NCBI RefSeq assembly: GCF_004331695.1
Contig: NZ_SJSL01000001.1
Span: 186,001-250,000 of the forward strand
Length of the DNA stretch: 64,000 nucleotides
Source of the DNA: Pedobacter psychroterrae
Lineage (GTDB): Bacteria; Bacteroidota; Bacteroidia; Sphingobacteriales; Sphingobacteriaceae
Direction of reading: 5' to 3'
The notes under the pieces are model-generated. The model did not search any database and was not told the DNA's origin. It worked only from the letters and a program-made list of their open reading frames with translations. Made by a program: the position numbers and the translations under genes. The first letter of the stretch is position 1; each line of letters starts with the position of its first letter. Shown here piece after piece: positions 1 through 64,000 of the stretch.

Positions 1-270
1 CATATTGTCTTCTGGTTTGCCATGAACAATTAGCATGTCACCTCCTAACAACTGAAAAGCTTTTCTTAAAGCCAATACACTTTCCAGTAAAAACTGAACC
101 CTGCTAATTCCCGTTTTTAAGGTTTCAAACCTGGTGGTCTCAAAATACCTTTCATCAAAAAAATAAACAGGCAGGACACTGTCGGATTTTGAAATAGCTT
201 CCACTAACATTTCATTATCATGTAAGCGAAGGTCATTCCTAAACCAAACTAGTATTCTCTTAGATTTCAT
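1..270 (-). CDS. Cryptochrome DASH / photolyase-family protein, N-terminal part (cut by window edge)
   Basis: Reading the minus strand from an ATG at 270 gives 90 uninterrupted codons that run off the left edge. The protein begins MKSKRILVWFRNDLRLHDNE, the standard opening of the DNA photolyase alpha/beta domain, which binds the antenna cofactor. It continues with a PVYFFDERYF segment and a KTGISRVQFLLESV segment, both of which I associate with DASH-type cryptochromes rather than class I CPD photolyases. Family members use FAD and blue light, and DASH types repair CPDs mainly in single-stranded DNA. The gene is divergent from a TIGR01777 epimerase and a second photolyase, a typical Bacteroidota light-repair neighbourhood. 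The FAD-binding domain is outside the window, so the subclass is inferred from the N-terminus only. Confidence 0.85.
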   Translation of the reverse strand, partial: MKSKRILVWFRNDLRLHDNEMLVEAISKSDSVLPVYFFDERYFETTRFETLKTGISRVQFLLESVLALRKAFQLLGGDMLIVHGKPEDNM

Positions 271-456
271 TAACTTGCTGCTGCGTTTTGTTTATATCAA
301 ACAAAAATATACGATTTATTATCTTAATAAGAATTGCTCAGGCAATATTTACATAAGCAAAACAAAAAATATGACATTAAGCCTGTTTTTTAAAACCATT
401 AGCAGAAGGTTTGGGTTGTCTAAAAAGAAACTGTCACATAAAAAACAACATTTCGA

Positions 457-1365
457 ATGAAGAAGCACATCCTGATTACAGGGGCAACCGGTACAGTAGG
501 CAAAAAACTAATAAGTGAATTACATGCGAGTGGCCACACTATCTCCATCCTATCCAGGAAACCGAGTGCAATTAAGAATGCCAAAGTATATGTGTGGGAC
601 GTATATAAGCAACAAATAGATTTAAACTGCCTGACGGGTGTAGACACAGTTATCCACCTTGCGGGAGAAAACATTGCAGAGAAAAAATGGACTAAAGAAA
701 GGAAGCAACAAATTATAGAAAGCAGAACATTCTCTACGGCATTACTCTACAAAGCAATAAAGGAAACTAATGCTCCTGTAAAAACCTTTATTTCTGCTTC
801 TGCGGTTGGTTTTTATGGAAGTCGAGGAGATGAAATATTGACTGAAGATGCTAGCAGCGGTACAGGCTTTATGGCTACTTGCTGTAAACTTTGGGAAGAT
901 GCTGTAGATGAAGGAACTTCCTTAGGTTTAAGGATCGTAAAATTTAGGATAGGGGTTATCCTAGCCAAAGGTGAAGGTGCACTGGCCTCCTTAGAAAAAC
1001 CAATACGGTTTTTTGCCGGAGCAGCACTTGGTAGCGGCACTCAGTGGATGCCCTGGGTCCACATCGACGATATAACGGCCATGTTTAAAAACGCTGTAGA
1101 AAATAGTGCATTCAACAGCACCTATAACGCGTGTGCACCATTTCCTGTCACCAATGCCACATTGACCAAAGTAGTTGCCAAACAACTTCACAGACCGGTA
1201 TGGCCATTTAACGTACCGGAAAAAGTACTCGAGATGATCCTTGGCAAGATGAGTGCTGTAGTGCTTAACAGCACAAATACTTCCGCACAAAAAATACTGG
1301 ATACTGGATTTGAGTTCAAATTTACCCATCTTGAAGACGCTTTGGCCGATATTTACCAAAAATGA
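457..1365 (+). CDS. TIGR01777 family epimerase (SDR39U1/YfcH-like)
   Basis: A 302-aa protein of the extended short-chain dehydrogenase fold. The N-terminus carries the nucleotide-binding glycine motif ITGATGTVGKKL (residues 7-18). A second conserved segment, VIHLAGENIAEKKW, lies around residues 65-78, and SASAVGFYGSRG around 111-122 supplies the family's active-site region. The WMPWVHIDD motif near residue 195 is diagnostic of TIGR01777 proteins. Substrate and reaction are unknown for the family; the link to photolyases here is by context. The stop overlaps the start of the photolyase gene by 4 bp (ATGA), so the two are translationally coupled. Length is normal. Confidence 0.9.
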   Translation: MKKHILITGATGTVGKKLISELHASGHTISILSRKPSAIKNAKVYVWDVYKQQIDLNCLTGVDTVIHLAGENIAEKKWTKERKQQIIESRTFSTALLYKAIKETNAPVKTFISASAVGFYGSRGDEILTEDASSGTGFMATCCKLWEDAVDEGTSLGLRIVKFRIGVILAKGEGALASLEKPIRFFAGAALGSGTQWMPWVHIDDITAMFKNAVENSAFNSTYNACAPFPVTNATLTKVVAKQLHRPVWPFNVPEKVLEMILGKMSAVVLNSTNTSAQKILDTGFEFKFTHLEDALADIYQK

Positions 1366-2666
1366 AACAAGAAATCAGTATCTGCTGGCTTAGAAGAGAT
1401 CTGCGGTTGCAGGACAATGCAGCTCTCTATCATGCATTGAAAAGCCCTCATCCTGTTTTGCTTTTATTTATATTCGACAAGAACATTCTCGGAAAACTAA
1501 GGGATCCACATGACGCAAGGTTAACTTTTATATACCAGGCAATTGAAGAACTACATACAGAAGTAAAGGAATATCAGTCATCAGTAGTCATAAAATATGG
1601 AAAACCAGAAGCATGCTGGAATGAAATACTAAGCACCTACACTGTAAAATCAGTTTTCACCAATCACGACTACGAGCCTTATGCAAAAGAACGGGATGAT
1701 GCACTTGCAGAATACCTGGCCTCTGAAAACATCGGCTTTAAGACTTTCAAAGACCAGGTTATCTTTGATAAAGAGGAGATTCTCAAAGCCGACGGCAAAC
1801 CATACACCGTATTCACCCCTTATTTCCGGCAATGGCAGCAAAAGCTCAATGAATTTTATATCAGCTCTTATCCTGTTAATAAATACCTTGGGAATCTATT
1901 TCAGACCAGTCCGTTCAACATTCCTTCTTTAGAAAATATGGGATTTAAACCATCCTCTAAAAAATTCCCTAAAAAGGATTTTGTAAGCAAATTAAATAGC
2001 TATGAGGCCAAAAGGGACTTTCCAGGAGATGACGCGACTACACATATTGGCCTTCACCTCAGATTTGGAACAGTAAGCATCAGGCATGCGGCAGCGCAGG
2101 CCTTAAAACAAAAAGCACATAAGTGGCTTTCTGAACTAGCATGGAGGGATTTCTATATGATGATCCTGTGGCACTTCCCAAATATTATAAAGTCATCATT
2201 TAAACCTGCTTATGACAATATCCATTGGCGAAATAATGAGGACGAATTTAAAGCCTGGTGCGAAGGCAATACTGGCTATCCCTTGGTAGATGCAGGTATG
2301 AGGCAGCTAAATGAAACAGGTTATATGCACAATCGGGTAAGGATGGTAGTGGCAAGCTTTCTGACGAAACACCTGTTGATAGACTGGCGATGGGGCGAAG
2401 CTTATTTTGCTGAAAAATTACTGGACTATGAAATGGCCAGTAACATCGGAGGCTGGCAATGGTCATGCGGTTGTGGAAATGATGCTGCACCTTATTTCAG
2501 AGTATTCAATCCGGAACTTCAGGCAAGGAAATTTGACCCTGAAAATAAATATATCGACCACTGGGTACCTGAATACAAACTACAAACCCATGTCAAGCCC
2601 ATAGTTGATCATGCCTTCGCAAGAGAAAGGGTATTAAAAGTCTTTAAAGAAGCTTTAAATGAATAA
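1362..2666 (+). CDS. phr: Deoxyribodipyrimidine photolyase (class I CPD type)
   Basis: A 434-aa flavoprotein predicted to split UV-induced cyclobutane pyrimidine dimers using light and reduced FAD. The N-terminal alpha/beta domain opens with ICWLRRDLRLQDNAALYHAL. The C-terminal helical FAD domain shows WLSELAWRDFYMMILWHFP and the strongly conserved stretch from RMVVASFLTKHLLIDW through NIGGWQWSCGCGNDAAPYFR to FNPELQARKFDP, which lines the FAD pocket and dimer site. Length is slightly short for class I enzymes (about 430-480 aa) but complete. The start overlaps the upstream epimerase stop. The gene ends 4 bp from the convergent FKBP gene, leaving almost no room for a terminator between them. 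Confidence 0.95.
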   Translation: MKQEISICWLRRDLRLQDNAALYHALKSPHPVLLLFIFDKNILGKLRDPHDARLTFIYQAIEELHTEVKEYQSSVVIKYGKPEACWNEILSTYTVKSVFTNHDYEPYAKERDDALAEYLASENIGFKTFKDQVIFDKEEILKADGKPYTVFTPYFRQWQQKLNEFYISSYPVNKYLGNLFQTSPFNIPSLENMGFKPSSKKFPKKDFVSKLNSYEAKRDFPGDDATTHIGLHLRFGTVSIRHAAAQALKQKAHKWLSELAWRDFYMMILWHFPNIIKSSFKPAYDNIHWRNNEDEFKAWCEGNTGYPLVDAGMRQLNETGYMHNRVRMVVASFLTKHLLIDWRWGEAYFAEKLLDYEMASNIGGWQWSCGCGNDAAPYFRVFNPELQARKFDPENKYIDHWVPEYKLQTHVKPIVDHAFARERVLKVFKEALNE

Positions 2667-2670
2667 GCGG

Positions 2671-3552
2671 CTAATTTGTCACTTCCACAATTTCAACATC
2701 AAAATCTAGACAGGTATTCGCTGAAAAACTCGGCTGTGCTGCATTACCATAAGCAAGGACAGAAGGAATAAATATCCTCACTTTAGCCCCCTTCTTAAAT
2801 TTCTGAAGGATTAGCCAGCCCGGAATGGTCGCTGTAAGATTGGTTACAAAAGTGCCGGCGGTATTGGAATCAAAAACGGCACCCTCTAATGTCCGTCCAG
2901 TATAATTTACGGTAAGATCAGAAGTCTTGGTAATCACATCAGTACCCGTACCTGCTTCGTTAACCTGATAATAAACACCTGATTCATCTTTTGTTGCGAC
3001 AATTCCTTTGGCCGTTAAAAAATCTTTAATATGCTGATCGTCCAATGCAGCCTGTGATTGGGCATAAGTTGTGATCGTCAAATCGATAGGGTCATTGGAG
3101 GGCACTCCTATAGTTGCCGATCCATTTTTGCCAAAAGCAAGGTAAGAAGGAAGTAATAGGCGGATCACAGCACCTGGCTTAGCGGCATTCAATGCGGTGA
3201 TGATGCCCGGAATTTTCTTACCAAGGAATATATCAGTATAACCTACGAAGGTACCCAAATTATTTGTAGTTGGCGTACCGTAATAGGTAGTCCCTGAAGC
3301 TAAAGACTTTACATCTCCTCTATAACGGACAGAATCGGTATTGGTATAAAATTCCCCCGTACCCTGGCTTACGATCTGATAATAAAAACCAGAACCTCCC
3401 GGATCTGCCGTTGCCGTAAGGTGATTTGCAGCAATATAGTCTTGAATCTTACGATCATCAATACTTTGAACAGATTCATACTCCTTTTTACAGGAATTTA
3501 AAATGATCAAACTCAAAAGCACCAAAGTATATGAGGATATTGTTTTTAACAT
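2671..3552 (-). CDS. Lipoprotein with two FKBP-type peptidyl-prolyl isomerase domains
   Basis: A 293-aa exported protein. Residues 1-21 form a signal peptide ending in a lipobox (IILNSC), so Cys21 is probably lipidated. Two FKBP folds follow, roughly residues 30-165 and 170-292. The second is clearer: SGVYYQVNEAGTGT, LTVNYTGRTLEGAVFDSN, PGWLILQKFKKGAKVRIFIP, LAYG. The first has the same order of motifs (SGFYYQIVSQGTGE, VRYRGDV, IPGIITALNAAKPGAVIRLL, LAFG) but a shorter middle part. FKBPs catalyse prolyl cis-trans isomerisation; here it would act in the periplasm, probably as a folding helper. It starts 1 bp upstream of the next FKBP lipoprotein, so the two form an operon. Confidence 0.85.
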   Translation of the reverse strand: MLKTISSYTLVLLSLIILNSCKKEYESVQSIDDRKIQDYIAANHLTATADPGGSGFYYQIVSQGTGEFYTNTDSVRYRGDVKSLASGTTYYGTPTTNNLGTFVGYTDIFLGKKIPGIITALNAAKPGAVIRLLLPSYLAFGKNGSATIGVPSNDPIDLTITTYAQSQAALDDQHIKDFLTAKGIVATKDESGVYYQVNEAGTGTDVITKTSDLTVNYTGRTLEGAVFDSNTAGTFVTNLTATIPGWLILQKFKKGAKVRIFIPSVLAYGNAAQPSFSANTCLDFDVEIVEVTN

Positions 3553-3553
3553 A

Positions 3554-4039
3554 CTATTTATTTTTAAAAATTTTTTTTAAATCAATTGTAAAATCCAGCA
3601 CTGCATTTCTGGGCAAATTACCCACCAGGTAATCTTTGTAGCCTAGTGGTGAAGGTATGAGCAATCTTATTCTTCCGCCCTGCTTAATTAATGGCAATCC
3701 TATCTTCCAGCCTTCTATAGACTTCTGAAGAACAAATCCATAAGGTCGCAGGTCATTAGCACTGCTAAAGGTCAGGGAATCGCCTAACAACCTGCCTTCG
3801 TATTCCACTACTAAACTATCACTCAAATCAGGTCTTTCTCCTGTCCCTTCACTGAGGATTTCGTAATACAGTCCACTTTCATCCCTCAACAAAGTGACAT
3901 CAGTGGAATCTGCCCATTTTTTGATCCGTGCCTCGTCAACTGCAAGCTGTGCTTCCCCATCATAAACCGTCTTTTTTTGACAGGCAGAGAAAGCAACTAA
4001 CAAGAAGAAGAATCCCAACAACAGGCTATTTTTCAACAT
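3554..4039 (-). CDS. FKBP-type peptidyl-prolyl isomerase lipoprotein
   Basis: I place the start at 4039, giving MLKNSLLLGFFFLLVAFSAC, a signal peptide with lipobox; an in-frame upstream extension to 4096 would bury this signal. The mature 160-residue region has one FKBP fold: SGLYYEILSEGTGERP, LVVEYEGRLLGDSLTF, EGWKIGLPLIKQGGRIRLLI, LGYKDYL. Predicted role is periplasmic prolyl isomerase or chaperone anchored in the membrane. It lies next to the two-domain FKBP lipoprotein on the same strand, and the pair probably arose by duplication. Whether catalytic residues are all kept cannot be judged by eye. Confidence 0.82.
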   Translation of the reverse strand: MLKNSLLLGFFFLLVAFSACQKKTVYDGEAQLAVDEARIKKWADSTDVTLLRDESGLYYEILSEGTGERPDLSDSLVVEYEGRLLGDSLTFSSANDLRPYGFVLQKSIEGWKIGLPLIKQGGRIRLLIPSPLGYKDYLVGNLPRNAVLDFTIDLKKIFKNK

Positions 4040-4113
4040 AATTGACAAAAATACTCTTTTATTAGGGATAGCGCAATTTTTAACCAATTTTAACAATTAT
4101 AACCACCATAAAA

Positions 4114-4139
4114 AACGCCCATGAATAATCACGGGCGTT
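4114..4139 (-). terminator. Rho-independent terminator of the beta-oxidation operon
   Basis: On the minus strand AACGCCC (from 4139) pairs with GGGCGTT (ending 4114) and is followed by a run of T. The stem is extended by three more pairs after an A/C mismatch, leaving a small loop. It lies 25 bp after the acyl-CoA dehydrogenase stop codon, where the operon would end. Confidence 0.8.
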
Positions 4140-4163
4140 CCAGTTTAATTATGAAAATGTTAT

Positions 4164-5954
4164 CTAATAACAATATTTATTAGCAGCAATCACCTGCTGC
4201 GCTACTTTCTGCCTGACTTCCTTGACATTAAAAGGCTCCATCTTGGTAAACCTGCGTAAGCCCACCATCATCATACGCAACTCATCCCCCTCTGCAAATG
4301 CCCATAGTGCTTCTTTACCTGCTCCCTGAACAGCTTCAACCGCCTCCATAAAGTAGATCCTCATCAAATTAAGCTGACCTTCACAGGCTTCCGCACCTTT
4401 CAAACTCACCAACTTCTCGGTCCGCAGCATTGCAGATTCCGCCACATAAACATAGCCTGCCATGTCTGCAATATTCATCAGTATCTCCTGTTCTTTAGAC
4501 AGGCTCATCATCAGCTTCTGTACAGCGGCACCTGCCACCATTAAAGCAGCTTTTTTCAGGTTAGTAATAATCTTTTTTTCTGCTGCAAACAGGGTATCAT
4601 CTTCTTCTCCGAAATCAGGAATTGACATTAGCTCCCCTGCTACCGCGGTTGCCGGCGTCATCAGGTCCAGTTCACCTTTCATTGCCCTTTTTAGCATCAT
4701 GTCTACTGTCAGCAACCTGTTGATCTCGTTCGTCCCTTCAAAGATCCTATTGATCCTCGCATCACGATACGCCCGGTCCATAGGTGCCTCGGCAGAAAAT
4801 CCCATACCTCCGTAAATTTGAACACCCTCGTCCACTACATAATCCAACACCTCAGAACCCCATACTTTCAATATAGCGCACTCCACCGCAAACTGCTCAG
4901 TAGATTTCAGTTTTGCCTTACCGGCATCCATCCCTCCCGCTACAAGCGTATCATAAGCATCATCGATATTCTGCCCCGCACGGTAATTTGCCGACTCAAC
5001 AGCATATACCTTTGCCACCATCTCTGCTATTTTATGTCTTATCGCACCATATTTAGAAATTGGCCTGTCAAACTGGATCCGCTCATTTGAATAGTTGACC
5101 GCTGTATCTATCACTGATTTTGACGCACCTATTGCCGCAGCCGCCAGCTTGATCCTTCCAATGTTCAGAATATTAACTGCTATTTTAAATCCATTTTGCC
5201 GCTCAGAAAGCATATTTTCCACAGGCACAGGACAATCATTAAAGAACACCTGTCTGGTAGAAGAACCTTTAATACCCATTTTATGCTCTTCAGGATTCAT
5301 GGTGATTCCCCCAAATTCACGTTCTACAATAAAAGCGGTAAGGTTGGCGTCATCATCGATCTTCGCAAATACAATAAAAACATCTGCAAAGCCCCCATTG
5401 GTGATCCACATTTTCTGACCATTGATCAAGTAATGTTTGCCGTCGCCAGACAATTTTGCTTTTGTCTTTCCAGAATTTGCATCAGAACCTGAGTTGGGCT
5501 CAGTCAGACAATAAGCGGCTTTCCACTCCCCCGTTCCAAGCTTGGGTATGTATTTATCTTTTTGTTCTTTATTTCCGTAATATAGTATTGGCAAAGTACC
5601 AATACCTGTGTGCGCAGAAAGTGCAACAGCAAAGGAATGGCCGGCGCCTATAATATCTGCTACGAGCATAGAGGTATTGAAGTTCTTTCCAAATCCGCCA
5701 TATTCTTCCGGTATGGAAACACCCAGAATTCCCAGCTCACCTGCTTTATCCATTAGCGACTGCATCAATCCATCCTCCTGCTGATCTATGCGATCAAGAT
5801 TTGGGTATACCTCTGCGGCCAAAAAGTCCCTGCAGGTTTGTGCAATCATGTTTTGCTCTTCATCAAATTCCTCAGGAATAAATACATCCTGATAACTGGT
5901 CTCTGCTATCAAAAACTCTCCACCCTTAATTGTTTTTTTGTCTGTAGTTTCCAT
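4164..5954 (-). CDS. Acyl-CoA dehydrogenase (VLCAD-like, FAD-dependent)
   Basis: Start chosen at 5954 (METTDKKTIKGG...), giving 596 aa; the open frame extends further upstream but there it overlaps the thiolase gene. The N-terminal helical domain and the FAD motif AYCLTEPNSGSDANS (near residue 160) are clear. The C-terminal catalytic region reads QIYGGMGFSAEAPMDRAYRD, then IFEGTNEINRLL, which contains the conserved Glu region of this superfamily. About 170 residues follow the core, as in very-long-chain acyl-CoA dehydrogenases. It oxidises acyl-CoA to trans-2-enoyl-CoA, the first step of beta-oxidation. It is the last gene of the marR-fadN-fadA operon, 40 bp after the thiolase. Confidence 0.93.
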   Translation of the reverse strand: METTDKKTIKGGEFLIAETSYQDVFIPEEFDEEQNMIAQTCRDFLAAEVYPNLDRIDQQEDGLMQSLMDKAGELGILGVSIPEEYGGFGKNFNTSMLVADIIGAGHSFAVALSAHTGIGTLPILYYGNKEQKDKYIPKLGTGEWKAAYCLTEPNSGSDANSGKTKAKLSGDGKHYLINGQKMWITNGGFADVFIVFAKIDDDANLTAFIVEREFGGITMNPEEHKMGIKGSSTRQVFFNDCPVPVENMLSERQNGFKIAVNILNIGRIKLAAAAIGASKSVIDTAVNYSNERIQFDRPISKYGAIRHKIAEMVAKVYAVESANYRAGQNIDDAYDTLVAGGMDAGKAKLKSTEQFAVECAILKVWGSEVLDYVVDEGVQIYGGMGFSAEAPMDRAYRDARINRIFEGTNEINRLLTVDMMLKRAMKGELDLMTPATAVAGELMSIPDFGEEDDTLFAAEKKIITNLKKAALMVAGAAVQKLMMSLSKEQEILMNIADMAGYVYVAESAMLRTEKLVSLKGAEACEGQLNLMRIYFMEAVEAVQGAGKEALWAFAEGDELRMMMVGLRRFTKMEPFNVKEVRQKVAQQVIAANKYCY

Positions 5955-5994
5955 CTTTACTAAGTAATAAATTTTAAGTTCACTTATAACTCTG

Positions 5995-7173
5995 TTATAG
6001 CATTTCAAAAATACCGGCGGCACCCTGTCCACTTCCCACACACATCGTCACCATTCCATATTTCTGATTTCTTCTTTTTAATTCATTAAACAACTGTACG
6101 GACAACTTAGCCCCTGTACATCCCAATGGATGCCCAAGCGCGATAGCCCCACCATTGACATTCAAAATATCTGTGTTGATACCGAGTTCCCGGATGATAG
6201 CCAGCGATTGCGAAGCAAAGGCCTCGTTCAACTCAATCAGCTCAATTTGGTCTAAAGTCATCCCTGCCAACTTTAAAGCTTTTGGGATGGCATAAATAGG
6301 CCCGATCCCCATGATCCTTGGAGGTACGCCCGCTACACCATAACTCACCAAACGGGCTATTGGCTCAACACCCAGTTCTTTCATTTTCTTTTCAGAAACC
6401 ACCAATACAAAGGCCGCACCGTCTGAAGTCTGCGAGGAATTACCTGCTGTAACGCTGCCATCTGCTGCAAAAACGGGTTTTAACTTGGCCAGCTTCTCTA
6501 AAGAGGTATCTGCCCTCGGCCCCTCATCTGTATCCACTACATAATTTCGCGTTTGCTTTTTCATATTGGCATCCAGGTAGTTTTCATTTACCGTGATGGG
6601 CAATACACCAGCCGCTAAATGACCATTTTTAATCGCTTCTACCGCCTTCATATTAGACTGATAAGCAAATTCGTCCTGATCTTCCCTGCTCACTTTATAT
6701 TCATTGGCCACAGCCTCAGCAGTTAAGCCCATTCCCCAATACCAGTCAGGGTTATTCTTTGCTACATCTGCATTGGGTACTACCTTCCAGCCACCAAATG
6801 GCATGCCCGACATTACTTCTACCCCCCCGGCAATGATGCAATCTGCCATACCACTTTTGATTTTAGCAACTGCAGTGGCAATGGTTTCCAGTCCTGAGGC
6901 ACAGTATCTGTTAACCGTTACACCCGGTACTTTGTCTGTATCCAGTCCCATCAAAGAAATCATACGGCCTATATTAAGGCCTTGTTCCGCTTCGGGAGTA
7001 GCGTTTCCTACAATGACATCGTCAATCTCCTCCTTGTTTAAAGAAGGCACCGAAGCCACCAGATGCCTGATCACCTCAGCCGCCAGATCATCTGCCCTGG
7101 TAAAACGAAACACACCCCGCGGGGCCTTGCCCACAGCTGTACGATATCCTGCTATAATATATGCTTCCTGCAT
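5995..7173 (-). CDS. fadA: Acetyl-CoA C-acyltransferase (thiolase)
   Basis: A 392-aa thiolase with the standard motifs: the nucleophilic Cys in VNRYCASGLETIATA (near residue 87), the GGVEVMSGMPFGG segment, the NEAFASQ loop, NVNGGAIALGHPLG with the catalytic His, and CVGSGQGAAGIFEML with the second Cys at the C-terminus. It cleaves 3-ketoacyl-CoA with CoA to release acetyl-CoA, the last beta-oxidation step. It follows fadN by 4 bp and precedes the acyl-CoA dehydrogenase, so the whole cycle is in one operon. Length is typical. Confidence 0.95.
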   Translation of the reverse strand: MQEAYIIAGYRTAVGKAPRGVFRFTRADDLAAEVIRHLVASVPSLNKEEIDDVIVGNATPEAEQGLNIGRMISLMGLDTDKVPGVTVNRYCASGLETIATAVAKIKSGMADCIIAGGVEVMSGMPFGGWKVVPNADVAKNNPDWYWGMGLTAEAVANEYKVSREDQDEFAYQSNMKAVEAIKNGHLAAGVLPITVNENYLDANMKKQTRNYVVDTDEGPRADTSLEKLAKLKPVFAADGSVTAGNSSQTSDGAAFVLVVSEKKMKELGVEPIARLVSYGVAGVPPRIMGIGPIYAIPKALKLAGMTLDQIELIELNEAFASQSLAIIRELGINTDILNVNGGAIALGHPLGCTGAKLSVQLFNELKRRNQKYGMVTMCVGSGQGAAGIFEML

Positions 7174-7177
7174 GTCA

Positions 7178-9541
7178 TTAATTTCTTAAAGGTTTACCTT
7201 TGGTTACAATACTTTGAATACGCTCTAAAGTTTTCCGTTCACCACAAAGCGATAAAAATGCCTCTCTTTCCAGATCCAGTAAATATTGTTCCGTTACTTC
7301 TGTAGGTGAGGAAAGGTCGCCGCCACACATTACCCATCCCAGTTTCTCAGAAATTTTTTTATCATGTTCTGAGATATAATGGCCTGAATACATCGTGTTT
7401 GCCCCGGCATACACAATTCCCAGTCCCTGCTTTCCCAATACCCTGATATCTTTACGTTGCACAGGTTTTGTATATCCTGCATCAGCCAGTTCAATCGCTT
7501 TAGCTTTTGCATCACCAATCAGCCTGCTCCTGTTCATTGTGATCGAATATTTATCTTTTTGCAGGTAGCCCAGTTCAAATGCCTCCACTGCAGAGGTAGA
7601 TACCTTTGCCATACCTATCGTCAAAAACCTTTCTTTCAATGCATTTTGTACAATCTGGTCATCTTTATATTCATCCGAAGCGCGAAGGGCAAATTCTTTA
7701 GTACCCCCTCCCCCAGGGATTACCCCTACACCAAATTCTACCAGTCCCATATAGGTCTCAGCATTCAGCTGAACATGATCTGCATGCAGACTAAATTCAC
7801 ATCCACCGCCTAAAGTCAGGTTATGAGGCGCCAGTACCACAGGAATAGCCGAATACCTGATCCGCATCGAGGTGTTTTGAAACAACCTTACCGCCATATT
7901 CAGTTCATCCCACTCCTGTTCCACTGCCATCATAAAAATCATTCCTACATTAGCACCGGCCGAGAAATTTGCACCCTCATTGCCAATCACTACCCCTCTA
8001 TACTCTTTCTCTGCCATATCTATGGCCTTATTAATAGCTTGTAGCGTATCTCCGCCAATCGTGTTCATTTTAGAATGAAACTCTACATTCAGTATGCCAT
8101 CGCCCAGATCAATAATAGAAGCACCGGAGTTTTTCCAGATCACTTTATTAGTCCTCAGGTTATCAAGAATAATAAACTCATCCGTTCCTGGAACAACCTT
8201 ATAGCTTTTAGAAGGAATGTCGTAATATTTCCTGACCCCATCCTCCACTTTATAAAAGGTAGTATTGCCAGCTGCCAGCATTTCATGCACCCAGGTGGCA
8301 GCCTCGTGGCCATATTTTTTCATACCTTCTACCGCCTCTGCCACCCCAACTGCGTCCCAGACCTCGAAAGGCCCAAGTTCCCAGCCAAAACCTGCCCGCA
8401 TGGCATCATCTATCCTGTAAAGTTCATCCGAAATCTCCGGAATTCTGTCAGAAACATATTCAAACAAGCCAAAGAATGAAGCCCTGAAAAGTTCTCCCGC
8501 CTTGTCCTTACCAGCAGCAAAAACTTTCATCCTGTCCTTTACTTTTTCAATAGATTTGGTCAGGTCCAGCGTGGCTGATTTCACTTTTGCCTGCGGCTTG
8601 TACTCCAGGGTTTTCAGGTCCAGCGCCAGTATTTCCGTTTTGCCTTCGGCATTTTTAGTTTTTTTATAAAAGCCTTGGTTGGTTTTATCGCCCAGCCATT
8701 TGTTGGCTTCCATTTTTTCTACATATTCCGGCAGTTTAAATAAGTCGTGTGCTTTGTCATCCGGACAATTGTCATACAAACCCTTTGCTACCTTGATCAT
8801 GGTATCCAATCCAACTACATCAGTGGTACGGAAAGTAGCAGATTTAGGCCTGCCCAGTGCAGGACCGGTATATTTATCAACTTCCTCTACCGTTAGGTCC
8901 ATTTTCTGTACCAGGTGCAATAAGGCCATAATTGAATATACCCCAACCCTGTTGGCTATAAAAGCAGGCGTATCTTTACATAAAACTGTAGTCTTACCTA
9001 AAAACTTATCACCATAATGCATTAGAAAATCTACCAGTTCCGGTTTGGTATGCGGTGTCGGAATAATCTCCAGCAGCCTTAGGTAGCGTGGCGGATTAAA
9101 AAAGTGAGTTCCGCAGAAGTTTGCCTTAAAATCATCAGATCTGCCCTCGGCCATCAAATGAATAGGAATTCCCGAGGTATTGGAAGTAACAAAAGTACCT
9201 GCTTTGCGGTATTGTTCTACCTGTTCAAAAACCTTTTTCTTGATGTCCAGGTTTTCTACCACCACTTCGATAATCCAGTCTACCGCAGCAATTTTAGACA
9301 TATCATCCTCAAAATTACCAGTACTGATCTTATTCAGTACTTTCTTCGAATATATTGGGGAGGGGTTAGTTTTAACAGCCGTTTGCAATGCCATATCCAC
9401 GATACTGTTTCTTGCACCTTCTTTTGGTACAATATCGAGCAACAATACTTCCACACCAATATTTGCGAAGTGACAGGCTATCCTTGAGCCCATAATACCC
9501 GAGCCCAGTACAGCTACCTTATTTATCTTTTTGTTCAACAT
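7178..9541 (-). CDS. fadN: 3-hydroxyacyl-CoA dehydrogenase / enoyl-CoA hydratase fusion (FadN-type)
   Basis: A 787-aa bifunctional beta-oxidation enzyme. The dehydrogenase comes first: the NAD-binding motif VAVLGSGIMGSRIACHFA at residues 9-26, then HFFNPPRYLRLLEIIP and NRVGVYS. A second dehydrogenase C-terminal-like unit follows. The enoyl-CoA hydratase/crotonase part is C-terminal, with NEGANFSAGANVG and LTLGGGCEFSLHADHVQ. This order (dehydrogenase then hydratase) is that of Bacillus FadN and is the reverse of E. coli FadB. It hydrates enoyl-CoA and oxidises the 3-hydroxy product. It overlaps the upstream marR gene by 23 bp. Confidence 0.92.
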   Translation of the reverse strand: MLNKKINKVAVLGSGIMGSRIACHFANIGVEVLLLDIVPKEGARNSIVDMALQTAVKTNPSPIYSKKVLNKISTGNFEDDMSKIAAVDWIIEVVVENLDIKKKVFEQVEQYRKAGTFVTSNTSGIPIHLMAEGRSDDFKANFCGTHFFNPPRYLRLLEIIPTPHTKPELVDFLMHYGDKFLGKTTVLCKDTPAFIANRVGVYSIMALLHLVQKMDLTVEEVDKYTGPALGRPKSATFRTTDVVGLDTMIKVAKGLYDNCPDDKAHDLFKLPEYVEKMEANKWLGDKTNQGFYKKTKNAEGKTEILALDLKTLEYKPQAKVKSATLDLTKSIEKVKDRMKVFAAGKDKAGELFRASFFGLFEYVSDRIPEISDELYRIDDAMRAGFGWELGPFEVWDAVGVAEAVEGMKKYGHEAATWVHEMLAAGNTTFYKVEDGVRKYYDIPSKSYKVVPGTDEFIILDNLRTNKVIWKNSGASIIDLGDGILNVEFHSKMNTIGGDTLQAINKAIDMAEKEYRGVVIGNEGANFSAGANVGMIFMMAVEQEWDELNMAVRLFQNTSMRIRYSAIPVVLAPHNLTLGGGCEFSLHADHVQLNAETYMGLVEFGVGVIPGGGGTKEFALRASDEYKDDQIVQNALKERFLTIGMAKVSTSAVEAFELGYLQKDKYSITMNRSRLIGDAKAKAIELADAGYTKPVQRKDIRVLGKQGLGIVYAGANTMYSGHYISEHDKKISEKLGWVMCGGDLSSPTEVTEQYLLDLEREAFLSLCGERKTLERIQSIVTKGKPLRN

Positions 9542-9977
9542 GTTCGATAAGACTTGTATATGATAAAGTGAGCTTATTTAGTTTCTGCAAGGTAGATATG
9601 AGGTTATTCTTTTCAGAAATACTGAGATTCCTGTTTAGAAATTCATTGAATGAAATCACGACTTCTTTGGCAAGCTTTCGCTTTTCCACACCAAAATCAG
9701 TAAGGAATACTTTAACAGAACGCTTATCTCCCAGAGAAGTTTCCCGATAGATGAGTCCTTGCTCTTCCATATTATTTAGCATTCTGGACAAGCTGGTAGC
9801 TTTCACCCCAAGCAAGCCTGCCAGTTGCGAAACAGCTGTCCCTTCCTTATCAATATTGATCAGCACATATCCAATTGCCTGGGTTATGCCAAAACCAGAA
9901 GCAATCTGATTATACGTATTGGCCATGTTCTGCCATACAACCTTTAAAAAATAATCTACTGTTTCCTGTTGTTTCAT
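9519..9977 (-). CDS. MarR family transcriptional regulator of the beta-oxidation operon
   Basis: A 152-aa protein with a MarR winged helix: GTAVSQLAGLLGVKATSLSR is the helix-turn-helix (residues about 46-65), and MLNNMEEQGLIYRETSLGDK RSVKVFLT gives the recognition helix and wing. It is the first gene of the fad operon and overlaps fadN, so autoregulation is likely. A palindrome sits between its start codon and the predicted promoter. By analogy with other fatty-acid-degradation regulators it may sense acyl-CoA, but no ligand residue can be read from the sequence. Confidence 0.88.
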   Translation of the reverse strand: MKQQETVDYFLKVVWQNMANTYNQIASGFGITQAIGYVLINIDKEGTAVSQLAGLLGVKATSLSRMLNNMEEQGLIYRETSLGDKRSVKVFLTDFGVEKRKLAKEVVISFNEFLNRNLSISEKNNLISTLQKLNKLTLSYTSLIEHVEQKDK

Positions 9978-9984
9978 TAATTAC

Positions 9985-9996
9985 TATGCTTGCATA
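9985..9996. promoter_or_regulatory. Candidate MarR operator (TATGC-TT-GCATA)
   Basis: A perfect 5+5 bp palindrome with a 2-bp spacer lies 7 bp upstream of the marR start codon and just downstream of the predicted -7 box, that is, at the expected transcription start. A dimeric MarR protein bound there would block initiation. Binding by this MarR is inferred from position only. Confidence 0.5.
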
Positions 9997-9997
9997 A

Positions 9998-10028
9998 CAA
10001 AGCTATTGAAATTAAAATTATAATGCAA
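9998..10028 (-). promoter_or_regulatory. Bacteroidota-type promoter for marR-fadN-fadA operon
   Basis: On the minus strand TTG (10028-10026) is followed after 20 bp by TAGCTTTG (10005-9998), matching the -33/-7 consensus TTG and TAnnTTTG. It lies 20 bp upstream of the marR start codon. Confidence 0.65.
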
Positions 10029-10114
10029 ACATATTATATAAAATTTTGAGCGCAAAAAAAAGCCCTTAAACCATATCAATCGCTGATTTTAAACTGAAAA
10101 CTATTTTAGACTTA

Positions 10115-11884
10115 TTAATTATAGCTTTCAGCATCCTTATAGATCTTCTCTACAATATCCCCATTTTTTTCAAGAATGATTTTTCTTTTCAGGCTCAGTT
10201 TAGGTGTAAGCTCTCCGCCGTCTATGCTCCACTGCTTAGGCAGGAGTGCAAACCGCTTCACCTGTTCCCATTTACCAAAATCCTTACAAGTATCTGTCAC
10301 AATACGTTGAAACTTATCAAGCACCTGCGGATTTCCACACATCTCTTCATTAGTAGTATAAACAATTCCCTTTTTATCGGCCCATGCCTTCAACGCGACG
10401 AAATTAGGGACAATCAGTGCGGCCGGGAATTTACGGTTCTCACCTATCACCATTACCTGCTCTACCAATGGCGTTTCCTTAAATTTATTCTCCAGCATCT
10501 GCGGAGATACATATTTACCTCCTGCTGTTTTAAATATCTCCTTCTTTCTGTCAGTAATCTTCAGGAACCTACCATTAACAATCTCACCGATATCACCAGT
10601 ATGAAACCAGCCATCATGATCTATAGTTTCGGCTGTCAGGTCATCCCGCAGATAATAACCCTTCATGATGGCATGGCCGCGCGCCAATACTTCCCCGTCT
10701 TCTGCTATTTTTACTTCTACACCCTCTATTACTGGGCCCACTGTACCAAACATAGTATTTCCAAAATGGTTTACTGTGATTACAGGGGAGGTTTCTGTCA
10801 ACCCATAACCTTCAAACACAGGCATACCTGCTGCCCAAAATATTCTTGCCAACCGCTGGTTCAATGCGGCCCCGCCTGAAACAATGACCACCACATTTCC
10901 ACCCAGGGCCTCCTTCCATTTTTTAAATACCAGCTTGCGGGCTATGCTTAACTGCAAATTATAAAACCAGCCGTTTTCTATTTCATACTTTTCAGCTAGC
11001 GCTACAGACCAGAAAAATATCCCTCTTTTGATCCCTGTCAGCGCTTTACCTTTTTCCATGATCTTCTCATACACCTTTTCCAGCAGTCTTGGTACAGTAG
11101 AGAAAACATTTGGTTTTATAAACTGGATATCGGCCACTATGGTATCCATACTTTCCGCATAGTAAACCGCAGTATTGCAATACATATACAGATAGACTAC
11201 CATCCGCTCAAAAATATGGGAAAGCGGCAGGAAACTCAGCCCAGCACTTATTCCATCAGGCAAAAGCACTGCCGAATTTTCGAAGTTTTTCACCAGGTTG
11301 TCATGCGTCAGCATTACCCCCTTTGGGGTCCCTGTGGTGCCAGATGTATAAATAAGGGTTAATATATCTTCCGGCGTTACTTTATTCCGGTATTCATCCA
11401 GATTTACCTGAGCTTGAGTTATTCCGTCGGCTATGAGTTCTCCCCAATGGCTGGCCCCGGCCACTTTTTCAAAAGTATAGATCATTATCGGCCTTTCTAT
11501 TGATTTAGTAACCGCAGTGATTTTGGCATACAATAATTCGTCGGCTACAAAAACAACAGTAACCTCAGCATTTTCTAAAATAAACTTGATGTCATGTTCA
11601 GCCAGGGTTGGGTAAAGAGGGATCTGATACGCGCCTATCTGCATAATTGCAAAATCCGCAATGTTCCATTCAGGTCTGTTGGCAGACATCACCGCTACCC
11701 GGGACGCTTTGCCTACGTTAATACCGATTAAGCCCCTGCTCATTGCATCCACCTTCTCACAAAATGCCCTGGTGCTATATTTATTCCATTCACCATGCAC
11801 CTTGCCACTTACAAATTCTTCTTTAGGAAAATTTTCCAGATTGTATTGAAGTAAATCAAATACTCTTGTGATCATGGTGGCCAT
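10115..11884 (-). CDS. Long-chain fatty acid--CoA ligase (AMP-forming)
   Basis: About 590 aa. The adenylate-forming signature LTLIYTSGTTGTPKGVMLTH is near residue 180, followed by LPLSHIFERM. Later motifs are VSGGAALNQRLARIFWAAG, FEGYGLTETSPVITVN, GWFHTGDIGEI and the hinge LKITDRKKEIFKTAGGKYVSP. It activates fatty acids to acyl-CoA and so feeds the beta-oxidation operon next to it, but it is a separate transcript because the fad promoter lies between. The start is uncertain: ATG at 11884 or 11875 (MITRVFDLL). A TAAGTTTG box at 11895-11888 would put the start of transcription very near the first codon, which favours 11875. Confidence 0.92.
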   Translation of the reverse strand: MATMITRVFDLLQYNLENFPKEEFVSGKVHGEWNKYSTRAFCEKVDAMSRGLIGINVGKASRVAVMSANRPEWNIADFAIMQIGAYQIPLYPTLAEHDIKFILENAEVTVVFVADELLYAKITAVTKSIERPIMIYTFEKVAGASHWGELIADGITQAQVNLDEYRNKVTPEDILTLIYTSGTTGTPKGVMLTHDNLVKNFENSAVLLPDGISAGLSFLPLSHIFERMVVYLYMYCNTAVYYAESMDTIVADIQFIKPNVFSTVPRLLEKVYEKIMEKGKALTGIKRGIFFWSVALAEKYEIENGWFYNLQLSIARKLVFKKWKEALGGNVVVIVSGGAALNQRLARIFWAAGMPVFEGYGLTETSPVITVNHFGNTMFGTVGPVIEGVEVKIAEDGEVLARGHAIMKGYYLRDDLTAETIDHDGWFHTGDIGEIVNGRFLKITDRKKEIFKTAGGKYVSPQMLENKFKETPLVEQVMVIGENRKFPAALIVPNFVALKAWADKKGIVYTTNEEMCGNPQVLDKFQRIVTDTCKDFGKWEQVKRFALLPKQWSIDGGELTPKLSLKRKIILEKNGDIVEKIYKDAESYN

Positions 11885-11935
11885 ACGCAAACTTATAAAT
11901 GGATTTAACCAAATCTAACAAATATCTGCGTGAAT

Positions 11936-11968
11936 AAAAAGGCGGCAGATTTACATCTGCCGCCTTTT
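11936..11968. terminator. Bidirectional terminator after the GIN-domain gene
   Basis: GGCGGCAGAT (11941-11950) and ATCTGCCGCC (11955-11964) form a perfect 10-bp stem with a 4-nt loop, flanked by five A on the left and four T on the right. On the minus strand it ends the GIN-domain gene 22 bp past its stop codon. Confidence 0.9.
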
Positions 11969-11990
11969 GCATTATATATGTTGTGTGTTG

Positions 11991-12599
11991 TTATTTTACA
12001 AGTTCTGCACTCAAACGCTCAGCTTTCATCGCCAATGCTCCCGAAAGTGTGCTTTCTGTTCTCTGGCTTACAAAGTTCCTCAACTTAGCATTGTTCATAT
12101 TATCAGCTACCAGGATATGCTCGTCTGCAGTACCGCTCATTTTCAATACCGCATCATCTGTAATCACTGTGTAAAGACTGCCGGTGGTAGTTTTTACTTT
12201 TGCAGTAGCACATTGGTTTAAAAATATCTGAAGATATTTTACATCAAAATTCCCGGTTGTCACTACTGATGAACCACCCGCAGCCTCAATCCGCTGAAGA
12301 TCTTTTACCGATATATTGATGGTCACCTGGTGCGACTCTGAAGAATTGATATACAAGGTCTGGCCTTTGCTCTGTATGCTGGTGTTCTCTGAATTGAACT
12401 GATCATCTACTGATACAGCCTCTACATCACTTTGAGTGAGTACGATCTTTACATTTCCGCTCACCCAGATCTTGTTGATCCCGCTGATCGGGGTATCAAA
12501 GTTTTTATAGTTATGGGCCGCTGAACTGGTCAATGCTGTACCGGTTAATACGATAGCAGTTAATAAAGTGGCGAATAATGTTTTAGTCAAAGTTTTCAT
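11991..12599 (-). CDS. Secreted GIN-domain (DUF2807) protein
   Basis: A 202-aa protein with an N-terminal signal peptide (MKTLTKTLFATLLTAIVLTG, cleavage after SSA). The rest resembles the GIN/DUF2807 fold, a right-handed beta-helix of short repeated strands: GINKIWVSGNVKIVLTQSD, VTINISVKDLQRIEAAGGSS, LKMSGTADEHILVADNMNNA. Bacteroidota carry many such exported proteins; an adhesin-like or envelope role is proposed in databases but not proven. It is a single gene with its own terminator. Confidence in the family is fairly good; function is unknown. Confidence 0.7.
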   Translation of the reverse strand: MKTLTKTLFATLLTAIVLTGTALTSSAAHNYKNFDTPISGINKIWVSGNVKIVLTQSDVEAVSVDDQFNSENTSIQSKGQTLYINSSESHQVTINISVKDLQRIEAAGGSSVVTTGNFDVKYLQIFLNQCATAKVKTTTGSLYTVITDDAVLKMSGTADEHILVADNMNNAKLRNFVSQRTESTLSGALAMKAERLSAELVK

Positions 12600-12676
12600 A
12601 ATGGTGTTGTTTTCGTTTTAATTTTCTTGTTGTTTTGTAATTAAGACGCAACTGAGATAAAAACGTTGCACGCCAT

Positions 12677-12700
12677 TATGCTGTATTATACCAGCATAAG
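12677..12700. other. Inverted repeat upstream of the GIN-domain gene
   Basis: TTATGCTG (12677-12684) and CAGCATAA (12693-12700) form a perfect 8-bp inverted repeat with an 8-bp AT-rich spacer. It lies 78 bp upstream of the GIN-domain start codon and 73 bp after the DUF1080 gene end, so it could be an operator or a weak hairpin. No T-run follows. Confidence 0.35.
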
Positions 12701-12772
12701 CTAACTCACGACAAACACCCGAAAATTTTCGACGAACACGATGTAATAACAAACGGACACAAAGACATAAAA

Positions 12773-13474
12773 CTACATTGCTTTGATCCTGATATTTCTA
12801 AACGACACTACACCTCCATGCTCTTGGAGCAGGATACGCCCTTTTTTGACCGAACCAAAACCAGGCACTGCCTTACTGAATTTACTTTGTGCTACTGAAG
12901 CTGTAAATTTCTTGCTGCCCCGGGTATATTCAAGGATCTTAAAGCCATTCAGCCAATGCTCAATATGATCGCCTTTAGAAACAATCCGAATTGAATTCCA
13001 TTTTCCAGGTGGATTTACTTTCTTCCTGAGCTTTACAGGCGGCAACACGTCATACAGCGATCCGGCGAGATGATCGGCTTCTTTATTGTCCTCTGCAAGC
13101 TTGTCGTCCAGGATCTGGTACTCCATACCAAGATTACCCCCGCTCTCATATTTTGCAAAGAGATACTTGACCCCGCTGTTGCATGCAGTATCGATCATAT
13201 AGTCCAGTTTTAGATCAAAATCAGCATAATCCATTAAGGTAATTATATCACCACCTTTACCTCCCGCCACCGTAGTAAGGATTCCATTTTCAACTTTCCA
13301 ACCTGCAGGCACCGGTTGTCCGCTCGTAGCAGACCAGCCATCAGTACTCAAACCGTCAAACAAAAGCATCCAGCCATCTTTCTTTTCCGAACGGGTTAAC
13401 TTATTAACAGACTGAGCCTTTAATACCAGCGCAAGACTCATCCATACTATTAAAACACAAATGCTCCTTTTCAT
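12773..13474 (-). CDS. Secreted 3-keto-disaccharide hydrolase family (DUF1080) protein
   Basis: A 233-aa protein with a signal peptide (MKRSICVLIVWMSLALVLKA). The mature part is a concanavalin-like jelly roll of the DUF1080 family: GWMLLFDGLSTDGWSATSG is the family's opening motif, followed by GDIITLMDYADFDLKLDY, SGVKYLFAKYE, GMEYQILDD, KWNSIRIVSKGDHIEHWLNG and the C-terminal VSFRNIRIKAM. Family members have been linked to 3-keto-glycoside hydrolysis or glycan binding; the exact substrate is unknown. A second member lies at 45677-46396. Confidence 0.82.
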   Translation of the reverse strand: MKRSICVLIVWMSLALVLKAQSVNKLTRSEKKDGWMLLFDGLSTDGWSATSGQPVPAGWKVENGILTTVAGGKGGDIITLMDYADFDLKLDYMIDTACNSGVKYLFAKYESGGNLGMEYQILDDKLAEDNKEADHLAGSLYDVLPPVKLRKKVNPPGKWNSIRIVSKGDHIEHWLNGFKILEYTRGSKKFTASVAQSKFSKAVPGFGSVKKGRILLQEHGGVVSFRNIRIKAM

Positions 13475-13605
13475 ATCAATTCAATCGTTTTTAAACCTGA
13501 CAATTCCATTCTTTTAATTTATAGATGAATTTACAAATATTACCCGGTTCTTTCGGCACAATACTTGCTTCTATAGTTTTATCTTAAAAATTTAAATTAT
13601 AACGT

Positions 13606-14082
13606 ATGAAAAAATTACTTTTTACTTTTATTGCAATTGGCGCGCTCTTTATCGCTAACCTAACTGATGCTCAGGCACAAGACTACAAAAATGCTATTGG
13701 TGGCCGCTTTGGATCTGCTAATGGTGTAAGTTTTAAAACTGGACTAAATAATAAAGCGATGCTGGAATTAATTGGTAATTTCAGGAGTAACAGTGGTGTT
13801 TCTTATTTTAACCTGACAGGTTTATATGAAGTATATAACCCGATAGGCGGAGCTGCGGGCCTTAACTGGTACTATGGTGCAGGTGCTACCATCGGTTCTT
13901 ACAAAGTAAAAGGGGTGGCAAGTGATGTTTATTTGTCAGCAAATGGTGTATTGGGATTAGACTATAAATTTAAGGACGCACCTATCAACTTATCAATTGA
14001 TTGGGTTCCTGCATTGCAGTTAACTCCTAATACGGGTTTTTATGGTGGTGATGTTGGCTTAGGTGTACGTTTCACTTTTTAA
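13606..14082 (+). CDS. Small outer-membrane beta-barrel-like protein
   Basis: A 158-aa protein with a signal peptide ending ADA-like at about residue 24 (LTDAQAQD). The rest alternates short amphipathic strands rich in Gly, Tyr and Asn, and it ends in Phe (GGDVGLGVRFTF), the usual terminal residue for outer-membrane barrels recognised by BamA. Segments such as GGRFGSANGVSFKTGL, GAAGLNWYYGAGATIGSY and NLSIDWVPALQLTP fit a small eight-strand barrel. No enzyme motif is seen. Function unknown. Confidence 0.65.
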   Translation: MKKLLFTFIAIGALFIANLTDAQAQDYKNAIGGRFGSANGVSFKTGLNNKAMLELIGNFRSNSGVSYFNLTGLYEVYNPIGGAAGLNWYYGAGATIGSYKVKGVASDVYLSANGVLGLDYKFKDAPINLSIDWVPALQLTPNTGFYGGDVGLGVRFTF

Positions 14083-14124
14083 AAAAGAATAACAATTCCA
14101 TTTCCGGGAAGCCGGAGTGATAAA

Positions 14125-14169
14125 AAACCGATCGTCATCCTGAAACAAATTCAGGATGACGATCGGTTT
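14125..14169. terminator. Perfect 20-bp hairpin, bidirectional terminator
   Basis: Positions 14125-14144 and 14150-14169 are perfect reverse complements (stem AAACCGATCGTCATCCTGAA, loop ACAAA). It lies between the convergent small barrel gene and the M61 peptidase gene, so it can end both. The stem contains CGTCATCCTGAA, a motif also found in the intergenic repeat near 56068. Confidence 0.85.
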
Positions 14170-14200
14170 AAGATTATACTACCTCCGCTAGCCATCTATC

Positions 14201-15991
14201 TTACTTCAGCCAAGCCGTTCTTACTTTCAGCTGCGAAGCACTTGCTTTTTCGTCAAGTTGCGTTACTAACTTTACGCTCGTTGCGGCTTTTAACTTGATT
14301 TTAATGTCCTTAACTATTCCATCTCTTCTGATCATAATAGTTACTTCATCTCCAATATTTTTACCTGTAATGGTTGGCATACGTTCTATTGCAGCCTCAA
14401 CAGGGATACCATCTACACTGATCACTTCATCGTTCACATTTAATCCCCCCTCCCATGCGGCAGAATTACGGGATACTGCAGAGACAATGATACCACCTTC
14501 AATTTTTTTGGATGCTACGCCCAGATAGGGAACTTTCATACCAGCATTTTCATCTTTAACCAGGATACCTGCATATCCAAAATACTTTGCATAGTCGATA
14601 GGCCCGGTTCCGTTCACGTACTTTTCCCAGAAAGGATTAAAACTGATTCCGCTGATCTTTTCAACCATAGCCTTAAATTTCGCATCGGTATATCCTCTTC
14701 CCTGCTTTTTATAATATTCTGTATACATGGCCTTCATCACATCATCCAGATTTTTGGCCCCTTTTGTGGCATGGGTAATTTCAAGGTCCATCAGCAAACC
14801 CATCACTTCACCTTTGCTGTAATACGAAATGGTTGAATTGTTTGAATTCTCATTTGGCCTGTATGCTTTGATCCAGGCATCGTAACTAGCTTCTGCGGCC
14901 GATTGTACCCTGGAACCTGGTGTGTTTACTACTCCTGCTATTGCTGTTGCAAGCGTTTGAGCCGTTTCTTCCAAAGTAAAAAATCCAGCCCTGAACATCA
15001 GCTTGTTTTCATAATAAGAGGTAAAACCCTCAGCTACCCAAAGACTGGTTGTATAGTTTTCATTGTCGTAATCAAAGGGCCCTAAAGCTGCGGGGCGCAA
15101 CCGCTTTACATTCCATAGGTGGTAATATTCATGCGCTACCAGGTTAAGGAAACTTTTATAACCAGTTTCAGAAGTATAAGCAGTACGGGTGGCACCCAAT
15201 ACGGTAGAGTTTAAATGCTCAAGACCACCACCACCAGCCTCAAAATTGTGTACAATAAAGGTGTAGTGTTTATTCGGATTTTCACCATAAATGGCGGTAC
15301 CCTGCTCCACAATTTTGGCCATATCTACCTTCAATTTCTCTTTATCATAATTGCCGCCGCCAAACATCGCCACCTCGTGCTTTACCCCGGATGCTGTAAA
15401 CTCAAACACATCCTGGTTTCCAACTTCTATTGGACTGTCAAATAAAATATCAAAGTTTTGGGCAGTATAACTGAAAGGCTGATTTGTTACTGGTTCTAAT
15501 CCTGTAGATACTTTATTCCATCCATTAAATGGATGGATCTTTACAGTACTTGGCAGATTAAGCATCCCATCAGGATACATAAAAATACCTGTACTTGACA
15601 GGAAAGCGTGCTCATCTGTTATGAAAGAGGTGCGTACGGAGACTTCATTTGCGTACACACGGTAATTTAGTTTAATGTCTTTTGCTTTTGCATGATAAAT
15701 CCTCCAGGCATTCTTTCTTATCTTTTCAAATTTAATAGACTTACCACCGGCAGTCGCAGTAAATCCTTCAATGTTTTTAGCAAATTCACGCACCAGATAA
15801 GATCCCGGTGTCCATACGGGCATTTTTACATCCACATAGTCCTTTGCCAATCCGGAAATATTCATTTCTACTTCAGCATAATGTGCTTGAGGTTCTTTAA
15901 AACTAATCTCAAATCCTATCTTTATCTGTGATTTAACTGTCATGCTTATTGTTAGTAATAGTAATAATCCGGCTAATGATTTTCTCAACAT
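14201..15991 (-). CDS. M61 family metallopeptidase with PDZ domain
   Basis: Start chosen at 15991 (MLRKSLAGLLLLLTISMTV...), which gives a proper signal peptide; the open frame runs 57 bp further without one. The 596-aa product has the M61 (glycyl aminopeptidase) N-terminal beta domain, then the zinc motif LVAHEYYHLWNVKRLRP with HExxH, and NYTTSLWVAEGFTSYYE carrying the third zinc ligand Glu. A PDZ domain lies near the C-terminus (VPYLGVASKKIEGGIIVSAV, GLNVNDEVISVDGIPVE). It is a periplasmic or surface exopeptidase of unknown target. Convergent with the small barrel gene. Confidence 0.92.
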   Translation of the reverse strand: MLRKSLAGLLLLLTISMTVKSQIKIGFEISFKEPQAHYAEVEMNISGLAKDYVDVKMPVWTPGSYLVREFAKNIEGFTATAGGKSIKFEKIRKNAWRIYHAKAKDIKLNYRVYANEVSVRTSFITDEHAFLSSTGIFMYPDGMLNLPSTVKIHPFNGWNKVSTGLEPVTNQPFSYTAQNFDILFDSPIEVGNQDVFEFTASGVKHEVAMFGGGNYDKEKLKVDMAKIVEQGTAIYGENPNKHYTFIVHNFEAGGGGLEHLNSTVLGATRTAYTSETGYKSFLNLVAHEYYHLWNVKRLRPAALGPFDYDNENYTTSLWVAEGFTSYYENKLMFRAGFFTLEETAQTLATAIAGVVNTPGSRVQSAAEASYDAWIKAYRPNENSNNSTISYYSKGEVMGLLMDLEITHATKGAKNLDDVMKAMYTEYYKKQGRGYTDAKFKAMVEKISGISFNPFWEKYVNGTGPIDYAKYFGYAGILVKDENAGMKVPYLGVASKKIEGGIIVSAVSRNSAAWEGGLNVNDEVISVDGIPVEAAIERMPTITGKNIGDEVTIMIRRDGIVKDIKIKLKAATSVKLVTQLDEKASASQLKVRTAWLK

Positions 15992-16085
15992 AATACATAT
16001 TTTAATTGCCCCAAACTTAGATAAAATTGCGCTAATGACCAATTTCACCTAAAGTAACAAGATTATGTACAAGCTGTAACATCCT

Positions 16086-16116
16086 TAATACAAGGGGCTC
16101 GGGGCATTATATTTGA
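16086..16116 (+). promoter_or_regulatory. Candidate promoter of the RND efflux operon
   Basis: TATATTTG at 16109-16116 is a full match to the -7 box; TTA at 16086-16088, 20 bp upstream, is a partial -33 match. It lies 35 bp before the adaptor gene start. Confidence 0.45.
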
Positions 16117-16150
16117 ATAATTTTACACATTAACATTGATAATTATCTGC

Positions 16151-17233
16151 ATGAAATTAAGATATATATTCTACACACTGATCGTATTAGGACTTGCTTA
16201 TTTAATTTATTACAGGATCTCAGCCAATAAAAAACTGGAAAATTCCGGCCAGGGCGGTGCTGCGGTAGGAAAAGGTGCCGGGCCTGGCAAAGGCCTGCAG
16301 GTAGAGGGCGTTGTGGTCAGTGCAATTGATTTTACCAACGGTCTGGAGCTAACCGGTGCTTTAGAAGCCAATGAATCTGTTGCACTGCTCAGTGAGGTAT
16401 CAGGACTGGTAACCAAAATTAATTTCACAGAGGGCTCTAACGTGACCAAAGGGACGCTCTTGGTGAAGATAAATGACCGTGACATCCAGGCGCAGCTGGC
16501 GGATGCACTGACCAAAGAGAAGCTCTCTGCAACCAATGAAAACCGGTCAAGGCAATTACTTGACAAAGGGGCTATCAGTCAGGAAGAATATGATACTTCT
16601 CTGGCCGATCTGCAATCATTAAAATCCCAATCACAATTGATCCGTGCGCAACTTGCCAAAACAGTTATTTATGCCCCCTTTAGCGGTAAAATCGGTTTAA
16701 GGTCTATCTCTGTTGGTGAATACTTAACACCGTCCACAACTATTGCAAATCTGTCAAGCATCAATCCGCTAAAAATAAGTTTCTCTGTTCCCGAGAAATA
16801 CATCGGTCAGATAAAACTAAACTCTGATATCACTTTTACCACCGACGGCTTTTCTAAAACTTTTAGCGGCAAGGTATTTGCTATTGAGCCCGGCATCAAT
16901 ACACAGACACGAACGCTGCAGATTAAAGCTTTGGTACCCAATCCGGACAACGAGCTGTTGCCGGGTTCTTTTGCAAAAGTTAAATTGTCTCTCAGTACTA
17001 TTAAAGATGCCATATTGATCCCCAATCAGGCCATAATACCTGTTTTAAAAGGGAAAACTGTTTTTGTGACCAGAAATGGCAAGGCACAACAGGTTCCCGT
17101 TGAAGCGGGAACACGAACGGCCGATAATATATTGATAACATCCGGCTTGAAAGTTGGCGACACTGTATTAACAACCGGAGCAATGGCCGTAAAACAGGAC
17201 TCTCCTGTGAAAGTAACAGTGGTTAAAAATTAA
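16151..17233 (+). CDS. RND efflux periplasmic adaptor (membrane fusion protein)
   Basis: Start set at 16151 (MKLRYIFYTLIVLGLAYLIY), giving 360 aa with an N-terminal membrane anchor. The lipoyl/barrel-sandwich halves are visible: VALLSEVSGLVTKINFTEGS NVTKGTLLVKINDRD and VIYAPFSGKIGLRSISVGEYL, with a helical hairpin between (ATNENRSRQLLDKGAISQEE). The beta-barrel and membrane-proximal domains follow (GSFAKVKLSL, ILIPNQAIIP, VFVTRNGKAQQVPVEAG). It bridges the inner-membrane pump and outer-membrane channel. It is first in an operon with both partners, 9 bp before the pump gene. Confidence 0.93.
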   Translation: MKLRYIFYTLIVLGLAYLIYYRISANKKLENSGQGGAAVGKGAGPGKGLQVEGVVVSAIDFTNGLELTGALEANESVALLSEVSGLVTKINFTEGSNVTKGTLLVKINDRDIQAQLADALTKEKLSATNENRSRQLLDKGAISQEEYDTSLADLQSLKSQSQLIRAQLAKTVIYAPFSGKIGLRSISVGEYLTPSTTIANLSSINPLKISFSVPEKYIGQIKLNSDITFTTDGFSKTFSGKVFAIEPGINTQTRTLQIKALVPNPDNELLPGSFAKVKLSLSTIKDAILIPNQAIIPVLKGKTVFVTRNGKAQQVPVEAGTRTADNILITSGLKVGDTVLTTGAMAVKQDSPVKVTVVKN

Positions 17234-17242
17234 ATTTCCCCT

Positions 17243-20200
17243 ATGAGTATTTCAACCACGAGTATAAAACGGCCGGTGCTGGCCATCGTAATGAACCTGA
17301 TGATCTTGTTGTTTGGGGTGATCGGGTATAATTTCCTTGGCATAAGGGAGTTTCCTAATATTGACCCCACGGTAGTTTCTGTACGCACCTCCTATCCGGG
17401 TGCCAATTCGGATATCATAGAATCGCAGATTACCGAGCCACTCGAAAAATCCATAAACGGTATTGACGGTATCCGCAACATTTCATCCTCCAGCAACCAG
17501 GGAACCAGTAACATAACCATTGAGTTCAACCTGAACAAAAATATTGACGATGCTGCCAATGATGTGCGTGACAAGGTATCGCAAGCAGCAAGGAGCTTAC
17601 CAAAAGACATCGACGGAAATCCGATTGTAAGTAAGGCTGATGCTAATTCAGACGCCGTAATTACGATGACTGTTCAGAGTGACAAGCGCAATGTAATGGA
17701 ACTGAGCGACTATGCGGAAAACGTAATTGCCGAGCGCTTGCAGACCATCTCAGGGGTGAGCAGTATACAGATTCAGGGACAAAGAAAATACGCAATGCGG
17801 ATTCGCATAGACCCTGGAAAACTGGCAGCTTACGGACTGACCTCGCAGGATATAGTAACTGCTCTTGAGCGTGAGAATGTAGAGCTGCCATCGGGCAAGA
17901 TCACGGGAGCAAATACAGAATTGATTGTAAAAACGCTCGGAAAACTAACCGACGCGGTGCAATTCAATGACCTGATCGTTAAATCAGACTCCAATACGGT
18001 AGTTCGGCTAAAGGATGTAGCCTTTGCAGAAATAGGCTCGGAAAATGAGGAAACTGTATTGAGAGAATCTGGCAAACCCATGGTTGCTGTAGGCCTGATC
18101 CCACAGCCGGGCGCCAACTACCTGGACATCTCCAAAGAGTTTGACAAAAGATTTGAGCAGCTACAAAAAGATATCCCAAAAGACATCAAACTGAATATTT
18201 CCCTGGATACTACTAAATTCATTAAATCTTCTGTTACGGAAGTTGCGGAAACCATTATTCTCTCTTTAATCCTGGTGATCCTGATCATTTACCTGTTTTT
18301 CAGGGACTGGGCAATTGCCATCAGGCCTTTGATAGACATCCCGGTATCGTTGATATTCACCTTTTTTATCATGTACATTTTTGGATTTTCGATAAATGTA
18401 CTCTCCTTACTGGCCATTGTGCTGGCTACCGGACTGGTGGTGGATGATGGGATCGTGGTGACGGAAAATATCTTCAAGAAGGTGGAAGAAGGTTATTCGC
18501 CCTTTGAGGCCGCAATAAAGGGCTCAAATGAAATTTTCTTTGCCGTAATATCTATTTCTATTACGTTGGCGGCTGTATTTTTACCCGTGATCTTTCTGCA
18601 GGGTTTTGTGGGACGGCTCTTTCGAGAGTTCGGTATAGTGATAGGCGCAGCCGTGCTCATCTCAGCATTTGTATCGCTTACCCTGACACCGATGCTGAAT
18701 GCGTATCTGATGAAAAAAACAGGAAGCAAGAAATCTAAGTTCTATAATTTTACTGAACCCTATTTCGTAAAGCTAAATGAAGGCTATGCCGAAAACCTGA
18801 ATAAGTTTTTAGACAGAAAATGGCTTGCGTTTCCGATAATAGCGGTCTGCATTGGATTGATTGCTTTATTTTGGATCATCATCCCTAAAGAAACGGCACC
18901 TTATGACGACCGTAGTGCAATCAATATGAACATCAGTACTCCTGAAGGCTCTTCTTTTGCCTATACTGACCGCTTCATGATGAAGGTACAGGACATGATT
19001 ACAGATTCTGTACCTGAAAAGAAGGTAAATATCACCATCACCTCACCAGGATTTGGAGGGGCAGGTTCTACCAACAGTGGTTTTGTGAGAATGGGCTTAG
19101 TAGATCCAGGTGACAGAACACGCTCGCAGGCGGAGATTGCTGCAAAGCTGACCAGCCTTAGCAGAAAATATACGGAAGGGAAAGTTACTGTAACCCAGCA
19201 GCCTACCATTTCTGTGGGCCGGCGGGGCGGACTGCCAATAAACTACATCATCCAGGCGCAAAATTTTGAAAAACTAAGGGAGAAAGTACCCTTGTTTATG
19301 GATGAAGTGGCCAAAGATCCGACATTTACTACTTCTGATGTAAACCTGAAATTCAATAAACCCGAAATCAACCTAACAATAGACCGGGACAAGGCTAAAA
19401 ATCTTGGTGTATCTGCAGCAGATATCGGCTCTGCACTGCAACTGGGATTAAGCGGGCAACGTTTCTCTTATTTCTTTATGAATGGAAAGCAATATCAGGT
19501 GATCGGACAGTTTGAAGTAGCTGACCGCAAAGATCCACTGGACCTAAGCTCTGTATATGTAAGGAATGACAAAAACGAACTAATACAGCTGGATAACCTG
19601 GTAACGGCAAAAGAAGAAAGCAGTCCACCGCAATTGTACAGGAATAACCGCTTTACGGCAGCCACAGTTTCGGCTGGTTTGGCACCCGGCAGAAGTATTG
19701 GCGAAGGCATTGATGCCATGGACAGGATCTCAGCCAAAATACTGGATGAATCTTTTTCTACAGATCTGGGCGGGGAATCAAGGGATTTTAAAGAGAGTTC
19801 TTCTAATACACTTTTTGCTTTCGGACTTGCGCTTTTATTGGTGTATTTAATTCTTTCTGCACAGTTTGAAAGTTTCATTGATCCCATCATCATCATCATC
19901 ACTGTTCCTATGGCGGTTGCCGGTGCATTTTTGTCGCTTTGGTTGTTTGGGCAAAGCTGGAATATATTTAGCCAGATCGGTACGATCATGCTGATTGGAC
20001 TGGTCACGAAGAACGGGATTCTGATTGTAGAATTTGCCAATCAGCTAAAGGAAAAAGGGGCAAATATCCATGATGCGATCAGGGAAGCCTCGGTATCCAG
20101 GCTAAGGCCTATCTTAATGACCAGTCTGGCCATTGCCATTGGCGCATTGCCTATCGCAATGGCGCTAGGTGCCGCAGCAAAAAGCAGAATGGGCATGGGT

Positions 20201-20359
20201 ATTGTTATTGTAGGCGGCACTACCTTCTCTTTGGTGCTTACCCTATTTGTTATTCCAGCCATTTATTCATACTGGTCTAAAGAACATAAGATAAACGCAG
20301 ATTTGAATGAATCTTTAAAAACGGCATTGGATGGTGAAAAAAATGAAAACGCTAAATAA
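17243..20359 (+). CDS. RND family efflux pump, inner-membrane permease (AcrB-like)
   Basis: A 1038-aa protein with the twelve-helix, two large periplasmic loop design of hydrophobe/amphiphile exporters. The opening SIKRPVLAIVMNLMILLFGV and IREFPNIDPTVVSVRTSYPG are typical. The proton-relay Asp pair is seen in TGLVVDDGIVVTENIFKKVE of helix 4. In the second half FGQSWNIFSQIGTIMLIGLV, TKNGILIVEFANQLKE and RLRPILMTSLAIAIGALPIA are standard. It pumps small toxic molecules using the proton gradient. The exact substrate is not predictable. The TolC-type gene overlaps its 3' end. Confidence 0.95.
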   Translation: MSISTTSIKRPVLAIVMNLMILLFGVIGYNFLGIREFPNIDPTVVSVRTSYPGANSDIIESQITEPLEKSINGIDGIRNISSSSNQGTSNITIEFNLNKNIDDAANDVRDKVSQAARSLPKDIDGNPIVSKADANSDAVITMTVQSDKRNVMELSDYAENVIAERLQTISGVSSIQIQGQRKYAMRIRIDPGKLAAYGLTSQDIVTALERENVELPSGKITGANTELIVKTLGKLTDAVQFNDLIVKSDSNTVVRLKDVAFAEIGSENEETVLRESGKPMVAVGLIPQPGANYLDISKEFDKRFEQLQKDIPKDIKLNISLDTTKFIKSSVTEVAETIILSLILVILIIYLFFRDWAIAIRPLIDIPVSLIFTFFIMYIFGFSINVLSLLAIVLATGLVVDDGIVVTENIFKKVEEGYSPFEAAIKGSNEIFFAVISISITLAAVFLPVIFLQGFVGRLFREFGIVIGAAVLISAFVSLTLTPMLNAYLMKKTGSKKSKFYNFTEPYFVKLNEGYAENLNKFLDRKWLAFPIIAVCIGLIALFWIIIPKETAPYDDRSAINMNISTPEGSSFAYTDRFMMKVQDMITDSVPEKKVNITITSPGFGGAGSTNSGFVRMGLVDPGDRTRSQAEIAAKLTSLSRKYTEGKVTVTQQPTISVGRRGGLPINYIIQAQNFEKLREKVPLFMDEVAKDPTFTTSDVNLKFNKPEINLTIDRDKAKNLGVSAADIGSALQLGLSGQRFSYFFMNGKQYQVIGQFEVADRKDPLDLSSVYVRNDKNELIQLDNLVTAKEESSPPQLYRNNRFTAATVSAGLAPGRSIGEGIDAMDRISAKILDESFSTDLGGESRDFKESSSNTLFAFGLALLLVYLILSAQFESFIDPIIIIITVPMAVAGAFLSLWLFGQSWNIFSQIGTIMLIGLVTKNGILIVEFANQLKEKGANIHDAIREASVSRLRPILMTSLAIAIGALPIAMALGAAAKSRMGMGIVIVGGTTFSLVLTLFVIPAIYSYWSKEHKINADLNESLKTALDGEKNENAK

Positions 20360-21683
20360 GCACAAAATGATGTCTAAAAAGATCCTATTTTCTTTATTGG
20401 TGTTACTGGGTTATAACGCGACAGATCTCATGGCACAGGAGAAGTTGTCCCTGCAGCAGGCAATAACCATTGCCCTGCAAAATAACTACGATATAAAACT
20501 GGTAGGCAATGATGTACAAATTGCTAAAAACAATGTGAATCTGGGAAATGCAGGTATCCTGCCAAGAGTTGATGCAAGCTTTAGCGAAGGTGGAGGCATA
20601 CAGAATACCACGAGGACACAAAGCAGCGGAAATGAGCAGACATTGAATAACGTGAGAAACACTAACATGAGTTATGGTGTTGCTTTGGGATGGACCATAT
20701 TTGACGGACTGCAGATGTTCACCAATTATGAAAGGCTTAAGGAATTGCAGAAATTGGGCGAGGTGAATTCCAGGGGAGTGATCCTAACAACCATCAGCAA
20801 TGTAGTAAATGCCTATTATTCCGTTTTGAAAGAGCAGCAGCTTGTTGCTGCAAGGGATAGCGCCCTTGATGTATCCCAATTGCGCCTGAGGATTGCCAAT
20901 AATAAATTGTCTATTGGCAGAGGCTCTAAGCTGGATGTGCTTGCTGCTACAGTTGATTACAATACCGATACTACCGCCTACCTCCAGGAAATCAACCTGC
21001 TGAAAAATGCAAAGGTAAGCTTGAACCAGGTAATGGCCAGGGCGTTAGACACCGATTTTAGTACAGATACGATAGTGGCTATTGACAGCAGTCTTGACTA
21101 TACCGCCCTTGCTACACAGATGCAGCAACTAAATCCGAATCTCCAAAATGCATTCATCAATAAAAAAATAGCTGAACTAGACCTAAAGCAGATAAAAGGA
21201 CAGCGCTATCCGGTAATAGGTATAAACGGAGGATATGAATATCAGAAAAGTGCCAGTCCGACGGGATTCAATATCCAGCAGCGCGCCAATGGGTTTACCT
21301 ATGGGCTAACTGCCAGTATGAATATTTTTAATGGTTTTTTACAGCGTCAAAATGAACGTAATGCAAAGATCCTGATTAATTCATCGGAGTTAAACTTAGA
21401 AAAAACAAAGCAAGACATTGGTGCCCAGTTGCTATCGGCCTACCAGGATTATACGACTAGCATGAGCCTGCTTAGCGTGGAACGGAGCAATGTGGACATT
21501 GCTAAGCAGAATCTGGACATCACACTGGAGAAATACAGACTGGGCAGTATTGCTCCTCTGGAGCTGAGAGAGGCGCAAAGAAATTCAATAGATGCAATTG
21601 CCAGATTCCTGGAAGCGCAATTTCAGGCAAAGCTGACAGAAATCAGCCTAAAAGAAATAAGCGGCACTTTAAATATCCAATAA
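20343..21683 (+). CDS. TolC family outer-membrane efflux protein
   Basis: About 446 aa; ATGs at 20343, 20367 and 20370 are all possible, and the last two start closest to the signal peptide KKILFSLLVLLGYNATDLMA. The mature part has two repeated TolC halves: LSLQQAITIALQNNYDIKLV near the N-terminus, with the outer strand WTIFDGLQMFTNYERLK, and SMNIFNGFLQRQNERNAKI in the second half. Long coiled-coil helices lie between. It forms the outer-membrane duct of the tripartite pump. Start overlaps the end of the permease gene by 17 bp or less. Confidence 0.92.
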   Translation: MKTLNKHKMMSKKILFSLLVLLGYNATDLMAQEKLSLQQAITIALQNNYDIKLVGNDVQIAKNNVNLGNAGILPRVDASFSEGGGIQNTTRTQSSGNEQTLNNVRNTNMSYGVALGWTIFDGLQMFTNYERLKELQKLGEVNSRGVILTTISNVVNAYYSVLKEQQLVAARDSALDVSQLRLRIANNKLSIGRGSKLDVLAATVDYNTDTTAYLQEINLLKNAKVSLNQVMARALDTDFSTDTIVAIDSSLDYTALATQMQQLNPNLQNAFINKKIAELDLKQIKGQRYPVIGINGGYEYQKSASPTGFNIQQRANGFTYGLTASMNIFNGFLQRQNERNAKILINSSELNLEKTKQDIGAQLLSAYQDYTTSMSLLSVERSNVDIAKQNLDITLEKYRLGSIAPLELREAQRNSIDAIARFLEAQFQAKLTEISLKEISGTLNIQ

Positions 21684-21701
21684 GATTAGTATTTTTATCG
21701 G

Positions 21702-22556
21702 ATGATTCTAGTAGCAGACAGCGGCTCTTCAAAAACCGATTGGATGGGATATAGCCCAAATGAGACTATCACTTTCAGTACGCAGGGGATAAATCCTTAT
21801 TTCTTAAATGCGCATGACATCTTTAAGGTCTTTTCCAAAAAGAAAGAAATTGCTCAACTGGCCGATAAAGTTAAAGAGATTTACTTTTTTGGGGCAGGCT
21901 GCTCCTCTCCTGACAAGATTGAAGTAATCTCGAATGGCATTTCCTCCTTTTTCACCAATGCATACGTATCTGTAGAACATGATCTCATAGGTTCGGCATA
22001 TGCCACATGCGGAGACAATAAAGGATTGACCTGTATTTTGGGTACGGGATCGAATATCTCTTATTATGATGGCAAAGAAGTTCACAATGGTTTTCATGGA
22101 TTGGGCTATGCTTTGGGCGATGAGGGTTCAGGGACTTTCTTTGGGCGCAAACTGATCACTTCTTACTTATACCATCAAATGCCTGCTGATCTGAGTTATG
22201 AATTTGCAGACAGCTACCACATCGACAAGGAAAGTGTCATTACCAATGTTTATCAAAAGCCTTCTGCAAATATATACCTGGCTTCGATCAGCCGTTTTAT
22301 GGCTGCCCACACTGATCATCCTTTTATAAAAGAGATTTTACGCCAGGGATTTCAGGAGTTTGTGGATACTAACATCAAAGATTATAGCAATTATAAAAGT
22401 CTAGATTGCCATTTCGTTGGCTCAATAGCCTTTTATTATCAGGATATCTTAAGAGAAGTATGTGCTGCCAATGGAATAAAAGTTGGAAAAATACTCCAAA
22501 AGCCTATTGAAGGGATCTATAACTACATTTTAAAAAAAGAAGGCATTATGGCTTAG
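21702..22556 (+). CDS. BadF/BadG-type sugar kinase (N-acetylglucosamine or N-acetylmuramate kinase)
   Basis: A 284-aa ASKHA-fold kinase. The phosphate-1 motif is VADSGSSKTDWMGY (residues 4-17), the second phosphate motif is CILGTGSNISYYDG, and GLGYALGDEGSGTFFGRKLI is the signature of eukaryote-like GlcNAc kinases and bacterial MurK. It would phosphorylate an amino sugar with ATP. Such kinases in Bacteroidota (for example MurK of Tannerella) sit with murQ in peptidoglycan recycling; murQ is in this window but 21 kb away. It follows the TolC gene by 18 bp and may be read with the efflux operon. Confidence 0.82.
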   Translation: MILVADSGSSKTDWMGYSPNETITFSTQGINPYFLNAHDIFKVFSKKKEIAQLADKVKEIYFFGAGCSSPDKIEVISNGISSFFTNAYVSVEHDLIGSAYATCGDNKGLTCILGTGSNISYYDGKEVHNGFHGLGYALGDEGSGTFFGRKLITSYLYHQMPADLSYEFADSYHIDKESVITNVYQKPSANIYLASISRFMAAHTDHPFIKEILRQGFQEFVDTNIKDYSNYKSLDCHFVGSIAFYYQDILREVCAANGIKVGKILQKPIEGIYNYILKKEGIMA

Positions 22557-22725
22557 TTTCCCTGATTTTTTTTACTCCGAAAACAATACCTGCAGCAATT
22601 AAAAAGCCTACTCCCCCATCTATAGGCACATCCGGATCATCACCGGGTAAGCCCGGGTCATTACTTTGTGCGGTAGCTATAACTGACAAAAAAATCAAGA
22701 GGATAAGTATTCTGTAGCTTTTCAT
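22546..22725 (-). CDS. 59-aa exported protein with PID-CTERM-like sorting tail
   Basis: An open frame of 59 codons on the minus strand. It has a signal peptide (MKSYRILILLIFLSVIATAQ), a short Pro/Gly/Asp-rich linker (SNDPGLPGDDPDV), then PIDGGVGFLIAAGIVFGVKK, a hydrophobic helix, and a basic end IRETKP. The PIDGG motif followed by helix and positive charges matches what I recall as the PID-CTERM putative sorting signal of Bacteroidota, often found on tiny proteins like this. The processing enzyme and function are unknown. The last 11 bp overlap the 3' end of the convergent sugar kinase gene. The layout (signal, linker, motif, helix, basic tail) is unlikely by chance. Confidence 0.75.
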   Translation of the reverse strand: MKSYRILILLIFLSVIATAQSNDPGLPGDDPDVPIDGGVGFLIAAGIVFGVKKIRETKP

Positions 22726-22850
22726 GCAGCAAGTGTATTTAATTACCAGGAAAAAACAAAGAGATTTTTGAAATTATCATGACATAGCCGAAGATTCACC
22801 GACTATAAGCATTTTCATCCTGCATATTTGTAAAAAATAATACTACTTAT

Positions 22851-23627
22851 ATGAAATCGCTTGTATCTATATTACTCCTGCTTACTATGATAACGGGATC
22901 AGCCTCAACCGGCCCCATTCCTGACGAACGAAATACAGCCCATTTAATTGTGAGTATTGCCAGAAATGATTTTAAGCAGGAATACAAACTGATCTTCACA
23001 AAAAATGGAACCGATGAAGTAAACGATCTGGACGCTTTAAATATTGGGGAAGGGTATGTGAGCATTGCAGGCTTGATAAATGGATTAAAATTATCCATAG
23101 ATCAAAGAGCTACTTTGAAAGAGGCCAGAGAAGTTAAGCTATATGTTAAAGGATGGGCAACTGGAAATTATACGCTACGTATAAAAGGAAAAGAGACTTT
23201 CGACAGACTAACCCGTATTACGCTGATAGACAGGCATGCGAATAAGCGTGAATCCATAAATACAGAGGAAAAAAATTACAGCTTCCAAATTGATTTAAAT
23301 GAACCTGGGAGTCAGGGTAACGAACGGTTTAGTTTACTTTTTGAGCAACAGCAAACTCAACAGGATTTAAATAGCGCAACGGAAATAATATACCCCAATC
23401 CGTTTTCAGATAAGCTCTATATAAAAACATATAGTGACAAGCATGCGCATGCCATAGTAATCATCCGAAATTCACTGGGAGTAATTGTATCAAGGCAGCT
23501 AATAAACCTACAGCAAAACGACTCGGAAATAAGCGTAAAAGACCTGTTTACTGGAGTATACTTTATACAGCTTATAGACAAAAGCAATAATCAAACGATC
23601 TCCACATTCAAAACACTGAAAAAATGA
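22851..23627 (+). CDS. Secreted protein with type IX secretion (Por) C-terminal sorting domain
   Basis: A 258-aa protein with a signal peptide (MKSLVSILLLLTMITGSAS). The middle region (residues 20-170) has no motif I recognise and looks beta-rich. The last 80 residues are a T9SS type A sorting domain: IIYPNPFSDKLYIKTYSD, then a valine-rich strand VIIRNSLGVIVSR, DLFTGVYFIQLIDKSN and the ending KTLKK. Such domains direct cargo across the outer membrane through the type IX system, after which it is attached to the surface or released. The cargo function is unknown. Confidence 0.78.
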   Translation: MKSLVSILLLLTMITGSASTGPIPDERNTAHLIVSIARNDFKQEYKLIFTKNGTDEVNDLDALNIGEGYVSIAGLINGLKLSIDQRATLKEAREVKLYVKGWATGNYTLRIKGKETFDRLTRITLIDRHANKRESINTEEKNYSFQIDLNEPGSQGNERFSLLFEQQQTQQDLNSATEIIYPNPFSDKLYIKTYSDKHAHAIVIIRNSLGVIVSRQLINLQQNDSEISVKDLFTGVYFIQLIDKSNNQTISTFKTLKK

Positions 23628-23628
23628 G

Positions 23629-24000
23629 CTACTTAGCAGACATCAGCTCTCTACTAATCAGTAACACTTCATGATCATCAAGCGTAAGATACCCCATTTC
23701 ATAACAGAAATAGTATCTGTTGCGCTGAGCTGTTTCGAGGATATTTGTATGATAGCAAAAATTAAATCCTCTATCGCTTAAAGACTTCTTTGGCACTTTG
23801 GTTCTGCCTTTTTTATTCAGTGCCTTTAGAATATTCCTGTTTCTTCTTAATGTGCGGTTAACATTGCGCACAAAATTTAAATCATCAGCACCGGTCTGGT
23901 TATAATTATAATTGCTCCTGCAATGGTCACCACAAAATTTCTTATCTGATCTACCTTTTATTAATTCTCTACAGTTTAAGCAAAACTTTTCTGCCCTCAT
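23629..24000 (-). CDS. Small zinc-ribbon protein of unknown function
   Basis: A 123-aa protein beginning MRAEKFCLNCRELIKGRSDK, then KKFCGDHCRSNYNYN. The two CxxC/CxxxC pairs (Cys7, Cys10 and the pair near residues 23 and 27) form a likely treble-clef or zinc ribbon. The middle is very basic (RTLRRNRNILKALNKKGRTK), suggesting nucleic-acid contact. The C-terminal half includes two Tyr-rich segments. I do not know a function; related short proteins occur widely in Sphingobacteriales. It ends 1 bp from the T9SS cargo gene, convergent. Confidence 0.65.
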   Translation of the reverse strand: MRAEKFCLNCRELIKGRSDKKFCGDHCRSNYNYNQTGADDLNFVRNVNRTLRRNRNILKALNKKGRTKVPKKSLSDRGFNFCYHTNILETAQRNRYYFCYEMGYLTLDDHEVLLISRELMSAK

Positions 24001-24061
24001 AAAATAAAATTTATGAAAAGCTATACAATATTGACCAACGAGAGCAAATGTTTAGAAAATT

Positions 24062-24577
24062 TTATGCGAATTTATGCCTGCTGTCAATTCTTTTATGCAT
24101 CTCCACACTTACCATGGAGGCTACCCATGTCAGCTTTTTTTGCTCAGATACACTAAATGTTCTCGCTATTTTATCCATAATACACACACTACCAATATTA
24201 AAACCTTCTTTAGTTACAATAGGAGCAGCAGCATAGAATTTTAAGCCGAATTCGCCAGCAAGCAAAGGATTAGAATTTAGGTACAGTTCTTTAGTGATAT
24301 CCTCAAATACTGTTACGCTTTCATTTAGTATCGCTAATGAGCATAAACAAGACTGGCGATCAATTTCTAAACCTGACTCTCCGATTTGATTAGCCTTGGT
24401 CCAAACCTTATGTCTGTCTACAAAATTGATCATGGCAATGGGGGTATTTAGCATAGTGACGGTAATCGCAGCCAATTGATCAAATATTGGCTCAGATTTA
24501 GTATAAAGGATTTTATACTTCTTCAGGTTTTGCAGACGGTCCTCTTCATTTTGGGGGATCATATCCATACAGATCAT
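24062..24577 (-). CDS. GAF domain protein
   Basis: One GAF domain fills nearly the whole protein: NEEDRLQNLKKYKILYTKSE, the conserved MINFVDRHKVWTKANQIGES, the RQSCLCSLAILNESVTVFED segment, and FYAAAPIVTKEGFNIGSVCI. GAF domains bind small molecules or chromophores; Cys residues are in the usual place but no ligand can be named. No output domain is attached, so it may act as a stand-alone sensor. Start is unsure: ATG at 24577 is used, with 24562, 24604 and 24649 in the same frame. Confidence 0.72.
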   Translation of the reverse strand: MICMDMIPQNEEDRLQNLKKYKILYTKSEPIFDQLAAITVTMLNTPIAMINFVDRHKVWTKANQIGESGLEIDRQSCLCSLAILNESVTVFEDITKELYLNSNPLLAGEFGLKFYAAAPIVTKEGFNIGSVCIMDKIARTFSVSEQKKLTWVASMVSVEMHKRIDSRHKFA

Positions 24578-24817
24578 ATTCGTTGTTTTGCGTAACAAGC
24601 CCATCAGGCAATTTCCATACCTGTAATTGGAAAAGCCCTCTACTGTCATTCAAGAAGGTCAACCATAATTCAGTGTAAAATAAGCAGCAAAACGGGAAAC
24701 GGAAAGGGGAAAATTCTTACTCGTTTTGAGCGGGGAGATATCTAATGAAAAGAGGGTGGTTGAAATGCCATAACGCACCTTTCAAACACCCTCCTGGAAT
24801 ACGGCAATTACTAATGC

Positions 24818-26419
24818 CTATTTTTTATATTCTGATGCTAATTTCAATGCATTATAAGTATTGACGATTCCTCCTGTAACACAAAGGTCAGAGAATGGCA
24901 CGGCCTTTCCCGTAGTTTCACCTTCATCAGCAATAGTAACAGTCTGGTCTACCTTAACTACAGATTTCATAATGATGTCTTTTACCTCATTAGCTTTCAG
25001 TTTGGGATAATAAGAACGGATAAGAGCAGCTAACCCTGCAACAACAGGAGAAGCCATGCTCGTTCCATTAAACTTCGCATATTTAGAACCAGGGATAGTA
25101 GAGTTGATATTCACTCCCGGAGCGAATACATCAACACTGGTTTTGCCATAGTTAGAAAAATTGGCTTTGATAGTGCCATCATTTGCCCATCCTGAAGCAC
25201 CTACGGTGATCCATGAGGAAGCCGTACCGCCTGCCACATACTGTGGATTAGGATAATTTGGCTCCACCTCAAGGTTCTTATTGTCATTTCCTGCAGCATG
25301 AACCAATAACACGTCTTTTGAAACTGCATACTTAACTGCTGCATCTACCGCTTCCTTATCCCATGAATATGATTTTCCAAAACTCATATTGATCACCTTC
25401 GCACCATTGTCAACAGCATAGCGAATGGCATTGGCAACATCTTTATCTCTTTCGTCTCCATTAGGAACACTACGAACACCCATGATCACTACATTGTCTG
25501 CCACTCCTTTTATACCCAGTTCATTGGTCCTGTCTGCACCAATAATTCCGGCGACATGTGAACCATGGCTTGCGTCCGGACCTGCCACATCATTATTTCC
25601 GTAAAATTTCTCTTTGGAATTATCAGGATCATCTCCAACAATATCCCTTGGATTGTAATCAACATTAAAGTTATAGTCTATCTGTGACTTAAAATGATTA
25701 TAACCAGGCAATATCTGAGCCTTATAGAATTCTTCAAACGTACCTTCTTTCAATTGCTGAAGCATGCCGCGTTTGATATTTGTTTCCATCTCGTTACCTG
25801 GAGAAAATTGCTCAAAATCAGCAAGGGTCGGATTTTCTTTACCGATCTTTTTTACAATGCCATCAATTGCATTTTTAATTCCTTCAAAACGCTGGATACC
25901 AAATTTTGCCTCAGCAAGTTCCTTTTCAAGTTCCGCTTTATTTAACTGATAAGTTTTAAATGCAGGTAAGTCTGCTACTGAAACGGAAGAAGAGTCTTTG
26001 CCGGCAAACCTTGCATTATCTCTACGCACCAAACGGGTAAGCTCAAGGGTTTCATGATTTACCGAGCCCTTTGCCGAACCAAGGAAGTTCCAACCGTTCA
26101 CATCATCAATATAACCGTTCTTGTCATTATCTTTGCCATCACCTGCCTTTTCCTTCTTATTTAACCACAATACAGTTTTAAGATCCTCATGTAAAATATC
26201 TACTCCACCATCCAAAACAGCAACTATAACAGGAGTAGATTTCTTCCCCTTAAGCAATTCATTATATGCCTTTTCTGTGCTGATACCGAAAGTGGAATCA
26301 GTTTTTAAATCAAGGTTTTGCCAGTTAGGTTTCTGGGCGACAGAAACAAACGGGACAATTGCAAATAAGGAAATTCCAAGCACCGCCGCGCCGAGCTTAT
26401 TCATGTTTATTTTATTCAT
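24818..26419 (-). CDS. S8 family serine peptidase (subtilisin-like), exported
   Basis: A 533-aa subtilase with a signal peptide (residues 1-28, cleavage near VSVAQ). The triad is complete: Asp70 in VIVAVLDGGVDILHEDL, His285 in DASHGSHVAGIIGA and Ser454 in FNGTSMASPVVAGLAALI; the oxyanion Asn is in HAAGNDN. A likely calcium loop (DGKDNDKNGYIDD) follows the Asp. About 215 residues separate the Asp and His, compared with about 30-40 in plain subtilisins; residues 130-275 form a helical, Lys/Glu-rich insertion. No T9SS tail is present, so it is probably periplasmic or membrane-held. Confidence 0.92.
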   Translation of the reverse strand: MNKINMNKLGAAVLGISLFAIVPFVSVAQKPNWQNLDLKTDSTFGISTEKAYNELLKGKKSTPVIVAVLDGGVDILHEDLKTVLWLNKKEKAGDGKDNDKNGYIDDVNGWNFLGSAKGSVNHETLELTRLVRRDNARFAGKDSSSVSVADLPAFKTYQLNKAELEKELAEAKFGIQRFEGIKNAIDGIVKKIGKENPTLADFEQFSPGNEMETNIKRGMLQQLKEGTFEEFYKAQILPGYNHFKSQIDYNFNVDYNPRDIVGDDPDNSKEKFYGNNDVAGPDASHGSHVAGIIGADRTNELGIKGVADNVVIMGVRSVPNGDERDKDVANAIRYAVDNGAKVINMSFGKSYSWDKEAVDAAVKYAVSKDVLLVHAAGNDNKNLEVEPNYPNPQYVAGGTASSWITVGASGWANDGTIKANFSNYGKTSVDVFAPGVNINSTIPGSKYAKFNGTSMASPVVAGLAALIRSYYPKLKANEVKDIIMKSVVKVDQTVTIADEGETTGKAVPFSDLCVTGGIVNTYNALKLASEYKK

Positions 26420-26514
26420 AAAAGTTAATTTTTAAACAAAGTTAATGAAATTAAAGTTGAGGGCGTTAGTATTAAATATGTGATAATCACCTGAGTGCTA
26501 AAACCAGGCCATTT

Positions 26515-26952
26515 CTAGGAAACTGTGGTCTCATCGGTTTCGCGGGCAATTACATCAGCTATTGACGTTTGCGCCAGGACATCTAAGGTGGCGTTTCTAA
26601 CGTCAATAAAGGTTTTTCTTATACCGCAGGTAACTTCGTCATGGCACTCATCACACTTCCTGTAGAATTTTAAACTGGCACATGGAACCATTGCTATTGG
26701 CCCATCAGTAATTCGAAGAATATCCGCGAGATAGATATCCTTGGGCTCCTTATTTAGACTATAGCCACCGCCAGCACCTTTTTTACTATACAGATACCCG
26801 GCGTTACGCATATCCAGTAAAATTTGTTCAAGAAATTTCCGAGGTATCATTTCCTGTTCAGCCAACCTCACAATTTGCATTGGGGGATTGCCCGAGTTCT
26901 TACCAAGAGCAACCAGCGCCTTGATTGCATATTTCGTTTTCTTAGACAGCAT
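26515..26952 (-). CDS. Rrf2 family transcriptional regulator with cysteine cluster
   Basis: A 145-aa protein with the Rrf2 winged helix: MLSKKTKYAIKALVALGKNS at the start, then IPRKFLEQILLDMRNAGYLY and SKKGAGGGYSL. Four cysteines (residues 91, 100, 103 and 109, in CASLKFYRKCDECHDEVTCG) lie where iron-sulfur ligands occur in IscR and relatives, so redox or Fe-S sensing is plausible. It diverges from the sigma-54 activator gene across 85 bp. A TAGCTTTG box lies just upstream (26964-26957). Targets are not known. Confidence 0.88.
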   Translation of the reverse strand: MLSKKTKYAIKALVALGKNSGNPPMQIVRLAEQEMIPRKFLEQILLDMRNAGYLYSKKGAGGGYSLNKEPKDIYLADILRITDGPIAMVPCASLKFYRKCDECHDEVTCGIRKTFIDVRNATLDVLAQTSIADVIARETDETTVS

Positions 26953-27037
26953 ATAACAAAGCTAATAAAAAAGATTTAGGTAACGCTTATTTCAATTTGG
27001 CTTTCGTATTTTTGCAAATAATTAGTCCGGAATCCCT

Positions 27038-28366
27038 ATGGCAAAATTATTAATTATTGAAGATGATTTAACCTTTTCTCAGATTTTAGAAGGGTTTCTA
27101 ACTAAACACGGCCATGAAGTTCAGGTAACGCACGAGGTTAGAAAAAGCCTGCTGCTACTGGACCAACAAAACTTTGACTTGCTGTTAATTGACTACCGTT
27201 TACCTGATGGGACAGGCCTTGATATCCTATCTCATTTACGAGAGAAGGGATCGCATCAGCCGGTGATCATTATGACCAGTTTTAACGATGTGAGGACAGC
27301 CGTAAGATCAATCCAGCTGGGTGCTTTTGACTATATCACAAAACCCGTAAACCCCGATGAACTGCTCATGATCATCAGCAATGCATTGGGAAAAAAGGAA
27401 CAAAACACCCCACACAAATCAATTGAGCATGCTGATGCCATCAAGGGAAAAAGCGCTATAGCCGATAAGCTTTACGAACACATTAACCTGGTAGCTCCGA
27501 CAGATATGTCTGTCATCATACAGGGCGAGAGCGGAACCGGTAAAGAATATGCAGCAAGGACGCTGCATACACAAAGCAAAAGAAATGACAAACCATTTAT
27601 AGCGGTAGATTGTGGTGCGCTATCCAAAGAGCTTGCTGCAAGCGAACTGTTTGGCCATGCTAAAGGTGCTTTTACAGGTGCTATAAATGATAAGAAAGGT
27701 CAGTTTGAGGTGGCGAATGGCGGCACATTGTTTTTAGATGAGGTGGGAAATCTGAGTTATGAAGTCCAGGTAAAGCTCCTCAGGGCACTGCAGGAAAGAA
27801 CAATACAACCAATCGGAAGTATCAAAACCATTAAAGTAGATGTCAGAATTATTACTGCCACCAATGACGACCTTAAAGCCAGCGTAACCAATGGATCGTT
27901 CAGAGAAGACCTCTATCACCGTCTCAATGAATTTAAAATCCAGCTCCCCGCTTTGAGAGACCGCGGAAAAGACCTGGAACTTTTCATTAGTCATTTTATC
28001 AGATTGTCTAATGAGGAGCTTAATCGAAATGTACTGAGTATGTCTCAGCAAGCAAGGGACCTCTTGCTTCAATACGACTGGCCGGGAAATTTGAGAGAAC
28101 TAAAAAATGTGATTAAAAGGATGGTATTACTTACTCCTGGTGAAACTGCTGAAGTAGATTCCCTTCCTGAGGAAATGATCATTGCAATCAATCAAAGTCC
28201 GCGACCCAGCGGGTCTGACTTAAAAGCGATTAATGAAATAAATGAAAAATCAATCATACTGGAAACCCTCGTTAAGGTAAAATATAATAAATCCAAGGCC
28301 GCTAAACTGCTGAATATAGACAGGAAGACGTTATACAGCAAGATGGAGCGTTATGAGATAGAATAA
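27038..28366 (+). CDS. NtrC-family sigma-54-dependent response regulator
   Basis: A 442-aa protein in three parts. Receiver domain: residues 1-120, with phospho-acceptor Asp52 in LLIDYRLPDG and acidic pair IIEDDLT. AAA+ domain: Walker A GESGTGKEYAART, the sigma-54 contact loop GAFTGA in GHAKGAFTGAINDKKGQ, Walker B GGTLFLDEVGNL and REDLYHRLNEF. C-terminal Fis-type helix-turn-helix: SKAAKLLNIDRKTLYSKM. It activates sigma-54 promoters when phosphorylated. Its 3' end overlaps that of the hybrid kinase by 16 bp, convergent, so that kinase is the likely phosphate source. No clear sigma-54 (-24/-12) site was noticed nearby. Confidence 0.95.
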   Translation: MAKLLIIEDDLTFSQILEGFLTKHGHEVQVTHEVRKSLLLLDQQNFDLLLIDYRLPDGTGLDILSHLREKGSHQPVIIMTSFNDVRTAVRSIQLGAFDYITKPVNPDELLMIISNALGKKEQNTPHKSIEHADAIKGKSAIADKLYEHINLVAPTDMSVIIQGESGTGKEYAARTLHTQSKRNDKPFIAVDCGALSKELAASELFGHAKGAFTGAINDKKGQFEVANGGTLFLDEVGNLSYEVQVKLLRALQERTIQPIGSIKTIKVDVRIITATNDDLKASVTNGSFREDLYHRLNEFKIQLPALRDRGKDLELFISHFIRLSNEELNRNVLSMSQQARDLLLQYDWPGNLRELKNVIKRMVLLTPGETAEVDSLPEEMIIAINQSPRPSGSDLKAINEINEKSIILETLVKVKYNKSKAAKLLNIDRKTLYSKMERYEIE

Positions 28367-30855
28367 TTCAGGTAATGTAGTTCTCTGTCTATTTTTATCA
28401 GTAACTGATCCAGCCTTGTCAACAGTAACAACAGCGCCTGCCGCTCGGTATCACTTAAAGCTTTAACAGCTCTCAATTCCAGTTCACAAGCCCTAAAGTC
28501 GCCTGCAAGATTTTTAGCTCCGATCTGTGCTATCCTTCCCGCCAATCTGTGTGTGAGCAATTGAAGTCCGCCAAGGTTAAGCTCCTTTAAAGACTGTCTG
28601 ATTTCTTCACCATCAGCCAGGCAGTCTGTTTTAAATCTAAGAAGAACTTTCGTCAATTGTTCCTGATCGCCATAAGTCATTTTTTTTAATGAAGACAGAT
28701 CCAGTTCCGCATCTCCGGCAATATGATCTCCTGTAAACTTTTCCCCTTTCAATATAGCTAAAAGCTCATTTTCTCTAAAAGGTTTCATCACCAGTCCGTC
28801 AAATCCACTTTTCAATAAATACGCTCTTTCATCTGGCAGTACCTGGGCAGTAATTGCAAATATCTTAACATCACTATTTATTTTTTCTCTTAAGGCACTG
28901 CAGAGTTCAATGCCGTTCATTTCAGGCATCCTCATATCCATTAGTACATATTTCACCGTAGTGTCCCATGTAGCTGCAAGAAGTGCAGCCGGCGATTGGA
29001 AACTTTCGTAGTCAATACTGTTTTTATTAAAAATAATTCCGCACAGGTCCAGTATAAGCGGGTCATCATCAACCACCCATACCTTATCTTTAAAAACAAT
29101 ACCATTTTCAGGCACTTTTAATTCAGCATCTTCTGATTTACTTGAGTGCCTAAAAGTAAGGTATACCGTAAAAACACTTCCCTCATTTGGCTTGCTTTTC
29201 AAATAAATTCTTCCTCCCTGCTGCTCCACCAATGATTTAATAATCGTAAGCCCCAGCCCTGCCCCCATTCCGTTTACAACTTCATTACCCGGAGCATTTA
29301 CCTGTTCAAATTCATTAAAGATCCTTTTGCCTTCATCTTCAGAAATCCCTATACCAGTATCTCTTACTACAAAAGTAAAATGCAGGTCACTACTTTTGCG
29401 CTTATAAAAAACTGACAGCGACACCTCACCTGATTCAGTAAATTTAATGGCATTCCCCAGCAAGTTATAAAGGATCTGTTTCAGTCTGAAAGGATCTCCT
29501 TCTATGTAGTTTAGTCCCTCTGTATCAAAGTTTGCCCTCATTTTCAAAGATTTAAGCTCAGCCTGGGGGCGCATTACTGACAATACCTCTTCCAGCAATT
29601 CACTGATATTAAAAGCCTTATTTGAAAAGGTAAATTTTCCGGATATGATCCTGTTATAGTCCAGCACTTCATTCACAATCTGCAACAAATGCTCTGATGA
29701 ATGATAAATCGCGTCTATATCTTTTTGCTCGGGTTGATCCTGGTGCCTGATGATTTCGGCATAGCCAATGATAGATTGCAACGGGGTTCTAATTTCATGA
29801 CTCATATTTGAAAGAAAACGCTGCTTGGCCCTGCCATGATATTCGGCCTCATCTTTTGCCAGTTCGAGTTCATTCCTGTATCGGCTGCTCTGCGTGATAT
29901 CGGTTAATATTAAGTACAATAGCAACCCAGTTAAAAGCATAAAAACAAGCATGATCACGCTAATGGTAGAAATCCCCGTGTTTACTACTTTTTTTGCCTG
30001 AATACCGTTTGCTTCGATTTGATTTACTACCTCAATTTCTACTTTTCTCAAAACATCCAGCATCTGTACCACTAGTTTACTATTTGCCTCAGCAAGCACA
30101 GCCTCCCTGTTTAGAAAGCTTGCATTTTTTTGCTGCTGCTGTTGTTCTATCAGTCTAATAGATTTTTTCAGGCTCCCGGCCATTTGTTCCTCTGAAGACA
30201 AAGCAATGGTATCTCTTTTTATTTTCTCCTGGCTTACTATTCTGAATGAATTGTCTGGCTCATTTTTCTTCTTCCCAAACAGTTTACTAAAAAAGCCTCT
30301 GGGCTTTTCCTCAGGATAAATTGTGGTAGTAGAGGTTTTTTCTACAGTGGCCAAAACAGTGCTGTCAGTTTGCGCAGTACTTTTTGACACGATATCGTTA
30401 AGATTCCGGACCTGCTCTGAAAAAGATTTATTGTTGACCAGGCGCTCCCGGACTTTAAGGTAGTTGATAAATTGCTTATCTCTTTCGCTCAGCAATCGCC
30501 TGATGGTAGTAATCCTGCCAAGCTGCATAGAGTCTGCCTGGTAAAGAATCGCTAATGTATCCAGTGAAGCGCGTAACTGTACAGACTCTCTAAAAAGTTT
30601 GCGGTAGTTATTTGGGTCATTAAAAGCTTGGTTTTTCTGGACCTGGTCCAGGCTCCCTATTTTCCTGGAAATAACATTTACCATCCGCAGCCGCTCGCTC
30701 GGGGCAGAGATATTCTCTACTGTACTGAGCATCTCATTAAAGGCGACTTTACTAACCCCCCAGGCCATAAACAATGCAAAGCATGCAAGTAACAGTGCTA
30801 TAATGACTTTACTTTTTATTGTTTTTATGAACCTATTTTTAGGGATGCTTTTCAT
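28351..30855 (-). CDS. Hybrid sensor histidine kinase with receiver and HPt domains
   Basis: An 834-aa membrane kinase. Two membrane helices (about residues 17-35 and 294-317) enclose a helical periplasmic sensor region rich in Lys/Gln. HisKA has His353 in NMSHEIRTPLQSI; the ATPase domain has Asn468 in NLLGNAIKFTE, DTGIGI and GAGLGL. A receiver domain follows with Asp640 in YVLMDMRMPEMNG. At the end, His769 in LLTHRLAGRIAQIGA looks like an HPt domain. This gives a full His-Asp-His relay that could hand phosphate to the convergent sigma-54 activator. It is last in an operon after the GlxA-like regulator, 8 bp apart. Confidence 0.93.
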   Translation of the reverse strand: MKSIPKNRFIKTIKSKVIIALLLACFALFMAWGVSKVAFNEMLSTVENISAPSERLRMVNVISRKIGSLDQVQKNQAFNDPNNYRKLFRESVQLRASLDTLAILYQADSMQLGRITTIRRLLSERDKQFINYLKVRERLVNNKSFSEQVRNLNDIVSKSTAQTDSTVLATVEKTSTTTIYPEEKPRGFFSKLFGKKKNEPDNSFRIVSQEKIKRDTIALSSEEQMAGSLKKSIRLIEQQQQQKNASFLNREAVLAEANSKLVVQMLDVLRKVEIEVVNQIEANGIQAKKVVNTGISTISVIMLVFMLLTGLLLYLILTDITQSSRYRNELELAKDEAEYHGRAKQRFLSNMSHEIRTPLQSIIGYAEIIRHQDQPEQKDIDAIYHSSEHLLQIVNEVLDYNRIISGKFTFSNKAFNISELLEEVLSVMRPQAELKSLKMRANFDTEGLNYIEGDPFRLKQILYNLLGNAIKFTESGEVSLSVFYKRKSSDLHFTFVVRDTGIGISEDEGKRIFNEFEQVNAPGNEVVNGMGAGLGLTIIKSLVEQQGGRIYLKSKPNEGSVFTVYLTFRHSSKSEDAELKVPENGIVFKDKVWVVDDDPLILDLCGIIFNKNSIDYESFQSPAALLAATWDTTVKYVLMDMRMPEMNGIELCSALREKINSDVKIFAITAQVLPDERAYLLKSGFDGLVMKPFRENELLAILKGEKFTGDHIAGDAELDLSSLKKMTYGDQEQLTKVLLRFKTDCLADGEEIRQSLKELNLGGLQLLTHRLAGRIAQIGAKNLAGDFRACELELRAVKALSDTERQALLLLLTRLDQLLIKIDRELHYLNYSIS

Positions 30856-30863
30856 TTATTTTT

Positions 30864-31841
30864 TTACATGGCCATTTCCCGGTTATATTTACTTCGGTAC
30901 TGTATAGGAGATAAACCCGTAATTCGCTTAAATGTTGTGCGAAAAGCTTTATTATCTGTATATCCCACTTTGTACATCACTTCATTTACATTTTCTCTTG
31001 ATGATTCCAGACTGATCTTTGCCGCTTCCATTTTTACCCGCTGTATATATTCCACAATGGTATTGGATGTAGCTTTTTTAAACCTTCTCTCGAGATTTCT
31101 TCTTCCCAGTGCCAGCATAGAAGCTAATTGATCAATTGTGATCTTTTCATGAAAGTTATTTTCAATAAACTCCTGTACTTTCTTAACAGGCTCATCTTCA
31201 TGTTCCTTCTGACCTTGAAAGATAGTGAATGACAATTGATTCTCACGGTTTAGCTCAATAGCAAACACCTTAGCAGAGAGGATAGCTATCTCACGGCCCG
31301 CATATTTTTCAATCAGGTATAGGATTAGGTTAAGATAGGAGAAAGCCCCGCCACTGGAATAAATACCCTGTTCATCGGTAATGATCTTTTCTGTTACCAG
31401 GCTCACTTCGGGAAACATCTTCCTAAAATCGTTCTCTGCTAGCCAGTGAGTAGCACATTTCTTCCCATTCACCAATCCGGTAGAAGCGAGCAGAAATGCA
31501 CCGAGGCAAAGACTTGCAATTTCTGCTCCACCTTCACGTTGTTTAATAATCCATGGAATAAAATCCCGGTTATTTTCTATTGCACCTGTTATTTCTCCGT
31601 CAATAGCGGGAATTATAATCAGGTCTGTCTGTTCAATATCCGCAATCAGGAAATCAGTATTTACCGTAAACAAGCCCCCGCTGACAGGGGTTTCCTTGTC
31701 CAGGCCTATCAGTTGTACTTTAAAAATCGGTGGCAGGCCTTTCATCTTAAAAAACTCATTTACCTGACTAAATAATTGACGGGAGCCTTCTAGACTTCCC
31801 AAAATAGCTCCCTTCGGAACCAGGATTGATATGTGCTTCAT
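30864..31841 (-). CDS. GlxA-like transcriptional regulator (DJ-1/PfpI plus AraC domains)
   Basis: A 325-aa protein. Residues 1-190 form a DJ-1/PfpI-like domain with ASLCLGAFLLASTGLVNGKK carrying the nucleophile-elbow Cys and CATHW after it. Residues about 215-320 are an AraC/XylS double helix-turn-helix: ITIDQLASMLALGRRNLERR and VNEVMYKVGYTDNKAFRTTF, then RITGLSPIQYRSKY. Such proteins are non-enzymatic sensors of small metabolites. It lies between acetolactate decarboxylase and the hybrid kinase with 8-bp gaps either side, so it probably controls this operon or responds to its product. Confidence 0.92.
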   Translation of the reverse strand: MKHISILVPKGAILGSLEGSRQLFSQVNEFFKMKGLPPIFKVQLIGLDKETPVSGGLFTVNTDFLIADIEQTDLIIIPAIDGEITGAIENNRDFIPWIIKQREGGAEIASLCLGAFLLASTGLVNGKKCATHWLAENDFRKMFPEVSLVTEKIITDEQGIYSSGGAFSYLNLILYLIEKYAGREIAILSAKVFAIELNRENQLSFTIFQGQKEHEDEPVKKVQEFIENNFHEKITIDQLASMLALGRRNLERRFKKATSNTIVEYIQRVKMEAAKISLESSRENVNEVMYKVGYTDNKAFRTTFKRITGLSPIQYRSKYNREMAM

Positions 31842-31849
31842 ATTTTTAC

Positions 31850-32659
31850 TTAATTCGCCTTTCCATTTTCTACTTGTCTGACTTCTTCCCTACGGTCCTT
31901 TTTAAAGTCAAAACTATTAAAATCTTTTGTTTGGGGAATATCCACTGTGAAACTATGTAGCTCATCAATTTCAATTAGTATCTCATCCGTTAGCAGATCA
32001 ATTATATGTCCGCCTCCTTTTTTATCATCAGATAGAAAATGAAAATGATAACCTGTTATATTTGGACCTTCCATATAACCAGGTATACGATAACCGACAA
32101 GTTCTCCTTTAATATTACTAAAATCAAAAAATCGTTGCAGCGGCAGTAATCCAGCCAATGGGGTATAAGGCTTTTGCTTAACCTCTGGGAACGCCCGGGT
32201 CTTTATAGCACCAAAAACTCCCTTAACATGTATGGCATAAATACCATTTTGATTTGGAAGTATACTATCCAGGTAAGCATATAGCTTGTCTTTTGTCATA
32301 CGGACAGCTGTCTTGACCACCTGATCTGCATGAAAAAAATTAACTACAGAAAATGGTGTGCGGCCAGTATCCGGTATCTCAAAAGTTTTACCAGTGGCCT
32401 GTGTTTGGTATAATTTTCCGCGTACGATTAATAATTCTCCATCCAGTTTATCAGGTGCGCCCAGACCAAAATCACCCTGAAGTTTTAATTTACTATAAGG
32501 ATAGTAAGCATTATACAAACCACCGATGAATGCGCTGGCATGCCCAGCGGTAAACAAAGTATTACTTGATTTGGGATTGGCTTGCTGCTGTGCATGTAGC
32601 GTAGGTCTGCACAGGCACAAGAGAACTAAAGCGGTGCTGTATATTTTATAATATTTCAT
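31850..32659 (-). CDS. budA: Acetolactate decarboxylase with signal peptide
   Basis: A 269-aa protein. It converts alpha-acetolactate to acetoin. The core reads QGDFGLGAPDKLDGELLIVR, the catalytic-Arg region AIKTRAFPEV, and GYRIPGYMEGPNITGYHFHF LSDDKKGGGH. His205, His207 and His218 fit the zinc ligands of the Brevibacillus enzyme (spacing the same from memory). Unusually, the first 23 residues (MKYYKIYSTALVLLCLCRPT LHA) look like a signal peptide, so the enzyme is probably exported. It starts an operon with a GlxA-like regulator and a hybrid kinase. No acetolactate synthase gene is in the window. Confidence 0.9.
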   Translation of the reverse strand: MKYYKIYSTALVLLCLCRPTLHAQQQANPKSSNTLFTAGHASAFIGGLYNAYYPYSKLKLQGDFGLGAPDKLDGELLIVRGKLYQTQATGKTFEIPDTGRTPFSVVNFFHADQVVKTAVRMTKDKLYAYLDSILPNQNGIYAIHVKGVFGAIKTRAFPEVKQKPYTPLAGLLPLQRFFDFSNIKGELVGYRIPGYMEGPNITGYHFHFLSDDKKGGGHIIDLLTDEILIEIDELHSFTVDIPQTKDFNSFDFKKDRREEVRQVENGKAN

Positions 32660-32709
32660 TAATTGTTAATTAAAGCATTAAATATACAGCATATAAATTA
32701 AATTTATGA

Positions 32710-32728
32710 TCAGGAAGGGATCCTGATT
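32710..32728 (-). terminator. Possible weak terminator after the AraC gene
   Basis: ATCAGGA (32710-32716) and TCCTGAT (32722-32728) form a 7-bp hairpin with a 5-nt loop. It lies about 97 bp after the AraC stop and 50 bp before the acetolactate decarboxylase start. Only an AT-rich tract, not a clean T-run, follows on the minus strand. Confidence 0.3.
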
Positions 32729-32824
32729 GCCATGATTGCCGAAGCAGGGGTTCAGATGAGTTTATTTATCTACCCCCTGGGTGTTTCGCTGTCTTGAAAC
32801 CTTCAGAAATCAGTGCTAAAGTAT

Positions 32825-33709
32825 CTATCCTGCCAGGTTGGCATAAGAACCAATATATTGTCTGGGAGACTGGCCTATGATACTCTTGAACACTCTGTTG
32901 AAATTGGTAATGCTGTTAAATCCAGCTTTGTAAGCTACAAGCGAAATACAATCAGCCTTTTCTCCTGAAATCAGGCTTTTGCAGGCATCATTTATTCTTA
33001 CCTCATTCAGGAATGATATAAATGTATGGCCGGTATGCTTCTTAAAATACCTGCAGAATGCCTGTGGCGTCATGAAAGCAGCATTTGCAACATCTTCTAG
33101 TGAGATCTGGTTATTATAATTTTCAGTAATAAAATTGATGATCCTGCTCAACCTGATTCCTTCGTTTTCTGTCACATTTAACGAATACATATCTGAGCAT
33201 AACGGTTCTACATCCTCGTTTAATTCCTGAATACCATTGATGAGCTTTAAAAAATTGAATAGTACGTCAATATTGGATGAATGGTGCAGATTGAATAGCT
33301 TCTCTACAATAGCTTTGGAATAAAGGTCAGGAACCTTAAAACCATGCTTGTTTTTCGCCAGAAATGAGTTTGCCTTTTTCATCTCAGGAAGGCTAAACAA
33401 AGCTCCTAAGGCCCCTTTAGGATTGAAATAGATAGAACATGCTTTGATAGACTTACTCCCGTTATCTGTAAAATACTCTGGGTTGCTCTTAAAGAGATGT
33501 GGTAACTTTGCTCCAATAACAAATACATCTCCTGAACGAAAAGTATGCATTTCATTGCCTGCAATAAGTGTCCCCTCTCCTTTTTCAACATAGGTAATTT
33601 GCCATTCATCATGTCTGTGCAGATATTGATAGAAATACGGTAACTCGACCTGTTCCGATATCACGCTCTTATCGTCGGGCACAAAAATGGTAAATGGTAA
33701 TACTTTCAT
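32825..33709 (-). CDS. AraC family regulator with cupin sensor domain, probable hydroxyproline regulator
   Basis: A 294-aa protein. The N-terminal cupin includes YLHRHDEWQITYVEKGEGTL and FRSGDVFVIGAKLPHLFKSN. The C-terminal AraC pair of helix-turn-helices reads ISLEDVANAAFMTPQAFCRY and CISLVAYKAGFNSITNFNRV, then IIGQSPRQYIGSY. It lies 134 bp after the amino-acid oxidase-like gene, on the same strand as the hydroxyproline genes, so it most likely senses a pathway compound and activates them. The link is by position only. Confidence 0.88.
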   Translation of the reverse strand: MKVLPFTIFVPDDKSVISEQVELPYFYQYLHRHDEWQITYVEKGEGTLIAGNEMHTFRSGDVFVIGAKLPHLFKSNPEYFTDNGSKSIKACSIYFNPKGALGALFSLPEMKKANSFLAKNKHGFKVPDLYSKAIVEKLFNLHHSSNIDVLFNFLKLINGIQELNEDVEPLCSDMYSLNVTENEGIRLSRIINFITENYNNQISLEDVANAAFMTPQAFCRYFKKHTGHTFISFLNEVRINDACKSLISGEKADCISLVAYKAGFNSITNFNRVFKSIIGQSPRQYIGSYANLAG

Positions 33710-33843
33710 TGAATAGTTTTGGTTTCTACATATGTTGATTACAGAGTTAATTTAAGGATTTTAACTCAATAACACAACAAATAACCAAAAAAAGTTAAAA
33801 TCCTGCTATATTTTGCTAATATATAACAGAATCCCCCTCTAGA

Positions 33844-35088
33844 CTATCGCCTTATTATGGAGAAAGGTTCCAATTTTAAATCAACAGGCCCACCAGAAAT
33901 TATCTGGCTGACCAGCAAGCCTGTTGCCGGACCTAAACTAAGTCCCATCATACCGTGTCCGGTAGCTATAACCAAGTTTTGTTTCTTTAAGCTTCTTCCG
34001 ATGTAAGGTAAACCATCAGGCGATGACGGCCTGAAACCATACCAAATATCTTTTTTTGCCGGAAGGGATGGCTTAAGATCAGGAAAGTAAGCAGGTACGG
34101 ATTCAACAATGCCCTTAACCCTTTGCATGTTTATCCTGGTATTGATCTTATCCAGCTCCATCGTTCCCCCATATCTGATGCTTCCATTCATGGGTGTAAT
34201 GGCGACTCTGGCCTCACAAAGCAATGCTGGAATGGTCAAACGGTTTTGAGGCTCCGGCTCCATGAAAGAATAGCCTTTACCCGGCATCAATGATATCCTT
34301 GTATCAGCCATCCTGGCAACAGCCGGAGACCATGATCCTGTAGCAATTACATACTGATCGGCTTCCCAGGATGTATTGCCGGTAAAGACCCTTGCAATAC
34401 TATTGGCCGAGGTTTCTATCTTATCTACTTCTTTACCCCTTACAATCTTAACCCCATTATCTGTTAAATATTTAAGCAAAGAATTCATCAGCTTAACAGG
34501 ATAAAGATGGGCATCGCAACGATAATGCACAGCGCCCAAAACATCCAGATCTAAATTAGGTTGCAGTGCTTTGCATGCATCAGCATTTAAAACGGTCATA
34601 TCGAGGCCAAGCTCTGTTCCTCTTTGTGCCAGGTGTACCTCTTCCTCTCTTGCCTTTTCAGTTTTATAGAAAGCCAGAATACCATTATTTGTAAATTCAA
34701 AATCAAAACCTGGTTCTTTGGCCAGATCTTCATACAACTTTTTGCTAAGCAAAGATAGATCTCTCAATGGCACTGCCGACTCGCTGACATGTTTTGCAGT
34801 AGCATGTTTCATGAACTGAATACCCCAGTTAATAAGGCTTCCATTTAAAGCTGGCCGGACATAAAAAGGGCTTTTGCTATTGAACATCCAGCGGATACCC
34901 TGCCTAATCATACCTGGCGCAGCCAAAGGCACAAAATGGCTCGGAACAATCATACCGGCATTACCAAATGAACAATTGTCGCTGATGTCGCCTTTATCCA
35001 AAATTGTGATCTGATAACCTTTTTTTTGGAGGTAGTAAGCTGAGCTTAATCCAACAATTCCGGCTCCTATTATTAAAATCTTTGTCAT
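33844..35088 (-). CDS. FAD-dependent D-amino-acid (cis-4-hydroxy-D-proline) dehydrogenase
   Basis: A 414-aa DadA-type flavoprotein. The FAD-binding motif ILIIGAGIVGLSSAYYLQKK is at the N-terminus, with the acidic end of the second strand in ILDKGD. CSFGNAGMIVPSHFVPLAAP is typical of D-amino-acid dehydrogenases, and the C-terminal GHGMMGLSLGPATGLLVSQI closes the FAD site. In this operon it would oxidise cis-4-hydroxy-D-proline to pyrroline-4-hydroxy-2-carboxylate, the step after the epimerase. It lies 18 bp after the epimerase gene. Confidence 0.9.
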   Translation of the reverse strand: MTKILIIGAGIVGLSSAYYLQKKGYQITILDKGDISDNCSFGNAGMIVPSHFVPLAAPGMIRQGIRWMFNSKSPFYVRPALNGSLINWGIQFMKHATAKHVSESAVPLRDLSLLSKKLYEDLAKEPGFDFEFTNNGILAFYKTEKAREEEVHLAQRGTELGLDMTVLNADACKALQPNLDLDVLGAVHYRCDAHLYPVKLMNSLLKYLTDNGVKIVRGKEVDKIETSANSIARVFTGNTSWEADQYVIATGSWSPAVARMADTRISLMPGKGYSFMEPEPQNRLTIPALLCEARVAITPMNGSIRYGGTMELDKINTRINMQRVKGIVESVPAYFPDLKPSLPAKKDIWYGFRPSSPDGLPYIGRSLKKQNLVIATGHGMMGLSLGPATGLLVSQIISGGPVDLKLEPFSIIRR

Positions 35089-35106
35089 TCTTATCTTGTT
35101 TGGCAG

Positions 35107-36108
35107 TTAGATTACCTGAAACCCGTGTGCATAGGGATCATCCTCTGCATCGATTTTAATGGTATTGTAACCGAACACTTTAGCCCAGCCTTCTACACTT
35201 GGTATAATAGCCTTGATTCCTCTTAAATCTACCTCTTCCTCCACCCGGCCAGTAAACTTGCTGCCAATATAACTTTCGTGGATAAAATCTTCTCCTTGCT
35301 TTAACTTTCCCTTGGCATACCATTGGGCCATGCGGGCAGAAGTTCCGGTCCCACATGGTGATCGGTCTATGGCTTTATCACCATAAAAAACTGCATTCCT
35401 GGCTGTAGAAGTTGGATCTAGGGTTTTACCTGTCCATAGAACATGACTACATCCATTTATGGTTGCGTCAAGGGGATGAACGAAAGTATACTGCTCATTG
35501 ATGCGCTTTCTGATGACCTGACTCCAGGTAATCAGCTGCGAAGCGGTATAGTTTTCGAGGCCGGGGAAATTATCCTGCGGGTCAATAATGGCATAGAAAT
35601 TTCCCCCATACGATACATCAAAAGTGAGCAAACCCAAGTCCGGGCATTCGACTTTCATATCTTCGGCAGCCAGGTAAGAGGCTACATTTTTTAACTTCAC
35701 TGATTTAACTTTTTTGCCCTCCTGCTTGTATTCAATCAAGACCAGACCGGCAGGGGCTTCCATACGGATCACACCCGGTATTTTGGGTTGAAGTAACCCT
35801 TCCTCTATAGCAATTGTAATGGTTCCGATTGTACCATGACCGCACATAGGAAGGCAGCCACTCGTTTCGATAAACAAAACAGCTACATCATTGTCCGGAT
35901 TGTGGGGCGGATATAGAATACTGCCCGACATCATATCATGGCCACGGGGCTCAAACATTAACCCCGTTCTGATCCAATCGAATTCCCTCAAAAAATGCTG
36001 CCGCTTTTCGCTCATGTTTACTCCATTCAGCTGCGGGCCGCCGCCTGCCACCAGCCTGACCGGGTTTCCGCAGGTATGCGCATCGATACAAAAAAAAGTT
36101 TTACTCAT
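35107..36108 (-). CDS. 4-hydroxyproline 2-epimerase (proline racemase family)
   Basis: A 333-aa protein of the proline racemase fold. Two catalytic Cys are present: SGCLPMCGHGTIG (near residue 93) and RSPCGTGTSARMAQWYAKGK (near 255). Both being Cys argues for an epimerase; trans-3-hydroxyproline dehydratases have Thr at the second place. The opening FFCIDAHTCGNPVRLVAGG is typical. It inverts trans-4-hydroxy-L-proline to cis-4-hydroxy-D-proline. Its start overlaps the end of the aldehyde dehydrogenase gene by 8 bp, and it precedes the dehydrogenase for its product. Confidence 0.92.
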   Translation of the reverse strand: MSKTFFCIDAHTCGNPVRLVAGGGPQLNGVNMSEKRQHFLREFDWIRTGLMFEPRGHDMMSGSILYPPHNPDNDVAVLFIETSGCLPMCGHGTIGTITIAIEEGLLQPKIPGVIRMEAPAGLVLIEYKQEGKKVKSVKLKNVASYLAAEDMKVECPDLGLLTFDVSYGGNFYAIIDPQDNFPGLENYTASQLITWSQVIRKRINEQYTFVHPLDATINGCSHVLWTGKTLDPTSTARNAVFYGDKAIDRSPCGTGTSARMAQWYAKGKLKQGEDFIHESYIGSKFTGRVEEEVDLRGIKAIIPSVEGWAKVFGYNTIKIDAEDDPYAHGFQVI

Positions 36109-37687
36109 GTTCTGTTGTTAATTTTTGGTCAACCGTTCTAAAAATGCGCAATGGGTTTCCGTCCTTCAGTTCATCCGGCAATAATTCCTGGCTCCAGTCC
36201 TGATAGGCCAGAGGTCTTACAAACCGGTAAATGGCAGCAGAACCTACAGAAGTAAAACGACCATCACTGGTTGCAGGAAATGGGCCGCCATGCTGCATTG
36301 CTGCACAAACTTCTACCCCGGTGGGCACGCCATTCAAAATGATCCTTCCGGTTTTGTCAATTAACTCATTTAACAGGGATTGATAATCGTTAAGCTCATC
36401 CTTTTCGGCCATCAGCGTTATGGTCAGTTGCCCTTCTAATACCGAAACGGCCGCCTCTAGTTCAGACATATCATTAGCCACTACTAAAAGCGAATATGGC
36501 CCAAATATTTCTTCACGAAGCTTTGGATTAGTGATAAAATCAACTGCACTAACCTGTGCAATTCTTGCTTCAGATTGACTTTGTAATTCGCTGTTTTTAA
36601 CTTTAGAAACAGCCAAAAGTGCTACACCATCTTCGTTAATTAGTTCTGAAGAAAGTTTTCTATAGTGATTAGCAATTCCCTCTGTGAGCATGGTAGCCGA
36701 AGGAATCTCGGAAATTATCTCTTTTAACAGGTCTTTAAATTTTTCAAGTGCTGGCGATTGAACAGCCAGCATTAAGCCGGGTTTAGTACAAAACTGCCCT
36801 GCTCCCAGGGTAATAGATGCAGCATATTTTTTTGCCAGTTCCTCTGCTTGCTGCTCTATTGCTTTCGGAAGAAAAACAACCGGATTGATGCTACCCATTT
36901 CTGCAAAGACCGGAATAGGTTGTTCCCTCTGCTTTGCCAGATCAATCAAGGCCATACCGCCTTTAAATGAACCAGTAAAAGCTACTGCCTTAGTTAAAAA
37001 ATGCTGTACCAGACTTGCACCAATGGTGTATCCATCATCATACAGTAAGGAGAAAACACCTTTAGGCATACCTGTTTTTTCAACAGCTTTCATCACCGCC
37101 CCACCTACCAGCGCACTCGTACCATAATGTGCGGGATGTACCTTTACCACCACAGGGCAGCCAGACGCCAATGCCGATGCGGTATCACCACCTGCTACAG
37201 AAAATGCCAATGGAAAATTACTCGCACCAAAAACAACAACTGGTCCGATCGGGATTAGCATTCTCCTGATGTCTGGCTTTGGAAAAGGCTTTCTTTCAGC
37301 TTCTGCTGTATCGATAATGGCGTCAACCCATGAGCCTTCAGCCACCATGTTTGCAAACAACCTTAATTGCCCGGTTGTTCTGGCCAATTCGCCTTGCAGC
37401 CGGCCCAGAGGCAAACCACTTTCTACAGATGCCCTATTAACCAGCTCTTCTCCGATATTGGTAATCTCATCGGCAATGGTATTCAAAAAATTAGCTTTTA
37501 GATCCTTACTCAGTATTCTATAGCTTTTAAAAGCTATTGCAGCCGATGTCAAAGCATCATCGACTACGCTTTTGCTGGCTTTGAAGAAATCTCCGTCTAA
37601 CTCCAGCCCCGTTGCTGGATTTATAGCTTTCAGGCTTTTCTCATTCACCTCTATATATGCACTTGCTACAATATTTCTACCGTTCAT
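36101..37687 (-). CDS. 2,5-dioxovalerate (2-oxoglutarate semialdehyde) dehydrogenase
   Basis: A 528-aa aldehyde dehydrogenase. The NAD(P) fold region includes IGPVVVFGASNFPLAFSVAG and VAFTGSFKGGMAL; the catalytic Glu lies in PVFAEMGSINPVV and the catalytic Cys in LGAGQFCTKPGLML. The AEMGSINP and GQFCTKPG forms are typical of 2-oxoglutarate semialdehyde dehydrogenases (NADP type). It makes 2-oxoglutarate, the last step of hydroxyproline breakdown. It follows the deaminase gene by 14 bp. Confidence 0.92.
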   Translation of the reverse strand: MNGRNIVASAYIEVNEKSLKAINPATGLELDGDFFKASKSVVDDALTSAAIAFKSYRILSKDLKANFLNTIADEITNIGEELVNRASVESGLPLGRLQGELARTTGQLRLFANMVAEGSWVDAIIDTAEAERKPFPKPDIRRMLIPIGPVVVFGASNFPLAFSVAGGDTASALASGCPVVVKVHPAHYGTSALVGGAVMKAVEKTGMPKGVFSLLYDDGYTIGASLVQHFLTKAVAFTGSFKGGMALIDLAKQREQPIPVFAEMGSINPVVFLPKAIEQQAEELAKKYAASITLGAGQFCTKPGLMLAVQSPALEKFKDLLKEIISEIPSATMLTEGIANHYRKLSSELINEDGVALLAVSKVKNSELQSQSEARIAQVSAVDFITNPKLREEIFGPYSLLVVANDMSELEAAVSVLEGQLTITLMAEKDELNDYQSLLNELIDKTGRIILNGVPTGVEVCAAMQHGGPFPATSDGRFTSVGSAAIYRFVRPLAYQDWSQELLPDELKDGNPLRIFRTVDQKLTTEHE

Positions 37688-37701
37688 ATCTATTTTCTAA
37701 A

Positions 37702-38619
37702 CTATTTTCCCCAACTGCCAACAGGTAATACTGGACGAACAGCTAATGCATCATTGATAATTTTTAATACTTTTTCCCTTTCAGCACCTTCAACAGCCAG
37801 ACGCGGTGCACGAACGTTCTCAGTTCCAAGCCCTGTTGCTGCTTCGGCCATTTTTATATATTGTACCAATTTCGGATGAACATCAAGTTCCAGAACCGGC
37901 AAAAACCAACGGTAAATAGTTAAGGCCTCTGCTATCCGGTTTTGTTTAATCAATCTGAAAATGGCTACAGTCTCTCTCGGGAAGGCATCAACCAAACCTG
38001 CTACCCATCCATCAGCTCCCATCACAATACTCTCCATTGCCAGTGGATCTACTCCTGTAAAAATCTTAAACCGGTCACCAAAGCGGTTGATCAGTCTGGT
38101 TACATTTGATACATCCCTGGTCGATTCCTTTATCGCCTGGATATTATCATATTTGGTCAAGGCAGCAAACATATCCAATGTTACCTCGATCTTATAATCA
38201 ACCGGATTGTTATAGATCATGATGGGCAAATCCGTACTTTCGGCAATAGCGCCAAAAAAAACAAGTGTTTCCTCGGGTGATGCATAATAACGCATCGGCG
38301 GCAAAAGCATCAGGCCATTTGCTCCAAGTGATTCAGCCTTTCTGGCAACTTCAATTGCCTTTTTAGTAGTACTCTCTGCAATGTTCAACAATACAGGCAC
38401 CCGCCCATTTACTACACTTAACGTATGCGATAGCAATTCGAATTTTTCATCGTCACTGAGTACGCTGGCCTCTCCAAGCGATCCACCCAAAATAATGCCT
38501 TCTGCCCCTGCTTCCAGCTGCGCCTCAAGATTTAAATCAAAAGTTTCAAAATCCAATTCATCGTTTTCCGTAAACTTGGTAGTAACAGCAGGAAAAACCC
38601 CGGTCCATTTCATTTTCAT
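37702..38619 (-). CDS. DHDPS-family pyrroline-4-hydroxy-2-carboxylate deaminase (probable)
   Basis: A 305-aa dihydrodipicolinate synthase family TIM barrel. Motifs: GIILGGSLGEASVLSDDE (substrate carboxylate loop), LPIMIYNNPVDYKI (Tyr), and NIQAIKESTRDVSNVTRLIN with the Schiff-base Lys. True DapA has GTTGE at the first motif; here GGSLGE differs, so lysine synthesis is unlikely. In this operon it would deaminate the cyclic imine from the dehydrogenase to 2-oxoglutarate semialdehyde. It is the first gene of the operon. N-acetylneuraminate lyase-type activity is the alternative. Confidence 0.88.
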   Translation of the reverse strand: MKMKWTGVFPAVTTKFTENDELDFETFDLNLEAQLEAGAEGIILGGSLGEASVLSDDEKFELLSHTLSVVNGRVPVLLNIAESTTKKAIEVARKAESLGANGLMLLPPMRYYASPEETLVFFGAIAESTDLPIMIYNNPVDYKIEVTLDMFAALTKYDNIQAIKESTRDVSNVTRLINRFGDRFKIFTGVDPLAMESIVMGADGWVAGLVDAFPRETVAIFRLIKQNRIAEALTIYRWFLPVLELDVHPKLVQYIKMAEAATGLGTENVRAPRLAVEGAEREKVLKIINDALAVRPVLPVGSWGK

Positions 38620-38975
38620 ATTAAATATATTATAATTTAAATTTTAGCCAGCCAGACTGCTCAAGATCAGTCAACAGCATTCAGATTATTATAAACAGCA
38701 TCCGTGTGTATCGCAATCGGATACAAAGATAGGCTCGCATTTACAGCAGACCTTAGTCGATTTTAACCGATACTAGCTAAAAATAGGCCGATTGACATTT
38801 CATGTTGATGCAGTACGATTATTTATCGAATTTAAGACTTATCCAATATTAACTTTGCTGACATTAAGGCACTCTTTGTTTGATCAATAATTTCTTTTAT
38901 AAGTTTTTTGGAGGGAATCGAATCAAAATATCGACTTAAAATACTTTCGAGAGTGCCTAAATTTTACCTAAAAAC
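38620..38975. other. Upstream region of the hydroxyproline operon, no gene seen
   Basis: About 350 bp of AT-rich sequence without a convincing open frame. On the minus strand TATCTTTG (38731-38724) fits a -7 box 105 bp upstream of the operon start, but no TTG lies at the right distance; a weak -33 would suit a promoter that needs an AraC activator. No clear direct repeats for AraC binding were found by eye. Confidence 0.4.
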
Positions 38976-39007
38976 AAAAATCCCGCTCTACTTATCGTAA
39001 AGCGGGA
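38976..39007 (-). terminator. Terminator of the tRNA operon
   Basis: On the minus strand TCCCGCT (39007-39001) and AGCGGGA (38987-38981) form a stem with a 13-nt loop, followed by a five-T run. It starts 4 bp past the tRNA-Glu 3' end. Confidence 0.8.
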
Positions 39008-39010
39008 TCG

Positions 39011-39082
39011 TAGCCCGTAGGGGAATCGAACCCCTGTTTCCAGAATGAAAATCTGGCGTCCTCACCCCTAGACGAACGGGCC
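39011..39082 (-). tRNA. tRNA-Glu (anticodon TTC)
   Basis: Seventy-two nt on the minus strand fold as a cloverleaf. The acceptor stem GGCCCGT pairs with ACGGGCT (first pair G-U), the anticodon loop TTTTCAT carries TTC, and the T arm reads AGGGG-TTCGATT-CCCCT. The 3' CCA is not encoded. It follows tRNA-fMet by 45 bp in the same transcript. Confidence 0.96.
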
Positions 39083-39127
39083 ATTTAAGATTGCCTCAGC
39101 TTCTTTCAAAACTGCGAACCTTTTTGG

Positions 39128-39200
<73 letters not shown>

Positions 39201-39249
39201 CTTTATACAATTTGAAAGCTTCTGTTAAATCCTTAACTCTTCTTCCGAA

Positions 39250-39280
39250 TTGGAATGCAAAGATATAATTCGTTTCTTTG
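39250..39280 (+). promoter_or_regulatory. Candidate promoter of era
   Basis: TTG at 39250-39252 is followed after 20 bp by TTTCTTTG at 39273-39280, seven of eight matches to the -7 box. It lies 32 bp before the era start and overlaps the opposite tRNA promoter. Confidence 0.5.
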
Positions 39281-39288
39281 CGGTGCAA
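39258..39288 (-). promoter_or_regulatory. Promoter of the tRNA-fMet/tRNA-Glu operon
   Basis: On the minus strand TTG (39288-39286), 20 bp, TATCTTTG (39265-39258) fits the Bacteroidota consensus exactly. The start site would fall near 39250, about 50 bp before tRNA-fMet. Confidence 0.65.
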
Positions 39289-39311
39289 ATTTATTTTAAA
39301 AAATATTTTCC

Positions 39312-40202
39312 ATGTCCCATAAAGCAGGTTTTGTAAGTATTATAGGTAAGCCAAATGTTGGTAAATCAACCCTGATGAATGCCCTGGTGGGTGAAAAGCT
39401 CAGCATCATCACTCCTAAAGCACAGACTACACGTCACCGTATATTAGGAATTGTCAACGAAGAAAGCTACCAAATTGTTTTTTCAGACACGCCCGGCATC
39501 ATAAAACCGCGCTACGGACTGCAGGATTCTATGATGAGCTCCGTAAAAGGTGCGCTCACAGACGCCGATTTAATTCTCTTTGTTACAGACATTAACGAGC
39601 AGCATGATGAAGAAGATGTACTGGAAAAGATCATCAATACAACCATTCCTATGATCGTGCTGATCAATAAGATTGACAATGCAACCCAGGAACAAGTGGA
39701 TGAAAAATCAGCATACTGGCAGGAAAAATTAAATCCTAAACACATCTTTGCTATATCCGCATTGCATCAGTACAATCTGGATGGCATCATGTCGATCGTA
39801 TTAGACTACCTTCCTGAACATGCGCCTTTTTATGACAAAGAAGATCTTACCGACCGCAGTCAGCGTTTCTTCATTTCGGAAATTATAAGAGAGAAGATAT
39901 TCTTCAACTACAAAAAAGAAATCCCGTACAGTACCGAGGTTATCATTACCACCTTTAAAGAAGAACAAAGCAAAAACGGACCAATGGTACGCATTACCGC
40001 CGAGATCGTAGTAGAACGTGATTCGCAAAAGAACATCCTGATCGGAACTGGCGGCGCAATGCTCAAAAAAGTTGGTATGGAAGCACGCAAGGATATCGAG
40101 AAATTTCTTGATCAAAAGGTCTTCCTCGAGACCTTTGTAAAGGTGATCCCCGACTGGCGTAGTAAAAAGAACTACTTAAAAAGTTTCGGGTACGAAAATT
40201 AA
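39312..40202 (+). CDS. era: GTPase Era (16S rRNA processing and 30S assembly)
   Basis: A 296-aa protein. The GTPase part has G1 [15 protein letters not shown]2 region QTTRHRILGI, G3 DTPGI and G4 NKID. The C-terminal KH domain carries the characteristic RFFISEIIREKIF, then ERDSQKNILIGTGGAMLKKV. It binds the 3' end of 16S rRNA during 30S maturation. It lies upstream of der, another ribosome-assembly GTPase, with a 108-bp gap that seems to contain der's own promoter. Confidence 0.97.
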   Translation: MSHKAGFVSIIGKPNVGKSTLMNALVGEKLSIITPKAQTTRHRILGIVNEESYQIVFSDTPGIIKPRYGLQDSMMSSVKGALTDADLILFVTDINEQHDEEDVLEKIINTTIPMIVLINKIDNATQEQVDEKSAYWQEKLNPKHIFAISALHQYNLDGIMSIVLDYLPEHAPFYDKEDLTDRSQRFFISEIIREKIFFNYKKEIPYSTEVIITTFKEEQSKNGPMVRITAEIVVERDSQKNILIGTGGAMLKKVGMEARKDIEKFLDQKVFLETFVKVIPDWRSKKNYLKSFGYEN

Positions 40203-40205
40203 GCT

Positions 40206-40304
40206 TACCTTTGCACACTGAAATAAAACTCTATGGCTTTTTGCTATTTAGTTGATACCCAAATTGATTACGATAGCACTACTATCGTACATCTGCAATC
40301 TTAA
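40206..40304 (+). promoter_or_regulatory. der leader: -7 box, hairpin and a 23-codon open frame
   Basis: TACCTTTG at 40206-40213 matches the -7 box; TTT 19 bp upstream is a partial -33. The leader then holds an ATG at 40233 with 23 codons to TAA at 40302-40304, ending 6 bp before der. Inside it TACGATAG and CTATCGTA (40269-40289) form a perfect 8-bp hairpin with a 5-nt loop. Whether the small frame is translated is unknown. Confidence 0.4.
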
Positions 40305-40310
40305 ATAAAA

Positions 40311-41612
40311 ATGAGTAATATTATCGCAATTGTCGGAAGACCAAACGTAGGCAAATCTACCCTTTTTAACCGCTTAACTGAAAGTCGTAAAGCCATTGTT
40401 GATGATTTTAGCGGCGTTACACGCGACCGACATTACGGCTCAGCAGAGTGGACCAACAGACAATTCACCGTAATCGATACCGGTGGTTATGTTGCCAATT
40501 CTGAAGACGTATTTGAAGCGGCCATCCGCGAACAGGTGGTCATCGCTATTGAAGAAGCCACAGTTTTGTTGTTCATGGTCGATGTAACCACAGGGATTAC
40601 AGATCTGGACGACGAAATAGCTCAATTACTCAGAAGGAGCAAAAAACCGGTATTTATAGTTGTAAACAAAGTAGACAACACCCAGCTACAAAACGAAGCA
40701 GCTGTATTTTACGGATTTGGCCTCGGAGAAATATATCCAATATCTTCAATGACAGGCTCAGGAACAGGCGATCTGCTCGATGAGGTCATCGCTCACTTCG
40801 AAGACATTCCGGAAGAAGAAAATGCCTTGCCTAAGATCACCATCGTAGGCCGTCCCAATGTAGGTAAGTCATCGCTCATCAATGCACTGATCGGCAAAGA
40901 AAGAAACATCGTTACGCCCATAGCCGGCACCACCCGGGACTCTATTCACATCCATTACAACCAGTTCGGCCATGAATTTATGTTCATCGATACTGCGGGT
41001 CTAAGAAAAAAGACCAAGGTAAAGGAGAACATCGAATTTTATTCTGTAATGCGTACCATTAAGGCCCTTGAGGAAGCAGATGTAGTAATCTTAATGGTAG
41101 ATGCCACCGAAGGCCTGGAGTCGCAGGACGTCAACATATTCCACCTTGCCGAGAAGAATAAAAAAGGTATTGTGATCCTTGTCAACAAATGGGACCTTAT
41201 AGAAAAGGACAATAAGACAGTAAAGGCATTTGAAGACCAGATCCGTCATAAACTGCAGCCCTTTACCGATGTACCGATCGTATTTACTTCCGTGATCACC
41301 AAGCAGCGTATCTTCCAGGCTATAGAAACAGCTTTGGAGGTTCATAAAAACAGGGGTAAGAAAATTCCTACCTCCAAACTGAATGATGTGATGCTGCCGA
41401 TTATCGAAAAATATCCGCCACCTGCATTAAAAGGTAAGTACATCAAAGTTAAGTACATTACACAAATCAGTGGCACCTCTCCAATGTTTGCTTTCTTTTG
41501 CAATCTGCCTCAATATATCAAGGAGCCATACAAGCGCTTTATAGAAAACAAGCTGAGAGAGAATTTTGATTTTAGCGGAGTGCCGATCCAGATCTATTTC
41601 AGACAAAAATAA
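40311..41612 (+). CDS. der: GTPase Der/EngA (50S ribosome assembly)
   Basis: A 433-aa protein with two tandem GTPase domains and a KH-like C-terminal domain. First domain: [27 protein letters not shown]. Second: [32 protein letters not shown]. The C-terminal part includes [20 protein letters not shown]. It helps late assembly of the 50S subunit. Length is standard. Confidence 0.97.
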
Positions 41613-41632
41613 CCATCAGAAGAAAAAGCAGC

Positions 41633-43210
41633 TTATTGCAGGCTGTTTAACGCCTGTTTTACCATGGTATCGCTTAGGTTAAGTGCTCTATAATACCCAG
41701 CATCACCTAAATGGTACCGGCACAGTAACACTTTAATATCGTTATATATAACAGGCTTTGCAGCGGCAAGCTGCCTTGGATCCAGCACGACATCCATGTT
41801 TTGCGCGTATCTCAAAAAATCCTTATAATCCGTATCGGTGATATTAAAAGTATTGATGTTCTGCTCTATAAATGCCGATGTATACCTAACGGCAAGCACA
41901 TCGTATACAAAATCAAATAAGATCTTTTTCGATGCCAGTGTAGTATACAGCTTATTATAACCCGTTGTATCCATTTTTATATAGATATCAGGCTGTATGC
42001 CCCCACCCAAAAATGCCTTCCTTTTCAAACTGTCTTTGTTCAGGCTCCTTCTAGTAGTCAGTTCGCCATCGTCAAAACGATTATCTATTTCATCCTGATA
42101 CGCGGTGTAACCATTTTTATAAGATTTCTGAATGCTCCTGCCCGATGGGGTATAGTACCTTGCAATGGTCAGGTTCAATGCCGAACCATCGCCAAATGGA
42201 AACTGCTCCTGCACCAGGCCCTTGCCAAAAGAACGCCGGCCTATAATCACCCCTCTGTTCAGGTCCTGCACCGCACCCGCCAGTATTTCACTTGCCGAAG
42301 CTGAGTTTTCATTGATCAGCACAGCCAGCTTCCCATTTTCAAAGGCTCCGCCGCCGGTTGCTATATAGTCCGTGCGTGGCTGATGCTTGCCCTCTGTATA
42401 TACGATAAGCTTATTTTCTTCAAGAATCTGATTGGCCAGTCCGGTAGCAGCCGTAAGGTATCCACCTCCGTTATCGCGCAGGTCCAGCACAAGCTTCTTC
42501 ATTCCCTTTGTTTTTAGCTCATTGATTGCATCTACAAAATCTTTATCCGTATCGGCACCAAATTTACCTATGCGTACAAAACCGACCTCTGCATTCAGCA
42601 TATAAGCTGCATCAATAGTACTCACTTTTACCCTATCGCGCTTTACAGTCAGCAGCACAGCTTCATTACTGCCAGGATGAACAATGGTCAGCTGCACCGG
42701 AGTACCCTTCTTTCCTTTAATCTTGCCGATCATTTGGTCTCTTGGCAAAGCCTTTCCACTTACATAAATAGTATCTATCTTAAGTATCTTATCACCCCTT
42801 CTTATGCCCACCTGAAATGCAGGTCCGTCTTTTATCACATTTGTGACCAGCAATGTATCTTTAAGGATATAGTATTCTATACCAATCCCCTCAAAATTTC
42901 CACTCATCGATTCAGCAAATTTATCAGCTTTGGCAGGGGGCAAATACACACTATGGGGATCCAGCCGGTGAAGCAGGCTATCAATAGGTAAATGGTTCAG
43001 ACTATCCGCATTTACATCATCCACATATTTTTTATTAATGATGTGGATAATTTCATCTACCTTCTCGGCGTTGTTATCAGCGTAACTAACCGGCCTTTGA
43101 AATTGATACCCCTGGTCCTTTAAAAATTTATAGCCCACAAACATGCCGCCTATTAAGGTGACAGAATAAGTAAGCGCAATCATGACATTATTTCGGGTAT
43201 TCTTTTTCAT
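41633..43210 (-). CDS. S41 family C-terminal processing peptidase
   Basis: A 525-aa protease with an N-terminal membrane anchor (VMIALTYSVTLIGGMFVGYK). A PDZ domain lies near residues 90-170 (LVTNVIKDGPAFQVGIRRGD, MIGKIKGKKGTPVQLTI). The S41 core has VLDLRDNGGGYLTAATGLAN, the Ser in NENSASASEILAGAVQ and the Lys in IGRRSFGKGLVQEQF. It would cut exported proteins near their C-terminus in the periplasm. A 130-residue C-terminal extension beyond the core is usual in Bacteroidota. It diverges from murQ. Confidence 0.93.
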   Translation of the reverse strand: MKKNTRNNVMIALTYSVTLIGGMFVGYKFLKDQGYQFQRPVSYADNNAEKVDEIIHIINKKYVDDVNADSLNHLPIDSLLHRLDPHSVYLPPAKADKFAESMSGNFEGIGIEYYILKDTLLVTNVIKDGPAFQVGIRRGDKILKIDTIYVSGKALPRDQMIGKIKGKKGTPVQLTIVHPGSNEAVLLTVKRDRVKVSTIDAAYMLNAEVGFVRIGKFGADTDKDFVDAINELKTKGMKKLVLDLRDNGGGYLTAATGLANQILEENKLIVYTEGKHQPRTDYIATGGGAFENGKLAVLINENSASASEILAGAVQDLNRGVIIGRRSFGKGLVQEQFPFGDGSALNLTIARYYTPSGRSIQKSYKNGYTAYQDEIDNRFDDGELTTRRSLNKDSLKRKAFLGGGIQPDIYIKMDTTGYNKLYTTLASKKILFDFVYDVLAVRYTSAFIEQNINTFNITDTDYKDFLRYAQNMDVVLDPRQLAAAKPVIYNDIKVLLCRYHLGDAGYYRALNLSDTMVKQALNSLQ

Positions 43211-43394
43211 TAGGTTATGACCCCGTAAAGTTACAAATTTACAGCGTTTTTTAATAAAATAACCCCCGTCATTTTTAATTGTTTAGTAAAAATTTAAATA
43301 GTTCGCCACCCTCACCTAAAATCAAAAAGAAATTCACCAATTTTAGCAAATCATTCTAAATTTCAGTGCGTTTTAATTCAAATAAATATAATCA

Positions 43395-44201
43395 ATGATC
43401 AGAGTAACCGAGCAGGAATCAGCATATAGCAATATAGACCAGATGTCTGTATACGACATTCTAAAAGGCATAAACAATGAAGACAAATTGGTACCGCTTG
43501 CCGTTGAAAAAGTAATTCCGCAAATTGAAAAACTAGCCGCTGCAATTGCAGAAAGAATGCAAAACGGTGGTCGGTTGTTCTATATAGGCGCAGGTACAAG
43601 TGGCCGTCTGGGGGTGGTGGATGCCTCAGAATGTCCGCCTACTTTTGGCGTACCATTTGACTATGTGGTCGGTATAATAGCCGGTGGAGATACAGCGATC
43701 AGGAGGGCAGTGGAAAATGCAGAGGACAACGCAGAACAGGCATGGACAGACCTGCAGCAATACAAAATCAGTAGCAGGGACTGCCTGGTAGGCCTTGCCG
43801 CTTCAGGCACCACACCATATGTGGTAGGCGGGCTAATTACTGCACGGAAAAATGGTGTACTCACCGGCTGCATTGTATGCAATGAAGGTGGCCCCATAGC
43901 CAAAGAATCAGACTTCCCAGTGGAAGTTGTAGTAGGCCCGGAATTTCTTACCGGATCTACCCGGATGAAATCCGGAACCGCACAAAAACTCGTATTAAAT
44001 ATGCTCAGTACCACTGTAATGATTAGACTAGGCAAAGTAAAAGGAAATAAAATGGTAGACATGCAGCTTACCAACCATAAACTGGTAGACCGCGGCACAC
44101 AGATGGTAATGGAGGAGTTGAATATTGACTACAACCAGGCTGCCGATCTGTTACTACGTTATGGAAGTGTCCGCAAAGCAGTAGAAGCCAGTCACAAATA
44201 A
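43395..44201 (+). CDS. murQ: N-acetylmuramic acid 6-phosphate etherase
   Basis: A 268-aa SIS-domain protein. Motifs: GRLFYIGAGTSGRLGVVDAS ECPPTFG at the sugar-phosphate site, VGLAASGTTPYVVGGL, and LTGSTRMKSGTAQKLVLNML. It removes the lactyl ether of MurNAc-6-P to give GlcNAc-6-P in cell-wall recycling. Shorter than E. coli MurQ (about 298 aa) but normal for Bacteroidota, which often lack the C-terminal helical extension. Ten bp before an unknown gene on the same strand. Confidence 0.95.
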   Translation: MIRVTEQESAYSNIDQMSVYDILKGINNEDKLVPLAVEKVIPQIEKLAAAIAERMQNGGRLFYIGAGTSGRLGVVDASECPPTFGVPFDYVVGIIAGGDTAIRRAVENAEDNAEQAWTDLQQYKISSRDCLVGLAASGTTPYVVGGLITARKNGVLTGCIVCNEGGPIAKESDFPVEVVVGPEFLTGSTRMKSGTAQKLVLNMLSTTVMIRLGKVKGNKMVDMQLTNHKLVDRGTQMVMEELNIDYNQAADLLLRYGSVRKAVEASHK

Positions 44202-44211
44202 CACCAGGCAC

Positions 44212-44781
44212 ATGCACGAAATAGAACCGTTCTACCTCTGGAGGGATGATTATATAGCAGCTGAGGACGAACGTTCGCCTTTCTACAATACCGAGTATTC
44301 AGAGTTTTACTTCGACAAGCAGCTTTACAACTTTCTCATTCATCCCCAATGGGATGACTTTGGCTCAGGCACCATGTACTTAAAAGTATTGTATGCCGAC
44401 TACGACAGAAAATATGCCATCATAGAACTCATCGGCGAATGGAATGATGCCATAGGCAATGACATCATGCTGCTCAAACGCGAGATCCTCGAACTGATGA
44501 TGGACGAAGGCATCAACAAATTCATCCTGATCGGCGAAAATATCCTGAACTTTCATGCTGATGAAGACAGCTATTATGAAGAGTGGTTTCAGGAAGTAGA
44601 AGACGGATGGATCACAGGGATCAATTTCCAGGAGCATGTGATCAGCGAATTCCGCAACAGCAATATTGATTATTACATCAATTTTGGCGGTCAACTTGAC
44701 GATTTGGCATGGAGGACCTTAAAACCCCTGCAATTTTACAAGAAAGTTGAAGAAATCCTGACAAAAAGACTCGGGGCATAA
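44212..44781 (+). CDS. Conserved-looking protein of unknown function downstream of murQ
   Basis: A 189-aa soluble, strongly acidic protein with no signal peptide or membrane segment. It is rich in Tyr, Asp, Glu and Trp (for example FYLWRDDYIAAEDERSPFYN, YYEEWFQEVEDGWITGINFQ). It seems to be alternate strands and helices, with a central LIGEWNDAIGNDIMLLKREI helix region. I do not recognise the family. The 10-bp gap to murQ implies co-transcription, so a cell-wall or growth role is possible but not shown. Confidence 0.75.
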   Translation: MHEIEPFYLWRDDYIAAEDERSPFYNTEYSEFYFDKQLYNFLIHPQWDDFGSGTMYLKVLYADYDRKYAIIELIGEWNDAIGNDIMLLKREILELMMDEGINKFILIGENILNFHADEDSYYEEWFQEVEDGWITGINFQEHVISEFRNSNIDYYINFGGQLDDLAWRTLKPLQFYKKVEEILTKRLGA

Positions 44782-44784
44782 CAT

Positions 44785-44813
44785 TTGCATCATTCAAAGA
44801 ATTCGTATCTTTA
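44785..44813 (+). promoter_or_regulatory. Candidate promoter of the Bax-inhibitor-1 gene
   Basis: TTG at 44785-44787, 18 bp, then TATCTTTA at 44806-44813 (seven of eight to the -7 box). The start codon is 18 bp further on. Confidence 0.5.
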
Positions 44814-44830
44814 AATAAATTTTAAACAAC

Positions 44831-45583
44831 ATGGATAATAACAATAATTACAATTGGGCACAAAAATCAGTATATGTGCAGGACCAAACCGGATTAGTTG
44901 CCAAGAAATTTTTTGCAAGCGTATTTTTATGGATGTTTGTAGCACTTAGCGTTTCTACAGCAGTAGCTTTTTACTTATCAGCCAACACAGAGTTGCTCTT
45001 TAACTTTTTCAGCCGTGAAACAGGCAAACCTAACGTGTTAGGTTGGATTGTGATGTTTTCACCCCTTGCCATTTCCCTGGCTATGAATGCAGGACTTAGC
45101 CGTTTTTCTTATGGCGTGATCGTCAGCCTGTTTATATTGTTCGCAGCCCTATTAGGAATCAGTTTAAGCTCAGTGTTACTTGTTTATACTTCGGCCTCAA
45201 TCATGAGTTGCTTTGTAGGAGCTGCTGGCATCTTCGGAATCATGGCCGTGTTGGGTTATACCACAGATGTAGACCTGAGCAAGTTTGGCCCTATTCTAAT
45301 GATCGGTGTTGTAGGATTGATCATCGCCAGCGTTGCCAATATATTCATCCAAAGTGAGAGCTTTAGTTTGGTAATGGCCTTCATTGGTATTGCAATATTT
45401 ACAGCACTTACTGCTTATCATGTACAGATGCTGAAAAGAATTGGTGCAGGAATCGAAGAAAGCGGAGCGAGAATGCTCGATGCTGATTCTAAAAAACTAG
45501 CCATTATTGGCGCAATGTCATTATACGTTACTTTCATCAATATCTTCTTATACCTCTTAAGGATCTTCGGAGACAGAAGGTAA
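44831..45583 (+). CDS. Bax inhibitor-1 / YccA family membrane protein
   Basis: A 250-aa protein with seven hydrophobic segments, beginning after a 30-residue soluble start (NWAQKSVYVQDQTGLVAKKF). Conserved features are FFASVFLWMFVALSVSTAVA, VLGWIVMFSPLAISLAMNAG and the end TFINIFLYLLRIFGDRR, which is close to the BI-1 C-terminal signature. In bacteria the family is linked to calcium leak and membrane protein quality control. It has its own promoter and terminator. Confidence 0.92.
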   Translation: MDNNNNYNWAQKSVYVQDQTGLVAKKFFASVFLWMFVALSVSTAVAFYLSANTELLFNFFSRETGKPNVLGWIVMFSPLAISLAMNAGLSRFSYGVIVSLFILFAALLGISLSSVLLVYTSASIMSCFVGAAGIFGIMAVLGYTTDVDLSKFGPILMIGVVGLIIASVANIFIQSESFSLVMAFIGIAIFTALTAYHVQMLKRIGAGIEESGARMLDADSKKLAIIGAMSLYVTFINIFLYLLRIFGDRR

Positions 45584-45598
45584 CACCTGTTAAAAAGA

Positions 45599-45636
45599 AA
45601 CAAAAAGGGAGGGTTTTATGACCCTCCCTTTTTGTT
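45599..45636. terminator. Bidirectional terminator between BI-1 and DUF1080 genes
   Basis: AACAAAAAGGGAGGGT (45599-45614) and ACCCTCCCTTTTTGTT (45621-45636) are a perfect 16-bp inverted repeat around a 6-nt loop; A- and T-runs allow it to end both convergent genes. Confidence 0.9.
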
Positions 45637-45676
45637 ATTGGCTTAGCTGGCAACCAGCTTGTTTATATCTCAGACC

Positions 45677-46396
45677 CTACAAGGCTTTGACCTTAATATT
45701 TCTCCACTGGCTGGAACCCGGGTGTTCCTGCAAAGCAATCTTTCCTTTTGCAACCTTGGCAAAATCTGCAAAAGCAGCGCTCTTAAATTTACTGTTAGCC
45801 ACCAGTTTATTCCATTCCTCACTCCCAATCTGTCCTTCAAAAGTTTTGATACCGTTCAGATAAAACGTCAGGTGTCCTTTATTTTGGATTAGCCTTACTT
45901 TATTCCATTCCCCAACTGGCATAGGCTTAGAAACTGTAGCATCGCCAGACATATCGTACAAACAACCTGCAAGGTGGTTTTCCTTCTTGTTGTCCGCTGC
46001 GTCAATATTGTCCAGCACCTGCATTTCCGGGCCGGTCAAATAAGTAGCGCCATATTTAGGATCTTCCTGGATATTGAATATAATACCACTGTTGCTTCCT
46101 TTAGCAACTTTCCATTCCAGGTTAAGTTCATAATTTTCATATATTCCATCGGTAACGATATCACCACCCCCGCTGTTGGGTTTCGTCTCATCAAAGACCA
46201 GTGTACCCTTTACTACCTGCCATTTCGAACCCACAGTATCCTTTAGATAGGTATGCCAGCCCTTGGTAGTCTTGCCGTCAAACAGTAACTTCCAGCCTTC
46301 TTTTTTCTCCTTTTTGGTCAGTGTATTTGCCTCCTGGGCCATCACTGCAGTAACCAATAATGTCAATACTGTAACAACAGTCAATATTCTTTTCAT
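45677..46396 (-). CDS. Secreted DUF1080 (3-keto-disaccharide hydrolase family) protein
   Basis: A 239-aa protein with a signal peptide (MKRILTVVTVLTLLVTAVMA). Family motifs: GWKLLFDGKTTKGWHTY, GGDIVTDGIYENYELNLEW, GSNSGIIFNIQED, PEMQVLDNIDAADNKKENHL AG, EWNKVRLIQNKGHLTFYLNG and the end IALQEHPGSSQWRNIKVKAL. It is more canonical than the other member at 12773-13474. The family acts on or binds glycans; some members hydrolyse 3-keto-glycosides. Single gene with its own terminator. Confidence 0.88.
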   Translation of the reverse strand: MKRILTVVTVLTLLVTAVMAQEANTLTKKEKKEGWKLLFDGKTTKGWHTYLKDTVGSKWQVVKGTLVFDETKPNSGGGDIVTDGIYENYELNLEWKVAKGSNSGIIFNIQEDPKYGATYLTGPEMQVLDNIDAADNKKENHLAGCLYDMSGDATVSKPMPVGEWNKVRLIQNKGHLTFYLNGIKTFEGQIGSEEWNKLVANSKFKSAAFADFAKVAKGKIALQEHPGSSQWRNIKVKAL

Positions 46397-46471
46397 GCTT
46401 TTAAATTTATATCCGAATATAGCAATAGTAAAGAAATAATCGTATTTTAGCTATTATTCTATAAGTCATCT

Positions 46472-46486
46472 TAACGTAATACGTTA
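46472..46486. promoter_or_regulatory. 15-bp palindrome upstream of the L,D-transpeptidase promoter
   Basis: TAACGTA-A-TACGTTA is perfectly symmetric and ends 12 bp before the -33 element of the predicted promoter. It may bind a dimeric regulator; none can be named. Confidence 0.35.
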
Positions 46487-46498
46487 GATATTAGTCAT

Positions 46499-46526
46499 TT
46501 GATTATACAATAATTGCGTATATTTG
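46499..46526 (+). promoter_or_regulatory. Promoter of the YkuD_2 L,D-transpeptidase gene
   Basis: TTG at 46499-46501, 17 bp, TATATTTG at 46519-46526. Both boxes match exactly. The start codon is 55 bp further on. Confidence 0.6.
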
Positions 46527-46581
46527 TATAACAATCATTAGAAAACAATTAAACAATATCCCTAGTTTAAACCCAAATTCT

Positions 46582-47373
46582 ATGAGAAAATACATTTTAG
46601 GAGTAGCCGGACTTGTCGTAATTCTTTTTGCTTTAACTACCATAAGCTGGACACCTGCTACAAAAAACATTAAATATTCAGTATCTCCTGCATCACCTGA
46701 TACTTTATACAATGCATATATCAATCGCCTTTACGATACTGTTGGCCTTGCCGGATCGGGCTTGTCGATAGACGTATTTGAAAAAGCGGTAACCGGATTT
46801 TACAACCTTAAAAGTTCAGGAAAAATTGCTGCGGATAAGTCCATCTTGACCATTGCAGACTTCAACCAAAGCAGTACTAAAAAGCGCCTATGGATCGTGG
46901 ATCTGGACAAAAAAGCAATCATCCTGAATACCTGGGTAGCTCATGGCAGAGGTAGCGGCGACGATAAAGCTACGCGATTTTCTAATACCAGCGACTCACA
47001 CCAGAGTAGCATGGGCTTTTATGTAACCGGCGAGATCTATCGTGGTCAGCATGGACGTTCCCTGCGACTTGATGGCATGGACCAAGGCTTTAATTCCAAT
47101 GCCCGAAAAAGGGCCATTGTAGTTCACGGCGCCGAATATGTCGGCCAGGGCACCATTAATGCATTAGGCCGACTGGGCCGCAGTCATGGATGTCCTGCCG
47201 TAGCACCGGAACTTACAGATGAGATTATCAATACGATTGAAGGTAAAACAGTTATGTTCATTAATGTAAATGACCACAAGTATACCTCCAAATATCTTGA
47301 TCACCATATGGCAGCGATGTTTGCCAGTGGACCAGTACAGCAATCAAAACCAGACACCGCTTTAAGTATATAG
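46582..47373 (+). CDS. Murein L,D-transpeptidase catalytic domain protein (YkuD_2 type)
   Basis: A 263-aa exported protein with an N-terminal hydrophobic segment (YILGVAGLVVILFALTTISW). The catalytic region has His182 in RAIVVHGAEYVGQ and Cys204 in LGRSHGCPAVAPE, with the expected spacing for L,D-transpeptidases, plus WVAHGRGSGDDKATRFSN earlier. It would cross-link peptidoglycan or attach proteins to it. It faces a second L,D-transpeptidase of a different subfamily across a shared terminator. Confidence 0.9.
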   Translation: MRKYILGVAGLVVILFALTTISWTPATKNIKYSVSPASPDTLYNAYINRLYDTVGLAGSGLSIDVFEKAVTGFYNLKSSGKIAADKSILTIADFNQSSTKKRLWIVDLDKKAIILNTWVAHGRGSGDDKATRFSNTSDSHQSSMGFYVTGEIYRGQHGRSLRLDGMDQGFNSNARKRAIVVHGAEYVGQGTINALGRLGRSHGCPAVAPELTDEIINTIEGKTVMFINVNDHKYTSKYLDHHMAAMFASGPVQQSKPDTALSI

Positions 47374-47397
47374 AGATATTTAGCTATTTACACAAGA

Positions 47398-47435
47398 AAA
47401 AACCCGGATTCGCAACATTGCGAATCCGGGTTTTT
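47398..47435. terminator. Bidirectional terminator between the two L,D-transpeptidase genes
   Basis: AAAAACCCGGATTCGC (47398-47413) and GCGAATCCGGGTTTTT (47420-47435) are perfect complements with a 6-nt loop. It serves both convergent genes. Confidence 0.92.
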
Positions 47436-47452
47436 ATTTAGTCAACCGGGCA

Positions 47453-49000
47453 CTAACTTCCCTTCAATTTTTCCAGGTACGAATACAGTACCACGTCCTG
47501 CCCATATACATCCTTTCTAAATTGAACAGTCCCAGCCTCGTCAGCCCAGACAGTAAAATACGTAAGGTAAACAGGCACCTTTTTAGGTAAAGAAAGATCT
47601 TTAGCCTGCTGGTTTTCCGTTACTGCCATCTGCGTTTTTATGGTTTCATATTTATCACCATTGCCAAACAGCGCATGAGCCAGTTCCAGTGGCTTTTCTA
47701 CGCGCACGCAGCCATGACTTACCGCCCTGTTGTTCAATTTAAATGCCGCTTTAGCAGGTGTATCATGTAAATAAACCGAGCTCTCATTATTAAACAAAAA
47801 TTTGATCTTACCCAAAGAGTTGTCGTCACCGGGACGCTGTTTAAAGCTATATATCTTCCCTGCGTCACCCGCGCTCCAGTCTATCAGCTCCGTATCCTCC
47901 ACCAACTGTCCGTCTTTATATACGTCAATATTATTATTCGATAGATAATACCTGTCTGCCGCTGCATGCTTAGAAATCTCATTTGTAGCAATACTTTCCG
48001 GAATATTCCATATTGGGTTTACCTGTACACTGTGGATCAAGCTGCCTAACTGCGGTGTCTCCCGGGTAAAAGGCCTGTCTTTCTTCAGGTCATCTTCATC
48101 ATATTCTTTCAGCTCATCCATATTCACTTCTCTACCCTCTCCCACACAAACCTTCATGTTTAAAACGGACTTACCATTTTGCAAAACATCTAACCTGAAA
48201 TCAGGGATATTTACTACCACCATCTTCTCCGCATCCTTTATGTTCTGCCACCTTAGACGTTCCAGATTTACCTCCAGCACGCGTTTTGTTTCGTCTGCAG
48301 TCATACCTGGCGCAACTGCGTTAGTGGCTAGTGCTTGCTGCAATTTTTTATAATTCGCACCGGAAGGTTGTATACTATCCAAATAGGTTTTAAGATCCTT
48401 TATAGAAAATACTGCCATCATGCTTACGCTATCAGGTCGCTTGGTCTCGGTAAAGTACCTGGCGTAGATTCTCCTCGGACTAATCACCCCATACTGCATC
48501 GCATTGCTATAATTGATCAGGGAATTAGCTGTTAGGATCTCCAGTTCTGCTATCGTCTTATAAGCATCCTCTACCGTTTTTATCGCCTTTCTATCATACA
48601 CCTTGTCCACCAGTTCAGAAAATCTCGGAGCATCAAACATTTCAGGGGCCAGACCGTGCGTGCCAGATTTGCTAAGACGCTCTGCAAGCACTTTCAATTC
48701 CTCCTTAGGCACATGTTGCATTACCAAAATGGGATCATAGTCATTCCCTTCATAAAAGGCGGTGATCAGTTTGGGATTACGCAACTTAGTCCGTTGTTCT
48801 TCTAGTGTCTGTTTGAAGACTGTAATAAATGGATCAGCCTCCACTTTTTTAAACACTCTGTTCTTCGTTTCTTCGAACAACATCTTACCAATATCCGAAC
48901 GGCTCTTCTTACATGACTGTAAGGTAATTACCGTAAAAAAAGCGGCTATAATACCGCTCAACAATAAGGTCTTTGATTTTATAGATTTCATCATACCCAT
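47453..49000 (-). CDS. L,D-transpeptidase, YcbB/LdtD-like, lipoprotein
   Basis: A 515-aa protein. The N-terminus MMKSIKSKTLLLSGIIAAFF ends in a lipobox (TLQSC, about Cys30). A helical region follows, then the YkuD catalytic domain beginning near residue 250 (MVVVNIPDFRLDVLQNGKSV) and holding YLHDTPAKAAFKL and RAVSHGCVRVEKPLELAHAL with the catalytic Cys. The size and domain order match E. coli LdtD (YcbB), which makes 3-3 cross-links. The start may be the second or third Met. It lies opposite the metH riboswitch. Confidence 0.92.
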   Translation of the reverse strand: MGMMKSIKSKTLLLSGIIAAFFTVITLQSCKKSRSDIGKMLFEETKNRVFKKVEADPFITVFKQTLEEQRTKLRNPKLITAFYEGNDYDPILVMQHVPKEELKVLAERLSKSGTHGLAPEMFDAPRFSELVDKVYDRKAIKTVEDAYKTIAELEILTANSLINYSNAMQYGVISPRRIYARYFTETKRPDSVSMMAVFSIKDLKTYLDSIQPSGANYKKLQQALATNAVAPGMTADETKRVLEVNLERLRWQNIKDAEKMVVVNIPDFRLDVLQNGKSVLNMKVCVGEGREVNMDELKEYDEDDLKKDRPFTRETPQLGSLIHSVQVNPIWNIPESIATNEISKHAAADRYYLSNNNIDVYKDGQLVEDTELIDWSAGDAGKIYSFKQRPGDDNSLGKIKFLFNNESSVYLHDTPAKAAFKLNNRAVSHGCVRVEKPLELAHALFGNGDKYETIKTQMAVTENQQAKDLSLPKKVPVYLTYFTVWADEAGTVQFRKDVYGQDVVLYSYLEKLKGS

Positions 49001-49179
49001 ATCTAATAAAAATCAAGCCAGTTTTGTTTTAGGCCACGACCATAAAGGTTGAACATAGACGGACCGATCCGCATCGGCTCTGTACCCCAACTTGTAGGAA
49101 ATGGCCTTATTCTGTAATATTATCTGGTTTAATCGCCGATTTTTTGGAAATGATTTTTCTTTGTTGCATTTTTGCAATG

Positions 49180-49289
49180 CTTATAGAGAAAGACGGAGGG
49201 ATTAGACCCTGCGAAGTCTTAGCAACCTGTGCTTACAAGGTGCTACATTCTACAGGAAACCAACACAGTACTGGTTTCCGAAAGATAAG
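49180..49289 (+). ncRNA. SAM-I (S-box) riboswitch upstream of metH
   Basis: The P1 stem pairs CTTAT (49180-49184) with ATAAG (49285-49289). Inside, AGACGGAGGGATTAGACCCT then GCGAAGTCTTAGCAACC match the SAM-I core, followed by two further hairpins (the second from GGAAACCAAC to GGTTTCC) and GAAAG before P1 closes. A TTTCTTTG box at 49156-49163 suggests a start of transcription just upstream. SAM binding would lower metH and perhaps metF expression. Confidence 0.9.
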
Positions 49290-49446
49290 TTGGTTATTGG
49301 CTTTAGCCCATAACGTGTAACTAGACCTCGGCCGATCTTCCCTTATCTTCCCCTTAAGCTTTGCATGCGATAGGTTCGGCACTTGTTTTGGCTTCAGGCC
49401 TCTATCAAAAATAGCTTATAGCATGCTCATATGATTTTTTTAACAA
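49290..49446 (+). promoter_or_regulatory. Riboswitch expression platform and metH leader
   Basis: A hairpin (49293-49314, GTTATtGGC with GCCcATAAC) follows the aptamer. CTTATC at 49342-49347 can pair with GATAAG at 49284-49289, which is the 3' strand of P1, so it can form an alternative to the SAM-bound fold. GCATGC occurs at both about 49364 and 49421 and a seven-T tract lies just before the start codon. I cannot tell whether control is by termination or at translation. Confidence 0.45.
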
Positions 49447-52400
49447 ATGAACATTAGAGAAGAGTTAGAAAAACGTATCCTGATCATCGACGGTGCAATG
49501 GGCACCATGATCCAGCGGTACGTGTTATCTGAAGAAGATTTTAGAGGGGAGAGATTTAAAGACCACCCCTGTGATGTGAAGGGCAACAACGATTTGCTCA
49601 ACTTAACCAGGCCGGACATCATTAAGGCCATTCATACCGAATACTTAAAGGCCGGTACGGACATTATTGAAACCAATACCTTCAGCACGCAGCGTATTTC
49701 ACTGGCAGATTACCAGATGGAAGCGCTTGACTATGAAATGAGCTATGAAGGGGCTAAGATCGCCAAGGAGGCCGTCAATGAATTTATGGCCGAAAATCCG
49801 GACCGCAAATGCTTTGTGGCAGGTGCAGTTGGGCCGACCAACAGAACATTGTCCATTTCTCCGGATGTAAATGATCCCGGATTTAGGGCATTGACTTTTG
49901 ATGAACTGGTTGACGCGTACTATCAGCAGGTAAGGGGTTTGGTAGATGGCGGTTCTGATCTGTTGCTGATAGAAACCATTTTTGACACCCTAAATGCCAA
50001 AGCGGCGATATTCTCTATAAAAAAATACGAAGAAGTTATCGGTCGCAAGATCGAGATCATGATCTCCGGTACCATTACCGATGCTTCGGGGAGGACCTTA
50101 AGCGGACAAACCGCTGAAGCTTTCTTAAACTCAGTGATCCATGCCAATCCGCTGAGCATCGGATTTAACTGTGCCCTTGGGGCTAAAGACATGAGGCCTC
50201 ACATCGAGGAGCTTTCGGCCAAAGCGGGCTGCTATGTATCGGCCTATCCGAATGCGGGTTTGCCAAATGAATTTGGTGCTTATGATGAGATGCCGCATGA
50301 AACAGCTCACCTGGTAGAAGATTTTATCCAGCATGGATTTGTAAACATAGTAGGCGGCTGCTGCGGTACTACACCTGAACACATCGGCTGTATAGCCGAG
50401 AAGGCAAAGAATGTAGCACCACGAAAAATACCCGTACTGGAACCGCACATGAGACTGAGCGGACTGGAGCCGGTAACGATCACTCCGGAAAGTATTTTTG
50501 TGAACATAGGTGAGCGTACCAATATCACCGGATCTCCTAAGTTTTCGAAACTGATATTGGGTGGTGATTTTGAAGCCGCGCTAACCGTTGCACGTCAGCA
50601 GGTAGAAGGCGGGGCGCAGGTGATTGACGTGAACATGGACGAGGGCATGATCGATTCGGAAGCTTCAATGACGAAGTTCCTGAACCTGATTGCTTCTGAA
50701 CCGGATATATCCAAACTGCCGATCATGGTGGATTCATCCAAGTGGACGGTGATAGAGGCCGGACTGAAATGCCTGCAGGGAAAGGGTATCGTAAACTCCA
50801 TCTCATTGAAAGAGGGTGAAGATAAGTTCAGGGAAAGTGCACGCAAAATCATGACCTATGGTGCTGCCATAGTGGTGATGGCCTTTGATGAACAGGGACA
50901 GGCTGACAATTTTGAAAGAAGAAAAGAGATCTGTAAAAGATCGTATGACATATTGGTGGATGAGATCGGTTTTCCGCCTCAGGACATCATATTTGACCCG
51001 AATATCCTGACAGTAGCGACAGGACTGGAAGAACACAACAACTATGCGGTGGATTTTATCAACGCTACCCGCTGGATCAAAGAAAACCTACCCTATGCCA
51101 AAGTAAGTGGTGGCGTATCCAATATTTCCTTCTCTTTCAGAGGAAATAATACGGTTCGTGAAGCGATGCACTCGGCCTTTCTATACCATGCCATACAGGC
51201 AGGTCTGGATATGGGAATTGTAAATGCGGGAATGCTGGAGGTATACCAGGAGATTCCGCCTGAACTATTGGTACTTGTAGAAGATGTATTGCTCAACCGC
51301 AGGGATGATGCTACGGAAAGATTGGTTGAATTTGCGGATACCATCAAGTCTAAAGGCAAAGAGATTGTTCGCAATGAGGAATGGAGAAAAGAGCCGGTAG
51401 AATCCAGATTATCTCATGCCCTGGTAAAAGGGATCATCGAATACCTGGATGCCGATGTGGAAGAAGCCAGGCAGAAATATGCAAGGCCGATACAGGTGAT
51501 AGAAGGTCCGCTAATGGACGGGATGAATATTGTAGGTGATCTGTTTGGCGCGGGCAAGATGTTCCTGCCGCAGGTGGTAAAATCTGCCCGGGTAATGAAA
51601 AAGGCGGTAGCTTATTTACTGCCTTTCATTGAACAGGAAAAACTGGACAATCCGGATCAGGACCAGAGCTCGTCGGCCGGAAGGGTGCTTATGGCTACGG
51701 TAAAAGGTGATGTACACGATATCGGAAAGAACATTGTAGGTGTGGTACTGGCATGTAATAACTTTGAGATCGTAGATATGGGTGTGATGGTTCCCGCTCA
51801 GGAGATCATTAAAAAAGCCAAAGAGATCAATGCCGATATCATTGGGTTGAGCGGACTGATCACGCCTTCACTGGATGAAATGGTTCATTTTGCGAAGGAA
51901 ATGGAGCGTGAGGGCTTTACCATTCCACTGATCATAGGCGGCGCGACCACTTCAAGGATTCATGCTGCGGTAAAGGTAGCACCTAACTATTCCGGTCCGG
52001 CCATCCATGTACTGGATGCATCGAGAAGTGTAACGGTATGCAGCACCCTGATGAACAAGGAATTGAAAAGCGATTATGTAGCAGGAATAAGGGCTGAATA
52101 TGATAAAGCGAGAGAAGCGCATTTAAATAAGCGGTCTGACAAACGTTACAAAACGCTTGATGAGGCACGTGAAAACGGCTTTAAAATAGATGCTTCGCTG
52201 GTAGCCCCTGCCCCATCGTTTACGGGCACTAAGGTTTTTGAAAGTTTCCCCCTTGAGGAACTGGTACCGTATATTGACTGGACACCATTTTTTCAGACAT
52301 GGGAGCTTAGAGGAAGTTACCCTAGGATACTGGAAGATAAAGTGGTGGGTGATGAGGCCCGCAAGTTATTTGAAGATGCGCAGGCATTGCTTAAAAGGAT

Positions 52401-53124
52401 TGTGGATGAGAAATTGCTGACAGCAAAAGCTGTGATCGGTTTCTGGCCTGCACAGGCTGTGGGCGACGACATTGTGCTGGATGTGCAAGATGGAACCGGT
52501 AAGGAGACTAAAGAGGTGGTGATCCATACATTGCGCCAGCAGGCAGAGAAAACGGCGGATCAGCCTTACTATGCATTGTCTGATTTTATAGCGCAAAAAG
52601 AAACAGGCATCCCTGACTATTTTGGGGGCTTTGCGCTGACCGCGGGAATTGGCTGCGATGAACTGGTAGCAGAATTTGAAGCGGTGTATGACGACTATAA
52701 CAGCATCATGACCAAGGCATTAGCAGACAGACTAGCCGAGGCTTTTGCAGAAAAAATGCATGAGCTGGTGCGCAAGGAATACTGGGGGTATGCTAATGAT
52801 GAATCTTTGAGCAACGAAGCGCTGATCAAGGAAGAGTACGCTGGTATCAGGCCTGCACCAGGTTATCCTGCCTGTCCTGAACATACCGAAAAAGGCACTT
52901 TGTTTGCATTGCTGGATGCGGAAGCAAAAATCGGACTGAAACTAACGGAAAACTATGCGATGCATCCAACCGCAGCGGTAAGCGGGTTTTATTTCGCGCA
53001 CCCACAGTCGCGCTATTTTGGGTTGGGTAAAATCACCAAAGACCAGATTGACGACTATGCCGTACGTAAAAACATGCCGGTGGAAGAAGTGGAAAGATGG
53101 CTGAGCCCGAATTTAGCGTATTAA
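49447..53124 (+). CDS. metH: Cobalamin-dependent methionine synthase
   Basis: A 1225-aa protein with all four modules. Homocysteine module: opening [20 protein letters not shown], zinc ligands in GFNCALGA and [14 protein letters not shown]. Folate module: [40 protein letters not shown]. Cobalamin module: [20 protein letters not shown] with the cobalt-ligand His, and [15 protein letters not shown]. Reactivation module at the end, with [19 protein letters not shown] and [20 protein letters not shown]. It methylates homocysteine using methyl-THF. Upstream SAM riboswitch; metF follows by 41 bp. Confidence 0.97.
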
Positions 53125-53165
53125 ACACATTCCCGTCGAATAACATAAATTAAACAACCCAGACA

Positions 53166-54122
53166 ATGAAGATTGTAGACCATATAAAAAACGCACAAGG
53201 CAAAACCTTGTTTTCTTTTGAGCTCCTGCCACCCATCAAAGGGCAGAGCATACAGGGAATTTTTAATGCCATAGACCCCCTGATGGAGTTTAATCCTCCG
53301 TTTATAGATGTAACTTACCTCCGGGAAGACTACATATATAAGCAGCACGCCAATGGACTGCTGGAAAAAGTGGCGTACCGCAAACGCCCAAGTACAGTGG
53401 CGACCTGCGCGGCGATCATGAACAAATACAGGGTGGACGCGGTGCCCCACCTGATCTGCGGGGGCTTTACCAAAGATGAAACAGAAAATGCACTGATCGA
53501 CCTGCAGTTTTTGGGAATCGACAACGTACTGGTTTTGAGAGGTGATGCACGCAAAAGCGATAGTTCTTTCATCCCCACCCCAAATGGACACGCCTATGCT
53601 TCAGAGCTTTTGCAGCATGTGGCCGACATGAACAAAGGCAAATACCTGCACGACGACATGGAGAGCCCTGAAAAAACCGATTTCTGTATCGGTGTGGCGG
53701 GTTATCCGGAGAAACATTTTGAATCCCCAAACCTGGATACCGACTTTAAATATCTGAAACATAAGGTAGACTGTGGCGCGGATTTCATTGTAACACAGAT
53801 GTTTTTTGACAATAAGAAATACAAAGAATTTGTGGACAAATGCCGTCAAAACGGGATTAATGTACCCATCATTCCGGGATTGAAGCCGATCACTTCTTCC
53901 AAGCAGCTGATCAGTTTGCCAAAAATATTCCACCTGGACATCCCATTGGAACTGAGCGAGGCAGTACAGGCCTGCAAATCAGAAAAAGAGGTAAAAGAAG
54001 TAGGGATTGAATGGATGATCAACCAGTGTAAAGAACTTAAGGAGATGGGCGCTCCTGTATTGCACTTCTACACGATGGGCAATCCAGAACCGACTAAACG
54101 CATCGCACAAGCGATATTTTAG
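53166..54122 (+). CDS. metF: Methylenetetrahydrofolate reductase
   Basis: A 318-aa TIM-barrel flavoprotein. Motifs: LFSFELLPPIKGQSI near the N-terminus, FIDVTYLREDY, AVPHLICGGFTKDE, NVLVLRGDARKSD, IGVAGYPEKHFESPNLDTD and FIVTQMFFDNKKYKEFVDKC. It reduces methylene-THF to methyl-THF, the substrate of MetH just upstream, so the two form a functional pair. Probably co-transcribed and under the same riboswitch. Confidence 0.96.
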   Translation: MKIVDHIKNAQGKTLFSFELLPPIKGQSIQGIFNAIDPLMEFNPPFIDVTYLREDYIYKQHANGLLEKVAYRKRPSTVATCAAIMNKYRVDAVPHLICGGFTKDETENALIDLQFLGIDNVLVLRGDARKSDSSFIPTPNGHAYASELLQHVADMNKGKYLHDDMESPEKTDFCIGVAGYPEKHFESPNLDTDFKYLKHKVDCGADFIVTQMFFDNKKYKEFVDKCRQNGINVPIIPGLKPITSSKQLISLPKIFHLDIPLELSEAVQACKSEKEVKEVGIEWMINQCKELKEMGAPVLHFYTMGNPEPTKRIAQAIF

Positions 54123-54164
54123 TATTTATACATCACCTGATACTGAGCGCTAAGCATTAGAAAT

Positions 54165-54234
54165 ACAAAGAAGTTGCGTAGCAAAATAAACTGTGTAGCA
54201 TTCTTGAAGACAGGAATCAAAATTCAGCATGACG
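54165..54234 (-). repeat. Intergenic repeat, copy A (partial)
   Basis: Read on the minus strand it has CGTCATGCTGAATTTT then TGTCTTCAAGAATGCT and a TTTATTTT tract. The same blocks, in order, occur at 56068-56168 with a few differences. This copy lacks the 3' arm of the palindrome. It lies between metF and the META-domain gene. Confidence 0.5.
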
Positions 54235-54277
54235 ACAGTGCTTCGTTTTTGGAATAGTCTTTGTATATTTAGCTAAT

Positions 54278-54712
54278 ATGAAGAGATTTTTAGTATTAGC
54301 TATAGCCTTGGTAATTTCCAGTACATCCTGCACTACAATGAAGCCGGGTACGATGGGAAATGGTGGGCTGTCTCAATTGAGCGGCACCTGGGAGCTTAAT
54401 TATATATCCGGGCCTAGAATAGCGTTTAATGGTTTGTATCCTGCAAAGAAACCTAATATTAAATTTGAGATCGCGGAAAAAAGGTTTGGTGGCAATACCA
54501 GCTGCAATTCCTTTTCGGGGACTTTGGCAGCAGATGACACGACCATTAATTTTACTGAGCCCTTTATGATGACAAAAATGGCTTGTCCCGGTGAGGGAGA
54601 AGCGATTTTTGTCGAAATGCTCAAAAAAGTGAGTAACTATACTATTACCAATGATACTACGCTGAACTTTACAATGGGTGACATCGCAGTAATGCGGTTT
54701 ACCAAAAAGTAA
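54278..54712 (+). CDS. META-domain lipoprotein (HslJ-like)
   Basis: A 144-aa lipoprotein: signal peptide with lipobox SSTSC (Cys18 approx.), then the META fold: LSQLSGTWELNYISGPRIAF, PNIKFEIAEKRFGGNTSCNS, FSGTLAADDTTINF, MTKMACPGEGEAIFVEML and LNFTMGDIAVMRF. E. coli HslJ, of the same family, is linked to novobiocin resistance and heat response; the role here is unknown. Monocistronic and convergent with thrC. Confidence 0.88.
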   Translation: MKRFLVLAIALVISSTSCTTMKPGTMGNGGLSQLSGTWELNYISGPRIAFNGLYPAKKPNIKFEIAEKRFGGNTSCNSFSGTLAADDTTINFTEPFMMTKMACPGEGEAIFVEMLKKVSNYTITNDTTLNFTMGDIAVMRFTKK

Positions 54713-54720
54713 GACTATAG

Positions 54721-56037
54721 TTAATAACCATTCAAATATTCTTTAAACGACTCAAAGCTTGTATCCATGGCAGTCGCTTTCTTCTCTTTGCTAAACAAGC
54801 TGTTGACCTGTGCAGGGATCTCTATTTTAGCTTTGATTTCCTCAGGGAAAATGTCAGGAAACTTACAAGCATGGGCAGTAGATAAAAAGACTTTTGCTTC
54901 TTTGCTTTCTACCTTTGCATCTGTGCTGTATGTCTGCAAGGCCAGCCAGGCAATAGCGGTGTGCGGACAAGCCACATAGCTGAACTTTTCATAGATGTCT
55001 TTTATCGCCTGCAGGGTATCTTCATCAGTAAAACTATAGCTTTTTACAATGTCTTTTATAGCTTCCTGGTCATTACCGAAGAGATCCATGATGCGCACCC
55101 AATTGCTCGGTGCGCCTACATCCATTGCGTTCGCATATGTTTGTATGGAGGATTTGGTTTCATAGACACCCGTTTCTAAAAAGCGGGGAACGGTATCATT
55201 GATATTGGTAGCAGCGATGAACTGCTTTACCGGAAGCCCCATTTTATAAGCCAGCAAGCCCGCAGCGATATTGCCAAAATTGCCACTTGGAACAGAAAAT
55301 ACCACGTTTTCTTTTCCTTGTCTTTTTAATTGCGCAAACGCATTGAAATAGTAAAATGTCTGCGGGATCAGGCGGGAAATATTGATGGAATTAGCTGAAG
55401 TAAGTCTGAGCTTTTTGTTTAGTTCTTCATCAGCGAAAGCTTGCTTAACCAAGCTTTGGCAATCATCAAAAGTACCATCTACTTCAATGGCATGAATGTT
55501 CTGCCCATTGGTACATAACTGCAATTCCTGTATCTCGCTCACCTTTCCTTTAGGGTATAGAATAGTAACACGGGTATTTGGGACACCCAAAAAGCCAAGC
55601 GCTACTGCGCCTCCGGTATCTCCTGAAGTGGCAACCAATACATCCAGCATCTTTTCGTTGTCTTTAAGGAAATAGGCCATGATGCGGCTCATAAACCTGG
55701 CACCAAAATCTTTAAAGGCAAGTGATGGGCCGTGAAAGAGTTCGAGCACATAGGTGTCCCCGCCTTCCTGCAAAGGCACTAAAGGTGCCTCAAAGTTGAT
55801 GGCATCATCGATGATGTGCTGGAGGTCTTCCAATGGGATGGCATCTCTGAGCAATAGAGAGGCTACTTTATAAGCAATCTGGGAAAGTGTAAACTTGTCA
55901 AGATTGTTTATAAATTCCTGGTCAAGATCGGGTATGTGAACAGGCATGTACAAGCCTTTATCCAGCGGCATGCTGTTGAAGACCGCAGTTGCGAAGTCTA
56001 CTTTTAAATCGTGGTTCTGGGTGCTGTATAGTTTCAT
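54721..56037 (-). CDS. thrC: Threonine synthase
   Basis: A 438-aa PLP enzyme. The Lys Schiff-base site is in HGPSLAFKDFGARFMSR; the phosphate-binding loop is FSVPSGNFGNIAAGL. The opening YSTQNHDLKVDFATAVFNSM PLDKGLYMP is typical of the class of threonine synthases in E. coli and Bacteroidota. ATSGDTGGAVALGFLGV is another core motif. It makes threonine from O-phosphohomoserine. Last gene of the thr operon; a 136-bp repeat-bearing gap separates it from thrB. Confidence 0.95.
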   Translation of the reverse strand: MKLYSTQNHDLKVDFATAVFNSMPLDKGLYMPVHIPDLDQEFINNLDKFTLSQIAYKVASLLLRDAIPLEDLQHIIDDAINFEAPLVPLQEGGDTYVLELFHGPSLAFKDFGARFMSRIMAYFLKDNEKMLDVLVATSGDTGGAVALGFLGVPNTRVTILYPKGKVSEIQELQLCTNGQNIHAIEVDGTFDDCQSLVKQAFADEELNKKLRLTSANSINISRLIPQTFYYFNAFAQLKRQGKENVVFSVPSGNFGNIAAGLLAYKMGLPVKQFIAATNINDTVPRFLETGVYETKSSIQTYANAMDVGAPSNWVRIMDLFGNDQEAIKDIVKSYSFTDEDTLQAIKDIYEKFSYVACPHTAIAWLALQTYSTDAKVESKEAKVFLSTAHACKFPDIFPEEIKAKIEIPAQVNSLFSKEKKATAMDTSFESFKEYLNGY

Positions 56038-56067
56038 TGTAATTGTCTTATTATCTTAAGTTCAAGC

Positions 56068-56168
56068 GCTCGTCATCCTGAATTTTTCAGTAGTACTCAT
56101 TGATATTTGTCTTCAAGAATGCTCCGCATTTATTTCAGGACCCCGGCAATGTTATAGCCTGACGAGTG
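56068..56168 (-). repeat. Intergenic palindromic repeat, copy B, between thrB and thrC
   Basis: CTCGTCA..CCTGAA near 56069 faces TTCAGG near 56137 and TGACGAG near 56161, giving a broken stem with a long loop. The loop holds TGTCTTCAAGAATGCT, which is shared with copy A at 54165-54234. Such CGTCATCCTGAA repeats look like a dispersed intergenic family in Bacteroidota. Confidence 0.5.
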
Positions 56169-56173
56169 GGCTA

Positions 56174-57109
56174 TTAATCCAATATTATCGGTCCTTTTTT
56201 ATTTACCTCTGACACAAAAGCAAGGCTGTTTATGGCAATGCCTTTAAGGTGCTGCTGCAGTTTTTGTGTGATCTTTGTGGCGGTATCAGCATCCCTGGTA
56301 AGGGAGAATACCGATGGCCCTGAGCCTGAAATACCAAAGCCTATGGCACCATTTTCCATCGCTATGGACTTCATCACTGAAAAATCCGGGATCAGAATAG
56401 ACCTGGTAGGTTCGACCAGGATATCCGTCATACTCCGTCCTATCAAGTCATAATCTTTCATAAAGAGACCACTTACCAGTCCGGCCACATTGCCCCATTG
56501 GGTCACTGCATCTTTCAAAAACACTTTGGATCTGATCATCTGGCGGGCATCTTTAGTCGGTACATCTACTTCTGGATATACAATAGCGGCATGCAGGTCT
56601 TCCGGAAAAGGAAGACTAATGATGTCAAGCGGCTCATAACTTCTGATGAGCACAAAACCGCCCATCAGTGCCGGCGCCACATTGTCGGCATGGCCATATC
56701 CGCAAGCAAGCTCCTCCCCCTTCATAGCAAAGGGAACGAGCGCTCTATTGGTCAGCAGGTTATCAAAAAGGGTATTAATGGCAAATAAACCGGCAACGGT
56801 ACTAGCGGAACTAGAGCCAAGACCACTACCAATAGGCATCTTTTTATGAAGCTCGATATCAATACCCGTATCAGGCTTACCTATGTGATTTAAATAATGC
56901 TGCACACTGGCACTCACTGTATTTTTGGCTGGGTTTAAGGGTAATTTACCATCATCACCGGTAATCTTTGAAATGGTGATCCCTTTGGTATCTGTGAACC
57001 GCATGATGACTTCATCACCGGGCTGGTTGACGGCAAAACCGAGGACATCGTAACCGCAAACCACATTGGCAACGGTAGCTGGAGCGAAAACTTTAACTGA
57101 TCTGTTCAT
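56174..57109 (-). CDS. thrB: Homoserine kinase
   Basis: A 311-aa GHMP kinase. N-terminal VFAPATVANVVCGYDVLGFA, the ATP loop KKMPIGSGLGSSSASTVAGL and the C-terminal GAIGFGISGSGPSVFSL are the three GHMP motifs. It phosphorylates homoserine. It is 7 bp after thrA and before thrC. Confidence 0.96.
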   Translation of the reverse strand: MNRSVKVFAPATVANVVCGYDVLGFAVNQPGDEVIMRFTDTKGITISKITGDDGKLPLNPAKNTVSASVQHYLNHIGKPDTGIDIELHKKMPIGSGLGSSSASTVAGLFAINTLFDNLLTNRALVPFAMKGEELACGYGHADNVAPALMGGFVLIRSYEPLDIISLPFPEDLHAAIVYPEVDVPTKDARQMIRSKVFLKDAVTQWGNVAGLVSGLFMKDYDLIGRSMTDILVEPTRSILIPDFSVMKSIAMENGAIGFGISGSGPSVFSLTRDADTATKITQKLQQHLKGIAINSLAFVSEVNKKGPIILD

Positions 57110-57116
57110 TGGGGAC

Positions 57117-59564
57117 TTATCGTTTACCTACGTTTATAATATCTGCAAATACGCCTGCGGCGGTTACTTCAGCTCCTGCACCCGGGCCTTTTACTACCAA
57201 TGGCCGGTCTTTATAGCGGTTGGTGGTAAAGGAAATGATGTTGTCACTTCCAGACAGGGTAAAGAAAGGGTGGTTTTCATCTACCATCTGAAGATTGATA
57301 GACACCTTGCCATCTTCCAGTTTGCCGATATACCTGAGTACTTTATTGTTGTTGGTAGCTTCACTTTTAAGATTTTCAAAGTAAGCCGTATTGTTTTCCA
57401 GTTCCTGGTAGAAGTCTGCCACACTTTCCGCAGCCATGCAGGATGCAGGTAGCATATTTTGAAGGTCAATGTCTTTTTCTTCCAATGCATATCCGGCATC
57501 ACGGGCAAGGATGAGCATTTTGCGCATAAAATCCTTACCGTTGAGGTCATCACGCGGATCAGGCTCTGTATACCCCTTGTCCTGTGCTTCTTTTACCACT
57601 TCGTGAAAAAGCACCCCATTTTTATAATTGTTAAAAATGTAAGAAATAGTCCCTGATAATATGGCTTCTATTCTGCCCACCTGATCACCACTTAACATTA
57701 AGTCCCTTAGGGTACGGATGATCGGTAGTCCGGCACCAACATTGGTTTCATAAAAGAAGTCCACACCATAAGTCCGGGCTGCCTGCTTAAATGCAGCGTA
57801 CTGCTCATAGTCGGCCGAGTTGCCCAGCTTATTACAAGTCACCACAGAAATACTTGACTGCAGGATATCGAGGTAATACTCAATGGGATTGTGACTGGCG
57901 GTATTGTCTACAAACACACAGTTGGGCAGGTTCATAGACTTCATGCGCTTAATGAAATCCGGCAGACTGGCCTTCGTTTCCTGAGCATCCAGTTCTTCTT
58001 CCCAGGTAGCAAGGTCTATTCCATCGGGATTTAAAAGCATTGTACGGGTATTGCTGATACCCATTACCTTTACCTGAAGATCATTGTTTGCGGCCAGAAA
58101 AGGCATCTGCTCCTGTAGTTGTCTGAACAGTGTTTTGCCGATATTGCCTGTACCCAGGCAAAAGATATGGAGGGTCTTTTTAAGATCAGCGTAAAAGGCA
58201 TCATGCACTGCATTGACCGCCTTTGAAAGGTCAGTTTTGGAGATGATGACTGAAATATTGTACTCTGACGAGCCTTGGGCAATGGCCCTGACGTTTACCC
58301 CATTTCTGCCGAGCGCACTGAAAAGCTTGCCCGACATACCCGGCGTGCGCTTCATATTCTCCCCTACAATGGCAAGTACGGAAAGCCCGTTCTCGACTTC
58401 AGGGTATTCCAGCTTCCTTGCCTGCAACTCCAGTTCAAACTCTTTGTTGATCAGCGAAAGCGCTTTAAGAGAGTCAGCAGGTTTTACCGCAAAGGTGATG
58501 CTGTGTTCAGACGAAGACTGGGTAATCAGCACCACATTTACCTGCTCTCTGGAGAGCATAGAGAACAAACGGCCGCTAAAGCCGGCTTTGCCCACCATTC
58601 CGCTACCGGAAAGGTTAAGCACGCTGATCTCATCGATGGAAGAGATCCCTTTGATAGGTAAAGGTGAGGGACTTATGCCATGCTTTATATAGGTGCCGGC
58701 AAAGTCAGTATTGAAAGTATTTTTAATGACGATCGGGATGCGCTTTAAAAAAGCAGGGATCATGGTAGGCGGATAGATCACTTTCGCGCCAAAATAAGAA
58801 AGCTCCATCGCTTCAGTATAACTGAGTTCCGGCAGGGAGAATGCTTTTTTTACCATGCGGGGGTCGGCAGTAAGCATACCGTCTACATCGGTCCAGATCT
58901 CTATCTGATCGGCATTTAGCGCTGCACCCCAGATGGCTGCAGTATAGTCGCTGCCACCACGGCCAAGTGTAGTAACCCTGCCCTCATCATTGCTGGAAAT
59001 AAATCCGGTAACAAATAGCAACTTATCCTGATGGTCTTTGTAGAAATCCCTGATCAGCATTTCTGTGATCTGGGTATTTACCTTTGCCTGTCCGAAGTTG
59101 CTGTCTGTTTTGATCAGTTCAGATCCGTCTACATACAGGGCTTCTGGAAATTGCTGTTTGGCAATGTGGCTCACCATGATGGTAGCGCAGCGTTCTCCAT
59201 AGCTCAATATGAGGTCTTTGGTTTGCGGACTCAGTTCCCGAAGGTTATATACTGATTGCAAGATGTCTTCCAGTTCATTGAAACAGATCTTTAATTTGGT
59301 AAGCACCGGATTTTGTGCGCTTGCTGGAAGGAGCGTTCTGATGACTTTAAAGTGCTTCTCCTCTACCAGTTTTAACCTTTCGGTATAATCCTGCAGATCT
59401 TTGGCGCTTTCTGCCATTTCCAGTAAGGTATTGGTAACCCCGCCCATTGCTGACAACACTACTACAGGATTCTCCTGGCCCTGCAATGGTTTGAGGATTT
59501 CTATCAGGGCGCTGATGCTGTCAACAGAACCGACTGAGGTGCCTCCAAATTTTAAGATATTCAT
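57117..59564 (-). CDS. thrA: Bifunctional aspartate kinase / homoserine dehydrogenase I
   Basis: An 815-aa fusion. Aspartokinase part: LKFGGTSVGSVDSISALIEI at the start, GFISSNDEGRVTTLGRGGSD YTAAIWGA, then two ACT domains (ISVLNLSGSGMVGKAGFSG; LAIVGENMKRTPGMSGKLFS) for threonine feedback. Homoserine dehydrogenase part from about residue 465: IFCLGTGNIGKTLFRQLQEQ, VTCNKLGNSADYEQYAAFKQ, FFYETNVGAGLPIIRTLRDL and GYTEPDPRDDLNGKDFMRK. It does the first and third steps from aspartate toward threonine. First structural gene after the leader. Confidence 0.97.
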   Translation of the reverse strand: MNILKFGGTSVGSVDSISALIEILKPLQGQENPVVVLSAMGGVTNTLLEMAESAKDLQDYTERLKLVEEKHFKVIRTLLPASAQNPVLTKLKICFNELEDILQSVYNLRELSPQTKDLILSYGERCATIMVSHIAKQQFPEALYVDGSELIKTDSNFGQAKVNTQITEMLIRDFYKDHQDKLLFVTGFISSNDEGRVTTLGRGGSDYTAAIWGAALNADQIEIWTDVDGMLTADPRMVKKAFSLPELSYTEAMELSYFGAKVIYPPTMIPAFLKRIPIVIKNTFNTDFAGTYIKHGISPSPLPIKGISSIDEISVLNLSGSGMVGKAGFSGRLFSMLSREQVNVVLITQSSSEHSITFAVKPADSLKALSLINKEFELELQARKLEYPEVENGLSVLAIVGENMKRTPGMSGKLFSALGRNGVNVRAIAQGSSEYNISVIISKTDLSKAVNAVHDAFYADLKKTLHIFCLGTGNIGKTLFRQLQEQMPFLAANNDLQVKVMGISNTRTMLLNPDGIDLATWEEELDAQETKASLPDFIKRMKSMNLPNCVFVDNTASHNPIEYYLDILQSSISVVTCNKLGNSADYEQYAAFKQAARTYGVDFFYETNVGAGLPIIRTLRDLMLSGDQVGRIEAILSGTISYIFNNYKNGVLFHEVVKEAQDKGYTEPDPRDDLNGKDFMRKMLILARDAGYALEEKDIDLQNMLPASCMAAESVADFYQELENNTAYFENLKSEATNNNKVLRYIGKLEDGKVSINLQMVDENHPFFTLSGSDNIISFTTNRYKDRPLVVKGPGAGAEVTAAGVFADIINVGKR

Positions 59565-59582
59565 AGTTCTCTAATAATTCGT

Positions 59583-59627
59583 TTTTAAAAAAAAAGCGCC
59601 TTCCCCAATTAGAGGAAGGCGCTTTTT
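59583..59627 (-). terminator. Attenuator terminator of the thr operon
   Basis: On the minus strand AGCGCCTTCC and GGAAGGCGCT pair perfectly around an 9-nt loop, and nine T follow. It sits between the leader peptide and thrA, 19 bp before the thrA start. Part of its 5' arm (CCTTCCTC) can instead pair with GAGGAAGG in the leader peptide coding region (59671-59664), so the two folds exclude each other. Confidence 0.9.
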
Positions 59628-59655
59628 GTGGTCTTTATGTGCTTCATTTACTCCA

Positions 59656-59727
59656 CTAGCTTACCTTCCTCCGGGCATTGCCGGTGGTTGTGGTGGTGGT
59701 AATGGTAATATTTGAGTTGTTATACAT
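59656..59727 (-). CDS. thrL: thr operon leader peptide (23 aa)
   Basis: An ATG at 59727 opens 23 codons ending in TAG: MYNNSNITITTTTTTGNARR followed by KVS. Nine consecutive residues are Thr or Ile (seven Thr, two Ile), and thrL of E. coli has the same kind of run (also followed by TGN). Ribosome stalling at these codons would free the antiterminator and let thrA-thrB-thrC be made when Thr or Ile tRNA charging is low. Its 3' codons (CGG AGG AAG G) are the antiterminator strand. It is far too short to be found by normal gene calling. Confidence 0.9.
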   Translation of the reverse strand: MYNNSNITITTTTTTGNARRKVS

Positions 59728-59785
59728 TGTATCTTTTACACTAATTGTGCGATGGCGTAAAGTAAGGGTATATTTTTTTAATTAG

Positions 59786-59814
59786 CAAATTTATTTTGCA
59801 GCAGTGACTGTCAA
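59786..59814 (-). promoter_or_regulatory. Promoter of the thr operon
   Basis: On the minus strand TTG (59814-59812), 18 bp, TAAATTTG (59793-59786): both boxes match the Bacteroidota consensus. Transcription would start about 50 nt before the leader ATG. Confidence 0.7.
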
Positions 59815-59860
59815 CAAAAGAATACGTAGCATTATTGCAGGGTTTGGGATTATAGAACAG

Positions 59861-60017
59861 TATAAGACAGTTTGCTATTTGTTCGCTATTGACAGGGCCT
59901 TTACAGGGGGTATGTAAACATCACATTAAGGGTTGACGGCTAAGCGGTCGAAGCAACCCCCTGGATACCCTCTGCCACCCCCCTGTCAATAGCGAACGCA
60001 TAGCGAACTGTGTCATA
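59861..60017. repeat. Nested palindromic element (MITE-like or structured RNA)
   Basis: Positions 59861-59897 and 59981-60017 are 37-bp inverted repeats with 32 identities; the inner 17 bp (ending GACAGGG) are perfect. Each arm contains a tandem GTTYGCTAT-type motif. Inside, CAGGGGGTAT and ATACCCTCTG, and GGGTTG with CAACCC, make further nested stems. There is no open frame. It lies between the thr promoter and rsgA. Miniature transposon, palindromic repeat and RNA element are all possible. Confidence 0.7.
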
Positions 60018-60104
60018 TGCGTTTTAATCGACCGGCCCATATTGACCTGTTTGACCTCAAATACTTACTATACTTAATACTATTTCTTAACTTTACATCC
60101 TAAT

Positions 60105-61025
60105 ATGCGCGGACTAATAATAAAATCAACAGGAAGCTGGTACCAGGTTCATGCAGCCGACGGAGTAAATTATGACTGCAGGATCAAGGGTAAATTTAGG
60201 ATACAGGGGATACAGACCACTAATCCCATCGCGGTTGGTGATGAGGTTGAGTTTGAGCTGGAGCCCAATTCTGACAAGGGCATCATAGATAAACTTTACG
60301 AACGTAAGAATTATATCATCAGGAAGTCGATCAATTTATCTAAGCAGGCCCAGATCATCGCAGCCAATATGGATCAGGCATTTTTGGTAGTAACCCTTGC
60401 TTCACCGCGTACCTCCCTTGGATTTATAGACAGGTTTTTGGCTACAGCGGAAGCTTATTGTATTCCTGCCGTGCTGATCTTCAATAAGCTCGACCTTTTT
60501 CATGAAGAGGGACTGGCTGTACTGGCTGATTATGCAGCTATCTATGAAAACATAGGCTATCCCTGCTATGCCGTTTCAGCATTGAAAGGAACAAGTCTCC
60601 CACTGGTAAAAGAGCTGCTAAAAGATAAAACTACTTTGTTTTCGGGGCATTCGGGTGTAGGCAAATCAAGCCTGATCAATGCATTGCTGCCTTGGATGGA
60701 AATTAAAACAGGTGATGTTTCTGAGGCCACTGATAAAGGGCAGCATACCACCACTTTTGCAGAGATGCATACCCTGCCTTTTGGAGGATACCTGATCGAT
60801 ACGCCTGGTATCAGGGAACTGGGGATATTTGATATCCGTCCGGAAGAACTGGGCCATTACTTTAGAGAAATCCGGGATTTGATGAATGAATGCAGGTTTA
60901 ACAATTGCAGACATGTGAATGAACCTGGATGTGCGGTGATGAAGGCGGTAGAAAATGATGATATAGCATTGAGCAGGTATGAAAGCTATCTGAGTATTTA
61001 CCACGGAAATGAGACGAGGGCTTAA
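60105..61025 (+). CDS. rsgA: Ribosome small subunit-dependent GTPase A
   Basis: A 306-aa circularly permuted GTPase. OB-fold N-terminus (GLIIKSTGSWYQVHAADGVN), then G4 NKLDLF, G1 [21 protein letters not shown]3 DTPGIRELG, and a C-terminal zinc knuckle CRFNNCRHVNEPGCAV. It checks and matures the 30S subunit. It lies upstream of dtd with a 4-bp gap. Confidence 0.96.
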   Translation: MRGLIIKSTGSWYQVHAADGVNYDCRIKGKFRIQGIQTTNPIAVGDEVEFELEPNSDKGIIDKLYERKNYIIRKSINLSKQAQIIAANMDQAFLVVTLASPRTSLGFIDRFLATAEAYCIPAVLIFNKLDLFHEEGLAVLADYAAIYENIGYPCYAVSALKGTSLPLVKELLKDKTTLFSGHSGVGKSSLINALLPWMEIKTGDVSEATDKGQHTTTFAEMHTLPFGGYLIDTPGIRELGIFDIRPEELGHYFREIRDLMNECRFNNCRHVNEPGCAVMKAVENDDIALSRYESYLSIYHGNETRA

Positions 61026-61029
61026 TTAG

Positions 61030-61482
61030 ATGCGGGCAGTATTACAAAGAGTAAGTGAAGCGAATTGCACAGTAGATGGGGTAATAACAGGATCAATAGC
61101 AACTGGATTTTTGGTATTACTGGGTATAGAAGATGCGGATATTGCTGAAGACCTGGAATGGCTGGCACAGAAAATTGTGGGTATGCGCGTGTTTGGCGAC
61201 GAAAACGGATTAATGAACAAAGCACTGGCTGATGTAGGAGGTAATATCTTATTAATTAGTCAGTTTACCCTATTTGCTTCTACAAAGAAAGGCAACAGAC
61301 CGGGCTTTACCCGGGCAGCGAGATCGGATAAGGCCATTCCTCTTTATGAGGAAATGATAAAGCGGCTGTCATTGCTGCTTGGCAAAGAAATACAGACAGG
61401 CATATTTGGCGCCGATATGAAGATAAGCCTGGTAAATGACGGACCGGTAACGATCCTGATGGACACTAAAAACAAAGATTAA
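61030..61482 (+). CDS. dtd: D-aminoacyl-tRNA deacylase
   Basis: A 150-aa protein with the DTD signatures: MRAVLQRVSEANCTVDG at the start, LLISQFTLFASTKKGNRPGF (SQFTL motif) and VNDGPVTILMDT (the cross-subunit Gly-cisPro motif is GPVT). It removes D-amino acids from tRNA. Cotranscribed with rsgA. Confidence 0.95.
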   Translation: MRAVLQRVSEANCTVDGVITGSIATGFLVLLGIEDADIAEDLEWLAQKIVGMRVFGDENGLMNKALADVGGNILLISQFTLFASTKKGNRPGFTRAARSDKAIPLYEEMIKRLSLLLGKEIQTGIFGADMKISLVNDGPVTILMDTKNKD

Positions 61483-61526
61483 ATAGCCGATCTGCATACT
61501 TAAAACCTATTACTTACAACTCAAAC

Positions 61527-61853
61527 ATGACAATAGAGGAAGCACAAAAAACGGTTGACCAATGGATTAATACTACAGGTATCAGGTACTTTAACGAATT
61601 GACCAATACGGCTATCCTGATGGAAGAAGTCGGTGAGGTAGCCAGAATCATGTCCAGAAAATATGGCGAACAGTCCTTTAAAAAAAGCGATGAAGCAGTT
61701 GACCTGGGTGATGAAATGGCTGATGTGCTTTTTGTATTGATTTGTCTAGCCAATCAGACGGGCATTGACCTGACCGCTGCATTAGAGAAAAACCTGGTTA
61801 AAAAGAACATACGCGATGCGGAACGCCATAAAAACAACGAGAAGTTAAAATAA
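61527..61853 (+). CDS. MazG-like nucleotide pyrophosphohydrolase
   Basis: A 108-aa all-helical protein. The metal-binding motifs are LMEEVGEVARIMSRKYGEQS (EExxE) and DLGDEMADVLFVLICLANQT (ExxD). It matches the small MazG/iMazG-like family that hydrolyses (d)NTPs to NMPs, as housecleaning. It lies 44 bp after dtd and ends at a shared terminator. Confidence 0.88.
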   Translation: MTIEEAQKTVDQWINTTGIRYFNELTNTAILMEEVGEVARIMSRKYGEQSFKKSDEAVDLGDEMADVLFVLICLANQTGIDLTAALEKNLVKKNIRDAERHKNNEKLK

Positions 61854-61856
61854 TAA

Positions 61857-61884
61857 AAAGGCAGCAATTTTGGTTGCTGCCTTT
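61857..61884. terminator. Bidirectional terminator between mazG-like and HIT genes
   Basis: AAAGGCAGCAA (61857-61867) and TTGCTGCCTTT (61874-61884) pair perfectly with a 6-nt loop, between two convergent genes. Confidence 0.85.
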
Positions 61885-61905
61885 CAGGTATTGAAAAAAT
61901 AATGT

Positions 61906-62307
61906 TTAATCGCTGACTAGTGCCGCTTTAATTTTAGCGGCTGCTGCTACTAAGTCTTCGTTGGTAGGTGTCAGCTTTTGTTTACTAAAATTCATATCGT
62001 TTACGGCATTCATAGGGATCAGGTGAATATGTACATGTGGTACTTCAAGCCCGATTACTGCTATGCCTACTTTTTTACAAGGGAAGGCTTCCTTCAAACC
62101 ATTGGCTACTATTTTAGCGAATAAGGTGAGTCCGAAATAACTTTCGTCATCCATGTCAAAGATATAGTCGATCTCCTTTTTTGGAATTACCAGCACATGT
62201 CCCATCACCAGAGGGTTCACATCTAAAAACGCAAGGAATTCGCTGGTTTCAGCAACTACGTGCGCCGGAATATCGCCATTGACTATTTTTGAGAATATGC
62301 TTGACAT
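61906..62307 (-). CDS. HIT family protein (histidine triad hydrolase)
   Basis: A 133-aa protein. The triad motif is VPHVHIHLIP (near residue 97); the start SSIFSKIVNGDIPAHVVAET is typical of the Hint branch, and HVLVIPKKEIDYIFDMDDES follows. Hint proteins hydrolyse nucleotide phosphoramidates. It is 11 bp after greA, so the two form an operon. Confidence 0.93.
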   Translation of the reverse strand: MSSIFSKIVNGDIPAHVVAETSEFLAFLDVNPLVMGHVLVIPKKEIDYIFDMDDESYFGLTLFAKIVANGLKEAFPCKKVGIAVIGLEVPHVHIHLIPMNAVNDMNFSKQKLTPTNEDLVAAAAKIKAALVSD

Positions 62308-62318
62308 GATTTTGGGGT

Positions 62319-62792
62319 TTATCTGCTGATTTCTAATATTTCAAATTCCATTTTTCCGGCAGGAACCAGGATCTCTGTGGTGTCGCCAACCGACTTGCCC
62401 AGCAAACCTTGTGCAATGGGCGATTTTACAGATATCTTTCCGGTTTTAAGGTCTGCTTCGGATTCTGCTACTAACTGATAAGACATGGTAGCACCGTTTT
62501 TAACATTCTTTATCTTTACAATAGATAACGCCAATACTTTTGATGTATCCAACTTAGATTCATCAATCAGCCTTGCGGTAGAGAGGGTATTCTGCAGTTT
62601 GGAGATTTTGGCCTCATGTAATCCCTGGGCTTCCTTTGCTGCATCGTATTCTGCGTTCTCAGAAAGGTCACCTTTGTCTCTCGCCTCTGCAATTGCTTTA
62701 GATATCAATTGCCTTCCGGTAGTTTTTAAATAATGTACTTCTTCCTTTAGTTTCTCTAAACCATCTTGGGTATAATATGTTACCTCTGTCAT
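62319..62792 (-). CDS. greA: Transcription elongation factor GreA
   Basis: A 157-aa protein. An N-terminal coiled coil (LEKLKEEVHYLKTTGRQLIS; ARDKGDLSENAEYDAAKEAQ with the acidic tip residues) is followed by an FKBP-like domain with ISVKSPIAQGLLGKSVGDTT. It restarts arrested RNA polymerase by transcript cleavage. Confidence 0.96.
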   Translation of the reverse strand: MTEVTYYTQDGLEKLKEEVHYLKTTGRQLISKAIAEARDKGDLSENAEYDAAKEAQGLHEAKISKLQNTLSTARLIDESKLDTSKVLALSIVKIKNVKNGATMSYQLVAESEADLKTGKISVKSPIAQGLLGKSVGDTTEILVPAGKMEFEILEISR

Positions 62793-63012
62793 AGCTCAAT
62801 TATTATGTTTAATTACTCTAAAAAACAAAACAAGACTACACGGGGATTTAACCTACATAGTCTTGCTTCAATTGTAACGAAGATAATAGGGTAATAGCAT
62901 AAAACCAAATTATTCTGCCAAAATGAGATAATATCCACAAAATTAAAATTATATATTATTCGCCTCCTCACAGAATTTTCCTAATATAACCGCTATGCTT
63001 CTGCCTCTGGGG

Positions 63013-63086
63013 AAAAAGTTCTTTTTCGAAGACATGTGCAGATTTTCCCTTCAGAAAATGTGCGAGTCTGAGAAGAAGAACTTTTT
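63013..63086 (-). terminator. Long hairpin after the dehydrogenase gene
   Basis: AAAAAGTTCTT (63013-63023) and AAGAACTTTTT (63076-63086) are perfect 11-bp complements with 52 nt between, which contain a smaller hairpin. On the minus strand it starts directly after the dehydrogenase stop and ends in T-rich sequence. The long loop makes this less certain. Confidence 0.45.
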
Positions 63087-64000
63087 TTAGCGCAGATTTT
63101 TTAGTTTCTCAGCAAGCACTTCTGATATCCTTCTATAAGAATCGAATGTCCAGCCCCCGACATGAGGGGTAAGCAAAACTTTATCTGATGCGATTAATTC
63201 TGCATACCAGTCCTGCTCATTTAATGCAGGGGATTTCTCAGTTTGCAGTACATCTAGTCCGGCCCCGAGAATCATATTCTGTTTAATAGCATTTAGCACA
63301 GCTTTGACACTTACTATTTCACCCCTTGCGGTATTGATAAAAAATATGGGTTTACGGAAATGGAAAAAGTATTCCTCATCTACCATCTGCCGGGTTTCTG
63401 AAGTGAGCGGAATGTGCAGGCTCAGGACATCGCTGTGCTTAACGATCTCTTCCATGCTTACTTCCCGGGCATAGTTGTCAGAAAACCCAGTTTTATATTT
63501 GTCGTACGCAATGACATTGACTTCAAAACCTGAAAGCTTTTTAGCGAAGCTCCTGCCCATATAGCCATAGCCGATGATACCGACTGTTTTACCTTTTAAT
63601 TCGTAGCCGCGGTTTCCTTCCCTGTCCCATTTGCCATTTCTTATTTCCTGGTCTGCCTTGCGGAAATTGTTCATCAACGAGAGCAATAAACCGGTAGCAT
63701 GTTCGCCTACGGCATCCATGTTTCCTTCTGAGGCATTGAGTAATTTAATGTTTTTTGATTTAGCTGTTGCCTCATCTATGTTATCGAGCCCTGCCCCTGC
63801 CCTGGCTACGAACTTCAACTGTGGCGCAGCTTCGATCAATTCTTTATCTATCAGAAATTTCGTGCGTACAGCTATGCCTTCATAGTCTTTAATAATGTCA
63901 AGCGTTTGGTCTCTGGTGATGAGCGGCTGATCATCTACCTGATATTCCATTTCTATAGCTCTCTCTTTAAATATAGGATGGAGGTCGTCTACTATTAAAA
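63087..64000 (-). CDS. D-3-phosphoglycerate dehydrogenase-like 2-hydroxyacid dehydrogenase (cut by window edge)
   Basis: The frame is open to the right edge (304 codons); an internal Met at 63950 is not the start, since upstream codons (LIVDDLHPIFKERAIE) form the normal family N-terminus. NAD motif GKTVGIIGYGYMGRSFAKKL, then LSLHIPLTSETRQMVDEEYF, FINTARGEIV (catalytic Arg in the family is in this loop), and the His in VLLTPHVGGWTFDS. It could make serine precursor or reduce another 2-keto acid; the C-terminal ACT domain of classic SerA is absent. Confidence 0.88.
   Translation of the reverse strand, partial: LIVDDLHPIFKERAIEMEYQVDDQPLITRDQTLDIIKDYEGIAVRTKFLIDKELIEAAPQLKFVARAGAGLDNIDEATAKSKNIKLLNASEGNMDAVGEHATGLLLSLMNNFRKADQEIRNGKWDREGNRGYELKGKTVGIIGYGYMGRSFAKKLSGFEVNVIAYDKYKTGFSDNYAREVSMEEIVKHSDVLSLHIPLTSETRQMVDEEYFFHFRKPIFFINTARGEIVSVKAVLNAIKQNMILGAGLDVLQTEKSPALNEQDWYAELIASDKVLLTPHVGGWTFDSYRRISEVLAEKLKNLR

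Follow-up and report, generated by a model that had tools for sequence, protein, structure and literature searches.

A probable leader-peptide attenuator of thrABC in Pedobacter psychroterrae and a different, terminator-less Thr leader in other Bacteroidota

The thrABC locus and the region upstream of thrA

The window, by which we mean the whole 64,000-nucleotide stretch of Pedobacter psychroterrae DNA that was analysed, holds thrA, thrB and thrC, all three scoring over an NCBIfam cut-off in profile matches. In a tree of ThrA sequences (see below) the closest to the window's is that of Pedobacter sp. B4-66, with 90% identity. Upstream of thrA there is a gap of 540 bases, and the next listed gene (60105-61025, forward strand) is divergent. 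The genes and the parts assigned in the gap are:

57117-59564, reverse strand: thrA, fused aspartate kinase-homoserine dehydrogenase I (NF006959, 1038.6 bits, cut-off 726)
56174-57109, reverse strand: thrB, homoserine kinase (NF002288, 379.4 bits; TIGR00191, 216.6 bits)
54721-56037, reverse strand: thrC, threonine synthase (TIGR00260, 299.1 bits)
59812-59814, reverse strand: promoter-like -33 TTG (sequence reading)
59786-59793, reverse strand: promoter-like -7 box TAAATTTG, following the TTG after an 18-nt spacer
59656-59727, reverse strand: thr leader ORF of 23 codons plus TAG (ATG 59727, TAG 59656), peptide MYNNSNITITTTTTTGNARRKVS; read from the sequence, with the same kind of ORF in the family
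59683-59709, reverse strand: nine regulatory codons, 7 Thr and 2 Ile (sequence)
59663-59672, reverse strand: antiterminator 5' strand GGAGGAAGGT, within the final leader codons (partial-transcript fold and covariation)
59653-59660, reverse strand: predicted additional segments of the antiterminator 5' strand (GCT, GTGG), which overlap the stop codon (partial-transcript fold)
59611-59631, reverse strand: antiterminator 3' side, with CCAC at 59631-59628, AGC at 59623-59621 and GCCTTCCTCT at 59620-59611 (partial-transcript fold)
59612-59627, reverse strand: terminator 5' arm (hairpin scan, fold)
59591-59606, reverse strand: terminator 3' arm (hairpin scan, fold)
59587-59595, reverse strand: run of nine T, overlapping the outer end of the terminator 3' arm (sequence)

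A previous sequence-only reading had placed a threonine attenuator here, and on re-reading the sequence its leader, nine Thr/Ile codons, terminator and pairing strands were indeed recovered at that place. Codons 7-15 of the leader read ATT ACC ATT ACC ACC ACC ACA ACC ACC. The terminator, earlier called perfect, has the nine T ascribed to it, but its stem of 16 pairs around the loop at 59611-59607 includes one U-G, and the distance from the T run to the ATG of thrA (59564) is 22 nt rather than 19 bp. Of the alternative pairing, proposed to span 8 bp, the two strands are complementary as described (GAGGAAGG, 59671-59664, with CCTTCCTC, 59619-59612), but the predicted antiterminator is longer, comprising 10 bp followed by GCU/AGC and GUGG/CCAC (-22.1 kcal/mol). 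The 196-nt stretch folds with a z of -4.08, and none of 200 shuffles was equally stable.

The suggested promoter, a TTG and a box separated by 18 nt, is present in the window, where TAAATTTG was matched to TAnnTTTG, which we take to be the Bacteroidota promoter consensus. The strict box is however not a family-wide feature, being found in 14 of 86 family loci as compared to 108 of 860 shuffles; together with a TTG at the right spacing it occurs in 8 of the 86 against 6 of 860 shuffles, enriched yet rare.

The surroundings of the locus hold further elements. A 157-bp inverted repeat (59861-60017) separates the leader promoter from the divergent gene. Its 53-nt arms are 79% complementary; a 17-nt piece of its arm has five more matches in the genome (at most 2 mismatches), two of them paired about 100 bp apart, and the repeat looks like a small mobile palindrome. 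A SAM riboswitch (RF00162, 62.1 bits) is located at 49178-49291, just upstream of a gene that by eye is metH-like, and two aspartate-family branches within 11 kb thus seem to use different RNA sensors. A search of the same genome for His runs gave 10 matches, but just a single short His-rich ORF among these loci, with no terminator seen after it.

Conservation, covariation and predicted folding of the leader

Matches resembling thrA were found in 150 of the 151 genomes of the GTDB family, and 90 upstream regions were sampled, 30 from the best matches and 60 hand-picked across genera, with the window's own included. Congruent with the conservation of Thr/Ile codons that the sequence-only reading had put forward as a check, a single rule applied unchanged throughout (ORFs 8-60 codons long, with six or more Thr or Ile in nine) recovered a leader in 87 of the 90 loci; the shuffled controls yielded one in 39 of 1800 cases and the antisense strands in 2 of 90. 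A crude scan for a hairpin plus T run between leader and thrA (score of at least 21.5) yielded a strong terminator in 86 of these 87, against 1 of 870 shuffles; the loci share kinship, and the counts are hence not independent events. Four family loci (L091-L094) are without the full design, and their ThrA is divergent, sharing 44-46% identity with that of the window across 267 residues. L091-L093 lack a leader under the rule; L094, the remaining leader-bearing locus (terminator score 12.5), carries the terminator-less leader kind described below. Near the leader end GGAGG is present in 49 loci and in all three frames (24, 14 and 11), which suggests that the RNA rather than the peptide is under selection, leaving the peptide tail free.

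The terminator 5' arms of the 86 loci group into 61 CCTTCC, 15 TCCCGA, 5 GCTTC, 2 CTTTCC and 3 other arms. In the two large classes, leader ends bind arms of their own class more strongly than arms of other classes, at -12.58 versus -8.27 kcal/mol for CCTTCC and -12.66 versus -8.30 kcal/mol for TCCCGA. The preference is reversed in the GCTTC class (own -6.7, cross -8.9) and absent from the three other loci (-11.17 and -11.34), and the CTTTCC class (-10.55 and -10.04) was counted with the small classes that lack it. Compensatory changes, the second check that had been called for, are thus evident between the two large arm classes but not in the small ones. Over all 86 loci the pairing energy amounts to -12.15 within a locus, -10.54 across loci and -7.75 for shuffles, with self pairing stronger than the mean cross pairing in 68. 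The longest Watson-Crick run has a mean of 5.87 in own pairs, 5.18 with arms permuted among genomes and 4.14 with shuffled leader ends; none of 1000 permutations attained the observed mean, and runs of at least 7 occur in 34 of 86 loci as compared to 23 of 1720 shuffles. A test for pairings of at least 6 bp did not discriminate (84 of 86 loci, but 619 of 860 shuffled controls), because purine-rich ends commonly pair with pyrimidine arms. Where the pairing forms, the antiterminator strand starts upstream of the stop codon in 82 of 84 loci. The consensus fold of the whole family alignment displayed the terminator only, with no antiterminator.

The window's RNA was folded with the ribosome as a mask, its edge assumed 15 nt from the A-site codon. 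With a ribosome placed at the stop, the RNA left unmasked is predicted to form the terminator alone (-27.0 kcal/mol); with the A site at any of codons 7-14 the partial transcript adopts the antiterminator (-22.1 to -24.5), which is weaker on stalling at codon 15 (-16.9). These partial-transcript folds agree with the earlier proposal that the antiterminator is hidden by a ribosome that has reached the stop, which permits termination. The complete RNA however prefers the terminator even with a stalled ribosome (-31.5 to -40.7). Since the full-length RNA invariably adopts this fold, only a kinetic switch could operate, and attenuation is generally regarded as a kinetic decision. In the absence of any ribosome the folds give the antiterminator for the partial transcript (-24.5) and the terminator for the complete RNA, so that an untranslated leader could go either way.

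The sequence thus displays the functional hallmarks of a thr attenuator: a Thr/Ile ORF, a terminator before the first structural gene, and an exclusive antiterminator that can be masked at the stop. Judged on these parts, the element is very probably a ribosome-mediated transcription attenuator of thrABC. We infer the following order of events, along with its dependence on Thr and Ile and a coupling of polymerase and ribosome in Bacteroidota. RNA polymerase would synthesise the leader RNA with a ribosome trailing through the nine Thr/Ile codons. When charged tRNA-Thr and tRNA-Ile are abundant, the ribosome would arrive at the stop codon and mask the purine-rich strand in the final codons, allowing the terminator to fold ahead of thrA. 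When the charged tRNAs are scarce, the ribosome would stall upstream, and the free purine strand would pair with the terminator 5' arm before the 3' arm exists, so that transcription continues. The Ile codons beside those for Thr make sense in this scheme, because isoleucine is synthesised from threonine.

Two simpler origins of these parts deserve attention. Neither ACC/ATT runs nor terminators are rare, and the leader ORF might be a chance run next to a hairpin that terminates a neighbouring gene; indeed, strong hairpins with a T run but with no Thr leader by the rule lie upstream of thrA in L234, L244, L245 and L265. Yet the neighbour at 60105-61025 is divergent, so that its transcript ends elsewhere, and leader and terminator are kept throughout nearly the whole family sample. 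On these grounds we rejected both chance and a neighbouring terminator, and consider this origin extremely improbable. A terminator by itself could also serve any sensor, be it a T-box tRNA, a riboswitch or a protein, with the leader a by-product. However, the leader region has no Rfam match at gathering score, and the list at E<=10 includes neither a T-box nor a riboswitch, both of which were consequently rejected; its best entry is Thr_leader, and others, such as a PyrR site, are far under their thresholds. The use of all frames by GGAGG and the start of the antiterminator before the stop moreover fit masking by a translating ribosome. Control by another sensor is therefore improbable, although somewhat less so than chance, and we retain attenuation by the translating ribosome.

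Relation to E. coli thrL and the ThrA tree

The view that the enterobacterial thrL logic recurs here in a distant phylum is borne out by the layout, which equals that of E. coli thrL (Rfam RF00506 Thr_leader; locus L292): in both, a Thr/Ile leader peptide precedes thrABC, and a GC-rich hairpin with its T run lies immediately ahead of thrA. In E. coli thrL the antiterminator strand lies at the leader end, as in the Pedobacter switch. There is however scant sequence likeness beyond the ACC/ATT run, and the Pedobacter switch, unlike thrL, opposes a purine-rich GGAGGAAGG to CCTTCCTC, in another phylum and with a distant ThrA. The Thr_leader model scores 44.6 bits in the window (E 4.5e-7 in 600 bases), below its gathering score of 55. 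None of 20 relatives reaches 55 bits (best 45.4); 17 have a sense-strand match at E<=1, and a single antisense match (L062) places such weak matches near chance. The switch would accordingly work like thrL but is no Thr_leader member by Rfam's own criterion. The sequence-only reading was also reminded of E. coli ThrL by a TGN after the Thr run. As 'GN' follows the Thr/Ile run in only 3 of 86 family leaders (Gly stands there in 60), we rejected this likeness as deep conservation.

A ThrA tree of 83 rows was built with a quick method and midpoint root, with three gammaproteobacterial rows (E. coli, Proteus and Aeromonas); L262 and L274 were excluded as too short, and L293 (type I) and L295 (type II) were labelled by eye. 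The three gammaproteobacterial ThrA are set off by the longest internal branch of the tree (1.84 + 0.85, spanning the midpoint root) from the other 80, which comprise 23 terminator-type rows, 28 with the second leader type and 29 with neither, the last including Cytophagaceae, Spirosomataceae, Saprospiraceae and Balneolaceae; by raw count, 8 label changes are needed. All 23 terminator-type rows fall within one clade of 24, nested in Bacteroidota with a support of 100; its one other row, L258, has neither leader kind. The clade takes in Pontibacter, Empedobacter, Epilithonimonas and a Rufibacter plasmid, and this mixed membership suggests that thrA and the switch may travel together inside Bacteroidota. 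The named rows were retrieved because they resemble an alignment headed by the ThrA of the window, and hence the tree cannot date the leader.

The plasmid, from Rufibacter tibetensis (L293:1650-2000), bears a thrA with, as judged by eye, its own Thr leader and terminator, neither thrB nor thrC being annotated in 6.4 kb, and is a possible vehicle for moving the switch. On a contig titled Bdellovibrionales (L260), a ThrA 48% identical to the window's groups near the Balneolaceae rows, reflecting either transfer or mis-binning; a short Thr-rich ORF, MHIFRTTPALTTSTPLG, is present upstream of this thrA.

Common ancestry with enterobacterial thrL, or transfer of the operon between phyla, would account for the shared gene and layout and for the Thr_leader matches in the window and in 17 of 20 relatives. 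The leader ORF could moreover be old, as a Thr-rich leader precedes fused thrA in other Bacteroidota too. The tree points the other way, with gammaproteobacterial ThrA far apart and the switch-bearing clade inside Bacteroidota, while nearby clades are without a leader by the rules and others have the second leader; whole-operon transfer from Gammaproteobacteria was rejected on this basis, albeit with three gammaproteobacterial rows only. The rarity of GN also speaks against homology, which we regard as unlikely, if less so than either of the alternatives above. Convergence with thrL is favoured over conservation, because GN is rare, the ThrA clade is nested in Bacteroidota, and other Bacteroidota have a different leader.

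A terminator-less Thr leader in other Bacteroidota

The unexpected part is this other leader, found in many relatives. A phylum set was composed of the 24 best loci and 60 picked rows with fused ThrA (L129, unoriented, is in no count; L095-L097 duplicate family loci). Outside the family, the same rule detected a Thr/Ile leader in 26 of 83 loci, against 22 of 1660 shuffles and 1 of 83 antisense strands. Only two of the 26 have a terminator score of at least 21.5: L133, where a plausible terminator accompanies the Thr leader, and L137, where the hairpin is inside the leader. In most of the remaining leaders a short GC-rich hairpin has the stop codon in its loop or just past it. A rule capturing this arrangement was composed after viewing the sequences, and its counts are therefore not blind: 56 of 164 loci match, as do 2 of 820 block-shuffled sequences and none of 164 antisense ones. 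The rule matches none of the 21 named terminator-type loci among the 164, for which 77 of 80 named loci were used (L216, L257 and L277 left out). L116 was removed as a chance match, and 55 were kept.

The stems of these hairpins change on both sides between groups (ACCCC/GGGGT, CAACCC/GGGTTG, TACGGG/CCCGTA, ATTACGGG/CCCGTGAT, TTACCCT/AGGGTAA and more). A YATAT box follows within 26 nt of the hairpin in 43 of the 55 loci versus 441 of 2750 shuffles, 38 of the 43 being at 6-12 nt past the stem. The arrangement was found in Flavobacterium, Chryseobacterium, Chitinophagaceae, Cyclobacteriaceae, Ohtaekwangia, Fulvivirga, Bacteroides and Phocaeicola, with L125, L132, L143, L147, L149, L108, L120, L113, L253, L264, L294 and L296 as examples. 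No Rfam family matched at E<=1 in 20 second-leader loci, save a tRNA elsewhere. A covariance model of the second leader had matches in 24 of 158 genomes at E<=0.1: 19 below 0.01, all just upstream of thrA and 16 of them the model-building sequences, and 8 weaker ones, two at thrA and six elsewhere. Used as a pattern, the 3' part of the element matched only at thrA in two of eight genomes and nowhere in the other six. The RNA 3' of the stop-codon hairpin is only slightly more stably folded than its shuffles (mean z -0.88 over the 55 loci, 12 under -2), and a second hairpin there is not established.

Two observations may be added. At the hairpin, the Bacteroides and Phocaeicola leaders (L294 and L296) carry Thr-Met-Thr codons, which would suit sensing of methionine besides threonine. 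L098, outside the family with a ThrA 55% identical to the window's, by eye has a CCTTCCTC-type terminator upstream of thrA; its ORF with Thr, Ile and Met codons misses the leader rule (5 of 9) and is perhaps a Met/Thr version of the terminator-type switch.

How the second leader is read out can be guessed at. The hairpin-to-box spacing resembles that of a hairpin-dependent polymerase pause, and, as no terminator is present, Rho or some other readout may be at work. We accordingly put forward, as an evenly balanced proposal, that in many Bacteroidota beyond the Pedobacter ThrA clade thrA is controlled by an undescribed terminator-less Thr leader, with the stop codon at the loop of a covarying hairpin and YATAT 6-12 nt on, which may be a pause or Rho attenuator, and that the Pedobacter lineage swapped this readout for a terminator switch like that of E. 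coli. If true, two readout modules have been exchanged behind one kind of Thr-sensing leader.

The Bacteroid-trp RNA motif concerns trp genes. This motif (RF01692), also listed among cis-regulatory Bacteroidetes motifs in the source as available to us, has no match in the stretches scanned. The 2004 abstract of Vitreschak reportedly names Bacteroidetes/Chlorobi, and an earlier thr prediction in the phylum is hence possible. In the texts available, amino-acid attenuators have been suggested to originate in Gammaproteobacteria (PMC3766115), and authors writing in 2010 knew of no demonstrated case beyond Proteobacteria and Actinobacteria other than the Firmicutes one that they themselves presented (PMC2965389). 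Within the phylum of the Pedobacter switch, the main text on the Flavobacterium psychrophilum transcriptome presents strong clues for leader-peptide attenuation before amino-acid operons, with no mention of thrA or threonine there (PMC9723704); the Flavobacterium thr leaders of our analysis are of the terminator-less kind, unlike the Pedobacter switch. A Bacteroides thetaiotaomicron map features short ORFs reminiscent of leader peptides in the text accessible (PMC7366714), and a thr attenuator of the Pedobacter type was not found in the accessible text of PMC4833913, PMC2864571 and PMC8305728. Neither a Sphingobacteriaceae thr attenuator nor the second element was described in the paper listings and text passages that the search covered.

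Aggregated, the sequence comparisons indicate that the Pedobacter element is real, conserved and covarying, and very probably a known kind of thr attenuator in a phylum where little of the sort is described. Leader-peptide attenuation needs ribosome and polymerase close together, and a covarying attenuator in 86 of 90 family loci, in a phylum whose ribosomes rely little on Shine-Dalgarno pairing, would constitute genetic evidence for such coupling in Bacteroidota. A thr attenuator of different sequence, nested in Bacteroidota, moreover argues for repeated origin, and the second leader is a candidate for a regulatory RNA in bacteria that are widespread in gut, soil and water.
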